NCBI RefSeq assembly: GCF_002749975.1
Contig: NZ_PEIG01000001.1
Coordinates: forward strand, 434,001 to 498,000
Origin: Gloeocapsopsis sp. IPPAS B-1203
Lineage (GTDB): Bacteria > Cyanobacteriota > Cyanobacteriia > Cyanobacteriales > Chroococcidiopsidaceae
Direction of reading: 5' to 3'
DNA: 64,000 nt
Shown here: in pieces, positions 1-64,000 of the stretch
How positions within the stretch are numbered: the first letter of the stretch is position 1
Layout: each line of letters starts with the position of its first letter
The notes under the pieces: model-generated
What the model saw: the letters and a program-made list of their open reading frames with translations, nothing else
Told to the model about the DNA's origin: nothing
The model's database searches: none
Translations under genes and position numbers: made by a program

Positions 1-258
1 TCCTACGCACCCCTAGGCGCACATCCTCTTAAACGCGGCGCACCAGTTGCGAATACACAAGGAATCCTCGCAGAGATTGCAATACGTCATGGCGTGAAAC
101 CTAATCAGATTGCCTTAGCTTGGATGTTGCACCGTGCGCCCAATATTGTACTGATTCCAGGAACAACGACGAGTGCTCATCTAGAAGAAAACGTTGCAGC
201 TGCCTCAATCAAATTCACAAATGAAGAACTTGAGTTGCTCGATAAACCTCTTGCATAA
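1..258 (+). CDS. Aldo/keto reductase, C-terminal part (5' end outside window)
   Basis: The window opens inside a reading frame that ends at TAA 256-258. The 85 visible residues carry the C-terminal signature of the aldo/keto reductase family: a GVKPNQIALAW helix, then the NADPH-phosphate loop IPGTTTSAHLEEN, then the closing helix with NEELELLD. These enzymes are NADPH-dependent (beta/alpha)8-barrel oxidoreductases acting on aldehydes and ketones in the cytosol. The catalytic Asp, Tyr, Lys and His lie upstream and are not visible, so activity and substrate cannot be judged. It converges on the MFS gene that follows. Confidence 0.85.
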   Translation, partial: SYAPLGAHPLKRGAPVANTQGILAEIAIRHGVKPNQIALAWMLHRAPNIVLIPGTTTSAHLEENVAAASIKFTNEELELLDKPLA

Positions 259-289
259 ATCGCAACTGCTCCTTGTTTTAGCAACAAAT

Positions 290-1456
290 TCATTCACGAA
301 GCTTTCCAGTAGATAAAGTTCCCATCAAGGATACTACTGTCATTGCGACTAACACAACTATTACAAAACCAAAAGCGACTTTGAGATCAATTTGATCGGC
401 AATGCTACCTAGAATGAATGGTGAAATTAAAATTGCCATCCCCACTCCAATCGAGAGACGTGCAACTGCTAGATCAGACTGCAAGTTAGCAGCACCAACT
501 GCAAGTGAGAGAATAAGAGGATAAAAGTTAGCAATACCAAGCCCAGCAATAAGTAAACCGAGAATGTTGATTGGGGCAAAATTAGCCAACCAAAACATTG
601 GAAAACCGAAAAAAGTTATTGCGATCGCACCTAATAGTAAAATCTCATCCCGCACAAGCCGACTAAGGCGGCTAAACATTACACGTCCAACAAAACCCGA
701 TAACACAAAAATACTCATCGTGCTAGCTGCATGACTCCTTGTTAAGCCAACAGCAGTTTCTAGAAAATCTGCACCCCAAAAGAAAATGCAGTACTCAACT
801 GATACGCCTAGGAAAATGACTACCCAGTAGATCCAAAATGTTCTTGGCAATTTTTGATGTAGTGCACTTCCTGCAACTTGAGGTGTTGCAACAACGGGAA
901 TAGATTGTCGAAACTTTATGCTAATCAGAATTAATGCGATCGCCGCCGAATACAAAGCACTGCGCCAGCCCCATCCTATTTGCTGAAAACCACCGATCAA
1001 CAAGGGAACAAGACTCGCACCAATACTAGCAGCAATATTTGCCTCAGTCAGCGCTAGTGTACGCTGTGCCTGATACTGATCAGAAAGTGCTGCCTGAATT
1101 GTCATCTGAAGAATAGAACCAAGTAGCCCTAAAAGTAATGTACTGGCAATAGTAAAACTTGCTTGAGGTGAGAGTGCTAAAGTTAAAGCACCTAGCGACA
1201 TCCCAACAGCACCAGCCCATAAATTAAAACTACGTCCCCATATCTGAGTTGTGCGCTCGCTCACCAATCCAGCTAAAATCATCCCCAACGCAAACGCACT
1301 GAAATGCAGTCCGCCTACGATGTAGCTCATTCCCAATTCAGCCCGTAGAAATGGCATGAGTGGACCTAAAGCCGCTTGTAAATACGCAAAGTAAGCTGTC
1401 ATCAAGTACGCTAACCAGGTAAAACGATTCCGTACAAATAGAGCTTTTGCTGGCAT
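290..1456 (-). CDS. MFS transporter
   Basis: This is a 388-residue, almost wholly hydrophobic protein with about 12 predicted membrane segments, the usual MFS size. It begins MPAKALFVRNRF, followed at once by the first membrane helix, and a weak motif-A-like loop (VSERTTQIWG) follows helix 2. It is a single-chain secondary transporter of the inner membrane; the substrate is unknown. It is transcribed divergently from the TetR gene, with 77 bp between start codons, an arrangement typical of a repressor and the efflux pump it controls. Export of a toxic organic compound is therefore likely, by inference. Confidence 0.8.
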   Translation of the reverse strand: MPAKALFVRNRFTWLAYLMTAYFAYLQAALGPLMPFLRAELGMSYIVGGLHFSAFALGMILAGLVSERTTQIWGRSFNLWAGAVGMSLGALTLALSPQASFTIASTLLLGLLGSILQMTIQAALSDQYQAQRTLALTEANIAASIGASLVPLLIGGFQQIGWGWRSALYSAAIALILISIKFRQSIPVVATPQVAGSALHQKLPRTFWIYWVVIFLGVSVEYCIFFWGADFLETAVGLTRSHAASTMSIFVLSGFVGRVMFSRLSRLVRDEILLLGAIAITFFGFPMFWLANFAPINILGLLIAGLGIANFYPLILSLAVGAANLQSDLAVARLSIGVGMAILISPFILGSIADQIDLKVAFGFVIVVLVAMTVVSLMGTLSTGKLRE

Positions 1457-1479
1457 AGTGTATGTAGTATTTTTTATAT

Positions 1480-1508
1480 TTGACTAATCGTTCCAAAATT
1501 GTTATAAC
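1480..1508 (+). promoter_or_regulatory. sigma70-type promoter of the tetR gene
   Basis: TTGACT (1480-1485) and TATAAC (1503-1508) are separated by exactly 17 bp. The spacer contains CGTTCCAAAA (1489-1498), which resembles a half of the palindrome at 2134-2149, so the repressor could bind within its own promoter. Because this -35 box begins at the TTG that could open the longer reading frame, it also argues against that TTG as the start codon. Confidence 0.6.
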
Positions 1509-1533
1509 AGTTTTAGAAGGGCAATTAAAGTTG

Positions 1534-2109
1534 ATGGCGCGTAAGAAAGAGTTTGATCGAGATGAGGTGCTAGAAAAAGCAATGGAAACTTTCTGGTGCC
1601 AAGGATATGAAGCAACATCAGTCCAAGACTTGGTTGAACAAATGGGAATAAACCGAGGAAGTCTTTACGATACCTTTGGTGATAAACGCGCCCTATTTCT
1701 CGCGGCGATCGCGCATTACAATAACACAACTTTTACAGAAGCGATCGCTCAATTAGAAGCACCAGGCGCAGCTAAGCAAGCAATTGTAGATTACTTTCAA
1801 AACTTCATTGAGTGTGCCACAAATGACAAACAACAACGCGGTTGCTTGATAACCAATTCAGCCGTAGAATTGGCACCACATGACCAATATACTGCGAGTT
1901 GCATTACTGCCCATCTTCAGCGCCTAGAAAATGCTTTCTATCATGCCTTAGTTAACGCAAATGAAAAAGGTGAAATTACTCCTAAACAAGATCTGCGAGC
2001 TATAGCACGTTTCCTTACCTGTATTCTGCAAGGCTTACATGTCATGTGCAAAGTCAAGCCTTCTGTCTTGCAAGACATTACAGACGTAGTTATCTCTGTT
2101 TTAGATTAA
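1534..2109 (+). CDS. TetR/AcrR family transcriptional repressor
   Basis: A 191-residue protein of normal TetR length. The N-terminal helix-turn-helix is clear: MARKKEFDRDEVLEKAMETF, then YEATSVQDLVEQMGINRGSLYDTFGDK, then an all-helical ligand-binding domain. The frame extends upstream to a TTG at 1480, but that TTG is part of a good -35 box, so ATG 1534 is chosen; AGAAGGG lies about 13 nt upstream and MARKK-FDRDEV is the usual family start. The likely targets are the divergent MFS gene, itself, and perhaps the thioredoxin gene 64 bp downstream. The ligand is unknown. Confidence 0.85.
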   Translation: MARKKEFDRDEVLEKAMETFWCQGYEATSVQDLVEQMGINRGSLYDTFGDKRALFLAAIAHYNNTTFTEAIAQLEAPGAAKQAIVDYFQNFIECATNDKQQRGCLITNSAVELAPHDQYTASCITAHLQRLENAFYHALVNANEKGEITPKQDLRAIARFLTCILQGLHVMCKVKPSVLQDITDVVISVLD

Positions 2110-2133
2110 GATAACTATTTTTTTCAGTTAAAC

Positions 2134-2149
2134 TGGAACGTTCATTCCA
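2134..2149. promoter_or_regulatory. Imperfect palindrome, candidate TetR operator upstream of thioredoxin gene
   Basis: The 16-mer TGGAACGTTCATTCCA agrees with its own reverse complement at 12 of 16 positions. It sits 25-40 nt before the thioredoxin start. Its right half (CATTCCAAAA) resembles CGTTCCAAAA in the spacer of the tetR promoter. TetR-family dimers bind palindromes of about this size. Assignment to this particular repressor is inference. Confidence 0.4.
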
Positions 2150-2173
2150 AAACATCAACAAGGCTAGTAACTT

Positions 2174-2521
2174 ATGTCAGATAATACCAAATATATCACT
2201 CTAACAAACGACAACTTCCAGCACGAAGTGCTAGAGAGTGCAGTACCAGTTTTAGTAGACTTTTGGGCACCCTGGTGCGGACCTTGCCGCATGATAGACC
2301 CGATTATCAGAGAAGTTGCAGCTGATTTTGCAGGTATAGCCAAAGTCGGTAAATTGAATATTGACGATTATCCAGAGCTGGCGACAGAGTACAACATCAA
2401 TGCAATTCCTACATTAGTATTTTTCCAGAAAGGGCAAGTTGTAGAGCAGATTGCGGGTGTCATACCAAAGCAAGCGATCGCGCAGCATCTCAATACTTTA
2501 TCTGCGATAGAAGCTGTCTAA
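2174..2521 (+). CDS. trxA: Thioredoxin
   Basis: A 115-residue single-domain thioredoxin with the canonical redox centre FWAPWCGPCRMIDP (Cys at about residues 35 and 38), the buried Asp in VLVDFW and the cis-proline loop NAIPTLVFF. It reduces disulfides of target proteins in the cytosol with electrons from a thioredoxin reductase. The family is certain; which cyanobacterial type (m, x, y or A) it belongs to is not resolved here. It lies 64 bp downstream of the TetR gene on the same strand with a palindrome in the gap, which suggests co-regulation with the exporter, perhaps during oxidative or electrophile stress. Confidence 0.93.
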   Translation: MSDNTKYITLTNDNFQHEVLESAVPVLVDFWAPWCGPCRMIDPIIREVAADFAGIAKVGKLNIDDYPELATEYNINAIPTLVFFQKGQVVEQIAGVIPKQAIAQHLNTLSAIEAV

Positions 2522-2535
2522 AGGAAACTATTTAG

Positions 2536-2566
2536 AGGGATGAGAAATTATTCTTATCCCTTTACT
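2536..2566 (+). terminator. Rho-independent terminator after thioredoxin gene
   Basis: An 11-bp stem, AGGGATGAGAA pairing with TTCTTATCCCT (one G-U pair), has a 4-nt loop and is followed by TTTACTTT. It starts 14 bp after the thioredoxin stop codon. Confidence 0.65.
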
Positions 2567-2700
2567 TTAATAGCTCAAGTGAAAAATTCAACAAGATTAG
2601 TGATGAGAATTTGCTGAGAGGAAAGTGAGTGCTTTCCTACTAACTTCTCAATTGGAATTAATTCTACATCTACGACAAGCTTATACATTGTCATCAGTAG

Positions 2701-3174
2701 ATGTTATTCAAATTAAAACCAATGAAATTGAATTATTTAGTCCTTAGTATTGCTACTGTTTTATCAGTTGGCAGTTTTAGCGGATTACCTACAACCTCAC
2801 CAGTTCAAGCAGCACAAGTAGCTATAGTGAAATCGGGTAACTTCATCGCAGCAGAACACCCAACTGAGGGTGTAGCTCGAATTGTAACTGAAAATGGTAG
2901 ACGCTATTTAGAATTTGACCAAGCATTTATGTCTGATATGGGTCCTGATTTGTACGTTATTCTGCATCGTGCTGCTACCTTACCAAAAGGTGGTCTAAAA
3001 GAGCAAGATTACATATCACTTGGTCGCTTACAAAAATTAAACGGAACTCAACGTTATAGCGTTCCTCAAGATATTAATTTAGCAGATTATCAATCTGTAG
3101 CTATTTGGTGTAGACAATTTAATGCTACATTCGGCTATGCACCACTACAAACAGCAGCACAAGCCAACCGCTAG
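2701..3174 (+). CDS. DM13 domain protein, exported
   Basis: A 157-residue protein with a cleavable signal peptide (hydrophobic stretch after MKLNYLVLSIATVLS, probable cleavage near VQAAQ). The rest matches the DM13 domain: SGNFIAAEHPTEGVARI, FMSDMGPDLYVILHR, YISLGRLQKLNGTQRYSVP, then the terminal VAIWCRQFNATFGYAPL with the single conserved Cys. DM13 domains have been proposed, from sequence, to act in redox or electron-transfer roles in extracytoplasmic proteins; direct function is not established. An internal ATG at 2722 is an equally plausible start. No partner gene is adjacent. Confidence 0.8.
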   Translation: MLFKLKPMKLNYLVLSIATVLSVGSFSGLPTTSPVQAAQVAIVKSGNFIAAEHPTEGVARIVTENGRRYLEFDQAFMSDMGPDLYVILHRAATLPKGGLKEQDYISLGRLQKLNGTQRYSVPQDINLADYQSVAIWCRQFNATFGYAPLQTAAQANR

Positions 3175-3225
3175 CACTACTTTGTTAAGCGATCGCATAC
3201 ACCACAAACTCCTTTTAGCTACACC

Positions 3226-3275
3226 AGAACTTACGTAGTAACAATGCAATTCTGATAAAAAATTACGTAAGTTCT
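3226..3275. repeat. Perfect 12-bp inverted repeat, MITE-like
   Basis: AGAACTTACGTA (3226-3237) and TACGTAAGTTCT (3264-3275) are perfect reverse complements with 26 bp between them. It lies in the 300-bp gene-free gap between the DM13 and DUF4079 genes. The ACTTACG-type arm resembles palindromic repeats that are very common in cyanobacterial genomes. Confidence 0.6.
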
Positions 3276-3365
3276 CCTTAATCTTATTAAGACTAAATAC
3301 ACACAGTAAGATCAAAATTTTAATAAACATCTCTCTTTAAATCTTTTCTTTGTGTACTACTCTGC

Positions 3366-3403
3366 GGGAAGGTTGCGCCAATGTGGTAGCCTACGGCAAG
3401 CCG
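3366..3403 (+). repeat. Interspersed repeat, copy 1
   Basis: It combines two modules. The first, GGGAAGGTTGCGCCAATGTGG, differs by two bases from part of the copy at 25058-25101. The second, GTGGTAGCCTACGGCAAGCC, is identical to 26891-26910. Both modules recur only between genes in this window, which marks them as a small dispersed non-coding repeat family. The rest of the 3175-3474 gap shows nothing I can name. Confidence 0.6.
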
Positions 3404-3474
3404 AAGCAGGTCTATGCTTCAAAAAACATTACAAAACGCACCGAGAAAATCTAAGCTTTTTCTAGAGGATTCCT

Positions 3475-4188
3475 ATGGTAGAAATCAGTGATGCTTTAAG
3501 GTTATTGCATCCAGCGATCGCAATTATTTTTGTATTTCCAATTATTGGTATTGTCGTCAACTTAGCCTGGCAAACTCGGCAGCGTCGCTTACATAGTAAA
3601 CAAAGTAAAATTCCACCAATTGTCGGGGCAGAGCATAATAGAATAGGTCACTGGTTAACCACAGCAGTTGTCAGTATTACATTACTAGGATTAACTCACC
3701 CAATTGTCAAAAATATTCTCAGCAATCAACTTATTACTAAGCAACCATTTCAAGTTATATTTATAGTATTAATGTTTGCTGCTACTATAACTTCCTTAAT
3801 CTTACTTTATCAAGCAAAACAGCGTCTTTGGCGGGGAATATTTGCGACACTTACAGGTGCAGGTTTAATCATTTTAGGCAGTCAAGATGGAGTCTTTCGC
3901 CGAACGAATGAGTGGTATTTATCGCATTATTATATTGGGATGGCAGCAGCGATATTAATGATTTTTTCGTTAGCAATTGCACCAGATATTTACAAAGATC
4001 GTTCGCAGCGTTGGCGGAAAATTCATACAATTTTAAACTGTATTGCGCTTTTGCTATTTATTGGACAAGGAATCACAGGAACAAGAGATTTGCTAGAGAT
4101 TCCCTTAAGCTGGCAAGAGTCGTATATTTATCAGTGTGATTTTGCAAATAAAACTTGTCCGACACCAACACCAGGAAACAGTGGGTGA
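3475..4188 (+). CDS. DUF4079 membrane protein
   Basis: A 237-residue integral membrane protein with about six hydrophobic segments, of the cyanobacterial DUF4079 type. Histidines sit at helix ends in a pattern like b-type cytochromes (LLHPAI, IGHWL, GLTHP, LSHYYIG, KIHTIL), so haem binding in the manner of cytochrome b561/ferric-reductase-like proteins is possible, but this is inference. The GGATTC region about 10 nt upstream may serve as ribosome-binding site. Its stop codon overlaps the GTG start of the histidine kinase by four bases (GTGA), so the two are probably translationally coupled. That makes it a candidate sensory or redox partner of the kinase. Confidence 0.75.
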   Translation: MVEISDALRLLHPAIAIIFVFPIIGIVVNLAWQTRQRRLHSKQSKIPPIVGAEHNRIGHWLTTAVVSITLLGLTHPIVKNILSNQLITKQPFQVIFIVLMFAATITSLILLYQAKQRLWRGIFATLTGAGLIILGSQDGVFRRTNEWYLSHYYIGMAAAILMIFSLAIAPDIYKDRSQRWRKIHTILNCIALLLFIGQGITGTRDLLEIPLSWQESYIYQCDFANKTCPTPTPGNSG

Positions 4189-5594
4189 TAGCAAGAATTA
4201 GGAACATTTGGCGAATTGACCCTTTTTCATTGCGCGTACGCTTGACAATAGGTATTGCTGCTGTTTCTGCTTTGGGATTAGGTAGCGTTGCTGTTTGGAC
4301 AACATGGCAAATGCAGCAAATTCTCATTGGTTCGCACAAGCGTCATGTGGAAGATATTGCTGGGCGTTTACCGCGTGATGCTGAAATATACAGTGAAATG
4401 TTTCTAGTCGCAACTGGCGTTCAAAAAGCAATTGATAATCTCACAGCTAGTCAAACTTTCTTGTGGGTCAATTTTTTTGATGGAACAAACCAAGCTAAAT
4501 CTACAAATTTCAATTCCACAGATGCTACAGCGATCGCATTATTATCACTGCGTCAGGTTTCAACTAGCCCGCAAGTTTACGTAATTAATAACCGCTACTT
4601 TGTGATGTGTGCTAGAACTTTGCGCGTTAATGGCAATTCCTTAGGACAGTTATTTGTAGCGCAAGATATTTCTGACGAACAGACAATGTTTTTAACAGTA
4701 GTGAAGGGTTTGGGTGTTACTAGTCTACTTATACTAATAGCTATCACGGGTGCGATCGCACTTTACATTCAACGTTCGCTAAAGCCATTAATGCAGATTA
4801 ATCAACTCGCGGCAAAGGTTTCTGCCACCGATTTGGGACAAGCAAAACTACAATGCGATCGCGCACCTACTGAGGTTAGAGAGTTAGCCCGTACCTATAA
4901 CATGATGTTAGAGCGTCTCGCCGCCGCTTGGGAACAACAGGAACAGTTTGTTAGTAATGTTTCCCATGAGTTGCGTACGCCACTCACAATTGTCCACGGT
5001 TATTTGCAAAGTGTTCTTCGACGCGAGACTAACCTGACGACAATACAGCGTGACGCTTTAGAAACCGCAGCCTCAGAAGCAGATCGTACAATTCGTTTGT
5101 TACAAGACTTGCTAGACTTAGCACGGGCAGATAGCGGTCATTTACACTTTCATATAGAACCCATCGTACTCAATGCACTAGTAGCCGAAGTAGTAGGAAT
5201 GGCACGGCAATACAGCAATCGAGAAATTGCGATTGAGGCGACTGGTGAAATTATAGTTTTAGCAGATCGCTATCGTTTAAAACAAGTTTTGCTAAATTTG
5301 ATCGATAATGCGGTCAAGTACTCTGACTCTAGCCAACGAATTGCATTAAAATTAGACCAACTGGAACAAGCAAGAATTCAGGTGTGCGATCGCGGTGTAG
5401 GTATTCCTTTACAACAGCAAGCCCGTATCTTTGAGAGATTTTATCGAGTTGATGAATCGCGTTCTACGAGTGGTTATGGTTTAGGTTTATCAATTGTCAA
5501 AACCCTTGTAGATGGAATGGGTGGGTGTGTTACAGTCTCTTCTAGACTGGGTGAAGGCAGTGTCTTTACTATCACTTTACCAATTGCTGCATAA
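4185..5594 (+). CDS. Sensor histidine kinase
   Basis: 469 residues from GTG 4185, chosen because it makes a GTGA overlap with the upstream stop and has AGGAAAC about 10 nt before it; a TTG at 4155 would add 10 residues. Order: membrane helix at about 20-40, periplasmic sensor domain, membrane helix at about 180-200, HAMP, HisKA with phospho-acceptor His261 (SNVSHELRTPL), then HATPase with N box (LLNLIDNAVKYS), G1 (DRGVGI), F box and G2 (GYGLGLSIVK). It is an inner-membrane kinase phosphorylating the regulator 5 bp downstream. The signal is unknown. Confidence 0.92.
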   Translation: MIARIRNIWRIDPFSLRVRLTIGIAAVSALGLGSVAVWTTWQMQQILIGSHKRHVEDIAGRLPRDAEIYSEMFLVATGVQKAIDNLTASQTFLWVNFFDGTNQAKSTNFNSTDATAIALLSLRQVSTSPQVYVINNRYFVMCARTLRVNGNSLGQLFVAQDISDEQTMFLTVVKGLGVTSLLILIAITGAIALYIQRSLKPLMQINQLAAKVSATDLGQAKLQCDRAPTEVRELARTYNMMLERLAAAWEQQEQFVSNVSHELRTPLTIVHGYLQSVLRRETNLTTIQRDALETAASEADRTIRLLQDLLDLARADSGHLHFHIEPIVLNALVAEVVGMARQYSNREIAIEATGEIIVLADRYRLKQVLLNLIDNAVKYSDSSQRIALKLDQLEQARIQVCDRGVGIPLQQQARIFERFYRVDESRSTSGYGLGLSIVKTLVDGMGGCVTVSSRLGEGSVFTITLPIAA

Positions 5595-5599
5595 CAACC

Positions 5600-6298
5600 A
5601 TGACAGCACATATTCTGTTAGTAGAAGACGAAATTAAACTAGCTAAGTTCGTTCAGATGGAACTAGCCTATGAAGGCTATCGCCTCAGCGTAGAACATGA
5701 CGGACTAGCAGGGTTAATTGCAGCACGCGAATTACATCCCGATTTAGTGATTTTAGATTGGATGTTACCAGGAATATCAGGATTAGAAGTTTGCCGCCGC
5801 TTGCGGATTCACGGAGACAAAGTACCAATTATTTTACTCACTGCCAAGGATGATATTAGCGATCGCGTTGCAGGCTTAGATGCAGGTGCTGATGATTATG
5901 TTGTTAAGCCTTTTAGTGTTGAAGAATTACTCGCAAGAGTCCGCGCACACCTACGACGTACTCAAGACATAGATCCTGATATACGCCAATTTGCAGATTT
6001 GAAGTTAAATCGCCGCACTAGAGAAGTTTATCGAGGTACGCGATTAATTGAATTAACAGCAAAAGAATTTGACTTACTAGAATATCTCCTTGCTCATCCC
6101 CAGGAAGTGATTACGCGCGATCGCATTCTGGAAAAAGTTTGGGGTTACGACTTTATGGGCGACTCTAACATTATTGAAGTTTACATCCGCTACTTGCGTC
6201 TCAAGCTAGAAGCCAACAAAGAACCGCGCCTGATTCAAACTGTACGTAGTGTTGGTTATGTATTGCGCGAGAGGAGTGAAGGAGTGATTAGTGGCTAG
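5600..6298 (+). CDS. OmpR/PhoB-family response regulator
   Basis: 232 residues. The receiver domain has the acidic pair (VEDE), the phospho-acceptor Asp53 in ILDWMLPG, Thr in LLTAKDD and Lys in VVKPF. The C-terminal winged helix (LTAKEFDLLEYLLAHPQEVITRD ... VRSVGYVLRE, shown in part) is of the OmpR type. It starts 5 bp after the kinase and is its evident partner. The last residues (EGVISG) are encoded by a dispersed repeat (GTGATTAGTGGCTAGT) that is also found at the end of the gene at 21698, so the native C-terminus may originally have ended just before it. Targets are unknown. Confidence 0.92.
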   Translation: MTAHILLVEDEIKLAKFVQMELAYEGYRLSVEHDGLAGLIAARELHPDLVILDWMLPGISGLEVCRRLRIHGDKVPIILLTAKDDISDRVAGLDAGADDYVVKPFSVEELLARVRAHLRRTQDIDPDIRQFADLKLNRRTREVYRGTRLIELTAKEFDLLEYLLAHPQEVITRDRILEKVWGYDFMGDSNIIEVYIRYLRLKLEANKEPRLIQTVRSVGYVLRERSEGVISG

Positions 6299-6371
6299 TA
6301 GCTAGTGAAATGATGAGTGGCTAGTTAATATTTCCTATAACGGTAGAGCGTGTAATAATAATCCAGCTGTT

Positions 6372-7406
6372 ATGCGATCGCTTTTCATGTCATCTTCTGA
6401 TATTGATCTTGTTGCTGCCTTAGAGGAACAGACTAATTTAAATTTTCAACTTCCCGATCCTGAAGATGAACAAATTCCCGAGATGGAATTTCAACGCCAG
6501 GTAGATACTGCATGGCAAGTCTGCGATCGCTTTGATTTACAAACTGAAATTTGGCGAGGGCGGATTTTACGTGCAGTTCGCGATCGCGAGAAGAAATACG
6601 GTGATGCGCGAGGAAGTGGCTTTCTCAAGTGGCTGCAAGAACGAGAGATCAGTAAAAGTCAAGCATATTCGATGATTCAGCTTGCCAATAGTGCAGATAC
6701 GCTCATGGAACAAGGACAACTCGATCCTGATACTGTGCGCTGCTTTAGTAAACGGGCGTTTATTGAAACCGCTAAAGCCGAACCTGAAATTCAGCAGTTG
6801 ATTACCGATGCAGCAAAAAAAGGCGATCGCATTACGCGCCGAGAAGTTCGTCAGCTAGCCGATGAATTCACCGCCATGTCATCCGATTTACTTCCGGATA
6901 CTGTCAAAGCCAAAGCCGCAGACAATACGCTTCCTAGCCGCTATCTTGCCCCGCTAGTGCGAGAAATGGAGAAACTACCACAGTCACACCAAACAGTATT
7001 TCGCGAGGAAGTTGCCGCGAATCCTGACGTCGATACACTCAAACAAGTCACATCTGAGGCGCGTTATCTCGCCAAGTATCTAGATGCAGCAACTAATGTT
7101 CAAGCACTTGATGAGGAGTCAGTGGACTTAGAAAGGGCGCTAGAAGAAGCGTTAAGACTAGGCTGTATTAATGTTGCTGCCGATCTTGTCAATCAAGCCT
7201 CGCAATTAGAGCAAACAATTGCCAAACTTTACAACACTTGGAAAAAAATCGGTAGTTTAGCCGATCGCCTGTATGTTGATACTGGAGCAAGTACGCCAAA
7301 TTTGCGATCGCTCTTAAATTGCTTAGAACAACTCGGCGGTGAAGTCGTCGAAGTGCAACTCGGTAGCGGAGAACGTACCATTCGCCTGCAAATTCAAGAA
7401 GAATAA
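6372..7406 (+). CDS. Conserved hypothetical, possible DNA-binding protein
   Basis: 344 residues, soluble, highly charged and helical. The segment GSGFLKWLQEREISKSQAY, followed by SMIQLANSADTL, resembles the helix-turn-helix of plasmid/phage ParB- and DUF3102-like proteins, and RITRREVRQLADE may be a second helix-turn-helix. The C-terminal half (LERALEEALRLG, LEQTIAKLYNTWKKIGSLADRL) looks coiled-coil. I do not recognise a named family with certainty. An internal ATG at 6387 is an alternative start. It lies 73 bp after the response regulator, with copies of AGTGGCTAGT in the gap, so it is probably a separate unit. Confidence 0.6.
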   Translation: MRSLFMSSSDIDLVAALEEQTNLNFQLPDPEDEQIPEMEFQRQVDTAWQVCDRFDLQTEIWRGRILRAVRDREKKYGDARGSGFLKWLQEREISKSQAYSMIQLANSADTLMEQGQLDPDTVRCFSKRAFIETAKAEPEIQQLITDAAKKGDRITRREVRQLADEFTAMSSDLLPDTVKAKAADNTLPSRYLAPLVREMEKLPQSHQTVFREEVAANPDVDTLKQVTSEARYLAKYLDAATNVQALDEESVDLERALEEALRLGCINVAADLVNQASQLEQTIAKLYNTWKKIGSLADRLYVDTGASTPNLRSLLNCLEQLGGEVVEVQLGSGERTIRLQIQEE

Positions 7407-7440
7407 TCAGATAAGCCAGTAAAAATCAACCTAACTTCAA

Positions 7441-7510
7441 AGCTGGTAATTGGTAATTGGTCATTGGAATAATACTCATCAAATTACCGATTACCTATTA
7501 GCTGTTACCC
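7441..7510. repeat. GGTAATT heptamer repeat cluster
   Basis: AGCTGGTAATTGGTAATTGG and the following ATTACCGATTACC / ATTACCTA units form a mixed direct and inverted array of the GGTAATT heptamer between two convergent genes. The same heptamer recurs at 39265-39300 and 43436-43454. Such short tandem heptamers are known in filamentous and unicellular cyanobacteria. It is not a CRISPR: there are no unique spacers. Confidence 0.55.
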
Positions 7511-7515
7511 ATTAC

Positions 7516-9552
7516 CTAAAAACGACCAGGATTGTCATCTAGTGCCAACAAAAAGTTGACTAAGTCAGTTTGCTGTGCTGGAGTAAAACCAGCAGATGAG
7601 TCTACATAAAAGTGATGACCAGTTCCATCAAGATTAGATCTGACTAAAGCAGAGTTAGCTTTATTAACTGCAACGACTTGAGCGCGAAGATTGCGATCGA
7701 CTAACGCGCGTAAGCTACTCGCAGCATCCGCAGGTTTACCAATACTCAATGTACCTGTCAATCCTAAGCCAGTTGGATCAACTACACTAAAACGACCATC
7801 CGACCTGACTTGTAATGCTCCTGAGCGGACTGCGACTCCACCATCATGTAAATAGGGCGCACTCAAATAAAGTCCACGTAAAGGAGTTGTTTTATAGCCA
7901 CCATCAGGTAACAAACCTTTTGGTAAACTTGTGGGACTATCACTAATTCCCGCTGTTGGTACATCCAAAACTTCAGCATTAGCAGGAATTGGCACAGGAT
8001 TGTTAAAAGTGTAAATTTTAGGCGGTACGAGCAGATTATTCAAGTCAAGGCGAGATTTAGCACGGGCAGGATTAGTATTTATTTCTCGTAGTGGGTGAAT
8101 TACGTTGTCTGTAAAGAACGGTGGAATGTGGCACGTTGCACAGTTAGCTTGCTCGAAAACTTTAGCTCCTCGCTGTACTGAACCGCTTTGCAGTGCTTGC
8201 TGATTTTCCCGACTGCGATTTGGTGGCGGAACCAGGCTATTTTGCCAAGCTGACATTGCATTTGAGGCAAACAAGAAAGGTCCACTTCCAATGTCTTGAG
8301 AATTCGTATTCGGGCTGAAAATTAATCCATTATAAGTAAACAAACTAGGTTTCAGTTGAGGATAATTACCTGTACCTGGTGCTGGAATTTGTGCTTCTAG
8401 CTCGGCTTTTAAGGGGTCTGGAGCAATCAAACGTAACCATTGTGAGGGTTTAATCGGTGGTCCCCATTTAGGTAAACGCAGCAGCGGATCAACCGCATTT
8501 TGCAGCACAACTCCTAAATAAACTTCTGGGTCAATTCCCAGCGTTTGAGCACTTAATTGCGCGGCTGCTAGCAAATTAATTTCTGAGGAATGCACTCCAT
8601 TGTTGATAGCACTAAGCCCAGCAAAAGGTCCAACTGCAAACTGACCATCAGCTGCATATGGATGAGTTTTGAAAGTAAAGACATTAGGGATTTGTGTTGT
8701 GTTACTAATACCATCAGGTGAACTTTCAAATTGACCCAAGGGTATATCGAGTACTGCATCGTCAAACGCAGCCTCAATTTTTTGCGGATCGGGTAACTTA
8801 ACTAAGTTATTACGGCTATCGATGATTGTTCTGCCATTGCCTTGATACTTAGGATCAAGCGGATTAATCTTTAATCGTGCAAAACCTGCCGCTGAGTTCG
8901 GTGCTAAAGCAACAAAGAATGAAGCATTCAAATCTCCATTAGGTACTCCTTTTAAACGTTTACCAGTATTGGTGGTAGCAATATGGCAAACTGCACAAGT
9001 AATATTGCCATCTGTTTTCAAGCCTAAGGGAAAAATAGCTCCCTTCTCAATGTCTAAACCAGTATTAACAGTGCTTCCTTTAGGATATGTATGGCTGCCT
9101 AAAGTTAAGTTTTTCTTAAGAGTAATCTGTAAATTAGTTGTTGGCTGACCGTGGAGTTTCAAAATTGCTTCGGTGACTTCTGGTAAAATTTGAGCAAAGC
9201 CAATGCTGAATCCGAACACTCGTTGAAACCCTAAAGTATCGCCAATTTTGCGATTGAAAAAGATATTCTCGCCACTATCAAGCAACTGTTGAGTAATTTT
9301 GACTGCGCCAATGCGCTCGTAAGCACCAGGCGAATTCGGATCAATTCCTTTTTGACGTATGAGTTGTTCTGCTTGTCGCGGGTTAAGTAACTTACCAAAA
9401 TAATCGTAGTAACCTAAAGGTTGTGTAGGTGCAGGTTGTAGTAGTGCTTCAGTTGCTCTTACTGGTGGCTGTAGTAAGAAGTCTGAGAGAAAAACCGCAG
9501 CTACTGTAACTACAACAATCAGGACAAACAGCGATTTGTAGCGCCAACGCAT
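7516..9552 (-). CDS. Di-haem cytochrome c peroxidase-like protein
   Basis: 678 residues with an N-terminal membrane anchor or signal (residues about 7-27). Two c-type haem motifs are seen: CAVCH near residue 186 and CATCH near residue 471, with a late Met/His-containing C-terminal half (TPLRGLYLSAPYLHDGGV) typical of the bacterial CcpA/MauG superfamily. Members reduce H2O2 or oxidise partner proteins at the outer face of the membrane. It is about twice the length of classical CcpA (around 320 residues), with long insertions, so the role may differ. An RBS-like GAGGGGGC precedes ATG 9552. The neighbours give no clue. Confidence 0.75.
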   Translation of the reverse strand: MRWRYKSLFVLIVVVTVAAVFLSDFLLQPPVRATEALLQPAPTQPLGYYDYFGKLLNPRQAEQLIRQKGIDPNSPGAYERIGAVKITQQLLDSGENIFFNRKIGDTLGFQRVFGFSIGFAQILPEVTEAILKLHGQPTTNLQITLKKNLTLGSHTYPKGSTVNTGLDIEKGAIFPLGLKTDGNITCAVCHIATTNTGKRLKGVPNGDLNASFFVALAPNSAAGFARLKINPLDPKYQGNGRTIIDSRNNLVKLPDPQKIEAAFDDAVLDIPLGQFESSPDGISNTTQIPNVFTFKTHPYAADGQFAVGPFAGLSAINNGVHSSEINLLAAAQLSAQTLGIDPEVYLGVVLQNAVDPLLRLPKWGPPIKPSQWLRLIAPDPLKAELEAQIPAPGTGNYPQLKPSLFTYNGLIFSPNTNSQDIGSGPFLFASNAMSAWQNSLVPPPNRSRENQQALQSGSVQRGAKVFEQANCATCHIPPFFTDNVIHPLREINTNPARAKSRLDLNNLLVPPKIYTFNNPVPIPANAEVLDVPTAGISDSPTSLPKGLLPDGGYKTTPLRGLYLSAPYLHDGGVAVRSGALQVRSDGRFSVVDPTGLGLTGTLSIGKPADAASSLRALVDRNLRAQVVAVNKANSALVRSNLDGTGHHFYVDSSAGFTPAQQTDLVNFLLALDDNPGRF

Positions 9553-9696
9553 ATATGCCCCCTCGATTAATTTAAATTAAGGGTTAAAAAATTTTGTCAT
9601 AGAAAATTTTTGTAAGCATAATATAACTAACTGTTATCAGGGATACAATTTTTTGCAATGAATCTTTAGCGATCGCCTTCAAAATAAATACATTAA

Positions 9697-10539
9697 CTAA
9701 TTTTTAATTCCTGTTGTAGCGATGCCGCGAATAAATTGCCGTTGACCAAAGAGAAACAGAATAACAACAGGAATTGTAGCGATCGCGACTGCTGCCATTA
9801 GTAAAGGCCAGTTATTTGTAAACTGTTCTTGAAACTCTGCTAAGGCAAGTTGTACCGTTCTTAACTCTGGTCTTGTCGTAAAAACCAAAGGCTTAAATAA
9901 ATCGTTCCATTCCCCGATAAAAGTAAACAAAAAGAGCGTTACCAAGGCTGGGCGTGATAATGGCAACATCACCCGCCATAGAATCTGCCACCGATTCGCA
10001 CCATCCAACGCTGCCGCTTCTTCTAACTCGATCGGAATTGTTAAAAAGTACTGCCGCAGTAAAAAAATCCCAAAACCATTTACTGCTGTTGGGAGAATCA
10101 AAGCCCCATAAGTATTAATTAGATGTCCCCACTTGAGAACTAAGAAAATTGGTATCACTAATAACTGAAAAGGAATCACCAGTGTCGCTAAAACAATCAA
10201 CAGTACTACCTGCCGACCTTGGAATTTTAATCGCGCTAGCGCATATCCCGCCAAGGCTGAAGAGATTATCTGAAAAGCAGTAACAGCAAGTGCGACAAGT
10301 GTAGAGTTAGCAAATGCAAGCAGGAACTTGCCTTGCTGCCAGGCGTCTTGGTAATTAGTTAAAGACCAACTATTTTGTGGAATTAGTGCTGGGGTCGCTC
10401 CTTCTGGAGCAAAGGAGGTGAGAAAAACTATTCCCAGAGGTAGTAGTACAAGAACCACACCTAGTAGTAAAACAACTAAGTTAACTACTTCTAATGTGGA
10501 TTCACTGGTGGTGCTGTTATTGAGATTTTTTTTAGGCAT
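9697..10539 (-). CDS. Carbohydrate-type ABC transporter permease (MalG/UgpE-like)
   Basis: 280 residues, six membrane helices, with the permease EAA loop EEAAALDGANRWQILWRVMLPL (partly shown) that docks on the ATPase. It matches the CUT1 sugar-transporter permease family. No second permease, binding protein or ATPase lies next to it; in this window the gene stands alone, so the partners must be elsewhere, as is frequent for cyanobacterial sugar transporters. The substrate is unknown. It starts at ATG 10539, immediately preceded by an AT-rich 190-bp gap that it shares with the divergent ado gene. Confidence 0.82.
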   Translation of the reverse strand: MPKKNLNNSTTSESTLEVVNLVVLLLGVVLVLLPLGIVFLTSFAPEGATPALIPQNSWSLTNYQDAWQQGKFLLAFANSTLVALAVTAFQIISSALAGYALARLKFQGRQVVLLIVLATLVIPFQLLVIPIFLVLKWGHLINTYGALILPTAVNGFGIFLLRQYFLTIPIELEEAAALDGANRWQILWRVMLPLSRPALVTLFLFTFIGEWNDLFKPLVFTTRPELRTVQLALAEFQEQFTNNWPLLMAAVAIATIPVVILFLFGQRQFIRGIATTGIKN

Positions 10540-10728
10540 TGTTACTGATTTCGCCTTATGCTTTTATAGGTATTGATATTTTTTTAAATTAAAAAATATT
10601 TCATGACCAAACGTAACGTAGCGCATCGAGATTTGTTAAGTTAAATTTAACCATCAGCTTTACACTTGAGTTGCCAAGTTGACCAAGCTCGTATTAGTTG
10701 ATTTACGTAAATAGGAGATAAAAGACCT

Positions 10729-11427
10729 ATGCAGCAGCTGGCTGCCACCACCGCAGAACTTGATTTCCACAGCGAAACCTACAAGGACGCTTACAGTCGC
10801 ATCAATGCGATCGTGATTGAAGGGGAGAAAGAAGCCCATGAAAATTACATCCGATTAGCGGAACTGCTGCCAGAACACAAAGAGGAACTGATTCGCTTAT
10901 CGAAGATGGAGAACCGCCACAAAAAAGGTTTTGAAGCCTGTGGGCGTAATCTTCAAGTCACACCAGATATGCAGTTTGCGCAAGAGTTCTTTGCTCAATT
11001 GCACCAAAATTTCCAAAAAGCAGCCGAGTCAGAAAATGTAGTTACTTGCTTACTCATTCAATCTCTCATTATCGAATGCTTTGCGATCGCTGCTTACAAT
11101 ATCTACATTCCTGTTGCTGATGACTTTGCCCGTAAAATTACTGAAGGTGTAGTTAAAGATGAGTACAGCCACCTTAACTTTGGTGAAGTGTGGTTGAAAG
11201 AACACTTTGAAGAATCTAAAGCTGAACTCGAACAAGCAAACCGCCAAAATCTTCCCATCGTTTGGAAAATGCTTAATGCAGTTGAAAACGATGCCCATAC
11301 CTTAGCAATGGAAAAAGAAGCTCTGGTAGAAGATTTTATGATTCAGTACGGTGAAGCGTTGAGTAATATTGGCTTCACTACCCGCGATATTATGCGGATG
11401 TCAGCATACGGACTTACAGCTGCATAA
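10729..11427 (+). CDS. ado: Aldehyde-deformylating oxygenase
   Basis: 232 residues, the typical ADO length. This ferritin-like di-iron enzyme converts fatty aldehydes to alkanes or alkenes plus formate using O2 and ferredoxin electrons. Metal-ligand motifs are visible: [40 protein letters not shown] and [15 protein letters not shown]. It is followed by aar, so the two-step acyl-ACP to hydrocarbon pathway is complete. A good RBS (AGGAG, about 15 nt upstream) precedes ATG 10729. Confidence 0.97.
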
Positions 11428-11507
11428 AACTTACCAAGGTGCAGGGGTGGTAAGCTCTGCCTCTGTATCAGTTTCACTGCATTGCTTAAACGTATCATCG
11501 CGCAAGT

Positions 11508-11529
11508 ATGCCGAGTCCGAATTCGGCAT
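11508..11529 (+). terminator. Hairpin between ado and aar
   Basis: ATGCCGA (11508-11514) pairs with TCGGCAT (11523-11529) across an 8-nt loop, followed by only a short T run (TTCT). It may be a weak terminator or an RNA stability element. A second inverted repeat, CTTACCA/TGGTAAG, lies just after the ado stop codon. Together they suggest that ado and aar transcripts are at least partly separate. Confidence 0.4.
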
Positions 11530-11617
11530 TTCTGTGTGATATCTGGGGGAAATCATCCCTCAATTTCACACTATTAATTTTTCTAATAGCAGCCATAGGT
11601 CTAATACAGCACAATAA

Positions 11618-12637
11618 ATGTTTGGTCTAATCGGTCATCTTACTAGTTTGGAACACGCCCAAGCAGTAGCTAAGGAGTTAGGCTACCCTGAATACGCAGA
11701 TCAAGGGCTTGATTTTTGGTGCAGCGCTCCGCCCCAAATCGTAGATACTATCAAAGTTACAAGCATTACTGGTCAAATAATTGAAGGTCGGTATGTAGAA
11801 TCTTGCTTTCTTCCAGAAATGCTAGCTTCACGCCGTATCAAAGCAGCAACGCGGAAAGTACTCAACGCTATGGCTCATGCGCAAAAGCATGGTATCAATA
11901 TCACGGCTTTGGGCGGTTTCTCCTCGATAATTTTTGAAAATTTTAACTTGTACCAAAATCGACAAGTGCGTAATGTGCGGCTGGAGTTTGAGCGGTTTAC
12001 GACTGGTAATACACACACAGCTTATATTATTTGCCGCCAAGTTGAACAAGCCTCTAGAAAGCTAGGCATTGAACTCTCAAAAGCAACCGTTGCAGTGTGT
12101 GGTGCTACAGGTGACATTGGCAGTGCAATCTGCCGTTGGTTGGACGCTAGAACAGATGTAGCAGAGTTGCTATTAATTGCCCGCAATCAAGAGCGATTAC
12201 AACACTTGCAATCAGAACTCGGTCGTGGCAAGATTCTGAGCTTAGACGAAGCTTTACCTCAAGCAGATATTATCGTCTGGGTAGCCAGTATGCCCAAGGG
12301 AATGGAAATTGATCCTACAACGCTGAAGCAACCCTGTTTACTCATTGATGGTGGTTATCCTAAAAATTTAGTCACCAAGGTGCAGTATCCAGGTATAAGT
12401 GTACTTAATGGTGGGATTGTAGAGCACTCGCTTGACATTGACTGGCGAATTATGAGCATAGTGAATATGGATGTTCCAGCCCGCCAGCTATTCGCTTGTT
12501 TTGCTGAGTCGATGCTACTAGAATTTGAGAAGTTACATACTAACTTTTCTTGGGGACGTAACCAAATTACAGTAGAAAAGATGGAACAAATCGGTCAAGT
12601 ATCTGTAAAACATGGTTTTCGTCCTCTACTAGTGTAG
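11618..12637 (+). CDS. aar: Long-chain fatty acyl-ACP reductase
   Basis: 339 residues, typical AAR length. It reduces acyl-ACP to fatty aldehyde with NADPH, supplying ado. The conserved cyanobacterial N-terminus [18 protein letters not shown] is present, together with a Rossmann motif ([17 protein letters not shown]), the active-site region [14 protein letters not shown], and a C-terminal [23 protein letters not shown]. Gene order ado-aar-accA is widespread in cyanobacteria, which fits joint use of fatty-acid precursors in membrane-located hydrocarbon formation. Confidence 0.97.
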
Positions 12638-12915
12638 GAAACAGGGGTAAGGAGGAGCCAGTTACGTGCGGAGGTGTCCTCCGTTGAGGAGCCACTGCGT
12701 TGCGGGGGTTCCCCTCGTTGTAGCAAGTGGCGTCAAACTGGCGTTAAGGGGCGAGGGGCGGCGAGTGACTGGTGGAAGTGTGGGAGTGTAGGAGAGTGGG
12801 AGTGTGGGAGTGTAAAAGATAATTGTCAACTTCCCTCATACCCAACTGCCCGCTTACTCGCCTACCGCCTACCCAACTACCCACTTACCCAACTCTTTCT
12901 GAACCCCGACTCACT
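12638..12915. repeat. Repeat-rich spacer between aar and accA
   Basis: The gap contains short hairpins (GGAGGTGTCCTCC; GGGGTTCCCC), then a purine-rich GTGGGAGTGT/GAGAGTGGGAGTGTGGGAGTG run, then a pyrimidine-rich series of CCCAACTNCCC-like units that partly complements it. The composition explains the meaningless cysteine/tryptophan-rich open frames that cross it. I see no gene here. Confidence 0.5.
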
Positions 12916-13893
12916 ATGGCAACTACTGAGCGCAAACCGCTACTTCTAGACTTCGAGAAGCCGCTGATTGAACTTGAATCACGAATTGAGCAAATTCGCG
13001 AACTTGCGGCAGAAAATGGCGTCGATGTTTCCGAGGATATTCGCCAATTGGAAGCCCGCGCCATGCAACTACGACAAGAAATTTTTAGTAGTCTTTCGCC
13101 TTCGCAGAAACTGCAATTGGCACGACACCCACGCCGCCCAAGTACTTTGGATTACATTCAAGCAATTAGTGATGAGTGGATGGAAATGCATGGCGATCGC
13201 AGAGGCACTGACGATCCGGCTTTAGTTGGTGGAGTGGCAAAGTTGGCAGGACGCGCTGTTGTCATGTTGGGGCATCAAAAAGGTCGCGATACGAAAGATA
13301 ATATTGCCCGTAACTTTGGGATGGCATCTCCTGGAGGTTATCGTAAGGCAATACGGCTCATGGAACACGCCAATCGATTTGGAATGCCGATCTTGACGTT
13401 TATTGACACGCCTGGCGCTCTACCAACAGCAGAAGCGGAATACAAAGGTGCAGGCGAGGCGATCGCTTATAATCTGCGTGAAATGTTTCGTTTTGAGGTG
13501 CCGATTATTTGTACTGTTATCGGCGAAGGCGGTTCTGGGGGAGCTTTGGGTATTGGTGTAGGCGAGCGTTTACTGATGTTTGAACACTCAGTTTATACGG
13601 TTGCCACTCCTGAAGCTTGCGCGGCTATTCTCTGGAAAGATGCTGCCAAAGCATCTCAAGCTGCAGTTGCTTTAAAAATTACAGCTCCAGACTTGAAAAA
13701 TCTGGGTATTCTCGATCAACTCTTACCTGAACCAAGTGGTGGCGCACATTCTGATCCGCTTAGTGCAGCGACAATCCTTAAGCAAGCATTAATTGAAAAC
13801 TTAGAAACTTTATTGCAAATGAATGGTCAAGAGCGACGTAAAATGCGCTACCAGAAATTTCGCAGACTAGGTGTTTTTACTGAATTATCTTAA
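12916..13893 (+). CDS. accA: Acetyl-CoA carboxylase carboxyltransferase subunit alpha
   Basis: 325 residues from ATG 12916 ([17 protein letters not shown]), the length and start of cyanobacterial AccA; the frame runs open 31 codons upstream through repeat sequence, which is rejected as coding. The alpha carboxyltransferase signature is seen in [39 protein letters not shown] and [14 protein letters not shown]. With AccD (not here) it transfers CO2 from carboxybiotin to acetyl-CoA, the first step of fatty-acid synthesis, upstream of the aar/ado pathway encoded just before it. Confidence 0.97.
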
Positions 13894-14197
13894 GAAGTTT
13901 CATCAATTGCGATCGAGAAAGCAGGTGATATAATTACCTTTAGCGCGTAAAGAAACTTTACAAACAGCGCACCTGCAGAACAAATCATCTTGCTACAGGT
14001 CTGTAGTGAGGGTTGCTCATGGCAACTTGCTTGTGAGCAATCTGTTATTTGTCAATTCATCTGCACTCAAGCAGTTAATTTAGGTTACTCTATGCCAGAA
14101 GAACACTAATCTAAGTCTTAGAAACGATTAATCTATCTAGAGTAAGAAGTTGAGATAATGAGGAAGCAATGCCACTTCTTCAAGGAAACAGGAATTC
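13894..14197. other. Non-coding gap accA-SDR
   Basis: About 300 bp with no open frame of note. It holds an inverted repeat TTGCTCA/TGAGCAA (14013-14040, 14-nt loop) and a shorter one around AGGTGATATAATTACCT (13923-13939). Neither is followed by a T run, so these are not convincing terminators. A promoter for the SDR gene probably lies here but was not assigned. Confidence 0.4.
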
Positions 14198-14920
14198 ATG
14201 AATTTGGCGAAAAGTAAAAGCGCCTTGATTACTGGTGCAAGTAGTGGAATTGGAAAAGCAACAGCTTTAGCATTTGCTAAGGTGGGAATTGATGTTGCAC
14301 TAGTGAGCCGTTCTCAAGAAAAATTAGCGGCTGTAGCTAGTGCAGTGCAGCAAACAGGGGTAAAAGTTACAGCATGTCCACTCGATTTAGCTGATGTTGA
14401 ACAAGTGCGAGAACAGATCAGCGCGATCGCAGCGGATTTCAAGGTAGATATTTTAGTCAATAGTGCTGGAATGGGATACACCGGAAATCTAAGTGAAACA
14501 CCATTAACTGACTGGCAAGCAGTGATGAACTTGAATCTGACAAGTGTATTTCAATGCATTTTGGGAGTTTTGCCAATAATGCGCGATCGCGGCACAGGTA
14601 CCATCATCAACGTTGCTTCTATAGCTGGCGTGCAGCCTTTTCCTAGTTGGGGTGCTTACTCTGCTAGTAAGGCTGGATTAATTGCACTTTCTAAAACCTT
14701 AGCCGCAGAAGAACGCCAGAATGGTATTCGCGTTACAACTATTTGCCCAGGTGCAGTCGATACTGAACTCTGGAACAGCGATACTGTAAAAATTAAACTT
14801 GAGCGCTCAGCAATGTTGACGCCAGAAAGTGTAGCCCAGTCAATTCTCCACACAGTACTACTGCCACAACAAGCAGTTATTGAGGAATTAACCTTAATGC
14901 CTAACGCAGGCGTTTTGTGA
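14198..14920 (+). CDS. Short-chain dehydrogenase/reductase
   Basis: 240 residues of the classical SDR fold: cofactor loop ITGASSGIGKATA, NSAGMGYTG, and the catalytic Ser/Tyr/Lys in VASIAGVQPFPSWGAYSASKAG. Residues after the second strand (VSRSQEK) favour NADP(H). It is an oxidoreductase in the cytosol with unknown substrate. Its place after ado-aar-accA, known also in other cyanobacteria, suggests a link to fatty-acid or hydrocarbon metabolism but does not prove it. A clean RBS (AAGGAAACAGG) precedes ATG 14198. Confidence 0.85.
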   Translation: MNLAKSKSALITGASSGIGKATALAFAKVGIDVALVSRSQEKLAAVASAVQQTGVKVTACPLDLADVEQVREQISAIAADFKVDILVNSAGMGYTGNLSETPLTDWQAVMNLNLTSVFQCILGVLPIMRDRGTGTIINVASIAGVQPFPSWGAYSASKAGLIALSKTLAAEERQNGIRVTTICPGAVDTELWNSDTVKIKLERSAMLTPESVAQSILHTVLLPQQAVIEELTLMPNAGVL

Positions 14921-15049
14921 AGCGATCAGGAATAAACATACACTATCAACCTTCAGACACTGGCTGTAGGATTGACAATTACGGCTGAATGTGTTATAGG
15001 TCACAACCCTAAACATTAATTATACAAACCTTAACTGAAACTTGAGATC

Positions 15050-15769
15050 ATGACTATTGGATTCTCTGGCGGTTCTTCCCGCTCTAACTCGCCTCTAATG
15101 CCAGATAGCTTAGAAGATAAAATTAATCGTATTGCAACAAGACCAGATCGCAATACTCAAAACGGTAAAGAAGCTAAATTGCAGCCACCTCCAGAAGATC
15201 TTGATGAAAAGATGGTGGACGCAGTACGCACAATGTTATTAGGCGTGGGAGAAGATCCAGATCGCGAGGGGCTTTTAAAAACTCCTAAGCGTGTTGTTGA
15301 AGCAATGCATTTTCTCACTAGTGGTTACAATCAATCGCTAGAAGAACTCGTCAATGACGCCATCTTTGACGAAGGTCACAATGAGATGGTACTGGTAAGA
15401 GACATCAATTTCTTTAGCTTATGCGAGCATCATATGCTGCCGTTTATGGGCAGAGCACACGTTGCATATATCCCGAATGAAAAAGTTGTGGGACTAAGTA
15501 AGCTAGCTCGTATTGTCGAGATGTACTCGCGTCGCTTGCAAGTGCAAGAACGTCTGACACGTCAAATTGCCGAAGCTGTACAAACGATTTTAGAACCCCA
15601 AGGCGTTGCTGTCGTGATGGAAGCAACACATATGTGTATGGTAATGCGTGGTGTTCAAAAACCAGGCTCCTGGACAGTTACCAGTGCTATGGTAGGCGTA
15701 TTTCACGACGAGCAGAAAACTCGTGAGGAATTTTTGAATTTAATTCGGCATCAGCCAGCGTTTTTCTAG
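15050..15769 (+). CDS. folE: GTP cyclohydrolase I
   Basis: 239 residues. The first about 50 residues are polar and variable, followed by the FolE core: [18 protein letters not shown], zinc-binding [42 protein letters not shown] (partly shown) and [15 protein letters not shown] with the second Cys. It converts GTP to dihydroneopterin triphosphate, the first step of folate and pterin synthesis. Its last 83 bp overlap the convergent trpF gene on the opposite strand. Confidence 0.96.
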
Positions 15770-16394
15770 CTGCTAGTTGTCGAAATAATTGGGCAACTTT
15801 TATTAAATCTTTGTCACCAGGGGCGCGTTCTACACCACTTGATAAATCAATACCATCAGGTTTTAACCGATCAAGAGCATCGTTGACGTTTTCTGGAGTT
15901 AATCCGCCAGCAAGTAACCAAGGGCAACTTGGGCAGAATTGCTGTAAAGTTATCCAGTCAATAGTTTTTCCAGTACCACCCAGCATCTGAGGGTGGTAGG
16001 CATCGAGCAAAAGTGTGTCTACGCAGTCTACATAAAAATTTGTTTGAGCTAAAGCTTGTGAATTACGCACTCTTAAAGCTTTGATGATTTCGACCCCAGT
16101 GGGTAACGATTGACGGAGTCGAGTGCAAAATTCTGGAGATTCGTCACCATGTAATTGGACACCAGTAAGATCTCCATCTGTAACGACCTGGAAAATTTCT
16201 GCACAAGTTGTATTTGCAAAGACACCAATACGCTCAAAGTGTTGTGGTATTCGCGACACAATAGCTTGAATTTGCGTAGCAGTGATGTAACGGGGAGATG
16301 CCGGTACGCAGATAAACCCTAGCGCTGTTGCACCTAGTTGGGCGATCGCTTGTCCTTGTTCTGGTTTTGTAATTCCGCAGATTTTAACTCGCAT
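15687..16394 (-). CDS. trpF: Phosphoribosylanthranilate isomerase
   Basis: 235 residues from ATG 16394 ([16 protein letters not shown]); the frame extends five codons to a TTG at 16409, which is rejected. Motifs: KICGIT with the catalytic Cys, [33 protein letters not shown] with the catalytic Asp, [10 protein letters not shown] and [13 protein letters not shown]. It carries out the third step of tryptophan synthesis. The family usually ends soon after GxKD-; here about 25 further residues are encoded antisense to the conserved end of folE, which looks like loss of an original stop codon. Confidence 0.95.
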
Positions 16395-16512
16395 TAAGTT
16401 TTGTATCAAAAATAGCTTGTAACTGTTAACTCTTAAAACAGAGACTTTGTGTGTCCTAACGAAATTTGATAATCCTTAATTATTAATATCGTTTTGTTTA
16501 GGAGAGAGAAAC

Positions 16513-16794
16513 TTGACTGACTTAATTTTACTAGCAGCAGTGCAACCAACAGTTCCTGACACTCTAAGGTGGAGTTGGACAGGAACGGCAATTATTATTA
16601 TTGCCTCTGTGTTGATTTTATTCATTGCTGGTCGGACAATTCGCTATCCTCAAGTTGGTCCTAAGATGCCACTACCGTTCCCATCGCTATTTAACAATCC
16701 TAGTGTAGGTACAGTCCTCGGTTCTGTGAGCTTAGGTCATATTGTTGGCTTCGGTATTATCCTAGGACTCAATAACATTGGCGTTCTTAAGTAG
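16513..16794 (+). CDS. psaK: Photosystem I reaction centre subunit X (PsaK)
   Basis: 93 residues with two membrane segments separated by the stromal loop [19 protein letters not shown], and the closing [14 protein letters not shown], as in PsaK. It binds chlorophyll at the edge of the PSI monomer and takes part in docking of antenna complexes. There is no in-frame ATG; the start is TTG 16513, supported by AGGAGAG ending 7-8 nt before it. Cyanobacteria often have two PsaK forms; which one this is cannot be said. It is divergent from trpF. Confidence 0.93.
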
Positions 16795-16842
16795 ACTATA
16801 TCTACGTCATCATTCCCTGTTTATTCGCAATTAACAAGCAGT

Positions 16843-16870
16843 AGCGGTGAGGATTTCCTCCCGCTTTATT
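16843..16870 (+). terminator. Terminator after psaK
   Basis: AGCGG(T)GAGG pairs with CCTCCCGCT with one bulged T and a loop of 4 nt, followed by TTTATTT. It lies about 50 bp after the psaK stop and could serve the convergent gene as well. Confidence 0.6.
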
Positions 16871-16907
16871 TGTGCTGAAATCAACAAAAGTGACGCCGAT
16901 GGCTCAT

Positions 16908-17873
16908 CTACATAGGTACACAACAATCTGTCAGTGCCTCAACTCGATATTGCTCCACCAATGAAGCTTTTTCACTATTGCAGGAACCCTTTAGGTATAC
17001 TGTTTTTGATTTATCTAATAAAATAGTTGCTGTGTAGCGATGGCGATCGCCTTCTGGAGTATCTGCCACTATCTCAACCTGGTTAAAGCTTTCATCTTCG
17101 TTGTGCTCTAACACGCGACCTTCTATTCGATAGTCAAACCATTGCCATCTGTAAGTAACGATTAGTTCTCGTTCTAGAATTTGAGCCGCCCAAGGCAGCC
17201 TACCACAGCCTCGATATTGTTGAGCAATCCAGTCAAGTCTCCCCGTTTGCGTCAGAATTGACCGCAGTGATTCTGGCGTCAGGTAGCCATAGTAACGAGC
17301 ATCAGGAAAAGTGACTGCTGTGGGAGCCATCCGGTGTCCGCCAATATGACTGGCTTGCCAGACGCGAATGCGATCTAGCGATCGCTCCTCCACAATCTTC
17401 AATGCTTGGTGATAGATTGGGTTGCCAAAGCGAGAACAGCAGCGATCGCGGCTACCGTGAGTACAAATCAAGATATCTTTTGTAGGGTTGTCAATCGGAA
17501 GTGCATCCGTTGCTTCACCCATCACATACTGCTTAACTAGAGGGGCAACATCTTGCATATCCGCAAGATGAAATTCTTGTTTGACATATCCTGTTGACAG
17601 TCCCGATTGTTTGCGAAAGATCAAAATAGTGAGATTGTCTTGCTTTAGGCGTTCATTGTAGATGAGCAAAAACCGAGTTTGGAAGCGATCGTACTCTTCG
17701 TCAATTTCGTCAGCGAGTTCGCGTAAGTTATCTGGAATTCCGCTAGATTCTAAATCGTAGGATGCCCAGGGAGGAGGACATTCAATCGCTACATAAATGT
17801 GATGCTCGGAGGCAGAACCGATAATATCTACTCCAGATTGGCGCGAGTGCTCAGCGCACAAAAAATTTTCCAT
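16908..17873 (-). CDS. Sucrase/ferredoxin-like protein
   Basis: 321 residues. It matches the sucrase/ferredoxin-like (thioredoxin-fold 2Fe-2S) family: ILICTHGSRDRCCSRFGNPI carries the cysteine motif, and ASHIGGHRMAPTAVTFPDARYYGYL (partly shown) the conserved histidine segment. The N-terminal CAEHSRQSG contributes one more Cys. These proteins probably bind an iron-sulfur cluster; the enzyme activity is not established. Immediately upstream is the remnant of a siderophore-binding protein and a Fur-box-like site, and relatives are often found beside siderophore-uptake genes, so a role in ferric-siderophore handling is a fair inference. Confidence 0.8.
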   Translation of the reverse strand: MENFLCAEHSRQSGVDIIGSASEHHIYVAIECPPPWASYDLESSGIPDNLRELADEIDEEYDRFQTRFLLIYNERLKQDNLTILIFRKQSGLSTGYVKQEFHLADMQDVAPLVKQYVMGEATDALPIDNPTKDILICTHGSRDRCCSRFGNPIYHQALKIVEERSLDRIRVWQASHIGGHRMAPTAVTFPDARYYGYLTPESLRSILTQTGRLDWIAQQYRGCGRLPWAAQILERELIVTYRWQWFDYRIEGRVLEHNEDESFNQVEIVADTPEGDRHRYTATILLDKSKTVYLKGSCNSEKASLVEQYRVEALTDCCVPM

Positions 17874-17916
17874 AAGCTAATTGTTTTACCAAAATGTAGA
17901 CAAAGAAGGATGAGCA

Positions 17917-18141
17917 TTAGTGTATTTGTTGGCGATCGCTAACGTGACTAATTTCGGCATTTAGCAACTCTTGCACATTATCCACAATCAAATCAGCCGC
18001 GATCGCTCCGCGAATTCGGCTCCAGAGTTGATAATCTACAAAATAAACCTGATTGTTTTGATAGGCACAAAGCGATCGCAAGACAGCATTTTGCTGCCAT
18101 CGTTCTCGTTCAGCGTCTACTGTATTGTTAGATGCAGTCAT
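17917..18141 (-). pseudogene. C-terminal remnant of FecB-type siderophore-binding protein
   Basis: A 74-codon open frame whose middle part, AVLRSLCAYQNNQVYFVDY, followed by QLWSRIRGAIAADLIVDNV, is the characteristic C-terminal lobe of ABC ferric-siderophore binding proteins (compare the QGRVYEVDAEVW region and terminal DDLF in the intact gene at 33888). A full protein is about 330 residues; signal peptide, lipobox and N-lobe are missing upstream, where a HIP1 site and unrelated sequence follow. It is probably a decayed gene rather than a new small protein. The sucrase/ferredoxin-like gene follows 43 bp downstream. Confidence 0.7.
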
Positions 18142-18275
18142 GACAAAATTCCATCACTTCAGATGAATTGCAGAATTCTTGTTCTAGGACATCCTGCCAA
18201 AGATGGGCGTAGTCTTCCTCTGAAATAGTAAGGGTCACAACAAACTCCAGATGACAGACTCAAATGGGTGACAAA

Positions 18276-18294
18276 TGCAAATTATTATCATTTA
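18276..18294. promoter_or_regulatory. Fur-box-like site
   Basis: TGCAAATTATTATCATTTA resembles the Fur consensus GATAATGATAATCATTATC in its core (ATTATTATCATT). It lies about 135 bp upstream of the remnant siderophore-binding gene on the minus strand. Binding is inferred from sequence likeness only. Confidence 0.5.
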
Positions 18295-18685
18295 TTTATG
18301 CTTAAGCGTCAACCGCATTAGCCTGCTGTATACTTTTAACTCTATATTTGGAGTAAAACTATAAACTCAAAGTCTTCTGCTAGAGCGTTAGGTGAGTGCT
18401 ACCAAGCGATCGCTTCCACTACTTTTATTTAAGGAAACCAATCTCCGCGTCCGTGTCAGCCATCTGTAGCAATCTCAAAATGACTTAGCATAACTCCTCA
18501 AGGTACGGATTCCTCGAAATAACTGGAGTAGTAGTGAGTCAGAGTGATTGTCTATTCTAGAAGTAAGGTGAATTACAAATCTATAATTGCTGGATAACTC
18601 ACATCTGAGCGGTGAAAATCTTGACAAAGTCTAGCAAGTATGCATGGATTGTCTGCCTTAAAGTGCTGAGTTTTAGGAAAATTTC
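18295..18685. other. Non-coding gap before M50 protease gene
   Basis: Nearly 400 bp without a supported gene. It has one HIP1 site near 18405 and no strong hairpin or repeat that I recognise. It could hold the 5' leader of the protease gene or further decayed remnants of the siderophore locus. Confidence 0.35.
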
Positions 18686-19882
18686 ATGCAAACAAGTTGG
18701 CGAATAGGATCTTTATTTGGCATTCCGCTGTTATTAGACCCTTTGTGGTTCGTAATTTTGGCAGTAGCAACGCTTAACTTTGGTTTATCTTACCAACAGT
18801 GGGGAGCAACATTAGGCTGGAGTGCGGGAATTATTACTGCGTTGTTGTTATTTGGTTCAGTTCTATTACACGAACTCGGTCATAGTTTAGCAGCGCGATC
18901 GCAAGGCATTAATGTCAAATCGATTACATTATTTCTCTTTGGTGGTATTGCCGCAATTGAGGAAGAATCAAAAACACCAGGACAAGCATTTCAAGTTGCG
19001 ATCGCAGGTCCTACGGTGAGTGTTATTTTATTTGTGCTACTGAGTGCGATCGCCTATCTCTTACCAACAGGTAGCTTGTCGAGTACACTGATCGGCGACT
19101 TGGCGAAAATTAACTTAGTGTTGGCTATCTTTAATTTAATTCCAGGCTTACCTTTAGATGGGGGACAAGTCTTAAAAGCCGCTGTATGGAAAGTGACTGG
19201 CAATCGCTTTCAAGCAGTACGCACTGCTGCTAGCGCTGGACAAATCTTAGGTTGGAGTGCGATCGCATTAGGTTTTGCGATTGATTTCATGACTGGTGAG
19301 TTGGTTTCTGGGTTGTGGATTGTGCTGCTGGGGTGGTTTGGTATCCGTAATGCGACAGCTTATAAAAATATCACTTCATTACAAGAAGCGTTACTCACAT
19401 TACAAGTAAGTGACGCCATGAATAAGGATTTTCGAGTTGTCGATGCAGACTCAACACTACGTCAGTTTGCAGACTTGTTTCTTCTCGCACCTAAAGCAAC
19501 GCAAGTCTATTTTGCAGCTTCAGATGGACGCTATCGCGGAATAGTGTCAGTAGACGATCTGCGCCTGATTGAACGCAGTCAGTGGGAAACTCAAACTCTA
19601 CATAGCATTGCGCGTCCTCTCACAGAAATTCCTACTGTGACAGAAGCAACTTCAATTGCAGACACAATCAATCAACTTGAAAATCAACAGCTACAACAAA
19701 TTACCGTACTTTCTCCTGCTGGGGCGGTTGCGGGTTTAGTGGATAAAGGTGATATCGTGCGGACACTAGCAGAAAAGTTAAAGTTACGCATTGTAGATGC
19801 AGAAATCAAGCGCGTTAAAGAGGAAGGTACTTATCCTCCAGGATTACCACTTAGTGCGATCGCTAAAGCAGCCAGTAAATAA
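18686..19882 (+). CDS. Site-2-protease-type M50 metalloprotease with CBS domains
   Basis: 398 residues. Six or so membrane helices come first, with the zinc site LLHELGHSLAA (HELGH at residues 62-66) and the third ligand in NLIPGLPLDGGQVLKA, defining an intramembrane S2P-like protease. The C-terminal about 130 residues form two CBS modules (VSDAMNKDFRVVDADSTL ... YRGIVSVDDLRL; ARPLTEIPTVTEATSIADT ... GLVDKGDIVR). CBS pairs bind adenine nucleotides, suggesting energy-linked control of cleavage. Substrates are unknown; relatives cleave anti-sigma factors and membrane transcription factors. Confidence 0.9.
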   Translation: MQTSWRIGSLFGIPLLLDPLWFVILAVATLNFGLSYQQWGATLGWSAGIITALLLFGSVLLHELGHSLAARSQGINVKSITLFLFGGIAAIEEESKTPGQAFQVAIAGPTVSVILFVLLSAIAYLLPTGSLSSTLIGDLAKINLVLAIFNLIPGLPLDGGQVLKAAVWKVTGNRFQAVRTAASAGQILGWSAIALGFAIDFMTGELVSGLWIVLLGWFGIRNATAYKNITSLQEALLTLQVSDAMNKDFRVVDADSTLRQFADLFLLAPKATQVYFAASDGRYRGIVSVDDLRLIERSQWETQTLHSIARPLTEIPTVTEATSIADTINQLENQQLQQITVLSPAGAVAGLVDKGDIVRTLAEKLKLRIVDAEIKRVKEEGTYPPGLPLSAIAKAASK

Positions 19883-19924
19883 ATTTGGACAAGAGGTTAG
19901 AGGATAGTAGGCGTTCCTTTAACC

Positions 19925-20842
19925 TCAATCTTTGCTTATCGTTGCTACACTTGGCACAAATATATTCAAGCTATTAGGAATACACTCAATTTCTATAGGC
20001 GTCGTTCCCATTAAATTACCATCCAACACGACCGGCTGCGGAGGTGCTGTATTAATCTTGATGTGTCTGGCGCGGAGATGATTGACATTATCAAGTTCTA
20101 CAGCACTATCGTTAAAGCCTGATTTGAGGAGATGGTAAAGTGCGATCGCTCCTTCAAGGCGAGATTGCGGAGACGTTATTGTAATATCTAAAAGACCATC
20201 ATCAGCATAAACTCCTGTAGTACCATGCGCTAGTACAGAAGTTGGTGGCGCTGAGTTTGCAACTGTTACCGCTGTTACTTGTTGGATTGCGACTGTTTGT
20301 GATTCAGTTTCAACTCTAGTTTCAAAAGGTTTCATACCTTGCCAAAATTGTTTGACTCCAGCCAAGATATAAGCTAAAGCCCCGAAACGATTTTTTGCTT
20401 CTGAGTCAGCTTGTTCAATAGTTTTCGCTTCAAAACCAATTCCAGCAAGTAGTACCATTGGTCTGTTATTGCACAAAGCCGTATCTACTAAACGAGTGTT
20501 ACCTGCTAAGATGACTTGACACGCAGCTTTGAGAGTGCTGGGAATACCAAGATAAGCTGCAAAAGCATTAGCAGTTCCTCGCGGAATAACGCCAAAAGGA
20601 ATGTCTGTATTAATTAAAGCTTCCGCTGCTGCTGAAACTGTGCCGTCACCTCCAGAGGCAATAATGACCTCAGCACCATTTTCGACAGCTTGATGTGCTA
20701 ACTGATTAGCACTGACTTCGGGAGTTGTAAAATAAACATTTAAGTTAAACTCCGGCTCTAACATCGCACGGATTTCTAACAACTCTTGTTCATCACGTTG
20801 GTCTGAAGCAGGTTTAAAAATAAGATAAGCTGAGCGAGACAT
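19925..20842 (-). CDS. YegS/BmrU-type lipid kinase (diacylglycerol kinase catalytic domain)
   Basis: 305 residues from ATG 20842 (a TTG two codons earlier is ignored). The nucleotide loop ASGGDGTVSAAAEAL and the following GVIPRGTANAFAAYLG are diagnostic of the DAGK catalytic domain; ADDGLLDITI and the terminal VVLDGNLMGTTPIEIE complete the beta-sandwich. It phosphorylates a lipid such as diacylglycerol or a related alcohol at the membrane. It converges on the protease gene, with 42 bp between them. Confidence 0.9.
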   Translation of the reverse strand: MSRSAYLIFKPASDQRDEQELLEIRAMLEPEFNLNVYFTTPEVSANQLAHQAVENGAEVIIASGGDGTVSAAAEALINTDIPFGVIPRGTANAFAAYLGIPSTLKAACQVILAGNTRLVDTALCNNRPMVLLAGIGFEAKTIEQADSEAKNRFGALAYILAGVKQFWQGMKPFETRVETESQTVAIQQVTAVTVANSAPPTSVLAHGTTGVYADDGLLDITITSPQSRLEGAIALYHLLKSGFNDSAVELDNVNHLRARHIKINTAPPQPVVLDGNLMGTTPIEIECIPNSLNIFVPSVATISKD

Positions 20843-21225
20843 AAGCAACGAATTTTAACTGGAATTCAAAAACAGAAATTGCTGTGATTTAGGACTATGA
20901 AGGCAGGTAGTAGTGCACATTGCCCAAGCAACCATGCGAAGACTCAGTATCGTCTTTTGCTCAATGTTTAAGCCAGAAGCAGCGTAGATAAACTACAAGA
21001 CTTAACTTAATAAACTGACAAAAAAGCTATGAAAAGAAATCATACTAAAGGTGGGTGAAATGCGTAAAAATCACCTCAAATTATCCATAGTATGACGATT
21101 CAGGGAATAGAGTTAGTGAAAATAAACGGCACTTAATAGCTGTAAATAGTTGATTGTTCGTAGGGGAATTATTGAGACATCAACAATAAACCATGAATTT
21201 AGTTAAATAGTTGTCAAAACTTCAG
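20843..21225. other. Non-coding gap
   Basis: About 380 bp with no coding frame or clear repeat. It separates the lipid kinase from the remnant aminotransferase and is probably decayed sequence. I see nothing definite in it. Confidence 0.35.
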
Positions 21226-21590
21226 CTAGAGTGCAAAATAGTTGGTCGATATGTTTTTTCTCAATAATTCAGTGGTGAAGATCAAGAAAAATTGGCGATT
21301 TGCCCCAATTCCACCAACAGCACCAAAATTCACACTATGATAAGCATGTTTTCTGCCAATTAACCGCTGACACGAAGCTTCATCATGTATCCAGTGGTAG
21401 GCGATCGCTATTTTCAATGCAGTATCTATTGCTTCTGAAGCCGAATTCATGAAAAAAGCACGATTCAACCCCCAAAAGGCAGTTCTGTCAATTGGGTTGC
21501 AAATTCAAACGCCCTTGGATACCCCATCTGAAACGCGGGTGCAAAACCAACCGCATTGCTGCCAAGAACTAGATTTGTGTGTTTGAATCT
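21226..21590 (-). pseudogene. Broken class-III (omega) aminotransferase
   Basis: Read on the minus strand, one frame gives NAVGFAPAFQMGYPRAFEFA, followed by TQLTELPFGG and a stop. A second frame continues directly with LNRAFFMNSASEAIDTALKI, then IAYHWIHDEASCQRLIGRKH and AYHSVNFGAVGGIGANRQFF. Joined, these match the PLP-binding N-terminal region of beta-alanine/omega-amino-acid:pyruvate transaminases (around 440 residues). The join is a frameshift at a TTTTGGGGG homopolymer near 21470. Everything after about residue 170 is missing. It is a dead gene. Confidence 0.75.
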
Positions 21591-21697
21591 GTTGCCAGAA
21601 TTTAGGGAATTGGTATGTTAGACGGTCTGTCGCCAATTCATTTACCGGACTCAAAAAAATTTACAATGCCTGATGGAGAATCAACGCAGAAAGAACA

Positions 21698-22585
21698 GTG
21701 GTATTAGAAGCTGGTAAATTGTGGACAAGGGTAATTGAGCAAACTGAGTATGCTTTACATACGGGCGCACTTCAGTCTATTCCCACAGATTATGAGTTTG
21801 TAGAACAAAACGGTATCAGTTTCCTTGTCCGCACGTTGTCAAACTTGGTACGAAAGGATGAGGTGAAAAAGCAGCAGGAAGATAGCACTTCTGCTGGCAA
21901 GGATTTTAATCCATTCTTACCTTACGAAGAAGATTTATTTGTTGCAGATATTTCTGACACGCATTTGTGTCTGTTGAATAAGTATAACGTTGTCGATCAT
22001 CACTTGCTGATGATTACTCGTGATTTTGAGGATCAGGAAAACTGGCTTAACTGGCGCGATTTTCAGGCGATGTGGATTACCTTAGCAGAGATTGATGGTT
22101 TAGCGTTCTATAACGGTGGAAAGATTGCTGGTGCGAGTCAAAAACATAAACATTTACAACTTGTACCCTTACCGCTTGCTGAGAAAGTAAATTTACCAAT
22201 TGAAAGGGCGATCGCTACTGCTAAGTTTACAGATTCTATCGGTACATCATCAATATTCCCCTTTGTTCATGCGATCGCTTTGTTAGATCCTAGTTGGACA
22301 CTCGATACCGCTGCTACAGCAACGCTAGAATGCTATCAAAACCTGCTTCATGCTGTTGGACTCAACACAAATCAATTTAAAAGCGACAAGCAATCAGGTG
22401 CTTATAATCTACTTGCAACACGACAATGGATGTTAGTTGTACCGCGTCTTCAAGAAAGTTTTGAGTCAATATCAGTTAATTCATTAGGATTTGCCGGATC
22501 GCTGTTTGTCCGCAACGATGAGCAAATGCAGATCCTCAAACATTATGGTCCAATGAGGATTTTGCAGCAAGTGACGAGTGGCTAG
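21698..22585 (+). CDS. ATP adenylyltransferase (Ap4A phosphorylase)
   Basis: 295 residues from GTG 21698. The HIT-superfamily motif [19 protein letters not shown] carries the catalytic histidines, and [20 protein letters not shown] and [20 protein letters not shown] match the GalT-like branch of Ap4A phosphorylases. It splits diadenosine tetraphosphate to ATP and ADP, removing a stress alarmone. Its stop codon shares the palindrome CTAG (22582-22585) with the stop of convergent potA. The last residues (VTSG) lie in the dispersed AGTGGCTAGT repeat also seen at the end of the response regulator gene. Confidence 0.9.
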
Positions 22586-23733
22586 TTACTGGTGGCTAAA
22601 ACTGTTGGCTTGACATTTTGGCGGTTGTATGAAGTGTAAGTAGATGAGTTTTCTGTAAGGATGCGGATGCTGTCTGGCGGTAGCTTGACTTTTACAGTGT
22701 CGCCAGAATTAAATCTATGGAGATCGCTGTAGTGAAGATTTTGCGATCGCACAATAATGCAACTCTGCTCAGTTAAACGCACAATATAACGCGTATCAGT
22801 GCCAATATAAACAGTTTCTTCTACCTTACCTTGCAAAGACTCATCGCTGTTAGCAGGGAAAATCACTACCTTTTCAGGACGCACAACTAAAGTGACAATA
22901 CTATCTAGTGGTATTTCATCATCACAGCTGACGCATACTGGTAATTGTTCGTCAACTAAAATCGTAACTGCATCTAGATGACGCTTAATGACACGTCCGA
23001 TTAAGAAATTTGTTTCGCCAATGAAATCGGCAACAAAGCGCGAAGTTGGGTTTTCGTAGATTTCAACCGGTGTCCCTACTTGTAATACCCGTCCTTGATC
23101 CATTACCGCAATGCGATCAGACATGGTGAGGGCTTCTTCTTGATCGTGAGTGACGTAGATGAATGTAATTCCTAAGCGTTGTTGCATCCGTTTGAGTTCG
23201 AGTTGCATTTCTTTGCGCAACTTCAAATCTAAAGCTCCCAAAGGTTCGTCAAATAATAGTACTGCTGGTTGTTTGATCAAAGCCCGCGCTAAGGCGACTC
23301 GCTGCTGTTGTCCTCCTGAAAGTTGACGCGGATAGCGTTTTTCCATTCCGGTGAGTTTTACTTGCGCTAATACTTCAGCCACTCGATTTTGAATTTCTCG
23401 GCGGGGGCGGTTCTCCATTTCGAGTCCAAAGGCGACATTCTGGGCTACAGTGAGATGCGGAAATAATGCGTAGTTTTGAAATACGGTGTTGACTGGGCGG
23501 TGAAAGGGTAAGCGATGTGACATTGGTTCGCCGTGAATAAAAATCTCTCCTGATGTGGGAGTTTCAAATCCAGCGATCGTCCGTAGTGTTGTTGTTTTAC
23601 CACATCCTGATGGTCCAAGGAGGGAGAAGAATTCTCCTGAGGCTATTTGGAGATTAATGTTGTTGACGGCTAGGAAGTCTTTTTTTCCAGTGAATTTTTT
23701 GGAGAGTTGTTGGAGTTCGACTGCTGGTATCAT
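22582..23733 (-). CDS. potA: Spermidine/putrescine ABC transporter ATP-binding protein
   Basis: 383 residues from ATG 23733 ([14 protein letters not shown]); an upstream extension through repeat sequence to 23808 is not credible. Walker [15 protein letters not shown], signature [15 protein letters not shown], Walker [13 protein letters not shown] and H-loop VTHDQEEAL are intact. A C-terminal TOBE domain (about 270-360) is present, as in PotA. It powers the PotBC channel. It is the last gene of the minus-strand amine oxidase-potBCD-potA series; its 186-bp gap from potD holds an interspersed repeat. Confidence 0.93.
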
Positions 23734-23761
23734 TTGTTTGGTAGTGTAGCTTTTTAAGAAA

Positions 23762-23805
23762 CGAACCACATTGGCGTAGCTTTCCCATAGGGTAGGCACA
23801 AAGGA
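23762..23805 (-). repeat. Interspersed repeat, copy 2 (inverted relative to copy 3)
   Basis: On the minus strand this 44-bp block reads TCCTTTGTGCCTACCCTATG then GGAAAGCTACGCCAATGTGG and TTCG. It differs from the block at 25058-25101 at two positions. It lies between potD and potA. Confidence 0.7.
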
Positions 23806-23919
23806 CACAGAGCAAGAAGACTAGAGAGGGGAAGGTTAGGATGATCGTATGCTCAATTCTATTCACTCGCTCCGGACTTCGTCCCGCTGCGCTAACGCCC
23901 CTCGCTCCTCATTAAAGTA

Positions 23920-25017
23920 TTATTTGCCTACTGCGACTTTGACTTCGTTCCAGGCTTCGTCGTAGAGGGGTGTTGCTTGACCGACATCGTTGATGTATTT
24001 GAGTTTGGCGAAAACTTCAGGTGGAGGATAGATTGCAGGGTTTTGTAAGTCGGCTTCGTTAATTAGTCCTTTGTCTCTGGCTGTTTTGTTGGGCGAACCG
24101 TAGTGAATGAAGTTTGAAATTTTTGCCCCAACTTCGGGTTCTAAAATGAAGTTAATAAATCTTTCAGCAAGTTCTTTGTTAGGGGCGTTTTTGAGAACTA
24201 CCATGTTATCTGTCCAAACGATTGTTCCTTCTTTAGGAATTGCATAGCGGATTTGCTCGTTTTCTTCCATAACTTGGAAAATATCACCACTCCACTCGTG
24301 GGTGAGATCGACTTCACCTTGATCGAGTAGAATTTGACCAGTATCGGGAACAAAAGCAGCGATCGCATCTTTATGCTTGACTAAAAAATCTCGTGCTTGC
24401 TGAATTTCTGCGGGATTAGTCGTATTGGGGTCGAAACCGAGATACATTAAAATTACACCCGTGGTATGGCGCATGTCATCCAGCCAAGCGGTTCTTCCCG
24501 CAAATTTAGGATCAAACATTGTTGCCCAGCTATCAATTTCTTGATTATTTGTTGCTGTAATGTTGTAACCAATTCCTAAAGTTCCCCATTGATAAGGCAA
24601 ACTATATTTATTTTCTGGATCGTAGGGTGCATTCACAAATGTTGAATCAAGATGTTTCCTATTAGGAATATTCTCTAAATTTAATTCTTCTAATAAACCT
24701 TCATTGGTCATAATTGCGACCATGTAATCTCCAGGAAACGCAACATCATAGCCTGGATTTCCTGGCTGAATCTTAGCATAAAGGGCTTCGCTATTTTCAT
24801 AAGTATCATACTTAATTTTAGCGTTAAACTCTTTCTCAAACTGAGTAAGAACTTCAGGTGCAATATAAGTAGACCAATTATAAACACTCAATACATTAGA
24901 CGGTGTATTACCATCACTCACGTTTGTCTGGTTACTCCCACTACATCCGAGTGGTAATATTAAAGCAACAAAAAACAACACTACAAAACTCAAAATTCTT
25001 CTCATCATAGAACTCAA
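23920..25017 (-). CDS. potD: Spermidine/putrescine-binding lipoprotein
   Basis: 365 residues. It has a lipoprotein signal (hydrophobic FVVLFFVALILPLGCSGS, lipobox Cys about 25), then the PotD/PotF-like periplasmic fold: VLSVYNWSTYIAPEVLTQFE, AFPGDYMVAIM, PYQWGTLGIGYN, LTHEWSGDIFQVMEE and NFIHYGSPNKTARDKG. These motifs shape the polyamine pocket with Trp and acidic residues. It delivers polyamines to PotBC. It is transcribed with potB and potC upstream. Confidence 0.93.
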   Translation of the reverse strand: MSSMMRRILSFVVLFFVALILPLGCSGSNQTNVSDGNTPSNVLSVYNWSTYIAPEVLTQFEKEFNAKIKYDTYENSEALYAKIQPGNPGYDVAFPGDYMVAIMTNEGLLEELNLENIPNRKHLDSTFVNAPYDPENKYSLPYQWGTLGIGYNITATNNQEIDSWATMFDPKFAGRTAWLDDMRHTTGVILMYLGFDPNTTNPAEIQQARDFLVKHKDAIAAFVPDTGQILLDQGEVDLTHEWSGDIFQVMEENEQIRYAIPKEGTIVWTDNMVVLKNAPNKELAERFINFILEPEVGAKISNFIHYGSPNKTARDKGLINEADLQNPAIYPPPEVFAKLKYINDVGQATPLYDEAWNEVKVAVGK

Positions 25018-25057
25018 ATCCTATTCATTACTTGATGAGTTAATCTCTCATGACTTC

Positions 25058-25101
25058 TCCTTTGCGCCTACCCTATGGGAAGGCTACGCCAATGTGGTTC
25101 G
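25058..25101 (+). repeat. Interspersed repeat, copy 3
   Basis: TCCTTTGCGCCTACCCTATG, then GGAAGGCTACGCCAATGTGG and TTCG, a near-exact inverted partner of 23762-23805. It fills half of the 85-bp gap between potC and potD and ends one base before the potC stop codon (25103-25105). The pair thus brackets potD. Confidence 0.7.
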
Positions 25102-25102
25102 T

Positions 25103-25990
25103 TCACCTCAATTCTTTCGTCCCAACGACCAAAGCAGGTATTATCAACACCAAAGAAGCCAACAACATTAAACTAGAAATAGCATTAATCGCAGGTGTCA
25201 CCGAAAATTTAATCATCCCGTAAACAAAAAGTGGTAAAGTTGTTGCACCAACTCCAGCGGTAAAGAAAGTCACAACAAAATCATCTAGAGAAAGTGTAAA
25301 AGCAAGCAAAGCACCACTAAAAATTGCTGGAGCAATTAGTGGTAAAATAACTTTCGATAATACTTTCCATTCATTAGCCCCTAAATCTAAAGCAGCTTCT
25401 TCTAGTGCTGGATCGAGTTCGGCTAAGCGCGCCCTGACAGTAATTGCAACAAAAGAAATATTAAAGGATACATGACCAACAATCATTGTAGGTAAGCCAA
25501 AATTCAATCGAATTCCTATAAAATTTTCTATTAACCTAAAGACTAAACTAAAGAAAACTAATAAAGAGATTCCCATTGTAATTTCTGGAATCACAATAGG
25601 AAGAAACAATAAACTATCAATAATCACTCGCCCAGGAAAGCGAAAACGTTCTAACGCAAGTGCGATCGCTGTTCCTAAGATTGTTGCTAGAAGTGTTGAA
25701 ATCACAGCAACGAGTAAACTATTCTGTAATGCATCCCAAATTCGGGTATCAGTCACGTTCGCTGTTAATTGCGAGTCAGCTTGAAGTAAACCACGATACC
25801 AATCCAAAGTAAAGCCACGCCAAACAGCATTAAAACGCGATGTATTAAACGAGTAAATAACTAAAATCAGAATTGGCAAATAAATAAAAGCAAATCCTAC
25901 TGCTGCATGGAGTAATAGCCAACGTTTACCAAGCGATCGCACCAATACATCAAACCTTCTTGAGGCATTATCTGACACAGAAATCGTCAT
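25103..25990 (-). CDS. potC: Spermidine/putrescine ABC transporter permease
   Basis: 295 residues with six membrane helices and the permease EAA loop EEAALDLGANEWKVLSKVIL that contacts PotA. ALSLDDFVVTFFTAG is the characteristic PotC C-terminal segment. Its ATG overlaps the potB stop codon by four bases (ATGA, 25987-25990), so the two are translationally coupled. It has an N-terminal cytosolic extension of about 25 residues before the first helix. Confidence 0.93.
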   Translation of the reverse strand: MTISVSDNASRRFDVLVRSLGKRWLLLHAAVGFAFIYLPILILVIYSFNTSRFNAVWRGFTLDWYRGLLQADSQLTANVTDTRIWDALQNSLLVAVISTLLATILGTAIALALERFRFPGRVIIDSLLFLPIVIPEITMGISLLVFFSLVFRLIENFIGIRLNFGLPTMIVGHVSFNISFVAITVRARLAELDPALEEAALDLGANEWKVLSKVILPLIAPAIFSGALLAFTLSLDDFVVTFFTAGVGATTLPLFVYGMIKFSVTPAINAISSLMLLASLVLIIPALVVGTKELR

Positions 25991-26841
25991 GAGACTTCCT
26001 CAGATGTCCGAAAATAAACCAACACCGGAACTAAAACTACCACCATCAGCAACATCGAAAGTGCCGAACCAAAAGGCCAATTACGCGCTTGTAAAAACTG
26101 ATTTTGAATCAAATTTCCTACCATCAAAGTTTTCGCACCACCAAGAATATCTGGTGTGACAAACGCACCTATAGCTGGAATAAAAACAAGTAAAGATCCT
26201 GCTACAATCCCCCGCATTGTTAATGGTAAAACGACACGTATAAAGCTGCGGATATCATTGGCACCCAAATCATATGCTGCTTCAACCAACGAGAAATTAA
26301 ACCGATCCATTGTGGCATATAATGGCAAAATCATAAATGGCAAATAGCCATAAATTAAGCCCACTGTAACAGCAAAAGAAGTAAACAATAAATTTAGAGG
26401 TGCATCAATAATTTGAAAATTTTGTAGCGCTACATTAATCACCCCCTCTTGTCGCAAAAGCACAATCCAAGCGTAAGTACGCACCAAAAAATTAGTCCAA
26501 AAAGGAACAATTACCAGTAATACTAGAACATTCCGCCACCGCCCAGAACATGTAGCAATAAAAAATGCTAATGGATAACCAATAATTAAGCAAGTAACTG
26601 TCGTTATTAAAGCCAACCCTATCGAACGCCAAATAACTCCTAAATACAGTTCACTCGTCAGTCGTTGATAACTCTCTAAACTAAAACTCCAAACAACCCC
26701 GCCATACGTTCCCCGCTGCAAAAAACTGTACAGCAACACAATCAATAACGGCAGAATAAAAAATAGCAACAACCAAAAAGTTGCCGGAAATAACAGAAAC
26801 GCCAAACTTCTACGCTTGTGAGATTCTATAGTTGATCTCAT
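25987..26841 (-). CDS. potB: Spermidine/putrescine ABC transporter permease
   Basis: 284 residues, six membrane helices. The EAA loop VEAAYDLGANDIRSFIRVVL and the AFVTPDILGGAKTLMVGNLI segment are typical of PotB. It is the first transporter gene after the amine oxidase (85 bp gap with a repeat), coupled to potC downstream. With PotC it forms the inner-membrane channel for polyamines. Confidence 0.93.
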   Translation of the reverse strand: MRSTIESHKRRSLAFLLFPATFWLLLFFILPLLIVLLYSFLQRGTYGGVVWSFSLESYQRLTSELYLGVIWRSIGLALITTVTCLIIGYPLAFFIATCSGRWRNVLVLLVIVPFWTNFLVRTYAWIVLLRQEGVINVALQNFQIIDAPLNLLFTSFAVTVGLIYGYLPFMILPLYATMDRFNFSLVEAAYDLGANDIRSFIRVVLPLTMRGIVAGSLLVFIPAIGAFVTPDILGGAKTLMVGNLIQNQFLQARNWPFGSALSMLLMVVVLVPVLVYFRTSEEVS

Positions 26842-26890
26842 TATCCAAAATCAATCTTTGAATTCTTCCTTTGCGAACTTTGTGTCCTTG

Positions 26891-26911
26891 GTGGTAGCCT
26901 ACGGCAAGCCG
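26891..26911 (+). repeat. Interspersed repeat, copy 4 (second module only)
   Basis: GTGGTAGCCTACGGCAAGCC plus G matches the second module of the repeat at 3366-3403 exactly. It lies in the gap between the amine oxidase stop codon and potB, so three of the operon's gaps contain elements of this repeat family. Confidence 0.6.
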
Positions 26912-26926
26912 CTGTGCGTCTACGTT

Positions 26927-28870
26927 TCAAGAACAACATTTATGCTTCGCCGCCGAAGGAGGAACATCAATCGCCGGACTCTTATCAAAAAAGCCCACAG
27001 GTTTTAACATAAAACCAATATAAGAGACAGGCATCACAGGCCAATCCTCTGGACGGGTCACATGATTGTGTCCAAACGTATACCAAACCACAACGTCTGT
27101 ATTCTCAATTGCCCGATTTGCCTTTGTCCAAATAGGTAATCCCGCATCACCTGGATGTTGATTAGGATAATCACCCGCAGCATAGAGTTCATCAGGATTA
27201 TAGGGAGTCACCCACAAGTGCTTCGTCATAAATCCCGCACGTTTGATCACACTTGATTCGGGATGTGCAAACGGTAAAATGTTTTCACCAGGCATCAGCT
27301 TATAACTCACAGGCTGACCAAGGCTATTGTGCACTGCAGGATTGATAATCTTCCAATAACGTCCTGTAAAAGGATCAATGATGCGTTGTGCTTCTGACTC
27401 AGTTGATAAGAGCTTAGACTCAGCATAAAAAGCATTACCATAAGGATTATCAGGTCCCAAGGGTTCCGCTTGTGTATTCACTTCGTAAACTGAGTTATTT
27501 TCCCCATCAACGCACATATCCAGACGCACGTTAAAGAAGTGTTGATGAATTGGGGCGTTTAACTGCGGTGCAATCAGCGTACCGTACTTCGGTACTTCAT
27601 TAGGCATTGCGGCAGCAGTATTAACAATACCAGTCAGCTTCACTTCGTACTGAATCGTACCATCTTGGTAAAAATACCAGAAGAACCCATATTCATAATT
27701 ACCAACTGTCGCGATAAATGAGACGACTAAACGACGCGATCGCCTTACTTCAGTATGATCCGTTCTCCAATCAACGTGTTTCCAGAGAATGCCAAAATCT
27801 TCCTCATGCATACATATTGCATTTTCAATCTTCACTACTTGTCCGCGACTACTCGTCATATAAGCATCAAAGTAGCGAATCTCACCCAAGCAATCACAAC
27901 CTAAAGTTAAGGAATTTGCCAAAGTCCCTACACCATACTCCCCAACATCAAACGCATTTTTGCGGTAATGCTGCGGTCGAGGATCGCCATAAGGTACTAC
28001 CATGTCGGCTAACGAAGCGCGATATACAATTGGACGCACGCGCCCTTGATCTTCGTAACCTACAGTGTATAAAACTAAACCTTCTCTTGGCGTAAACCCG
28101 ATACGAAATTGCCACTTTTGCCACTTAATAAAGTTTCCTTGTACCTCAAAACTTGTACCCTCCGGCTGCGTAATTTCTAGAGGTTTGATATCGCTGCGTA
28201 AATCTTTAATAAACTCTGTGGAATAATTTCCTGAATTCGGCGGTAAAGGAACAACACCATAATCCTCAACCCGAATTACTTCCATTTTATTCAAATCAAC
28301 AACCGGAATCACGCCTTCAATCGGACGCGCATAACCGTTATCCGTCGGACTCGAACGCACCCAACACAACGCCCGTGACAGTCGCAATCCCTTTTCATCT
28401 TCAATGGCATAATAACCCGCCGACCACGGGTCAACCATTACCAAACTTGGATCGGTAATTCCGCGTTTCTTGATCGCTTTCTGAAACTCAGGACTCGCTT
28501 TAACCGCTGCTTCGCACTCAATAAATTCATCCAGCATAATAGAGGGCTGGACATCAGAAATTTGCTGCCACGACTTGACAGTTTCAGTATTAAGTGAGAC
28601 AACCGCCTCATATGTCAATCCATCTTCATTATTCAGAATCCCAATAAAAGCCTCGCGCTCAATACTGTCACCCTCTTCAAAATTAAGAACGACACTCTTA
28701 GGAGGTTCCTTAAGAACAACCATCGGAAACCTAACTTTTTCCCCCAAGTCGTACTCTGCTTTAACCGTTGCGACAGCAACTGTAATTTCTTCAGGCGTTA
28801 GTGGGTCGAGTGGATGCCTTGCCGAAGCTGATTTAGTAAATGTATCAGGTAATTGATGTGCAGTAGTCAT
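26927..28870 (-). CDS. Copper-containing primary amine oxidase
   Basis: 647 residues, normal for the family. The topaquinone site is VGNYEYGFFWYFYQDG with precursor Tyr392; copper ligands are in HQHFFNVRLDM (HxH) and NHVTRPEDWPVMP; the catalytic-base region is AFDVGEYGVG. It oxidises primary amines to aldehydes with release of H2O2 and NH3. No signal peptide is seen, so it should be cytosolic. It heads a minus-strand series followed by potB, potC, potD and potA, which suggests that imported putrescine or spermidine is its substrate and is used as a nitrogen source. Confidence 0.94.
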   Translation of the reverse strand: MTTAHQLPDTFTKSASARHPLDPLTPEEITVAVATVKAEYDLGEKVRFPMVVLKEPPKSVVLNFEEGDSIEREAFIGILNNEDGLTYEAVVSLNTETVKSWQQISDVQPSIMLDEFIECEAAVKASPEFQKAIKKRGITDPSLVMVDPWSAGYYAIEDEKGLRLSRALCWVRSSPTDNGYARPIEGVIPVVDLNKMEVIRVEDYGVVPLPPNSGNYSTEFIKDLRSDIKPLEITQPEGTSFEVQGNFIKWQKWQFRIGFTPREGLVLYTVGYEDQGRVRPIVYRASLADMVVPYGDPRPQHYRKNAFDVGEYGVGTLANSLTLGCDCLGEIRYFDAYMTSSRGQVVKIENAICMHEEDFGILWKHVDWRTDHTEVRRSRRLVVSFIATVGNYEYGFFWYFYQDGTIQYEVKLTGIVNTAAAMPNEVPKYGTLIAPQLNAPIHQHFFNVRLDMCVDGENNSVYEVNTQAEPLGPDNPYGNAFYAESKLLSTESEAQRIIDPFTGRYWKIINPAVHNSLGQPVSYKLMPGENILPFAHPESSVIKRAGFMTKHLWVTPYNPDELYAAGDYPNQHPGDAGLPIWTKANRAIENTDVVVWYTFGHNHVTRPEDWPVMPVSYIGFMLKPVGFFDKSPAIDVPPSAAKHKCCS

Positions 28871-29189
28871 AATCGCTCTTTGTAGGTGTAAACCTCTGGC
28901 TTATAAAGTGAAGCGATTCAGAGTGATGCGATCGCGCTTTTCTCAGAGCCAAAGGTGATTGCACTTTGCCTTACACTACGGCGCTTGTCATAACACGTTT
29001 GTAGCCAAATTTACCAATCCTCTTCACAAATCGATTTTCCATAATCTACATTCCTAACGATTCCTTTTCTAACCTCCTAACTCTCTAGCAAAACCCGACT
29101 ATTTTTATCGGGTATGTTTGACGCGAAAAAATGCACCGTGTTACTATCAGGCGACAGTTGACGGAAAAAAATGAAGTAGAGAGCGATCC
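28871..29189. promoter_or_regulatory. Divergent promoter region amine oxidase / thrC
   Basis: This 319-bp region separates the divergent amine oxidase and thrC genes. For thrC, TTGACG (29118-29123) and TACTAT (29142-29147) with an 18-bp spacer form a plausible promoter, with the start codon 43 bp further on. A perfect inverted repeat, ACCCGA(N9)TCGGGT, lies at 29093-29113 just before the -35 box and could be an operator. No promoter for the amine oxidase was assigned with confidence. Confidence 0.5.
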
Positions 29190-30488
29190 ATGACCCAGGC
29201 AAAAACCATCAACCCCACAGCAGCAACCTTCAAAGCCCTCAAATGTAAGGAATGTGGTGCTGAATACGAACTTGCGGCTAGCCATGTCTGTGAAGCTTGC
29301 TTTGGGCCATTGGAAGTTACCTACGATTACAACACCCTCCGCCGCACCGTAACGCGCGAAACTATTCAATCGGGACCAAATTCAATTTGGCGCTATCGTT
29401 CTTTCTTACCCGTTGCAACTGAAAATGTCATTGATGTAGGTACAGGGATGACTCCCCTTGTACAAGCAAACCGCTTAGCCCGTCGCCTGGGATTGAAAAA
29501 GCTATACATCAAAAATGATGCCGTTAATATGCCCACCCTTAGCTTCAAAGATCGGGTGGTATCCGTAGCATTATCCCGCGCACGAGAGCTAGGCTTTTCA
29601 ACCGTATCGTGTGCAAGTACCGGAAATTTAGCAAATTCAACTGCAGCGATCGCCGCTCATGCAGGATTAGATTGTTGTGTATTTATCCCCTCTGATTTAG
29701 AAGCAGGTAAAGTCTTAGGTACGCTCATCTACAGCCCTACCGTAATGGCAGTACAAGGTAACTACGACCAAGTAAACCGCTTGTGTTGCGAAGTTGCCAA
29801 TACATATGGTTGGGGATTTGTCAATATCAATTTACGTCCTTATTACTCGGAAGGTTCCAAAACTCTTGGCTATGAAGTCGCCGAACAACTCGGCTGGCAA
29901 TTACCCGATCACATTGTTGCGCCCCTAGCCTCAGGTTCCTTGTTCACAAAGATCTACAAAGGATTCCAGGAGTTTACTCAAGTCGGCTTAGTCGAAGATA
30001 AAAGCGTCCGGTTCAGCGGTGCGCAAGCCGAAGGTTGTTCCCCCATCGCGCAAGCCTACAAAGAAGGACGCGATTTTGTTAAACCCGTCAAACCCAACAC
30101 AATCGCCAAATCAATCGCCATTGGAAATCCAGCCGATGGCATCTATGCGCTCGAAATTGCGCGGAAAACCAACGGTAACATTGCATCAGTTACCGATGCG
30201 CAGATCATCGACGGCATCAAACTACTCGCCGAAACCGAAGGCATCTTCACCGAAACCGCAGGCGGGACAACGATCGCAGTTCTCAAAAAACTAGTGGAAG
30301 CTGGTAAAATTGACCCCGACGAAACCACAGTCGCCTACATTACTGGAAACGGACTCAAAACCCAAGAAGCCGTACAAGGCTACATCGGCGAACCGTTGAC
30401 GATTGAAGCCAAGCTTGATAGTTTTGAACGTGCGTTAGAGCGATCGCGTACTTTAGAGCGTCTTGACTGGCAACAAGTCTTGGTATAA
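29190..30488 (+). CDS. thrC: Threonine synthase
   Basis: 432 residues. An N-terminal zinc ribbon (CKECGAEYELAASHVCEACFG, partly shown) precedes the PLP fold-type II core with the cofactor lysine in TLSFKDRVVSVALSRA, the phosphate-binding SCASTGNLANSTAAIA and the ETAGGTTIAVLKKL serine/threonine loop. It converts O-phosphohomoserine to threonine. The zinc-ribbon form is typical of cyanobacteria and plants. A MoaD/ThiS-like gene follows 115 bp downstream on the same strand. Confidence 0.95.
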   Translation: MTQAKTINPTAATFKALKCKECGAEYELAASHVCEACFGPLEVTYDYNTLRRTVTRETIQSGPNSIWRYRSFLPVATENVIDVGTGMTPLVQANRLARRLGLKKLYIKNDAVNMPTLSFKDRVVSVALSRARELGFSTVSCASTGNLANSTAAIAAHAGLDCCVFIPSDLEAGKVLGTLIYSPTVMAVQGNYDQVNRLCCEVANTYGWGFVNINLRPYYSEGSKTLGYEVAEQLGWQLPDHIVAPLASGSLFTKIYKGFQEFTQVGLVEDKSVRFSGAQAEGCSPIAQAYKEGRDFVKPVKPNTIAKSIAIGNPADGIYALEIARKTNGNIASVTDAQIIDGIKLLAETEGIFTETAGGTTIAVLKKLVEAGKIDPDETTVAYITGNGLKTQEAVQGYIGEPLTIEAKLDSFERALERSRTLERLDWQQVLV

Positions 30489-30603
30489 GTCTTCTGCTCA
30501 AGTCTTACTCTCGTCAACTGTTAAATTGTCAAATCAGGGGCATCTTTGCTATCTGGGCGCATAAATATGCGCCTTCACTAACTCTAGGATTGTTATCTCA
30601 ACT

Positions 30604-30879
30604 ATGGCTGTTAAAGTACTCATTCCCACTCCATTACAGAAATTTACCAATAATCAAGCGACGCTCGAATGCGACGGTAGCAATATAGCAGAACTTATAG
30701 AAGCGCTAGAAAAAAGCTGCCCTGGTATCAAATCGCGGCTTTGTGACGAACAAGGACAACCACGGCGATTTTTGAATCTATACGTCAATAGTGAAGATAT
30801 CCGCTTTTTGGATGGAACCGAAACACCCCTCAAAGAAGGCGATGAAGTGAGTATTGTTCCGGCTGTTGCAGGTGGTTAG
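30604..30879 (+). CDS. MoaD/ThiS-family sulfur-carrier-like protein
   Basis: 91 residues of ubiquitin-like beta-grasp fold ending in the diagnostic glycine pair ([14 protein letters not shown]). Such proteins are activated at the terminal glycine by adenylation and carry sulfur as a thiocarboxylate. The sequence ends exactly at GG, so no processing is needed. It could serve molybdopterin, thiamine or, as CysO-type proteins do, cysteine or homocysteine synthesis. Adjacency to thrC (a PLP enzyme using phospho-homoserine) favours an amino-acid role, but this is inference. Confidence 0.85.
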
Positions 30880-31219
30880 ACATTGTGGTTGAAATCAAGA
30901 TGAGTAAGTTAAAACTCAAGGCATAATCTGCCTATAAATAACCCTTAGGAGTAGAGTAGTGTTATTGACATCTGCTCTATTTTATGTTGTTCGGTAAGCC
31001 AATCTTTAGTAACACTTTTGCTTTAAATATCAACTCTTTGAGAAGTATTATATCGCTTGACACTGACAGGCGAATTAGTTTATTCTGCCAACGTTCTTAA
31101 TAATTACTTGCAATAATCCTCATGCAAATCTATGCGGTTAAAGACTCCTGCAAAGGTGGAAATCGTGTGAGGGCATAGTAATTCCGATTACCACTTATCG
31201 TTCATCTGGGCGATAACAG
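30880..31219. other. Non-coding gap before TonB receptor gene
   Basis: 340 bp with no gene. An AT-rich stretch TTAATAATTACTTGCAATAA near 31097 is faintly Fur-box-like; I do not claim it. I looked for cobalamin-riboswitch sequence and did not find it. Confidence 0.35.
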
Positions 31220-33865
31220 ATGGTGCAGCAGTTGGATTATGTATGGTGTGAGGCAAAAGTGAAGTTGCATCTTTTAATTTCCTACATGGCATTGCTCAGT
31301 GTTGGGAGTATTCCGACCGCAATTGCATCGCCAAAGTCACTTAATAATATTGCTAATAATTCTTATCAATCACTGCTTAGAAATGTAAAACAACTTGATA
31401 AAACAACGCAGCGATTATCTCAGGCTTCCCCGCCAGCAACTGAGGTTGTCCAAATTCAAGGTGTGAGGTTAAACCCAACGGCTAATGGATTGGAAGTTAT
31501 TTTAGAAACCTCTACTCCACAAAAGCTAGAACTCTCGACAGCAAGCGAGAACGCAACTTTGATTGCCAATGTTGTCAACGCGCAGTTAGTGCTACCAGAA
31601 GGTAATGCGTTTTTAGCAAATGACCCAGCAGACGGAATTACTGCTGTTCGAGTCGTAAATCTCGATGCCAATATAATTCAGGTACAGATAATTGGAAGCG
31701 TAACAGTACCACAAGTTGAAGTCTTAGAGAGCGATCGCGAAGGGTTAATCTTCAGTGTAGTACCGCCAGCAGCCGTAACCGAAGCTGATGAACTTAACAT
31801 CGTAGTGACAGCCACACGTACCGCCGAAGCGTTGGAGAATGTCCCGCGTTCAGTCACGACAATAACACGCGAACAACTCGACGATCAAACAACGGTTATA
31901 AGAAATTTACCCGATATCTTAGGTCAATTAGTTCCTGGCTTTGGTCCGCCAACACAAAACCGGAGAACTGGGCGTTTGCAAACATTGCGGGGTCGTCCAC
32001 CACTAATTTTAATTGATGGAGTCGTACAAAGTACAAATGCTGGCTTCGATCGCCAACTCAATGCTATCGATCCATCAGCAATCGAACGAATTGAAGTTGT
32101 GCGTGGTCCTAGTGCTGTATATGGTCAGGGTGCAACGGGTGGAGTTATCAATATTATCACGCGGCAACCTACTGATGAGCGGCTGCAATCCGAGTTAATT
32201 ATCGGTACGCGCACCGACGACGAACTACGCGGCGAAGGTTTTGGTTACAGTTTGAAATATGGTTTAGCGGGTAATGAAGGTAATGTAGACTATCGGATTA
32301 ATACCTCTTTAGAAACAAACGGTGGTTGGTTTGATGCTGAAGGTAATCGTATTCCACCGAACGATATTGTCGATACAGAAACTCTCAACTTGTTGGCTAA
32401 GGTGGGAATCAATCTTGACGCAGAACAACGGCTAGAATTGACATACGATATATACCGCGATCGCGTCGATACCGAATTCATTTCAGACCCCAGCATTTTA
32501 GATATTCCTGGGCTACAAACCGCCAGGGCGCTGCGCGTCGGCGAAATTGCCCAAGAAGAACCAAGTAGACAAACAAACCAAGTCGCGAGTTTGAAATATC
32601 GCCATGAAAACTTAGGAGGTTCGCAACTCGACTTACAACTCTACTATCAAGACACCCAGATAGCGCAAGAAATTCAAGATATTAGAACCTTCTTTGGTGA
32701 CGTTCCGCCGTTTATTCCTGGGATATTTCAGACGAATCTCGATCAAAGTAAATGGGGCGCTCGATTACAAGTCGAAACGCCGTTTTCTGAGTCAACACGC
32801 CTACTGTGGGGTGCAGACTATCTGCAAGAGGACAGCGATCAACCGTTTTTAGTCATCGATCCTGTTGCTTTTGATACGCGGCGTGAAGCTAATGTATTGA
32901 CAACTGCTACACAAGTACCACCTTTTCAATTAAACAGTCTGGGAGTGTTTGCCCAAGTTCAGTGGGATTTGAGCGCACAATGGTTACTCAGTGGAGGATT
33001 GCGCTATGAAACGATCGGGTTTGAGGTCAATGACTTTTTTGCCAACCCCTTTGCTGATTTTGACAACGCACCAGCGTTAGTGTCAGGTGGTTCTAACCGC
33101 GTTGATGATGTTGTTTTTAATCTTGGCAGTGTTTATAAAGTCACCGATGAAATCAGTTTCTTCGCCAACTTCGCGCAAGGTTTTGCGGTTCCCAGTTTAG
33201 ATTTTCTTGGTCAAGCAACCGCAGGCTTTGCAATTGAAGACGATAATTTATTGCAACCAGAGAAGGTGAACAACTACGAAATTGGGGTTCGTGGCACTTG
33301 GGGAACAGTACAAGCAACGCTGGTTGGTTTCTATAACCACTCCGATTTAGGACAAAACCTTGTGATTGCACCCAGTGGTCTGACAAATGCAGCACGAGGT
33401 CCGCAACGCAACTATGGCATAGAAGCAACACTCGATTGGCAACCAAGCGATCGCTGGGGTTTTGGCAGTAGCTTAACATGGAACGAAGGTGAAGCTAATT
33501 TTCCTGATGATAGTCGCGGCTGGCTAGCGCTAAGTAGTCTAGACGTTCAACCGCTCAAGTTGACAGCCTACATAGAAAATGAAACGCTACCAGGATGGCG
33601 AAATCGCTTGCAATTGCTTTTAGTTGGCGATCGCGACCGCGCATTTGAAGAAGAGGTAGAGGAATTTCAAATCGAGGGCTATACAACGCTCGATTTCATC
33701 AGCAGCCTCCAAATCGGTCAAGGAAGACTCGAACTCGGTATCGAAAACTTGTTGAATCAGCAGTATTTGCCTGTGAGTTCGCAAGATGGTACTGGAATTC
33801 GCGAAATTGTCCGCGAGGCGGCTAGAGGTAGAACAATTAGCGTGCGGTACGCAATTGAATTTTGA
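31220..33865 (+). CDS. TonB-dependent receptor with N-terminal AMIN domain
   Basis: 881 residues. After a signal sequence comes an AMIN domain (about 70-155: VVQIQGVRLNPTANGLEVIL), a TonB box (ELNIVVTATR, near 192), a plug domain (VPRSVTTITREQLDD ... IERIEVVRGPSAVYGQGATG) and a 22-strand barrel ending in the aromatic residue of VRYAIEF. It imports a chelated nutrient, probably a ferric siderophore, across the outer membrane. The AMIN domain is usual for cyanobacterial receptors and may bind peptidoglycan. A FecB-type lipoprotein starts 22 bp after it. Confidence 0.92.
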   Translation: MVQQLDYVWCEAKVKLHLLISYMALLSVGSIPTAIASPKSLNNIANNSYQSLLRNVKQLDKTTQRLSQASPPATEVVQIQGVRLNPTANGLEVILETSTPQKLELSTASENATLIANVVNAQLVLPEGNAFLANDPADGITAVRVVNLDANIIQVQIIGSVTVPQVEVLESDREGLIFSVVPPAAVTEADELNIVVTATRTAEALENVPRSVTTITREQLDDQTTVIRNLPDILGQLVPGFGPPTQNRRTGRLQTLRGRPPLILIDGVVQSTNAGFDRQLNAIDPSAIERIEVVRGPSAVYGQGATGGVINIITRQPTDERLQSELIIGTRTDDELRGEGFGYSLKYGLAGNEGNVDYRINTSLETNGGWFDAEGNRIPPNDIVDTETLNLLAKVGINLDAEQRLELTYDIYRDRVDTEFISDPSILDIPGLQTARALRVGEIAQEEPSRQTNQVASLKYRHENLGGSQLDLQLYYQDTQIAQEIQDIRTFFGDVPPFIPGIFQTNLDQSKWGARLQVETPFSESTRLLWGADYLQEDSDQPFLVIDPVAFDTRREANVLTTATQVPPFQLNSLGVFAQVQWDLSAQWLLSGGLRYETIGFEVNDFFANPFADFDNAPALVSGGSNRVDDVVFNLGSVYKVTDEISFFANFAQGFAVPSLDFLGQATAGFAIEDDNLLQPEKVNNYEIGVRGTWGTVQATLVGFYNHSDLGQNLVIAPSGLTNAARGPQRNYGIEATLDWQPSDRWGFGSSLTWNEGEANFPDDSRGWLALSSLDVQPLKLTAYIENETLPGWRNRLQLLLVGDRDRAFEEEVEEFQIEGYTTLDFISSLQIGQGRLELGIENLLNQQYLPVSSQDGTGIREIVREAARGRTISVRYAIEF

Positions 33866-33887
33866 TAGTGAATTTGCAGTCGGTTCT

Positions 33888-34883
33888 ATGATTATGTGTC
33901 TGAGGCGGTGGTTAAAATCTAAGCAAGTGCGCCAGCTAATTTACTTTATTTTGTTTGGCTTGACTTTAACTGCAATTTGTGCATGCAACCAAAATCCTTC
34001 GCCACAGGCAGACGATCTTTCTACATCAGGTGCTGTGCGCGTTGTGAAACACGCAATGGGTGAAACCAAGATTGCAACCACTCCGCAGCGAGTCGTTGTC
34101 CTCGATACAGCCCCACTTGATGCAGCCTTAGCATTAGGTGTTCAACCGATTGGCGCAAGTTTGCCACGCACGGATGCTTTACCAGCTTATCTCGGCGATC
34201 GCACCGCCGGAATTACACCTGTCGGTGAAAATCCACCCAACTTAGAATCAATTGTCCGCCTTCAGCCAGATTTAATCATCGGCAATACAAACGCGCATCG
34301 ACAAATTTATGACAAGTTATCGCGAATTGCTCCAACAATCCTCACCGCCGGAAACAGTACTGACGGACAGTGGAAACAAGAACTAAGACTGTATGCAGCA
34401 GCACTCGGTCGCACCGATGCAGTTCAAACACTACTCAACGACTACAATCAGCGTGTCAAAAAACTCAAACAGCAGCTAAAACAAGCTGACGACCTCCAAG
34501 TGTCTGTGATTCTGACTGCTCAAGAGTGGATCGCTTTTTACACCAAAACGAGTTTTCCAGGTTCGGTACTGCAAGATGTTGGTTTAGCTCGCCCTCCGAT
34601 TCAAAATATTGAGGGAAAATCCTGGGTACAAGTATCGCAGGAAGACCTTCAGAGTATCGATGGTGATGCGATCTTTCTACTTCATGTCGCTTCAGATAAA
34701 ATGCCAGGAAGCTTTACAGTGAACCAATTTGTGAAAAATCCGCTCTTTTCGCAATTAAAAGCCGTTAAACAGGGACGAGTATACGAAGTCGATGCTGAAG
34801 TTTGGCATCTTGGGAGCAATATTTTGGGAGCAAATCGTATTCTTGATGACTTGTTCAAATATTTGGTAGAAAACACCCACTGA
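33888..34883 (+). CDS. FecB-type ferric-siderophore-binding lipoprotein
   Basis: 331 residues from ATG 33888 (MIMCLRRWLKS); the frame is open upstream within the receptor gene, which is rejected. The lipobox is LTAICACNQ. The periplasmic-binding fold shows RVVVLDTAPLDAALALGVQP, LQPDLIIGNTN, SRIAPTILTAGN and the C-terminal VYEVDAEVWHLGSNILGANR. It carries ferric siderophore from the receptor at 31220 to an ABC permease encoded elsewhere. The second paralogue in the window (47126) has exactly the same length and ends with the same ILDDLFKYLVE. Confidence 0.93.
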   Translation: MIMCLRRWLKSKQVRQLIYFILFGLTLTAICACNQNPSPQADDLSTSGAVRVVKHAMGETKIATTPQRVVVLDTAPLDAALALGVQPIGASLPRTDALPAYLGDRTAGITPVGENPPNLESIVRLQPDLIIGNTNAHRQIYDKLSRIAPTILTAGNSTDGQWKQELRLYAAALGRTDAVQTLLNDYNQRVKKLKQQLKQADDLQVSVILTAQEWIAFYTKTSFPGSVLQDVGLARPPIQNIEGKSWVQVSQEDLQSIDGDAIFLLHVASDKMPGSFTVNQFVKNPLFSQLKAVKQGRVYEVDAEVWHLGSNILGANRILDDLFKYLVENTH

Positions 34884-35042
34884 AACTATTTGTCGTGGAG
34901 ACGATCGCCTTTACTTATGACATCAAAGAAATTGATTGCGGCGATTCTGTGTCAATATTTAAAAAAGTAGTAAATTGACAAGTGTGCGTGAAGCAAAGCG
35001 ATCGCGTTTAAAGCTAGATATAACTAAGGATTAACCTAAGCA

Positions 35043-35804
35043 ATGGCAGACGAAAAAACTCCAAGCCCTAATGGAGACGAAAAACCTAACGTTGCTGAAC
35101 AAGCCCCTGAAGGAAAAACTGCAAAAGAGGAAGCTCCTCCAAGTACAGTAGAAGAACAAGCGCCTAGCGTCGTCGCAGAAAATCTTCACAGTACGGACGA
35201 ACCTGAAACTACAGATATTCCTTCTGCAAATGCTCCTGATCCGCAAGCAGCAAATCCTGAAGTGAATCCTAATGCTGCTAAAGCAAAATCAGCAGCAGCG
35301 GATACATCGAGTGCTCAATCAGAAGAATCTACCCCAGCCAAACCAGCTGCTAAAAAAACTCCTGCTGCTAAAGGTGAAAAACCAGCTGCAGCGAAAGCTG
35401 CTGGAGACAAGCCAGCTGCCAAAAAGGAGAAACCTCCTGCGGTTGAAGACAAGCCTTTTGCTGAATTTATGCAACAGCACTACATACCAGCTTTGCAAAC
35501 AGCACTAACAAAAGAAGGCATTCAAGACTTAGATCTCAAATTCGCTAAAGAAAAGATCAATGTAGCCGGTTTAACCGACGAATGCTGGCAAGTTAAAGGT
35601 TCTTGGCTAAAGGGACAGCGACATTTCAATGTCTATTTTCCTGAAGAAAGTATTCAAGGACAACGCGCCCTTTCCTGCTACGAAGGTTCTAAGCCGAGTG
35701 CAATTGAGCCATTCCTGATTGACGAGCGTCGCATAACACTTGACCTAATGGTATTTGGAGTCATGCAACGTTTAAATGGTCAAAAGTGGTTATCACGAAA
35801 TTAA
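35043..35804 (+). CDS. DUF2996 family protein
   Basis: 253 residues. The first about 140 are low-complexity, rich in Ala, Pro, Glu and Lys (KPAAKKTPAAKGEKPAAAKA), probably disordered. The last about 110 are the cyanobacteria/plastid DUF2996 domain: FAEFMQQHYIPALQTALTKE, CWQVKGSWLKGQRHFNVYF and the terminal LDLMVFGVMQRLNGQKWLSRN (partly shown). The function is unknown; it is a conserved gene of photosynthetic organisms. The low-complexity arm is unusually long compared with the domain. Confidence 0.85.
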   Translation: MADEKTPSPNGDEKPNVAEQAPEGKTAKEEAPPSTVEEQAPSVVAENLHSTDEPETTDIPSANAPDPQAANPEVNPNAAKAKSAAADTSSAQSEESTPAKPAAKKTPAAKGEKPAAAKAAGDKPAAKKEKPPAVEDKPFAEFMQQHYIPALQTALTKEGIQDLDLKFAKEKINVAGLTDECWQVKGSWLKGQRHFNVYFPEESIQGQRALSCYEGSKPSAIEPFLIDERRITLDLMVFGVMQRLNGQKWLSRN

Positions 35805-35827
35805 TTAAAGAGCAGTTAGCTATTAGT

Positions 35828-35940
35828 AATTAGCGATTAGCTAATTATAGAAGAGTTGCAAGTGCAAGACATACAGTTATTTCTTGGGGCTATGCCCTTG
35901 GCTTAAATTATGAAGTCTGGCTAAAAGCTAATTGCTAATT
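35828..35940. repeat. Inverted repeat, MITE-like
   Basis: AATTAGCGATTAGCT (35828-35842) and AGCTAATTGCTAATT (35926-35940) are inverted copies with one mismatch in 15. It lies between the convergent DUF2996 and TM2 genes and could also act as a two-way terminator. Confidence 0.5.
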
Positions 35941-35950
35941 GCTGTTATAA

Positions 35951-36457
35951 CTACATTTCCAAAAAGGTGTAAACTACAACACCAGTGTCGGGGTCGTTGT
36001 CGATTCCGACATAGCCTGATTTGAGCATATTTTTTAGCATTGCCTCTACATCAGCGAAGCTAGCACCAGTATCCATGACACCTTGCGTAACCGAAATTTT
36101 ACCACCTCTTTTTGCAGCCGCACGAACAAGTTTGACCATCAATTGGTCGCCGGACGGTTTAATAACATGTGTCACAAAGGCAGGTTGAGCTAGCGGTACA
36201 CCATAGGGAGATAAACCTATTTTTGCTCTTAGCTTGGTGTTGTAGTCATCAACCATTCGCGGAATCAAAAATAAATCGATGAGTTGTCCTACACCAAATA
36301 AACCAAAAGTCCCCAACCAGATCAATCCCGTGATAATTTTACCGTTGTAGAGGCGGTGCAATCCATTGAGCTGTAGCAAACAACCCAGCCATAATATATA
36401 AGCACTACTTACTTTGTTTGGAGGCTTTGCAGGTAATTGTGGATCTCCAGTTTTCAT
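35951..36457 (-). CDS. TM2-domain membrane protein
   Basis: 168 residues. The N-terminal half is a TM2 domain with two helices joined by the short aspartate-containing turn: LLQLNGLHRLYNGKIITGL, followed by IWLGTFGLFGVGQLIDLFLI. The C-terminal half (LVRAAAKRGGKISVTQGVMD ... FADVEAMLKNMLKSGYVGID) looks like a small winged-helix domain. TM2 proteins lack a defined biochemical role; the pairing of TM2 with a helix-turn-helix-like domain is known in cyanobacteria. No operon partner is visible. Confidence 0.82.
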   Translation of the reverse strand: MKTGDPQLPAKPPNKVSSAYILWLGCLLQLNGLHRLYNGKIITGLIWLGTFGLFGVGQLIDLFLIPRMVDDYNTKLRAKIGLSPYGVPLAQPAFVTHVIKPSGDQLMVKLVRAAAKRGGKISVTQGVMDTGASFADVEAMLKNMLKSGYVGIDNDPDTGVVVYTFLEM

Positions 36458-36502
36458 AGGTGTAAAGAATATTGCTTTAAAGTAAAAAGTCGCGTGAATT
36501 AG

Positions 36503-36712
36503 ATTAAGCTACAAACTTCTCTTTCTATTACCTTAGCTTTTACTGATAAATCCTGGGATGGCTACTGGCATCACATTCGCCGTATACATACCAGATTACG
36601 TTTTCATCAGGTAAAATTGCGAATTTTATTAGCTGAATTGCCGAAAATTGCAGTAGGCGATCGCAATTTTGTTAAAAAAATTGACAGCGTGTTGCAACTC
36701 TTAACTAAATAA
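36503..36712 (+). other. Unidentified open frame or gene remnant upstream of acsF
   Basis: Open between TAG 36500 and TAA 36710-36712. The peptide (TDKSWDGYWHHIRRIHTRLR, then FHQVKLRILLAELPKI, ending VLQLLTK) has the helix-rich look and codon use of a real protein. There is no ATG or GTG start in the frame; the first TTG comes after more than half of it, so it may be the C-terminal remnant of a lost gene. I do not recognise the family. Confidence 0.4.
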
Positions 36713-36823
36713 GTGTTTGCCATGCCCTTAAGCCTTGGTAGACTAAGCGTTATCAATTGTTATTTAGTCATTAACTCAACTGCCCCAGGCACAAAACAAC
36801 AGCAGAAAAGGGCAAATAAAAAT

Positions 36824-37900
36824 ATGGTTGATTCTCTTAAAAAACCAGCAGATTTTGAAGAAATGCGCCCAGGGGTGAAAGTACCAGCAAAGGAAACCCT
36901 GCTGACGCCGCGATTTTATACAACAGATTTCGACGAGATGGCGCGAATGGATCTCTCGGTTAACGAAGAGGAACTCCAAGCGCTTTTAGAAGAGTTTCGC
37001 ACTGACTACAATCGCCATCACTTTGTCCGAGATGCCGAGTTTGAGCAGTCTTGGGAACACATTGATGGAGAAACTCGCCAACTCTTTGTAGAATTTTTAG
37101 AGCGTTCTTGCACTGCAGAGTTTTCCGGCTTTCTGCTGTACAAAGAACTCAGCCGTCGTCTCAAAGACAAAAATCCTCTCCTCGCAGAATCGTTTGCATT
37201 GATGTCTCGCGATGAAGCACGTCATGCAGGATTCTTGAATAAAGCATTGTCAGACTTTAATTTGTCCCTAGATTTGGGCTTTTTAACGAAAAGTCGTAAA
37301 TATACGTTCTTCAAGCCAAAGTTTATCTTCTACGCGACGTATCTATCCGAAAAGATTGGTTACTGGCGTTACATCACAATATATCGCCATCTAGCCGCAC
37401 ACCCAGAAAATCGCATCTATCCAATCTTCCGATTCTTTGAAAACTGGTGTCAAGACGAAAATCGTCACGGCGATTTCTTTGATGCACTGATGCGATCGCA
37501 GCCGCAGTTTCTCAATGACTGGAAAGCGCGGTTATGGTGTCGTTTCTTCTTGCTATCTGTGTTTGTGACAATGTATCTCAACGACATCCAACGTGCAGGA
37601 TTTTATCAATCCATTGGTTTAAATGCGCGAGATTACGACATCTATGTCATTGAGAAAACTAATGAAACAGCAGGGCGTGTCTTCCCCATTACTCTGAATG
37701 TGGAGCATCCCGATTTTTATCGCCGACTTGATATTTGTATCAAGAATAATGAAAAGCTGAGTGCGATTGTTAACTCCAACACGCCAAAATTCCTGCAGTT
37801 TTTCCAGAAGCTACCGCTATACGTCGCTAATGGTTGGCAGTTCTTATGCTTGTACCTGATCAAGCCACTTGATGCAGTGACACAAGGTGCGGTGCATTAG
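36824..37900 (+). CDS. acsF: Magnesium-protoporphyrin IX monomethyl ester (oxidative) cyclase
   Basis: 358 residues from ATG 36824 ([20 protein letters not shown]), the usual AcsF length; an ORF start at 36713 would add 37 unrelated residues. AGAAAAGGG lies about 12-20 nt upstream. Di-iron ligand motifs are seen: [30 protein letters not shown] and [13 protein letters not shown]. It forms the isocyclic ring of chlorophyll using O2. A strong terminator follows. Confidence 0.96.
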
Positions 37901-37927
37901 ATATTCTTAAGTTTTGCTCCGCTGCGG

Positions 37928-37959
37928 TGGTTCTGCAAGGCGCAGAGCCACTTTTTTTT
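37928..37959 (+). terminator. Terminator of acsF
   Basis: TGGTTCTGC pairs with GCAGAGCCA (one G-U pair), with loop AAGGC, followed by C and eight T. The T run ends at the base before an in-frame ATG (37960), which argues that translation of the next gene begins further downstream. Confidence 0.75.
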
Positions 37960-37983
37960 ATGAACTGTCATAAATGCCAAAAG

Positions 37984-38679
37984 ATGCGCGATCGCTTACT
38001 CCTAATTTTTAGTTTTTTTTTCTACTTGTACATATCATCTACTCCCGCGAATAGCCAACCACAGCCTTCTCCCACCCCTGGTGCATCTGATTTAGATTTG
38101 AGTCCAGACATTGAAAATAACCCAGTTTTGCAGCGCTGGCGCGATCGAGTACCAAATATTTTAGAAGAAATCACGCGCGATCCTAGTTTTCGCACACGCC
38201 TACGCTTAGGGTATTCTTTGCTTCCTTCAACAGATCAAGCCGCAGGAATCACCTTTGGAATCGAAGATGTTTTTATTGGTAGCACCCGTTTTACAGTAAG
38301 TGCTGAATATTATGCGGCTTTCAGTGGCACTTATACAGCCTACGGTACCGATTTGCGCTACTATCTTCGTCCTTTAGGTAGCTACATTAACGTTGCTCCA
38401 CTTTTAGGATATCGCTATTTAGCAACTGACACCTATTCAATTGATGGAGTTAATCTTGGTGCGCGACTACTTTTAATTCTCTCGCGCAACGGTGCAGCAG
38501 ATATTTCAATAACTCAAAGTTGGGTAGATCCAGGTACGGATACTGCAGTGAGTTTAACAACATTATCCATAGGTTATGCTATAACCCCAGAATTGCGTGT
38601 TTCTACTGACATTCAAAAACAAAATTCCCCTCGAAGCAAAGATAGTCGCGTCGGAATTATTTTAGAGTGGATGCCTTAA
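37984..38679 (+). CDS. Secreted or outer-membrane beta-barrel-like hypothetical protein
   Basis: 231 residues from ATG 37984 (alternative 37960, which sits on the acsF terminator). It has a signal peptide (MRDRLLLIFSFFFYLYISST, cleavage near ANSQ), a proline-rich linker, then alternating polar/aromatic strands (TAYGTDLRYYLRPLGSYINV, APLLGYRYLATDTYSIDGVN) ending RVGIILEWMP, as in outer-membrane barrels or autotransporter-like surface proteins. I do not recognise the family. It is preceded by the acsF terminator, so it needs its own promoter. Outer-membrane location is inference. Confidence 0.55.
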   Translation: MRDRLLLIFSFFFYLYISSTPANSQPQPSPTPGASDLDLSPDIENNPVLQRWRDRVPNILEEITRDPSFRTRLRLGYSLLPSTDQAAGITFGIEDVFIGSTRFTVSAEYYAAFSGTYTAYGTDLRYYLRPLGSYINVAPLLGYRYLATDTYSIDGVNLGARLLLILSRNGAADISITQSWVDPGTDTAVSLTTLSIGYAITPELRVSTDIQKQNSPRSKDSRVGIILEWMP

Positions 38680-38909
38680 TTTCACTAACTGTCTAACTTT
38701 TTATAAATTTAGTGCTTGGCAGCTACTGTTTCATAACACTTGAGAACAAGTGATGCAAGCCTATCTAAATCTTCTGTTGCTAGCTTGTGCACATTATTAC
38801 AACTGTAGTTAATAAGACTTAAACCGAGTTCAGTATATCAATTTAGGATGAATAAGTTCGGGAAACCGTACCAGTGTTTTTGTTGCGATCGCACCTGCTG
38901 TTCGCTAAA

Positions 38910-38936
38910 TTAGCACTCAGGAGTTGAGAGTGCTAA
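38910..38936. promoter_or_regulatory. CIRCE operator (HrcA-binding)
   Basis: TTAGCACTC, nine bases, GAGTGCTAA: a perfect match to the CIRCE consensus, 17 bp before the groES start. HrcA binding here represses groESL at normal temperature; heat releases it. Confidence 0.95.
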
Positions 38937-38952
38937 AAACGGAAAAATTTAT

Positions 38953-39264
38953 ATGGCAGCAGTATCTCTAAGTGTTTCTACAGTAAAACCTTTAGCTGAC
39001 CGTGTCTTTGTTAAAGTCAGCGCATCTGAAGAAAAAACAGCAGGTGGATTATATTTACCCGACACAGCGAAAGAGAAACCTCAAGTCGGAGAAGTTGTTG
39101 CGATTGGTCCTGGTAGACGTAGCGACGATGGTTCGCGCCAGGAGATGGAAATTAAAGTTGGCGACAAAGTACTTTACTCGAAATACGCAGGTACAGACGT
39201 CAAACTAGGTACAGAAGAGTATGTGCTGTTGTCAGAAAAAGACATCCTTGCAGTAGTTAGCTAA
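38953..39264 (+). CDS. groES: Co-chaperonin GroES
   Basis: 103 residues with the GroES fold: [20 protein letters not shown], the mobile loop [20 protein letters not shown] and [20 protein letters not shown]. It caps the GroEL cavity for protein folding. It sits directly after a CIRCE operator and 48 bp before groEL, with which it forms an operon. Confidence 0.97.
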
Positions 39265-40953
<1,689 letters not shown>

Positions 40954-40996
40954 TTAGTTTCTTGTGGGGCGGGTATCTTGCCTGCTATATTCATAG

Positions 40997-41030
40997 CAGC
41001 TGCTTCCTAGTGGAGGTGGCTGTTTTTTTT
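40997..41030 (+). terminator. Terminator of groESL operon
   Basis: An 11-bp stem (CAGCTGCTTCC with GGAGGTGGCTG, including G-U pairs), 4-nt loop and eight T. It starts 43 bp after the groEL stop codon. Confidence 0.8.
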
Positions 41031-41068
41031 ACGAACCACAGAGGCGCAGAGAACGCAGAGGATATGAG

Positions 41069-41599
41069 TTAGGATATTCTTTGCTGTAATACAGATTGAA
41101 TAAATGGACTTTTGTATGTATTGTATGCTGTTGCTTCTACGATACCGAAGGTAACAGCTGCTTTTTTTAGGCGATCGTATTCTTGGGCAAGCGTTGGGTT
41201 TTGGCGGAGTTGCTCTCGAAAAAAAATGTTATTTAGATGAACGTCAGAACCTTCTGGTGTCAAGTGTAAGTGAATGTTATAAAAGTTTTGCTGAAAATTG
41301 ATTCTGGCAACTAACATTGGGCGATCGCTAGGAATATTAGCAAAAGGTGTATCTTCAAAGCCAATTGCTTTTAACTTGTTGAGAACATCAGTAAACTCTT
41401 GTTTTGAGCAAGGAATTAGAATATCAATAATTGGTTTGGCATAGATTCCAGGAATTGCTGTACTACCTATGTGTTCAATTTCTATGTTTGGTAGTTGTAT
41501 AGATATTAAAGCTTTTACAAGCTGAAAAATTTCAGGATACTTTGGATTGTATGGTACAACTTTGCTATCAGTCAGTTGATATGAAACTAGCAATGCCAT
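41069..41599 (-). CDS. GrpB family protein (nucleotidyltransferase-like)
   Basis: 176 residues from ATG 41599 (a TTG at 41623 is ignored). The GrpB/UPF0157 signature is seen: VVPYNPKYPEIFQLVKALIS, IEIEHIGSTAIPGIYAKPII and DILIPCSKQEF, placing it in the nucleotidyltransferase superfamily. Its biochemical role is not known; relatives include the C-terminal half of some dephospho-CoA kinases. It follows the GST gene by 32 bp on the same strand, so the two may be co-transcribed. Confidence 0.85.
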   Translation of the reverse strand: MALLVSYQLTDSKVVPYNPKYPEIFQLVKALISIQLPNIEIEHIGSTAIPGIYAKPIIDILIPCSKQEFTDVLNKLKAIGFEDTPFANIPSDRPMLVARINFQQNFYNIHLHLTPEGSDVHLNNIFFREQLRQNPTLAQEYDRLKKAAVTFGIVEATAYNTYKSPFIQSVLQQRIS

Positions 41600-41631
41600 A
41601 GTTTGTAAATACGATTCCTGCAATGATTTCC

Positions 41632-42288
41632 TTAATACGAAAGCTCGAATTCAGGAATACTTTCTGATTCATTCTGCGCAGCAGCTATCCATTCTTGTAT
41701 GGCAGGAAGCGCTAATATTGCCTCAGCATACGCTTGACTTGTTGAATCTAATTTCACACCGTATGTCATAAAGCGTAAAACGACTGGTGCAAACATTGCA
41801 TCAGGAATCGTAAAGTTACTAAACAACATATCGCCGCTACTGCCAAAATTGTTTCGGCAATTGTTCCAAATAGCAAGAACGCGATCAATCTCTTCTTGTA
41901 CGCCTGGCTGCATACCTAATCCAGGTAAACGAGCACGACAATTCATAGGCATACTGTAACGTAACCTATAAAAACTAGCGTGCATTTCGGCACTGATTGA
42001 ACGAGCTAAAGCACGAGCTAATGGTTCTTGTGGCAATAAATGTGTATCAGGAAATTCGGCTAGATATTCACAGATTGCTAAGGATTCCCACACTGTAATA
42101 TCGCCGTGATGTAAAATTGGTACTTTTCCGGCTGGACTATGACGTAGAAGTTCTTGACGTGCTGCAGGTGTGTATAGTGGAATTCGGATTTCTGTGAAGT
42201 TTATGCCAATTTGTTTCAATACTAGCCAAGGGCGCAGCGACCATGAGGAATAGTTTTTGTTACCAATAACGAGGGTAAATGTTGACAT
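41632..42288 (-). CDS. Glutathione S-transferase family protein
   Basis: 218 residues from ATG 42288 (MSTFTLVIGNKNYSSWSLRP); a TTG two codons upstream is rejected. The thioredoxin-like N-domain contains SSWSLRPWLVLKQIGI and the cis-proline AGKVPILHHGDITVWESLAI (glutathione site VPIL/ES), followed by the helical C-domain. It conjugates or reduces substrates with glutathione in the cytosol. The promoter region faces the AraC-type regulator gene (divergent, 135 bp between start codons). Confidence 0.92.
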   Translation of the reverse strand: MSTFTLVIGNKNYSSWSLRPWLVLKQIGINFTEIRIPLYTPAARQELLRHSPAGKVPILHHGDITVWESLAICEYLAEFPDTHLLPQEPLARALARSISAEMHASFYRLRYSMPMNCRARLPGLGMQPGVQEEIDRVLAIWNNCRNNFGSSGDMLFSNFTIPDAMFAPVVLRFMTYGVKLDSTSQAYAEAILALPAIQEWIAAAQNESESIPEFELSY

Positions 42289-42359
42289 AATCAAGCCGGT
42301 GTGAGAGGAACGATAAGGTAATCATAACTGCGATCGCGCATCAACCAATTAACCTTCTA

Positions 42360-42388
42360 TTGACAGAAATTCTCATAAAAACTATAGT
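42360..42388 (+). promoter_or_regulatory. sigma70-type promoter of the AraC-type regulator gene
   Basis: TTGACA (42360-42365) and TATAGT (42383-42388) with an exact 17-bp spacer, about 35 bp before the chosen start. It is the best promoter match seen in the window. Confidence 0.65.
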
Positions 42389-42423
42389 TACTAAAGTCCA
42401 TTACCGACATCGTGGTTGAAAAG

Positions 42424-43443
42424 ATGGCGATCGCTCTCTCGGAAGCAAGCTGGGATGAACTATGGACTGATTGGGATCGTGCTTATCGTGCTGATGCGAT
42501 GGATAAGGACGATTGGATTATTGAGTATCCACCCCAACTTGCACAAGGATATAAGCGAAATATTTACTTGCGTAATGGGATTACTCTAACACTGCACAAT
42601 TATCGATTTCACGATGATTTAACGGTTATTAGCACCCAATCTGAAGCGACGGGTGAGCCTTATCGAGAATTGGAGTTTGTTTTTAATCTTTCCTCAACAA
42701 GTAGATATTGGCAGGGTGATTTTGTCACTAGCGGACAACATTACTTGATAGCACACGCTAGCTTGGGAAGTTTTTACTGTCAGGAATTTGCTAAGGAACC
42801 AAAACTGGCAGTTGATATTCATCTCGAACCTGCTGTATTCAAGTCTATTGTGAGCAATTCTTTACATATTTTGCCTCTTGACTTGCGACGGATGGTAGAA
42901 AGCGACGATTGTCATCCTGTGTCTCGATTCCAAACGATTACACCCGCGATGCAATTGGCTTTAGCACAAATTCTCAATTGTCCGTATCAGGGAGTGCTCA
43001 AGCAGATGTACCTTGAAAGCAAGTCGGTTGAACTTTTGGTATTATTTCTCAACCAAGCACAAATAAATTCTGGAACTACATCAAAAATTAGGCTGCAAGC
43101 GGATGACGTTGAACGAATTAATGAAGCAAAGAAGATTCTAATTCAACACATTGATAATCCACCAACGTTACTGACTTTAGCGCGTCAAGTCGGGTTGAAC
43201 GATCGCAAACTCAAGCAGGGATTTCGTCAAGTTTTCAACACAACGGTTTTTGGTTACTTGCATCATTATCGCATGGAAAAGGCACGGCAACTTTTGATCG
43301 AACAGTGGTCTATCAGTGCGATCGCAACTGCGGTTGGTTATGCAAGTCCTACAGCTTTTAATGCGGCATTTCGTCGTAAATTTGGCACAAATCCGAAAGC
43401 GTATCAGTTAGCTAGTCGTCATAACATCAGTGGTAATTGGTAA
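42424..43443 (+). CDS. AraC/PchR-type transcriptional regulator
   Basis: 339 residues from ATG 42424 (MAIALSEASWDELW); a GTG at 42412 is possible. The C-terminal 90 residues contain two helix-turn-helices typical of AraC (LLTLARQVGLNDRKLKQGFR and AIATAVGYASPTAFNAAFRR). The N-terminal part resembles PchR-type siderophore sensors. In that family, iron-siderophore import activates transcription of the cognate TonB receptor, here encoded 204 bp downstream. The last residues (SGNW) are read from a GGTAATTGG heptamer repeat, so the native end may be shorter. Confidence 0.88.
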   Translation: MAIALSEASWDELWTDWDRAYRADAMDKDDWIIEYPPQLAQGYKRNIYLRNGITLTLHNYRFHDDLTVISTQSEATGEPYRELEFVFNLSSTSRYWQGDFVTSGQHYLIAHASLGSFYCQEFAKEPKLAVDIHLEPAVFKSIVSNSLHILPLDLRRMVESDDCHPVSRFQTITPAMQLALAQILNCPYQGVLKQMYLESKSVELLVLFLNQAQINSGTTSKIRLQADDVERINEAKKILIQHIDNPPTLLTLARQVGLNDRKLKQGFRQVFNTTVFGYLHHYRMEKARQLLIEQWSISAIATAVGYASPTAFNAAFRRKFGTNPKAYQLASRHNISGNW

Positions 43444-43502
43444 TTGGTAATTGTGTTGTCGAACCGCTCGCTAGCCACTTGCTCCTCGCTCCTCACCCCT
43501 CC

Positions 43503-43543
43503 AAAAAGTCCGCCACGAAGAGAAAAAAGTCCGTCTTGAAGAG
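43503..43543 (+). promoter_or_regulatory. Tandem 21-bp-spaced direct repeat, candidate AraC operator
   Basis: AAAAAGTCCGCCACGAAGAG (43503-43522) is followed by AAAAAGTCCGTCTTGAAGAG (43524-43543). The cores GTCCG begin at 43508 and 43529, exactly 21 bp apart, so both lie on the same face of the helix, as expected for a dimeric AraC-family regulator. It is 105 bp upstream of the TonB receptor gene and just downstream of the regulator gene. Confidence 0.6.
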
Positions 43544-43647
43544 AAAATAACCGCTCAAACCGCGTATTCTCTAAATCATCTTCCTGAGAAGACTTAGCAA
43601 TTGTTGATGCTTGGCAATATAGCTAAGCCGAGGTTTGGTGTGGGGAT

Positions 43648-46137
43648 ATGAGACGACAACAGCAGTTAATTTTCATAGCAGTAGTTACTGTATTTGCGAC
43701 ACAACCTGCATGGGCAGAAGAATCGCCGATTTTGCGTCGCGATCAGATGGCGCGACCCGCAACGACAATTGAGGAATGGCAAGATGCGATCGCCCAAACC
43801 GTAGTCCAAATTACCCAAGTGCAACTCAATCCTACAGATGCAGGATTTGAAGTCATTTTAGAAACCAATAATCAACTTGCAACGCCTGTAACGCGCGTTG
43901 TTGACAATGCACTAATTGCAAATATTCCTAATGCAGTGTTGACATTACCCAATGGTGAATTTCAAGCGGTAGAACCTACTGAAGGAATTGCATCGGTTAG
44001 CGTTACAAATTTATCTGGTGAAAATGTGCGAGTTATCATCACAGGATTTGATGCACCTCCCACCGCACAGATAAACGCCGTAGCACAGGGACTGGTGTTG
44101 AGTGTTGCACCTCAAGTAGCCCAATCTGAAGATGAAACGATTGAAATCGTCGTTACAGGAGAGCAAGACGGGTATCCTGTCCCAGAGACAACGACAGGAA
44201 CAAGAACCGATACCCCAACTCGTGATATTCCCTTTTCAATTCAGACTGTTCCACAGCAGGTTTTACGCGAACAACAGGTGCAGCGAGTTAGCGAGGCGCT
44301 AAGAAATGTGGCTGGCGTGCAATCTGAGCAATCTCCTCGCTCTGCATTCGAGGCTCCTCGAATTCGGGGTTTTGGCGGTTTTGATAGTTTCAATATCATT
44401 ACCAATGGTCTACAAGACGGCAATGCAGGTAGTCAAATTGGAATTGGCAACATTGAGCGTGTGGAAGTCCTTAAAGGACCGGCGGCGGCGTTGTTTAGTC
44501 AAGGTGGACCTGGAGGAACAGTTAATATTGTTACTAAGCAACCTCTAAGTACGCCTTTTTATAACGTCGAAGCCAGCGTAGGCAGTTTTGATACGTACAG
44601 TGGTTTAATTGACTTATCAGGTCCTTTAGATCAAGCAAATAACGTCCTCTATCGTTTCAATGCTTACGGATATCGAACTGACACATTCGTCGATTTCTTT
44701 GAGATCGAACGCTACGGATTTGCACCAACAATTTCGCTACGCCTCGACGATGATACTGATTTGACTTTAGAAGCTGAGTATAACTATTTCGAGCAACCGA
44801 ACGATCGCGGCTTACCTGCAAGGGGAACTGTTCTACCCAATCCTAACGGTGAACTTCCCATTAGTCGCTTTTTAGGCGAACCATCAATTGATTATGTCAG
44901 TGGTCGTGCTACAAGGCTAGGATTCAACTTAGAACATCGCTTGAATGAAGACTGGCAAATTCGCAATAATTTTCGCGTTTCATTGTACCAGCAACCTCAA
45001 AACTCAGTTTTTCCCGACACTCTTTTAGAAGACAACCGAACTTTAACACGCGGCTTAATCGTTGCAGAGCAACAAGATACGAATACTTATGTCTTGAATG
45101 CGGATATTACTGGAAATTTCAACACAGGAGCTATTAGCCATCAGTTATTAGTTGGGTTTGACCTGTATACATTAAATAGTACATCTCGTTATGTACAACG
45201 CAGCCTCAGCCCAATTGATATTTTTAACCCTGTCTATAGCCCTAGCACTGTGGGAGATGTGATTGCAGAGTTTTCACCTTCATCAACCAATACCGATCAG
45301 TACGGTATTTACATTCAAGATCAAATTACACTACTGGACAATTTAAAACTGTTGTTGGGTGGACGCTTTGATTGGGTTGAGCAAAGGACAAAAGAAGAAG
45401 GCGAACTTACTGGTTCGCAAAGCGATGATGCGTTTAGCCCTCGCGTTGGTATTGTCTATCAACCGATTCAACCGATTTCACTTTACGCTAGCTACAGCCG
45501 CTCATTCAAGCAAGTTACAGGTTCAGGGTTAGATAACACGCTGTTTGAACCGGAACGCGGTACTCAATATGAAGTTGGAACAAAAGTAGAGTTGAGCGAT
45601 CGCATTGCGGCAACATTAGCATATTTCAACATCACTCGTGCTAATGTCCTTACCGAAGATCCCGAAGATCCCAATTTCTCGATTCAAACCGGAGAACAAC
45701 AAAGCCGAGGAATTGAGTTAGACGTTACTGGTGAAATCTCACCAGGATGGAGCATTATTGCAGGTTATGCCTACACGAATGCAGAAATTACTGAAGATAA
45801 CACCTATGAAGTTGGTAATCAAATTAATAATGTGCCAAATCATGCTTTTAATATTTGGACAACATATGAAATTCAGCAAGGTTCGCTGCAAGGATTAGGC
45901 TTTGGTTTAGGATTATTTTACGTTGGCGATCGTGAAGGAGACTTAGACAACTCATTTAGTTTACCAAGTTATTTCCGTACCGATGCCGCGCTATTCTATA
46001 ACCGAGGACAATTCCGAGTTGCACTCAATGTCAGAAATTTGTTTGATATTCGGTATTTTGAAACTGCTGAAGGCGATTTGCGTGTGTTTCCAGGCGAACC
46101 ATTAACTTTACTTGGTTCGGTTTCTTGGCAATTTTAA
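43648..46137 (+). CDS. TonB-dependent siderophore receptor with AMIN domain
   Basis: 829 residues: signal peptide ending near QPAWA, AMIN domain (VVQITQVQLNPTDAGFEVIL), TonB box (ETIEIVVTGEQ), plug (IPFSIQTVPQQVLREQQVQR ... IERVEVLKGPAAALFSQGGPG) and a barrel ending SVSWQF. The plug and barrel resemble the FhuA/ferrichrome-type siderophore receptors more than the receptor at 31220 does. It is preceded by the candidate AraC operator and regulator. A FecB-type partner follows after the HepT/MntA pair. Confidence 0.94.
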   Translation: MRRQQQLIFIAVVTVFATQPAWAEESPILRRDQMARPATTIEEWQDAIAQTVVQITQVQLNPTDAGFEVILETNNQLATPVTRVVDNALIANIPNAVLTLPNGEFQAVEPTEGIASVSVTNLSGENVRVIITGFDAPPTAQINAVAQGLVLSVAPQVAQSEDETIEIVVTGEQDGYPVPETTTGTRTDTPTRDIPFSIQTVPQQVLREQQVQRVSEALRNVAGVQSEQSPRSAFEAPRIRGFGGFDSFNIITNGLQDGNAGSQIGIGNIERVEVLKGPAAALFSQGGPGGTVNIVTKQPLSTPFYNVEASVGSFDTYSGLIDLSGPLDQANNVLYRFNAYGYRTDTFVDFFEIERYGFAPTISLRLDDDTDLTLEAEYNYFEQPNDRGLPARGTVLPNPNGELPISRFLGEPSIDYVSGRATRLGFNLEHRLNEDWQIRNNFRVSLYQQPQNSVFPDTLLEDNRTLTRGLIVAEQQDTNTYVLNADITGNFNTGAISHQLLVGFDLYTLNSTSRYVQRSLSPIDIFNPVYSPSTVGDVIAEFSPSSTNTDQYGIYIQDQITLLDNLKLLLGGRFDWVEQRTKEEGELTGSQSDDAFSPRVGIVYQPIQPISLYASYSRSFKQVTGSGLDNTLFEPERGTQYEVGTKVELSDRIAATLAYFNITRANVLTEDPEDPNFSIQTGEQQSRGIELDVTGEISPGWSIIAGYAYTNAEITEDNTYEVGNQINNVPNHAFNIWTTYEIQQGSLQGLGFGLGLFYVGDREGDLDNSFSLPSYFRTDAALFYNRGQFRVALNVRNLFDIRYFETAEGDLRVFPGEPLTLLGSVSWQF

Positions 46138-46196
46138 TAATGTTGAATATGTTGCTAAGATTCCATGAAAAAGTAGTTAATAGCTAATAAAGCTCT

Positions 46197-46541
46197 CTAT
46201 GCTAAATCTTGAATAGCTTGATTAACTTCTTCAATCAGTTTGGGTAGATCTTCTTTAACTACCTGCCAAATAATATTCATGTCAACGTCAAAATAAGCAT
46301 GAGTAACTCGGTTTCTCATACCAATAATCTCGCGCCAAGGAATTCGAGAATAAGTATTTTGACAAGCAGGGGAGACTTTATTGGCAGCTTCTCCTATAAT
46401 TTCGATCAATCGCACTAGTGCTAAAGACAACATTTGGTTACTATCTAAATCTTCGCGATCGCGATCTTTAACAAAATTAATTGCTGTAACTGCTGCATCT
46501 CGAATATGTTTAAGACGAGTTAGATCGTCAATCGTGCTCAT
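46197..46541 (-). CDS. hepT: HepT-type HEPN toxin
   Basis: 114 residues of the DUF86/HepT family, with the RNase motif RNRVTHAYFDVD (R-x4-H-x-Y) near residue 78. HEPN toxins of this family cleave RNA or are inactivated by AMPylation of the tyrosine in this motif by the cognate MntA. It overlaps the 3' end of mntA by 14 bp and is co-transcribed with it on the minus strand, opposite to the siderophore genes either side. Confidence 0.9.
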   Translation of the reverse strand: MSTIDDLTRLKHIRDAAVTAINFVKDRDREDLDSNQMLSLALVRLIEIIGEAANKVSPACQNTYSRIPWREIIGMRNRVTHAYFDVDMNIIWQVVKEDLPKLIEEVNQAIQDLA

Positions 46542-46830
46542 AAACGATCATTGCCTCTTGTAAAACGCGATCGCGAAAATAACAACTTAAATCTGCTGGT
46601 GTTCTTAAATCTACCACTTGCCCTAACAAATGACTTAACTCATCTTCCATCCTCACAATTGCTAACCCAGGTGTTTTTCCTACTTCAAACTCCACTAATA
46701 CATCTATGTCACTATTCTTAGTAAAATCATCACGCAGAACCGAACCAAATAAAGCTAATTTACGAATAGAGTGCTGCCGACAAAACTGATATATTTCGGC
46801 TTTTGGTAAATCAATTAGCAATGTTTTCAT
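46528..46830 (-). CDS. mntA: MntA-type nucleotidyltransferase antitoxin
   Basis: 100 residues with the minimal nucleotidyltransferase signature LALFGSVLRDDFTKNSDIDV (GS-x10-DxD). MntA antitoxins add AMP to the HEPN toxin tyrosine and silence it. The gene comes first in the two-gene operon. A long AT-rich gap (46831-47125, 295 bp, no gene) follows upstream on its own strand. Confidence 0.9.
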   Translation of the reverse strand: MKTLLIDLPKAEIYQFCRQHSIRKLALFGSVLRDDFTKNSDIDVLVEFEVGKTPGLAIVRMEDELSHLLGQVVDLRTPADLSCYFRDRVLQEAMIVYEHD

Positions 46831-47125
46831 AATTCCGATTTCTTCAAAACTTTTCGACTTTTTTTTATTAACGCAATGTCACCACTACAATAATATATAC
46901 TTTTTTAATATTAAAAATAACCTTTTTGTCTAGTCATTAATCACTATTCTAGTGTCTATGTTTTTATAATTTATAACAATTTTATAAACTTCAATAAATA
47001 AATCAATATTAGCAAAGCTACAAAAATAAGTATTTATTAGTTAGAAAAGCTATTACGTCTTCTCAAAAACTAGTGAACTATATGAGAGATATCTGTTATT
47101 TCGTTGATCATTACAATATATTACT
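46831..47125. other. AT-rich gap between mntA and FecB-type gene
   Basis: About 295 bp, very AT-rich, with no open frame. It presumably contains the promoters of both the divergent mntA-hepT operon and the siderophore-binding gene. No Fur box, hairpin or repeat was recognised with confidence. Confidence 0.35.
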
Positions 47126-48121
47126 ATGGCATTAAAACTATCCTTACTTATTCAAATCTATCAACGCTTTTTGTTCATTCTCTTTTTGATTTTAATCACT
47201 GCGTGTTTCCCTCAAAATCACACTGATACTCCCAATTTACACTCGGCAACTTCAGAATGTCGAGTGATTAAACATTGGATGGGCGAAGCTTGTGTTCCTG
47301 CTAATCCACAACGAATTATTGTCCTCGATACCAATCCCCTAGATGCTGTTTTAGCACTCGGAGTTAAACCTATCGGTTCTCCAGGATTTGAGTACCTTTC
47401 ACTTCCAGAAGCGCAAACAAAGGAAATTGAAATCATTGGGAGTAATGCTCAACCCAGCCTTGAAAAAATTGCCCTTTTAAAACCCGATTTGATTCTAGGT
47501 ATTCAGTGGAACGCAGAAATTTATCCACAATTATCGCAAATCGCACCGACTGTCATGGCTCCCGCAAACGATCCTGAGTGGAAAGAAGATTTGAGGCTTT
47601 ATGCTCAAGCACTCGGCAAAACTGAAAAAGCTGAACAACTATTGCAAGATTACCACGAGCGAATTCAAGAATTTCAGCAACGCATGGGTGACAAACTCCA
47701 ACAAACGGAAGTTTCCATTGTCACAACGATTGCTTATGGTTCTAGTCTTCCCGCCCGCATCTACTTAAGCGAATCATTTATGGGTTCGGTAGTTCAAGAA
47801 GCAGGCTTACAAAGACCAACTGCACAAAATACACTACCATTTGCACTAACCCAAAACTGGGCAATAGATGTTTCAATTGAACGACTTGACTTAATCGATG
47901 GCGATGTCATTTTTGCGGCAAATACCGATCCTCAAAACTCAGAACTAAAGTCTACCTTATCTGCACTTCAGCAAAATCCGTTGTGGTCGAATCTCAACGC
48001 GGTTAAACAAGGCAAAGTCTATACAGTAAGTTATGACATTTGGGTTGCTCAGCGCAATATTGGAGGTGCGAATCGCATTTTGGATGATCTGTTTAAGTAT
48101 TTAGTTGAGGAAAACGATTAG
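47126..48121 (+). CDS. FecB-type ferric-siderophore-binding lipoprotein
   Basis: 331 residues. The lipobox is LILITACFPQ. The fold is as in the paralogue at 33888, with WMGEACVPANPQRIIVLDTN, LGVKPIGSPGF, LKPDLILGIQWN and the C-lobe VKQGKVYTVSYDIWVAQRNI, GGANRILDDLF. It is the periplasmic partner of a TonB receptor, probably that at 43648, although HepT/MntA lies between them on the other strand. The two paralogues share length and C-terminus, indicating old duplication with divergence. Confidence 0.92.
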   Translation: MALKLSLLIQIYQRFLFILFLILITACFPQNHTDTPNLHSATSECRVIKHWMGEACVPANPQRIIVLDTNPLDAVLALGVKPIGSPGFEYLSLPEAQTKEIEIIGSNAQPSLEKIALLKPDLILGIQWNAEIYPQLSQIAPTVMAPANDPEWKEDLRLYAQALGKTEKAEQLLQDYHERIQEFQQRMGDKLQQTEVSIVTTIAYGSSLPARIYLSESFMGSVVQEAGLQRPTAQNTLPFALTQNWAIDVSIERLDLIDGDVIFAANTDPQNSELKSTLSALQQNPLWSNLNAVKQGKVYTVSYDIWVAQRNIGGANRILDDLFKYLVEEND

Positions 48122-48159
48122 TAGATGAGTTTATGCGATCGCCCAGTTGAATTGCAACA

Positions 48160-48381
48160 TTATTCTGTTGCAAAGCTAGAAATAAAAGCTGCGATTGGTT
48201 CAATTTGTGACTCAGATACTTCAACTGTATTTTCAGGAATGAGTCCTTCCAGACTGTAACCGTCTTCTTGACCTTTAGGCATTGGGTAATATTCAACAAT
48301 CGTTGCTATAGCACCTTTGTTCAAATCGTATTTAGGCAAATCTTTTTGTAAAGCAACTTGGGTAAAGAGTTGAAATTTCAT
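48160..48381 (-). CDS. DUF4926 protein, putative antitoxin
   Basis: 73 residues from ATG 48381 (MKFQLFTQVALQKDLPKY); a longer frame to 48444 is inside the upstream gene and is rejected. It matches the DUF4926 family: DLNKGAIATIVEYYP, YSLEGLIPENTVEVSESQIEP. Its start overlaps the stop of the DUF6883 gene by four bases (ATGA, 48378-48381). Such DUF4926-DUF6883 pairs have been noted as likely toxin-antitoxin or immunity modules, with function unproven. Confidence 0.75.
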   Translation of the reverse strand: MKFQLFTQVALQKDLPKYDLNKGAIATIVEYYPMPKGQEDGYSLEGLIPENTVEVSESQIEPIAAFISSFATE

Positions 48382-48710
48382 TGTTCTTCCCTCCTGACTG
48401 GAAACAGTGTAACAAACCTTGTGAGTCCGGCAGAAACTAGCCAAATTGTTTTCACACTCAAAACAGTGCCATTTGCTCTGGTTAAACTTCCAACAATGAC
48501 AAATTTTTGACCATAAGGCGTTTCTTCTGTTGGTACTGCCTCTAACGAAAGTATCTGTTCTCTTAAATCTTGTTCTAATTGCTGCCAGTTCTCTAATATA
48601 TAACCTGCTTGGGCTAAAAACTGAGACTTATCATCTTTTGGCAGTAAAACCAGTAGATAGTTCCTAAGCTTAGTTTTCGCGATCGCGGCATTAGGGTCTA
48701 AATACGTCAA
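48378..48710 (-). CDS. DUF6883 protein, putative toxin
   Basis: 110 residues. It resembles the DUF6883 family (LDPNAAIAKTKLRNYLL at the start, GYILENWQQLEQDLREQIL, and the closing VKTIWLVSAGLTRFVTLFPV), a small domain seen in polymorphic toxins and in stand-alone pairs with DUF4926. It is the first gene of the two-gene unit; the next gene starts four bases before its end. No catalytic residues can be assigned. Function is inferred from family context only. Confidence 0.65.
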   Translation of the reverse strand: MTYLDPNAAIAKTKLRNYLLVLLPKDDKSQFLAQAGYILENWQQLEQDLREQILSLEAVPTEETPYGQKFVIVGSLTRANGTVLSVKTIWLVSAGLTRFVTLFPVRREEQ

Positions 48711-48837
48711 TGACTAGCTTGTCCTCAAACACCAATTAACTTCTGTAACGACCAAGGGAAGTTGCTTGATCAATCTTATTATGGCTACCGATATCGAGTA
48801 TCGGAATTCACTACAAAATTAAACACAATTATCAACT

Positions 48838-48993
48838 ATGTTACAGCCGAAGTTTTTAGAACAGTTATTTGCATCTTTTAACATCGATCCTTACACAGCC
48901 CAAACTTTACGCTTTACGCCACCAGACGATCGCACTGAAGTGATTTCTGCTGTGGAGTATGTGCAAAGCGATCGCTGTAATGGCAATGATTAG
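48838..48993 (+). pseudogene. Truncated 5' end of an unidentified gene
   Basis: A 51-codon frame starting at ATG 48838: MLQPKFLEQLFASFNIDPYT, then AQTLRFTPPDDRTEVISAVE, a natural-looking N-terminus. From about codon 46 it runs, out of frame, into the MFS remnant below. The family is not recognised. The switch occurs next to a HIP1 octamer (48968-48975). Confidence 0.45.
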
Positions 48994-49576
48994 AAACTGC
49001 TTGTTATTAAGCAATAATCTCGCAATCTGGCATCTCTATCTCACCAGTGCTATTGCCGGACTCATTGGCTACATTCAGGGACTTGCGTTTTCTGCTTCAC
49101 AAGCACTCATTGTTCCTAAGCAACATTATGTACGCATTGGTGCTTTGGGTTCAATCCAAGGCTTTGGTTCGGGTGTCTTTGCACCTGCTTTAGCTGGTAT
49201 CCTTTATCCACTTGTCGGGCTTGCTGGGATTTTAGTTCTGGATGTGATGACGTTCATCATTGCAGTTGGTACACTCGTAGTCGTGCATATTCCTCAACCT
49301 GTGTATCAGGATGAGATGCAACAAGAGATACAAGTGCGATCGCGGCAACAATTAACGTTTGGGTTTCGATATCTTTTACAACACCCTAGCCTAGCAGTTC
49401 TGCAACTATTTACACTAAGTTTTATCTTTTTTGATAACGCGGCACTACTTGAGTCTGTTGTTTTAGCACGTACTAATAATAACACCGCTTTAGGAAATAT
49501 CTTTGGTACTGAACAAGGTAGCGGTATGGCGCTGCAATTTACGCTTTTCTCATTAGATCTCCTGCATGAATCGTAG
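48962..49576 (+). pseudogene. Truncated MFS transporter (EntS-like)
   Basis: About 205 codons with central MFS helices: LYLTSAIAGLIGYIQGLAFS, VPKQHYVRIGALGSIQGFGS and GVFAPALAGILYPLVGLAGI, then the cytosolic loop VVVHIPQP. These are characteristic of EntS/siderophore-exporter-type MFS proteins, which have about 410 residues and 12 helices. The first two or three helices are missing before the junction near 48968, and the sequence ends abruptly after LARTNNN with LLHES. It is very likely a dead exporter of a lost siderophore locus. Confidence 0.75.
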
Positions 49577-49844
49577 ATGCCCTACGACTGAAGTCGGGGC
49601 TATCCAGGCAAAGTGTACCTTCATACACTAAAATGAGATTTTTAGTAGTAAGTCCACGGAGGTGGACTTTGTTTATTTAGGTGCGAATTTATTCGCCCAG
49701 TATTCGCCCAGTATTCACGCAGGAGGTCTATTTATTGTGGTGCTAATTTGTATAGGTAGCTATGCAATTCCTGTTCTGAGAAATATTGAGGATCTCTAGC
49801 CGGATCGTGATATCGTTCTTTAATGAGAATGCCGATGCATAACT
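49577..49844. repeat. Repeat-rich debris after truncated MFS gene
   Basis: It contains a perfect hairpin, AAGTCCAC(GGAG)GTGGACTT at 49650-49669, a tandem 11-bp duplication ATTCGCCCAGT at 49691-49712, and a CTACGACTGAAGTCGGGGCT motif near 49581 of the type found at the ends of cyanobacterial repeats. No transposase is present. It may be scar tissue of a lost mobile element. Confidence 0.5.
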
Positions 49845-50210
49845 TTATTCGCCCTGTTGCTTGATTTGCTCTAACATTGATTTGTAATCTTGGCGTTCAG
49901 GATAGAGTTTTACCAGTTTTTCCAAGGGAGCGATCGCGGCATTTGCAGAATTCATCTGCAACCGTGTCAAGGCTAATCCTTCGAGTGCGGCTTGATTTTC
50001 TGGCTCTCGTTGCAAAACAACTTCGTATCCTTGTGCTTGTGCTTGCCGTTGTGATTCTGGCGACACTGCTGCATTCGGGCTAGGTTGAGTCAAAGCATGG
50101 TTAATAGTACTAATTGCACCATATAGTGTTGAACCCAAAAAAGCCACAATCGATGCCCAGGTTATAATTTGCTGAAAACGCTTGCGAGAACTATTTTGAT
50201 ATTTATCCAT
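49845..50210 (-). CDS. TPR-repeat membrane-anchored protein
   Basis: 121 residues from ATG 50210 (a TTG upstream is not used). An N-terminal anchor (QIITWASIVAFLGSTLYG) is followed by a linker and a tetratricopeptide-like pair of helices: RQAQAQGYEVVLQREPENQA, ALEGLALTRLQMNSANAAIA, PLEKLVKLYPERQDYKSMLE. It probably presents a scaffold surface in the periplasm. Length is short for the class; no partner is evident. Confidence 0.65.
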   Translation of the reverse strand: MDKYQNSSRKRFQQIITWASIVAFLGSTLYGAISTINHALTQPSPNAAVSPESQRQAQAQGYEVVLQREPENQAALEGLALTRLQMNSANAAIAPLEKLVKLYPERQDYKSMLEQIKQQGE

Positions 50211-50495
50211 AAGTCTTTTATTATTACTCAATGTATTGTGTCTACTGTTAAGCTACCCATTCTTGTGCAAGTAGTAACCTCTTAGTACCTAGCTTGATGA
50301 CACAAGACAAACATGGTAGTGATTACCGTACTTCAGGGAAAAATACACACACCAAGTAAAAATATTTGTGGTACTCTAAATTAATAGAAAGTGCTTTTCG
50401 AGCTTGAGAAGCTAGAGCATTGCAGATTAAATCAAATTGAAGGCGCTTCTCTAATCGAGCATTGACCAAACTTTATTAAACATTAAATCGAGGTT

Positions 50496-50714
50496 ATGTC
50501 TCAGCAAGTTATTCACCCAATGGTGAAGTTGCAACATCATGTGCGATCGCTGGTAGAATCAAATATCCTCAAACCAAGTGATAGCATCTGGAAAATTGCC
50601 CTATTGTATGGAAATGAATGGCATTACTGGAAACAAGAACTATTGGACTTCGGGTTTGCGATGCAAGATCCTGTCAGCGAGCTATTAGCAGTTGAAGCGT
50701 GGGATGAAGAATAA
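50496..50714 (+). CDS. DUF4327 family protein
   Basis: 72 residues. It matches the cyanobacterial DUF4327 family: VIHPMVKLQHHVRSLVESNI, then WKIALLYGNEWHYWKQELLD and the acidic end LLAVEAWDEE. Small, soluble, no known function. ATG 50496 is preceded by GAGGTT. It converges on the kinase gene. Confidence 0.8.
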   Translation: MSQQVIHPMVKLQHHVRSLVESNILKPSDSIWKIALLYGNEWHYWKQELLDFGFAMQDPVSELLAVEAWDEE

Positions 50715-50729
50715 GGTTATTATCGCAAG

Positions 50730-51932
50730 TTAATGCGCTGATTTTAGAGCAGCAGCGAGTTCTTTGGCGGTAGCATAGCGATCGCTGGGGGTAGGATCTG
50801 TTGCTCTTTCAATCACTCTTCGCAGTTGTGGTGTAATTGTGGGGACACTAGAGACATCAAAGTAATATCCTTTACCACGTTGTTTAAGAAACTTAAAGGG
50901 AGTTTCACCAGTCAGTAGAAAAATTAATGTAGCACCTACTGCATAAAGATCTGACTGAATCAATGGTTGCCCTCGCTCTTGTTCAGGCGCAGCAAATCCT
51001 TCTGCACCGATCCGAGTTGCCGGAGCCGTACTACTTTCCTTAACTGCACCAAAGTCTAGGACTACGATATGGTTATCTGCGCGGCGTACTAGTAAATTGG
51101 CAGGTTTAATATCACGGTGAATTAGAGGAGGATCTTGAGTATGAATGTACTCTAATACGTCACAAGTTTGCAGCATCCAAGCGATCGCTTGTGCTGGTGT
51201 TACAGGTCCTCGCTCTAGTACGAGCCTTTCGAGATCTTGACCGTGGATCAGTTCCATTGCTAGATATTTCTTACCATCTTGGAGAAAAAAATCATAATAC
51301 TGAGGAATACCTGAATGCTGTAATGCAGCTAAAGTACGCGCTTCGCGTTCAAATAACTCTCGTGCTTTGGCAATTTTTGCCATATCCGCATTCATTTCTT
51401 TTAAGACAAGAAGTTGGGGATGTTCGGTGATTGTTTTGGTAGCATCCCATGCTAAATAAGTTGTTCCCATACCTCCTTGTCCAAGGGTACGTAGCACTTG
51501 GTATTGTCGAATTTGGCGCAAAACTGTAAGCGGTTGACCGCAGCGACTACAAAAAAGGCTGTTAGCCGAATTTCCCCTATGATCGCAGCGCAAGCTAGAA
51601 GTTGTAGCAATCTTTCCTTGTGGATTCATCTGAAATCTGAGGAGAGGACCGCCTCGCGCCAACTGAATAATAGAATTATCAGCAACAGGACTTTGTGTCA
51701 CCAAAGTACCATCTAGAAAAGTGCCATTTGTTCCTCGATTAGTCAGATGCCAAGCACTTTGATGTCCGGTTTGAACGCGCTGTAGTTCAAGATGATAGCG
51801 GGAAACCATCAAGTCACTTAATACGACGTCATTGTCTGGAGAACGACCAATCCGAATTAGCGATTGATTTTCAAACTGCCACTGCTGTAGTGGTGTTTTT
51901 TGTTGAGGATCTAATAAGTACAGTGCGACCAC
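50730..51932 (-). CDS. Serine/threonine protein kinase with FHA and zinc-ribbon domains
   Basis: 400 residues. An FHA domain (about 20-100: LIRIGRSPDNDVVLSDLMVS RYHLE, GTNGTFLDGT) is followed by a zinc ribbon (CDHRGNSANSLFCSRCGQ, near 115-132) and a complete kinase domain: G-loop GQGGMGTTYLAWD, Lys in LVLKEMN, HRD in IHRDIKPANLL, DFG in VLDFGAVKE and AAPEQERGQ. There is no transmembrane helix, so it is cytosolic. The FHA domain binds phosphothreonine. It follows the PP2C gene by 44 bp and is probably co-transcribed. Confidence 0.93.
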   Translation of the reverse strand: MVALYLLDPQQKTPLQQWQFENQSLIRIGRSPDNDVVLSDLMVSRYHLELQRVQTGHQSAWHLTNRGTNGTFLDGTLVTQSPVADNSIIQLARGGPLLRFQMNPQGKIATTSSLRCDHRGNSANSLFCSRCGQPLTVLRQIRQYQVLRTLGQGGMGTTYLAWDATKTITEHPQLLVLKEMNADMAKIAKARELFEREARTLAALQHSGIPQYYDFFLQDGKKYLAMELIHGQDLERLVLERGPVTPAQAIAWMLQTCDVLEYIHTQDPPLIHRDIKPANLLVRRADNHIVVLDFGAVKESSTAPATRIGAEGFAAPEQERGQPLIQSDLYAVGATLIFLLTGETPFKFLKQRGKGYYFDVSSVPTITPQLRRVIERATDPTPSDRYATAKELAAALKSAH

Positions 51933-51976
51933 ACCAAATAAGATAAGATGAAAAGACTAAAGTATCGTAGTGAAAA

Positions 51977-53893
51977 TTAAGTTAAAGGTATTGTTGGTTC
52001 CGCGTCGTCGCGTTTCGGACGAACTTTTGCCCGAATTAAGATTGCTGTGATGTTATCGTGACCATTGTAATGATTTGCTAAATCAATTAAATTGGCAAGA
52101 CCTTGAGTTAAATTTGCTTCTGAACTTAGAAGTGGTTCTAAGTGCGTGTGCCAGTGATGTTCTACAAGGTCATTATCTGAAAGACCATCAGAGGTTAATA
52201 TCAGTAATGTATCTTCGCTGAGTTCAAGAAACTGAACATCAGGACTAACATAACTTGCTTCTCGTGGTCCTAAGGCTTGCGTGAGTTGGTAAGCATCAGG
52301 ACGCCCATAGGCAACATCAGGTTCTATCCCACGTAAAATTTCGCGTTGCCCGACTTCGTGATCTGTCGTTACTTGTTCGAGTCCATACTGACGTGATAAA
52401 CGGTAAAGACGACTATCACCAACATGAGCAACAGCAACTTGAGTATTTTGAATCAAAGCCATGACTAAAGTTGTACCCATGCGCCCGACGCCTGCGCGGG
52501 CATCTTGTTGGTTGAGGTCGTAAATTGCTTGGTTTGCCAATTGCACAGCTTCGCGAATTGTATTTTCATCAGGTAGTCGATCGGATTGCCAATGACTTTC
52601 AAAGTATTGTTTGAGAGTATGTACTGCAAGTTTGCTAGCGACTTCGCCACCAGCATGTCCGCCCATGCCATCACAAAGAATGTATAGCCCACGTGCCTGC
52701 AGAGTGCGATCGCCAGGAGTATCAAGTTTATGAATTGTCGTCTCAATACCAAAAAAGTCCTCATTGTGTTCGCGTTGGCGACCGACATCTGTACTTCCTG
52801 CATCTTCTAAGCTAAATAATGCTACGGGTAGTAATAGTGTTGGCATGCTTTCAGTATAAATTTGCGTGTCTCCTACTTCTTGTACATCATCAAGTGTTTC
52901 TGCAGAATCGGAAGATAACGATGTTGTTGTGGGGGCAAACTGGTCTTGAAATTCTGCAGCAATCGATTCTAAGTGCGATCGCACCTCGTCTATCGATTGA
53001 ATGCTACCGCTTTGTAGCGCGTTAATTAATTCAACGAGTAAGCCTAATTGAGTTCGTTGAGACTCTTGAAATAGCTGATACCAGAGATCGCCTAAGTCGT
53101 GCAGTGTTATTCCAGCATCAGGTTTATTGTACAAACGCTGTAGTGCAAGTACTCCATCTTCGTCTACCCGCAGATTAGCGAGTTCCAACAAGCTTTGCTG
53201 ACATTGCCAAGGTTCAAGTGCTACCCAAAGTTGCGTCATCTCGTGCAGCCAATACAAGATTTGCAGAGGAGAAGTTTGGTTATCTTGCCAGAGAGTTACA
53301 AGCTGTTGCCAATGAGAACGATCCTCAATCAACACAAATTCCACATCGTCACTTTGCCATGCATCATGAATCGCTGGAACAACTTGTTGGAGTTGTGATT
53401 GTAGCGTTAGATAAGTTTTTGCGATCGCCGGAACTTCTTCCACGGCTGCTGCACCTGCGAGGAGGGGCGATACTTGCAATGGTTGACAATCAAGAACTCG
53501 CCAGCAGATTTCTGTTTGGTCTGCTGATGCTGTGAGTACGTCAAGGATTTGATAGCGTTGCTGTTGATCTAAAAACGCCCCAACTTCTAGTTTTGGCAAA
53601 ACAGGAAGCGGTATATTTTGTACTGCTAAATCAGAGGTTTCGTCTACAGTTGCTACAGTGTCTGTTTGACATGGCGTCTCACTCGCAGTAGAAGAAATCA
53701 ACGAGGATTGATTTTGAGCAGTTGCGAACCAAATCGTTCCGGTAACAGCATTGCAGTTGTGGCATCGTTCTTGATTGAGTGCCACAGTTGTGCCGCACTT
53801 TGCACAAGGTTTATGCGTAAGCGAAGTACCGCACTGTTGGCAGAACTTATTGTTGGTTGGGTTCTCAAACTGACACTGGGGGCAAATCAGCAT
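51977..53893 (-). CDS. PP2C-type phosphatase with N-terminal double zinc ribbon
   Basis: 638 residues. Two zinc ribbons open it (CPQCQFENPTNNKFCQQCGT and CAKCGTTVALNQERCHNC). The middle about 300 residues have no motif I recognise. The C-terminal 270 hold the metal-dependent PP2C/PPM domain: DVGRQREHNEDFFGIE, LYILCDGMGGHAGGEVASKL, VAHVGDSRLYRLS and ILTSDGLSDNDLVE. It reverses Ser/Thr phosphorylation. It is the first gene of a two-gene operon with the kinase at 50730. Confidence 0.93.
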   Translation of the reverse strand: MLICPQCQFENPTNNKFCQQCGTSLTHKPCAKCGTTVALNQERCHNCNAVTGTIWFATAQNQSSLISSTASETPCQTDTVATVDETSDLAVQNIPLPVLPKLEVGAFLDQQQRYQILDVLTASADQTEICWRVLDCQPLQVSPLLAGAAAVEEVPAIAKTYLTLQSQLQQVVPAIHDAWQSDDVEFVLIEDRSHWQQLVTLWQDNQTSPLQILYWLHEMTQLWVALEPWQCQQSLLELANLRVDEDGVLALQRLYNKPDAGITLHDLGDLWYQLFQESQRTQLGLLVELINALQSGSIQSIDEVRSHLESIAAEFQDQFAPTTTSLSSDSAETLDDVQEVGDTQIYTESMPTLLLPVALFSLEDAGSTDVGRQREHNEDFFGIETTIHKLDTPGDRTLQARGLYILCDGMGGHAGGEVASKLAVHTLKQYFESHWQSDRLPDENTIREAVQLANQAIYDLNQQDARAGVGRMGTTLVMALIQNTQVAVAHVGDSRLYRLSRQYGLEQVTTDHEVGQREILRGIEPDVAYGRPDAYQLTQALGPREASYVSPDVQFLELSEDTLLILTSDGLSDNDLVEHHWHTHLEPLLSSEANLTQGLANLIDLANHYNGHDNITAILIRAKVRPKRDDAEPTIPLT

Positions 53894-54046
53894 ATTATAA
53901 ACAGCTTTGAGGCACTATGGCATGTCATTGGCTACATCCTCCAAGTTGCCACAATTTGTTGCTCCTGCCCACAATTACTAAGCAGTTATGCATTTAATTT
54001 AGTTATCGCGACTAATTTGAAGATAAGGTAATCAAAGTCTATAATA

Positions 54047-54649
54047 CTAATTTCGTTGCTGCCGTTGTTGCCACAGTTTTAATAAAGATTCTTCCTCAGA
54101 AGTTAGATAGCGCCATTGACCAGGTTGAAGATCTCCTAGTTGCAGGTAAGCGATCGCCACTCGAACTAATCTTAAAGTCGGAAACCCTACTTTTGCAGTC
54201 ATTTTGCGAACCTGACGATTTTTACCTTCTGTCAGTGTCATTTCTAACCAAGCGGTGGGAACATTTTTGCGAAAGCGAATAGGATGCGATCGCGGTGGAA
54301 TCGCTGGTTCAATATCGAATAAACGCACTAATGCTGGTTGCGTTTGGTAGTTATTAATGACGACTCCTTGCTGTAATTGACGCAACGCCGCAGCGTCAGG
54401 AATCCTTTCAACTTGTACCCAATATGTACGAGGATGCCGAAACTGGGGATGTGAGAGACGATGTTGCATCTGTCCGCAATCGGTTAATAGCATCAAACCT
54501 TCACTGTCCCAATCTAAGCGCCCAACCGGATACACTCCAGGAACCGCTATATAGTCCTTAAGCGTATGTCTTGCTGCGCCACTACTATCAGTAAATTGGC
54601 TTAAAACACCATATGGCTTGTTAAACAGAATGTAACGATACTTGCCCAT
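54047..54649 (-). CDS. rluE: RluE-type 23S rRNA pseudouridine synthase
   Basis: 200 residues of the RsuA/RluE family: YRYILFNKPYGVLSQFTDSS, VYPVGRLDWDSEGLMLLTDC with the catalytic Asp in RLDWDSEG, and EGKNRQVRKMTAKVGFPTLR. It has no S4 domain, as in RluE. It isomerises a uridine of 23S rRNA. It starts at ATG 54649. Confidence 0.9.
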   Translation of the reverse strand: MGKYRYILFNKPYGVLSQFTDSSGAARHTLKDYIAVPGVYPVGRLDWDSEGLMLLTDCGQMQHRLSHPQFRHPRTYWVQVERIPDAAALRQLQQGVVINNYQTQPALVRLFDIEPAIPPRSHPIRFRKNVPTAWLEMTLTEGKNRQVRKMTAKVGFPTLRLVRVAIAYLQLGDLQPGQWRYLTSEEESLLKLWQQRQQRN

Positions 54650-54988
54650 GCACTTAGAGATACCAGATTTATAATCAACGCTTTTCTCTCCAAGATAAAT
54701 GAATCACCCGTTTGTCAACGGAGTTTGAAAGTAAAGTTCTTACTTCAATCAGAGGCGAATAATGAATTAAATCAATTTTATAGCTTATCTTTTTTTACTA
54801 ATTACTCAATAAAAGGTGTGATAATAGTGACCATCTTTTGAATTTTGATTTGTCAAACAGACAAACTGCTGAACTTTTATGTAACTACAACAAATTAGTT
54901 TTTAATAAAATATCAAAAACCTTATTTTTCTATTTTTTTAATCTTTGAGTTACAAGAAAAATAAAAATAATTAAATGAGCAGAAAAAC
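54650..54988. other. AT-rich gap before glycosyltransferase gene
   Basis: About 340 bp with no gene, long runs of A and T, and no HIP1 site. It contrasts with the preceding 54 kb and probably marks the edge of an acquired segment. Confidence 0.4.
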
Positions 54989-56263
54989 ATGCAAACATTA
55001 AAGAGCTTAATATATCTATCAAAAGGTAATTTGCCATCAAAGATGGCTCATACCGTACAAATTGCTAAAATGGCACAGGCTTTTTCTCAAAAAATTAAAA
55101 ATTTTGAGTTAGTTACTGCTGGTGATGCTTTTTCAGCTATTCAAGGTATGAATTCAGAATTTCAAAACTGGTACGGGTTACATCATAAATTTAAGCTTGT
55201 ACGCTTGCCAATCCACGTCAAATTCAGGTATCCGTTTCCTCATAATTATGAAAATCAAACCTTTTATAAAATAGCTATTTTATATGCTTGCTTGAAATCC
55301 CCCTCTGTTGTATATACTCGTACTCCTGCTATTGCTGATATCTTACTAAAGATTGGCATACCTGTTTTATGGGAGTGGCACGAACCGATACCAGAAGAGT
55401 CAAAGTCTTTTTATCAAAAAATTTTTGCTGATCAAAACTTGCTTGGTGTTGTTACTACCTTACCTCAGTTAGCCGAAAACTATATCGACAATGGATTGCT
55501 GAAGAACAAAATCCTAGTTGCAGCTAATGCAGTTGATCTGAAGAACTTTCTACCTTATCAAGATAAACAATTAGCTCGAAAAGAACTATCTATTTGCCAA
55601 GAAGATAAAATAGTTGTGTATTCAGGACACTTGTACGATTATAAAGGTATTCCAACAATTTTGGAAACAGCTCGTCTTCTTCCAGAGTATAAATTTGTAC
55701 TTGTTGGAGGATGGGCTGATGATGTTCAGAAAGTACAAACAGCTTACCAAAAAATTGGCTTAAGTAATATAACGCTTGTGGGTCACGTACATCAAACAAA
55801 ACTAGCTTCTTACTTATATGCAGCAGATGTACTGATCCTTCCTACAAGTAAGTATTGGGATTTAGCTGGAGCAACTTGTCCGCTTAAGCTTTTCGACTAT
55901 ATGGTTTCTCGAAGACCAATTGTAGCTTCAGCATTACCAACAATAATGACAGTAGCACGAGATCAACAAAATGTGATTTTAGCAGAGCCAGATGATCCTA
56001 TTTCTTTTAAAGAAGCTATATTAAGCTTATTTGAAAATCCTGTGCTAGCTGATACTATTGCTGAATGTGCTTTTCAAGAGGTGCAGGACTTGACTTGGGA
56101 TAATAGAGCAGAGCAAGTTCTACAATTTATCACGGAAAGATTACAAGAAGTAGATGAAGATATAGTTAGCTATAGAACGAGTTTTATAAAATACGTTAAA
56201 CAAAAAGTTTTTTCACGTTTAGATAGTTATCTACCTTCACTTCAATCATCGCAAGTAAGGTAA
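54989..56263 (+). CDS. Family 4 (GT-B) glycosyltransferase
   Basis: 424 residues. The N-terminal Rossmann domain starts LKSLIYLSKGNLPSKMAHTV; the C-terminal nucleotide-sugar domain has KIVVYSGHLYDYKGIPTILE, ITLVGHVHQTKLASYLYAAD and SKYWDLAGATCPLKLFDYMV, the last replacing the classical EX7E region of GT4. It transfers sugar to a lipid or polysaccharide acceptor at the cytosolic face. It lacks any HIP1 site and is AT-rich, which suggests acquisition from outside. The acceptor is unknown. Confidence 0.82.
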   Translation: MQTLKSLIYLSKGNLPSKMAHTVQIAKMAQAFSQKIKNFELVTAGDAFSAIQGMNSEFQNWYGLHHKFKLVRLPIHVKFRYPFPHNYENQTFYKIAILYACLKSPSVVYTRTPAIADILLKIGIPVLWEWHEPIPEESKSFYQKIFADQNLLGVVTTLPQLAENYIDNGLLKNKILVAANAVDLKNFLPYQDKQLARKELSICQEDKIVVYSGHLYDYKGIPTILETARLLPEYKFVLVGGWADDVQKVQTAYQKIGLSNITLVGHVHQTKLASYLYAADVLILPTSKYWDLAGATCPLKLFDYMVSRRPIVASALPTIMTVARDQQNVILAEPDDPISFKEAILSLFENPVLADTIAECAFQEVQDLTWDNRAEQVLQFITERLQEVDEDIVSYRTSFIKYVKQKVFSRLDSYLPSLQSSQVR

Positions 56264-56292
56264 ATTTAACTGGAATACATCTCATTCTCCCT

Positions 56293-56325
56293 CTCTTCTC
56301 TCAATGATAGGAGAAGAGGTTTTTT
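56293..56325 (+). terminator. Terminator after glycosyltransferase gene
   Basis: CTCTTCTC pairs with GAGAAGAG around a 10-nt loop, followed by G and six T. It begins about 30 bp after the gene's stop codon. Confidence 0.75.
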
Positions 56326-56508
56326 CTTTCAATTTCCTTACCTGAAGGCAAAGGGATTTGTGGTCAAAGCAACTGATACCATTAAAACTCAAATAAGGGT
56401 TTGGAACACCAAACCCCTACTTTTGTGAACAGAACTCTTGACTGTCTTTTACTCTAGCAATGTGTTATATCCGATTAATTGGATAATGAAAAGCTAGCAT
56501 GATGTTGG

Positions 56509-59500
56509 CTATGATAACTCGATAGCTCCCAACGCTCTTAAAGTAGTTTTTTGCGCGTTAGTTAAACCTTCGATATCAGTAATGTTCATATTTTCATAAG
56601 GTCTAGTAGTTCTTAATGTTTTCTGACATTGTCCAGTCTTATGCCAAAACTTTATTGTTTCGTCTTGGCTACTACTTGCCACTTGACCATCAGGACTAAA
56701 GGCGATCGTTCTTACCCAACTTTTATGTCCTTGCAGCGATTGTAAACATTCACCCGTTGTGACATCCCATAGCTTAACACTACAGCGATCGCCATTCGTT
56801 GCTAACATTTGACCATCAGGGCTAAACACAACTGACCAGATCGTACTCGGATCGGCTAAGAGCGACTGCAAACATTGACCTGTCTTGACATCCCAAAGCT
56901 TAACAATACCATCATCACTGCCGCTCGCTAAAATCTGACCATCAGGACTCAAGGCGACAGACTTGATGCTAGCTGTATGTCCGTGTAGAGCTTGGTAGCA
57001 TTGATGAGTAGAAACGTGCCAAACTCTCACGGTTCGATCAGTGCTACCACTAATGATGATTTGACCATCTAAACTCACTGCGATTGTACGCACCTGGCTA
57101 GGATGATGCATTGTCCTTAAGCATTCTCCTGTTGTGACATCCCATAACTTTACGCTACAGTCATCACTACCACTCACAATCGTCAAGCTATCGGGAAGAA
57201 ACGCCACCGAGCGCACTTGATCTTGATGCCCATGTAAGGTTGTCAGACATTCACCCGTGCTAACTGACCATAATCTTAATGTTTGATCGTTGCTCGCACT
57301 CACTAAAGTTTGATTATCTGGGCTGAAAGCAACCGACTGTATTCGGCTAGTATGACCTGGCAAGATTTTGATATTTTCGCCATCTTGAGGATTCCACAAT
57401 CTAATAGATGTATCATTACCACCACTTGCCATCAGCCCATTAGGACTAAAAGCGAGGGCTGCAGCCCAGTTCTGATGAGCGTTTAAAGTTCTGACGCATT
57501 GACCAGTACTCATCTCCCATAATTTGATCTGTTGGTCGTTACTACTGCTTGCTAGTGTTTGACCATCAGGATTAAAGGTAACTGCTCGGACTTGACTTGT
57601 GTGTCCTTTTAAGGTTTTGAGACATTTACCTGTGTTGACTGACCACAGTTTGGCTGTGCGATCGCTACTCCCACTAGCTAAGATTTGACCGTCGGGACTA
57701 AACGCTACTGATTGAACTTCGTTTGTATGGTCTTGTAATGTCTTGAGACATTCACCTGTGCTAACTGACCACAGTTTGGCTGTGCGATCGCTACTCCCAC
57801 TGGCTAAGATTTGACCGTCGGGACTCATTGCCATTGATAAAATTTTGCCGGTATGCTGTTGCAAAGTTGTCAGCCGTTTTTGCGAGCTAACAGACCATAA
57901 CTCGATTGTTCCGGTGCTGCTACCACTGATCAGAACTTCACCATTAGGACTAAACGTCAATGAGGTTATTTGATTCACACCTCCACGCAAAGTGGCAATA
58001 GATTCTCCAGTATCCGCAGACCATAGTTTGATGCCATCACAACTTGCACTCGCAAGAACTTGACTGTCAGAACTTACTGCGAGCGCGCAGACTGGATTAA
58101 GATGTCCGTGCAAAGATTTGAGACATTGACCTGTATTGATATCACCCAACTTCACTGTGCGATCGCTAGCAAAAACCAGTGTTTGCCCATCTGGACTTAT
58201 ATTTGCGACACGTAACCATGTATTGCATCCCTTACTCAGATGTTGTAGCTTCATCTGAGGAACGTGCCAGATGTATGTTGCACCACTAGTGTCAACCACA
58301 GTCAAAAATTGTCCATTAGAACTAAATTCGATTGCTAGAAGACTACCAAAATTTGCTAAGAAGACCGACTTATCTATATTTGAGGACGCCAAGTTCACTT
58401 GATGTAAATCGATATCAAGACAAGCTTGCCATATGTTTAGATGAGAGAAGTCATATCCATTAAGATCAACTTGCATGTGACCCAATAGATTGAGGATATT
58501 ACCTCCGGTATACCCTGGTTGCAGCGGCGATCGCTCTTGCAAGCTTTTGATAATTTTGTTGAGGTGGTTGGTAATACTCTTACGACTTCCCATGTCAGCA
58601 AAAAGCTGATTAATTATTGGTTGCAAAATGTAGCGAGTTTGTGCATTTCTAATATATTCTTTTGCTTGAGCTTTTACTAGGGCATGACTTCTGAAAAGTA
58701 CTAATTGTTGTGTCTTCAACTCTAAACATATTTGCTTAATAAAGCGGTCTGTCACGTATTCAGCGATCGCAGGTTGTTGTGTAAATAGTCCTGAATACTT
58801 TTCAATCAACGCACGTTGTCGCAGGGACTCTAGAGCCTCAGCCAACTCTAGGGGGTGTACTTCTTGAAGAATATCTTCGGTTAGTTCTCGTAAGGAAACT
58901 GGCTTGCGGTTAATTGCTAACCAGTACATAATATCTTGCTCCATCCCTGATAGACGCTCAAAATCTTGGTCGAAGAGATTTTTAATATTGCTAAAAACTG
59001 TTTTACCTGAATTTAAGAAGTCTGTAACATTACCATCAAAGACATCTTGAATAATAGGAGCAACCATCTTTAATAACAAAGGATTGCCCCCATAAATTTT
59101 CATGATTTTTTCAAAGCTTGCCTCAGTTCCATACAATTGGCTAGATTTAATAATTTGCTGACCTTCTTCTAGGTTTAACCCACCTAAGTACAATGTTTTT
59201 ATGCGTTGTTCGCCTTCTTCCAAAAACAAATTTCTTGGCTTCTCTCGACTAGTTAATAGCAAACAACTTTGATGCAATGTTTCTCCTATACACCCAATTA
59301 ACTGTAAGTACCCTTCGGATTCTCGGTGAAATTCCTTGTTATTATTGTTATGTAAAATAGTATCAAAGCCATCAAGCACAAGCAGACAGCGGTGTTTGCG
59401 TAGGTAATCTAGTAATCTTAAAACACGTAAACTAATATTTTCTGGTAAATCAGTTTCTTTGTTTTGCGAAAGAAAATAAATGAGTTCCGCCAAGGTATCT

Positions 59501-60057
59501 TTAATTGGTGGAGCATGATGTAGGGATCGCCAAATAACATACTCAAACTTGTCTTGTACCTGCTGGGCTAACTTAACCGATAAGGCTGTTTTGCCAATGC
59601 CTCCTCTACCTAAAATTGTGACTACACGACAGCGATCGCTGACAATCCATTGCTCTAATGCAGATATCTCTTGAGTACGACCATAAAAGATTGCCACATC
59701 TGCTGCTTCTCCCCAATCCCTCCGAGTTTCAGTAATTTTTCTTTCTTGAGGTGGTAACGATTTTACTTCTTCTAATTTTCGCTGTAACGCAGTGCGAAAG
59801 TTCTTTTTACTAACTTTTTCTCCTAAAGCATCGGAAAGGATTTTCCATAATCTAGGTCCGACATCACGTTTCAAATAGTTGTCACTGTATCCCTCTTTGT
59901 CAGCAATCTCTTCATATGTATAACCTAACCAAGCACCCTTGAGAATAATTTTTTGTATATCTGTTAAATAACTTCCTTTTGTAGCAAAAACGGCAATATC
60001 TGCAGCCTTAAATTCTTCTTTACTATCTAAGTCTAAGTCAGATTCCGAATAGTTCAT
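56509..60057 (-). CDS. STAND NTPase with NB-ARC and 14 WD40 repeats
   Basis: 1182 residues from ATG 60057 (MNYSESDLDLDS), chosen because AGAGGTAAAG precedes it; the frame extends 15 codons further. Order: vMAP-type helix-turn-helix (about 25-95), NB-ARC ATPase (P-loop TILGRGGIGKTALSVKLAQ near 149, Walker B CLLVLDGFDTIL), helical arm with ERLSGMEQDIMYWLAINRKP, then 14 WD40 repeats (about 570-1150), enough for two seven-bladed propellers. STAND proteins switch on ATP binding after a signal. Function here is unknown; regulatory or phage-defence roles are possible. Confidence 0.9.
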   Translation of the reverse strand: MNYSESDLDLDSKEEFKAADIAVFATKGSYLTDIQKIILKGAWLGYTYEEIADKEGYSDNYLKRDVGPRLWKILSDALGEKVSKKNFRTALQRKLEEVKSLPPQERKITETRRDWGEAADVAIFYGRTQEISALEQWIVSDRCRVVTILGRGGIGKTALSVKLAQQVQDKFEYVIWRSLHHAPPIKDTLAELIYFLSQNKETDLPENISLRVLRLLDYLRKHRCLLVLDGFDTILHNNNNKEFHRESEGYLQLIGCIGETLHQSCLLLTSREKPRNLFLEEGEQRIKTLYLGGLNLEEGQQIIKSSQLYGTEASFEKIMKIYGGNPLLLKMVAPIIQDVFDGNVTDFLNSGKTVFSNIKNLFDQDFERLSGMEQDIMYWLAINRKPVSLRELTEDILQEVHPLELAEALESLRQRALIEKYSGLFTQQPAIAEYVTDRFIKQICLELKTQQLVLFRSHALVKAQAKEYIRNAQTRYILQPIINQLFADMGSRKSITNHLNKIIKSLQERSPLQPGYTGGNILNLLGHMQVDLNGYDFSHLNIWQACLDIDLHQVNLASSNIDKSVFLANFGSLLAIEFSSNGQFLTVVDTSGATYIWHVPQMKLQHLSKGCNTWLRVANISPDGQTLVFASDRTVKLGDINTGQCLKSLHGHLNPVCALAVSSDSQVLASASCDGIKLWSADTGESIATLRGGVNQITSLTFSPNGEVLISGSSTGTIELWSVSSQKRLTTLQQHTGKILSMAMSPDGQILASGSSDRTAKLWSVSTGECLKTLQDHTNEVQSVAFSPDGQILASGSSDRTAKLWSVNTGKCLKTLKGHTSQVRAVTFNPDGQTLASSSNDQQIKLWEMSTGQCVRTLNAHQNWAAALAFSPNGLMASGGNDTSIRLWNPQDGENIKILPGHTSRIQSVAFSPDNQTLVSASNDQTLRLWSVSTGECLTTLHGHQDQVRSVAFLPDSLTIVSGSDDCSVKLWDVTTGECLRTMHHPSQVRTIAVSLDGQIIISGSTDRTVRVWHVSTHQCYQALHGHTASIKSVALSPDGQILASGSDDGIVKLWDVKTGQCLQSLLADPSTIWSVVFSPDGQMLATNGDRCSVKLWDVTTGECLQSLQGHKSWVRTIAFSPDGQVASSSQDETIKFWHKTGQCQKTLRTTRPYENMNITDIEGLTNAQKTTLRALGAIELS

Positions 60058-60523
60058 CTTTACCTCTACTTGCTTACAGTTTGTTGCTCTACCGCAGAAC
60101 AAAGTTTCTGATTAAATATTTTATTTTTCTAATTCAGTAAGATTAGGGTACTGAAGAAAAATAGATTATTCGGGATGAAAAAATTACTCTTTGTACCATC
60201 ATATTGACGGGATTTTAAGGTGAAGTATTGCAGCTATAAATCATACTTTAGTAAACAATAATATAGCAAAACTGTTCTTTAGAAAACAATTAGTAAGTAA
60301 TTTTGCTAAAGTTCATAAAAAAACTCATACTTTACAGAATTTAGTGTTCTCTTAACGAAGAAATACGTAACTAATTAACCATAACCTTTTGTTGTAATTT
60401 TTGTTTCAGAACTTTCATATTTCATTAACAGAGTTTATTATCTTGATTTCCAGAACTTTATTGACTAGCCATATTTATAAAATTGATACATAAGGAAGTA
60501 AGTGTTTATTAAAAGAGAGCTTG
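60058..60523. promoter_or_regulatory. Divergent promoter region, STAND gene / RHH-like gene
   Basis: About 465 bp, AT-rich, no gene. For the plus-strand gene, TTGACT (60461-60466) and TGATAC (60484-60489) with a 17-bp spacer form a plausible promoter, with AAGGAAG shortly after. No promoter was assigned on the minus strand. Confidence 0.4.
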
Positions 60524-60913
60524 ATGTATCCTTCACATTCAGAAGATAAAGCGAGAACCAATGGTTACGGACGGCACAATCCTGATGCAACCAGTCGTCC
60601 AACCTTTTATATGTCAGAAGAACTGCTAAGAGCTATTCAGATTCAAGCACAGCGCGAACGCAACTCTCGTTCTGGGTTTATTTCTGGTTTGTTAAGCTTT
60701 CTATTGTTGTCACCCGTTGGTCAACAATTACGAGACAATGCTCGTAGTAACAACCGCACTTTAGCTCAAGAATTAGAGCAATCTTTAGCGTTACTACAAC
60801 AACAGATACCTATTGAGCAAGTTAATCAGCTTGCGGTTACAAGCCAGCGATCGCAAATAGAAATGCTGACTCATTTGGTGTTATTAGGATTACAAGCATA
60901 TTCTAGAGAGTAA
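60524..60913 (+). CDS. Small protein with ribbon-helix-helix-like segment
   Basis: 129 residues from ATG 60524 (a TTG just before it is ignored). After a polar, Asn/Arg-rich N-terminus the segment RPTFYMSEELLRAIQIQAQR followed by ERNSRSGFISGLLSFLLLSP has the strand-helix-helix shape of ribbon-helix-helix DNA-binding proteins. The rest is helical (TLAQELEQSLALLQQQIPIE). I do not recognise the family. It faces the STAND gene across a common promoter region and could be its regulator; this is inference. Confidence 0.5.
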   Translation: MYPSHSEDKARTNGYGRHNPDATSRPTFYMSEELLRAIQIQAQRERNSRSGFISGLLSFLLLSPVGQQLRDNARSNNRTLAQELEQSLALLQQQIPIEQVNQLAVTSQRSQIEMLTHLVLLGLQAYSRE

Positions 60914-62643
60914 AGCTTGGCTATAAAAGGCTAGCAGTTATCTATCGAACCTAACTAATTGGCTCGCTGTATGTCTATGGCTTTTCTACAGTTGTAGTCC
61001 CATATTGAAGTCATTGAATTATTGAAATGAAATAACAGCATACTATCAATGTCTTCCTAAGCAGAAATCAAGTTAATTTTAAAGGTATTGTTCTCATAGA
61101 TTTTGGGAGGTATAGAAGAAAAGCGTTTCACAACAGCTCTACTTTTTCACATTTACCAAATTCACAAAGGACGGTACTAACCTAAACAATGATCTAGTTA
61201 TCCCCCTCAAGTTATTACGTTACATCACCGCAATAGCTGAAGTTATCGGTAAGCTTCAGCTAAGTAACCAACTTTACCTGTACTAAGGTAAAAAGAAAAA
61301 TTTGAACGAATACATTCGTGCTGACTTATCTATGGCTACCTTTAGCTGATTCACCACTACACCAACTCTTAAATTAATTAATACTTAATGTCAGTGATCT
61401 AAATCACAATGTCTTGTGTTTAGTGAAGCAGAAATACGTTAGGTTTGAATCAAGCTATCAAGCAAGAATTGATAATAGAAAAGTTCTAAAATAATCCTGC
61501 TTAGTAATATAGCTACGTGTATTAGAACTTACATAGATTTTTCACCAAATTAGGTTTTGAGTAGGTTCAACAAGTACTACATTAAGTTATACTGCTTTTC
61601 TAAGTATGTTATCTAGAAAACTTTTCTAGAGAGTTAATAAAGATTAATTAAATCATTAATATTTTACATCTACTACTAATTCTATCAAAGGCAGATTTGA
61701 TAGTAATATGGTTTAAATGTATAACTAAATATATAACATAGTTAAACAGTAATATTGTTAATCTCGTACATGAGAAGGTCAAAAATCTGATGAATTAAAT
61801 GCTGTGTAGCATTGAACAAAAGTTTTCTATTTAAAAGTGTATATGTATAAAAGGAAATATAAGTTAGTATATTGTCTGTTATGAACTCAAGATCTTTATT
61901 CCAATAGCATAGTTATATAATTTCATTACAATAAAATATGACTATTGTGTAGTTATTAGGTGAGACACTAATTGAAACTTGTTTAATAACATAAATAAAT
62001 AGGTAGAATTAAAGATAGTTATAGGTCAATAGTTAATGGCTAGGGTAGCAATAATTAATAATTAATCATTAACTAGCATAATGCGCGCTGTAAACTACCA
62101 TCACAGCGAGTGCATTTTTCTCTACTGTATCTACTACTTGCTTGAATAGTACCAATCTTTTCAGGAATGAATGCAAATAATATTAAACTTCTGTTGGGTT
62201 TTAGAAGCAGATATGGCAGATGTGTAGACTAGAGATTATAGACCAAAGACCTCAAGCAATTGCTACACTTTTTTGCGATCGCAGCAGAGCTACTATAAAA
62301 GCACCAATTACAACTATCTCATTCACCGCAGACTAATTCTTACATAGAAAAATACTGAATTTATCTGTATCGACAACCTTATGGTTTCAGAGGAAGATAC
62401 TGAAGTGAACATGAATGTGAGTTTAACTATTCAGTAAGCGTTGACTAACAATTACAGTACTTTTATTCGATAGATGCTCTCTTAGTTAAACCTAGAAATA
62501 AAGCTTCGCTGAATTATTTGCAATACATTTACTAACACATCTTAATCGCATTATTGACTGCGGCTAGTCATGACTTTGTTTGTAAGATCTAAGGTTTTAT
62601 TTGTATTTACTCTTTTAAATTACATTGATTAACCAGTGTTGAT
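60914..62643. other. 1.7-kb gene desert
   Basis: No open frame over 60 codons, very AT-rich, many short A/T runs, and only one HIP1 site (about 62275-62282). I looked for tRNA-like T-loops and for hairpins with T runs and found none that convinced me. It may hold a non-coding RNA, decayed genes, or be an insertion scar. Confidence 0.45.
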
Positions 62644-64000
62644 ATGAAAACTCCTGTTATTGCAATTGGCTTGGATGCAGCTGAACCAGCGTTAATTGAA
62701 CAATGGATTTCTCAAGGATACTTAAAAAATCTACGTAGTTTGAAGGAGCAAGGTGCCTATAATCGATTACACAATTTCAATTATTACAGAGCAGAAACGC
62801 CTTGGACAACTTTTTTGACAGGGTGTTCGCCCCAGAAGACTGGGTATTGGGCACCTATTAAACTTCGTCAAGGAACTTATGAGATAGACGAAATTGGTGC
62901 TTACGATTTTGCTGAGTACCCACCTTTTTATACATTAGGAGATGAGTATAAGGTAGGAATATTTGACCTGCCCCATTCTAGACCCTCCAATCAAGTAAAC
63001 GGCGTACAGGTTTTTGCTTGGGGAGCGCATGCTCCTTTAACATCTAGTGAATCTCAACCATCACAACTACTACAGCAACTGATTGATAAGTATGGAGAAC
63101 ATCCAGCATTGCATAAAGATCATGCAAGTTGTCTGGATGTAGCTGCGTTGAAACGCCTGCAAAAAAATCTTGAGGTTGGGATCTCGCGTCGTTCTGCTAT
63201 TTGTCAAGAGCTATTGCAAAGAGAAGATTGGGACTTATTTTTAACAATCTTTGGTGAAACTCATTCAGCAGGGCACTATTTTTGGCATCTTAGTCAATCA
63301 GATCATCCTTTATATGCGCTATTGAATCGCCCTTCTGGAGATCCTTTACTAGAAGTTTTCCAAGCTATAGACCAAGCCATTGGTGAAATCTTAACTAAAG
63401 CACCAGAAAATGCTCGCATCTTGATTTTTGCCGATCATGGCATGGGTGCCAATGTTATGGATTTACCCAGTATGGTGTTTTTACCAGAGTTGCTCTATCG
63501 ATTGAGTTTCCCAGCACGTGTAGGAATAGCTGCAGGTCAATTGGGAACAACGTTAAAACATCCTTTCACTGGAGTACGTATTCAGCGGGGACCGTTGGGT
63601 ATGCTTTGGAGCTTAAAACATGACTCTAATCCATTGAAAAGAGCGTTGCGCCGCAACACTCCGACTAAATTATTCAATTACCTTGAGCCGCTTTTTGGTA
63701 ATTCTCAACAGTCCGATTTAATTTCTCCCTTCCAATTACAAGCGCAATCAGATCCTTTATACTACCAACCTGCAGTTTGGTATAAACCATTTTGGTCTCA
63801 AATGAAAGCATTTGCGTTGCCAAGTTTTTCAGAAGGTTATATTCGCATCAATTTACAAGGAAGAGAACCTGAAGGAATTGTTGCACCATCAGAGTATGAA
63901 GCCCTTTGCGATCAATTAAGCCAAGAACTTTATGCATTAAGAAATAGTCGAACTGGTACGCCCATAGTCAAAAATATTATTCGCACGCGGCAATCAGCAA
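62644..64000 (+). CDS. Alkaline-phosphatase-superfamily phosphodiesterase (3' end outside window)
   Basis: 452 codons visible from ATG 62644, open to the end. It begins PVIAIGLDAAEPALIEQWIS, followed by NYYRAETPWTTFLTGCSPQK, the metal-binding Asp and nucleophile (Thr) region of type I phosphodiesterase/nucleotide pyrophosphatases. TIFGETHSAGHYFWH and LIFADHGMGANVMDL give the other metal ligands. It hydrolyses phosphate mono- or diesters; substrate unknown. It may belong to a surface-glycan cluster with the glycosyltransferase at 54989. There is no signal peptide. Confidence 0.85.
   Translation, partial: MKTPVIAIGLDAAEPALIEQWISQGYLKNLRSLKEQGAYNRLHNFNYYRAETPWTTFLTGCSPQKTGYWAPIKLRQGTYEIDEIGAYDFAEYPPFYTLGDEYKVGIFDLPHSRPSNQVNGVQVFAWGAHAPLTSSESQPSQLLQQLIDKYGEHPALHKDHASCLDVAALKRLQKNLEVGISRRSAICQELLQREDWDLFLTIFGETHSAGHYFWHLSQSDHPLYALLNRPSGDPLLEVFQAIDQAIGEILTKAPENARILIFADHGMGANVMDLPSMVFLPELLYRLSFPARVGIAAGQLGTTLKHPFTGVRIQRGPLGMLWSLKHDSNPLKRALRRNTPTKLFNYLEPLFGNSQQSDLISPFQLQAQSDPLYYQPAVWYKPFWSQMKAFALPSFSEGYIRINLQGREPEGIVAPSEYEALCDQLSQELYALRNSRTGTPIVKNIIRTRQSA

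Follow-up and report, generated by a model that had tools for sequence, protein, structure and literature searches.

The question raised by this locus is whether DNA copying between neighbouring repeats of a receptor's sensor domain is a sign of selection for change at the sensor surface. A sequence-only reading of the window (the whole stretch of 64,000 nucleotides analysed, from the cyanobacterium Gloeocapsopsis sp. IPPAS B-1203) had proposed as much for a STAND protein with WD40 blades, in the manner of variable recognition receptors. We consider it probable that the product of the gene is a member of the cyanobacterial STAND receptors with 14 WD40 blades, a putative ligand-gated switch in which blades 5 and 6 undergo recurrent, patchwise conversion.

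The STAND protein and the tract in blades 5 and 6

The gene, its parts and its neighbour are placed as follows.

56509..60057, minus strand: STAND NTPase gene with 14 WD40 blades, 1182 aa (Pfam NACHT, NB-ARC, WD40)
59758..60057, minus strand: N-terminal helical domain, perhaps HTH-like (residues 1-100; helices in the model)
59062..59688, minus strand: NB-ARC/NACHT-type STAND NTPase domain (residues 124-332; NACHT 2.3e-12, NB-ARC 2.7e-12)
57490..58365, minus strand: blades 1-7, predicted first WD40 propeller (blade profile, model)
57742..57867, minus strand: blade 5, 126 bp
57764..57825, minus strand: near-identical tract, blade 5 copy, 62 bp
57616..57741, minus strand: blade 6, 126 bp
57638..57699, minus strand: near-identical tract, blade 6 copy, 62 bp with one mismatch
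56617..57489, minus strand: blades 8-14, second WD40 propeller (Z 45.2, rmsd 1.3 to 7bie_A over model residues 862-1149)
56512..56616, minus strand: conserved C-terminal tail of 35 residues, common to the genome's other 14-blade STAND proteins
60524..60913, plus strand: divergent neighbour gene, about 130 aa, with two sub-threshold ribbon-helix-helix matches

The ATG start of the gene is common to the window gene and five orthologs. Both Pfam scores of the NTPase domain exceed their cut-offs (NACHT 47.5 bits against 26.7, NB-ARC 46.9 bits against 23.5), which identifies the protein as a STAND NTPase, and a linker lies between this domain and the WD40 blades. The total of 14 repeats given by the sequence-only reading was recovered with a profile built from this protein family. 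That reading had also arranged the repeats in two seven-bladed propellers. The second of these is well matched: residues 862-1142 of the structure model align with WD40 structures at Z 40.9-45.2 and rmsd 1.2-1.7 among the matches listed, 2YMU aside, and the top match other than 2YMU is titled a 7-bladed propeller. The first is predicted from the blade count and from likeness to 2YMU, which is the best PDB match both by sequence and by Foldseek (44% identity in Foldseek). The model has a mean pLDDT of 78.8 and a pTM of 0.49, and the placement of domains in it is therefore untrustworthy.

A Pfam search of the N-terminus gave no family above the cut-off, a Sigma70_r4_2 match in this domain (E 0.011) falling below it. 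A domain with 54% identity to part of the N-terminus stands ahead of an AAA_35 domain in a different gene of this genome (L019:1486-2844), and its presence in both STAND and AAA_35 proteins suggests that it may serve as a shared adaptor. PADLOC returned partial matches only, to HEAT-ARM_XIII in the propeller region (135.9 bits, positions 5-280 of a profile of 1972) and to PDC-S27 at residues 125-166 (27.6 bits), and neither PADLOC nor NCBIfam filed the whole protein. The C-terminal tail has 5 matches in its own genome, each within a long WD40 STAND frame, and the genome holds four 14-blade STAND genes besides this one. Elsewhere in the window, three short tandem arrays lie near one another at 12652-12894.

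The tract shared by blades 5 and 6 is 62 bp long with one mismatch at a lag of 126 bp, just as the sequence-only reading had placed it, and 38 bp of it are exact; the next best one-mismatch tract in the gene spans 26 bp (lags 9-1799). All 20 full codons within the tract encode the same residue in both blades and 19 of them are identical, the chance of 20/20 identical codons under this gene's codon use being about 6e-10. In 500 shuffles of synonymous codons the longest one-mismatch tract was 43 bp. The codon identity and the shuffles together therefore indicate copying of DNA, beyond any shared protein constraint, and bear out the earlier remark that the likeness includes synonymous positions. 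The same reading had described the blades in general as near-identical in DNA, which holds for the pair 5-6 and fails for the rest: mean identity among blades is 0.52 in DNA and 0.39 in protein. The latter does not reach the 60% internal-symmetry cut-off used for highly repetitive beta-propellers (PMC9218822), with the proviso that the two identity measures may differ. Blades 5 and 6 themselves differ outside the tract.

Concerted evolution of blades 5 and 6 among orthologs

Among the matches listed, at least six genomes of the family, the window's included, carry the gene, with STAND identities of 83-100%; two relatives, G001 being one, are placed in the genus of the window genome. The locus is syntenic in all six, with the divergent 130-aa gene and a glycosyltransferase as its constant neighbours. 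Comparison of repeat number and sequence between strains had been suggested as a check; across these genomes every one of the six orthologs has 14 blades, which align one to one, and the sequences of blades 5 and 6 differ between genomes. In each of the six the most alike pair of blades is 5-6 (identity 0.75-0.91). When all 91 blade pairs were compared over five genomes (L080 was left out as too near the window gene), identity within genomes exceeded that between genomes for the pair 5-6 alone, at 0.835 versus 0.787.

A tree of the 12 copies of blades 5 and 6 from the six genes grouped them by genome for the window gene with L080 (support 100), for L081 (96) and for L084 (78), and strict orthology of the blades was rejected by the AU test at p 0.031, a moderate significance obtained from 132 columns. 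Same-residue codons in the core of the pair are identical at 18/19 positions in the window gene, 19/19 in L080, 16/17 in L081, 15/17 in L082, 12/18 in L083 and 18/19 in L084, the figure for ten further pairs of neighbours among blades 3-14 of these genomes being 269/529. Conversion has not been constant in every lineage, since blade 6 of L082 and blade 6 of L083 cluster as orthologs (support 74) and L083 retains the lowest count, 12/18.

Near-identical tracts in the six genes range from 49 to 110 bp, and their borders lie inside the blade. In the core of blades 5-6 identity is 0.943 within genomes versus 0.820 between them, the first six codons show the reverse (0.689 versus 0.814) and the last eight show no difference (0.730 versus 0.733). 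Codons 7-14 of the two blades are identical in L081 and L084 (24/24 bases each) and not in the other four genes, so that the patches vary in extent. The sequence comparison thus documents copying at the DNA level, its recurrence in several lineages, patch borders within the blade and a constant blade count in six orthologs, and the copying or conversion that had been suggested from the window alone is supported as recurrent.

A mechanism that would account for these observations is that a patch of about 50-110 bp in one blade is overwritten by the neighbour's, the blade count staying at 14. Recombination between adjacent homologous blades would drive the copying, and selection for two closed 7-bladed propellers would remove gains and losses of blades. 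By analogy with Apaf-1 and NLRs, a ligand bound to the propellers would release the NTPase, nucleotide-driven oligomerisation would follow, and the output would pass through the helical N-terminus.

The divergent neighbour gene was found in 10 of 60 genomes, its own included, and adjoins a STAND gene in all ten. The pair is likely a two-gene module, its smaller member being a putative DNA-binding regulator. In G003, G009 and G013, all of one genus (L173, L174 and L175), the module's STAND gene is without a propeller: two genomes have 558-aa frames, in the third stop codons interrupt the frame, and the 8 kb examined at these loci gave no propeller match.

Selection on the surface and other explanations

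If blades were shuffled under diversifying selection to give a variable recognition receptor, as in fungal het-d and het-e, the propeller surface should bear the mark. For the window gene against its five orthologs, dN/dS is 0.12-0.17 over the propellers, compared with 0.04-0.12 for the rest of the protein; selection on the propellers is purifying between species. In the Podospora NWD receptors four WD40 codons are under strong positive selection (PMC1805685). By a mapping of our own, through the conserved residues between them, the fungal codons 7, 9, 25 and 27 correspond to columns 8, 10, 27 and 29 of the blades studied here. These four top-face positions are more diverse among blades than the others (entropy 2.59 versus 1.31). 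Between orthologs they changed no faster: the count in blades 3-14 minus 5 and 6 was 0.47 changes per blade versus 0.48 at other positions (permutation 0.51), and with four species pairs pooled their pN values were 0.063, 0.040, 0.038 and 0.072 versus 0.059 overall. The blades thus differ from one another in surface and most of that surface is kept, because the top face is diverse among blades and not faster between orthologs.

Several observations favour such a receptor all the same. Concerted evolution of repeats, a trait of the fungal genes, is present here, in blades 5-6 only. Conservation is lowest in these two blades when the window gene is paired with L081 and, independently, L082 with L083; the same holds for L080-L081 and, as a tie, for L083-L084. 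It does not hold for the window gene with L080 or with L084, and for L082-L084 and the window gene with L082 it holds for only one of the two blades. Positions 8 and 10 of the top face lie within the identical 24 bases of L081 and L084. In blades 5-6, position 8 has 1.5 changes per blade, among the highest values. The other top-face positions of these blades are unremarkable, and for blades 5-6 alone the top-face count was 0.63 versus 0.54 (permutation 0.47). None of these comparisons reveals the excess change at blade surface positions that had been put forward as a check, and positive selection of the fungal type was not seen between species. The variable repeat number of the fungal genes was likewise not seen between species, with 14 blades in each ortholog, and the syntenic locus also counts against the idea. 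Exchange with other genes of the genome left no sign either: outside the gene, the match of blades 5-6 that scored best in their own genome was 70% over 201 bp, shorter ones reaching 82% over 45 bp, and when 12 blades were each run by blastn against every blade of 86 receptors, the first match was in the same gene or its orthologs. Between species this evidence, as far as sequences can tell, speaks against a fast-changing receptor, and we regard a sensor surface under selection to change as an unlikely reading of the locus. If the propellers do bind a ligand, a constant one would be more likely than a fast-changing phage protein, because the surface as a whole is conserved between species.

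Another possibility is that a whole blade was duplicated by unequal crossing-over and the gain offset by a loss, without conversion. Amplification of blades is the accepted origin of such propellers (PMC9218822). Here, however, two events would be needed, the blades align one to one in six orthologs, and homogenisation sets in only within the blade, after a flank that has stayed distinct. In blade 6 of L084, for example, the core has the sequence of blade 5 and the 5' flank is still that of blade 6. Such a mosaic appears to fit conversion better than duplication of a whole blade, which we hold to be improbable.

Constraint on the protein might by itself keep blades 5 and 6 alike, and the tract does span the conserved turn and the two strands after it. 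The synonymous sites contradict this explanation, the core in the window gene having 18/19 identical codons against 269/529 in the other adjacent pairs, and none of the 500 shuffles attained 62 bp; constraint alone is accordingly a very improbable cause. Collapse or misassembly of the repeats, conceivable in a draft genome of 57 contigs and named earlier as a condition that would overturn the observation, is scarcely credible, given that blades 5 and 6 differ outside the tract and that the pair stands out, with differing sequences, in the syntenic orthologs of five other assemblies, two of which have few contigs (G002 with 3, G014 with 5).

The 14-blade receptor class and the meaning of probable recurrent conversion

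Recurrent conversion within a fixed array may be viewed against the wider class, which was sampled as 86 receptors, the window gene and 85 from its own and related genomes. All 86 have 14 blades once split hits are joined, a count that is favoured by their having been picked among the matches listed, mainly as frames of about 1150-1265 aa; some of the matches listed, one at a contig start among them, lie outside this sample. Sixteen further receptors (nine of unusual frame length, seven ordinary) were more varied: seven have 14 blades in one frame, two attain 14 when counted across a frame break (1+13, with an extra stray blade upstream, and 8+6), and the rest have 13, 10, 3, 3, 10 (truncated by a contig end), 13+2 over broken frames, and 0 blades. 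A near-identical tract with a score of at least 35 occurs in 39 of the 86 receptors versus 3 of 258 shuffled versions (three per gene), and in 33 of the 39 the best tract joins neighbouring blades.

The strict concerted signature is far rarer, being found in 15 of 4251 comparisons and in three ortholog groups only, and it is absent from other receptors of the same genomes. The window group accounts for 8 of these comparisons and the G006 genes L085 and L086 for at least 5; the third is the L097 group (blades 2-3), whose whole-blade identity is without the strict signature. L081 falls outside the strict scan for blade 6, that blade being 41 codons long. Many members of the class therefore show copying between blades, but few show sustained concerted evolution of one pair. 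The best tract was in the pair 5-6 in 7 of 24 group-by-pair cases from 22 receptor groups (binomial 0.0017, uncorrected for the choice among pairs, which is a factor of 13; this preference was sought post hoc). With groups cut at 70% STAND identity, L085/L086 are counted apart from the window group although both have the neighbour gene. A favoured sector of the first propeller may lie behind the recurrence of this pair. The two G006 paralogs themselves have near-identical blades, and in L085 blades 5-7, a sector matching that of the window gene, are 91-96% identical in DNA. Copying in L089, also of G006, is on the scale of a propeller, with 550 bp at lag 882 (seven blades; 103 mismatches) and 1060 bp at lag 252 (215 mismatches).

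Apaf-1 has one 7-bladed and one 8-bladed propeller. As is predicted for the window protein, it places two WD40 propellers after an NB-ARC NTPase, and it ranks second in Foldseek (3sfz); no CARD is found among the Pfam matches of the N-terminal half of the window protein. With its STAND domain followed by 14 WD40 blades, the window protein has the domain order of the WRAP class. WRAP itself (Npun_R6612 of Nostoc punctiforme, 2YMU) is described as a STAND ATPase with 14 C-terminal WD40 blades in two 7-bladed propellers (PMC6805158, PMC9218822). Its 14 blades are all nearly identical and are read as one recent amplification, whereas the blades here are divergent and one adjacent pair is repeatedly homogenised. 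In the repetitive prokaryotic WD40 proteins, frequent in Cyanobacteria, repeats are likewise alike down to synonymous sites, and the hotspot positions are those diverse among repeats (PMC5587647). The fungal het-d, het-e and hnwd genes of Podospora also combine a STAND NTPase with WD40 repeats under concerted evolution, but their repeats are exchanged within and between loci and their repeat number is highly polymorphic (PMC1805685); here exchange is seen only within the gene, the number is fixed in orthologs and the equivalent positions are not accelerated between species. The DGR-diversified sensors of multicellular bacteria are also bacterial STAND proteins with a variable C-terminal sensor, and are distinguished by a retroelement that mutates a C-type lectin domain (PMC10907252).

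The receptor class, its amplified blades and the fungal parallel are thus already known, and concerted evolution at the level of genes has been described in prokaryotes (PMC6053082). What is new in detail is sustained conversion confined to one adjacent pair at a fixed blade number, and the constant association of a ribbon-helix-helix-like divergent gene with the STAND gene. Among the titles listed by a search of the open-access literature, none dealt with conversion between STAND propeller blades in bacteria, and the term 'gene conversion' does not occur in the accessible text of PMC9218822 or PMC5587647. It is possible, though rather doubtful, that such conversion is a mode of diversification at fixed count, in which the core of a receptor's own hot pair of neighbours is repeatedly overwritten and one sector is renewed while the 14-blade frame is kept.

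Near-identical blades of such propellers have been read as young amplifications (PMC5587647, PMC9218822), internal identity being taken in the former as a measure of how recently the domain formed. In the present receptor identity is local, and recurrent conversion would keep renewing the likeness of the pair 5-6 within an array that is itself older, so that internal identity may not always be a clock of origin. Concerted evolution of repeats also appears separable from diversification of the surface. The fungal receptors show both together, and the separation of the two traits in this cyanobacterial receptor is a warning against taking one as proof of the other.
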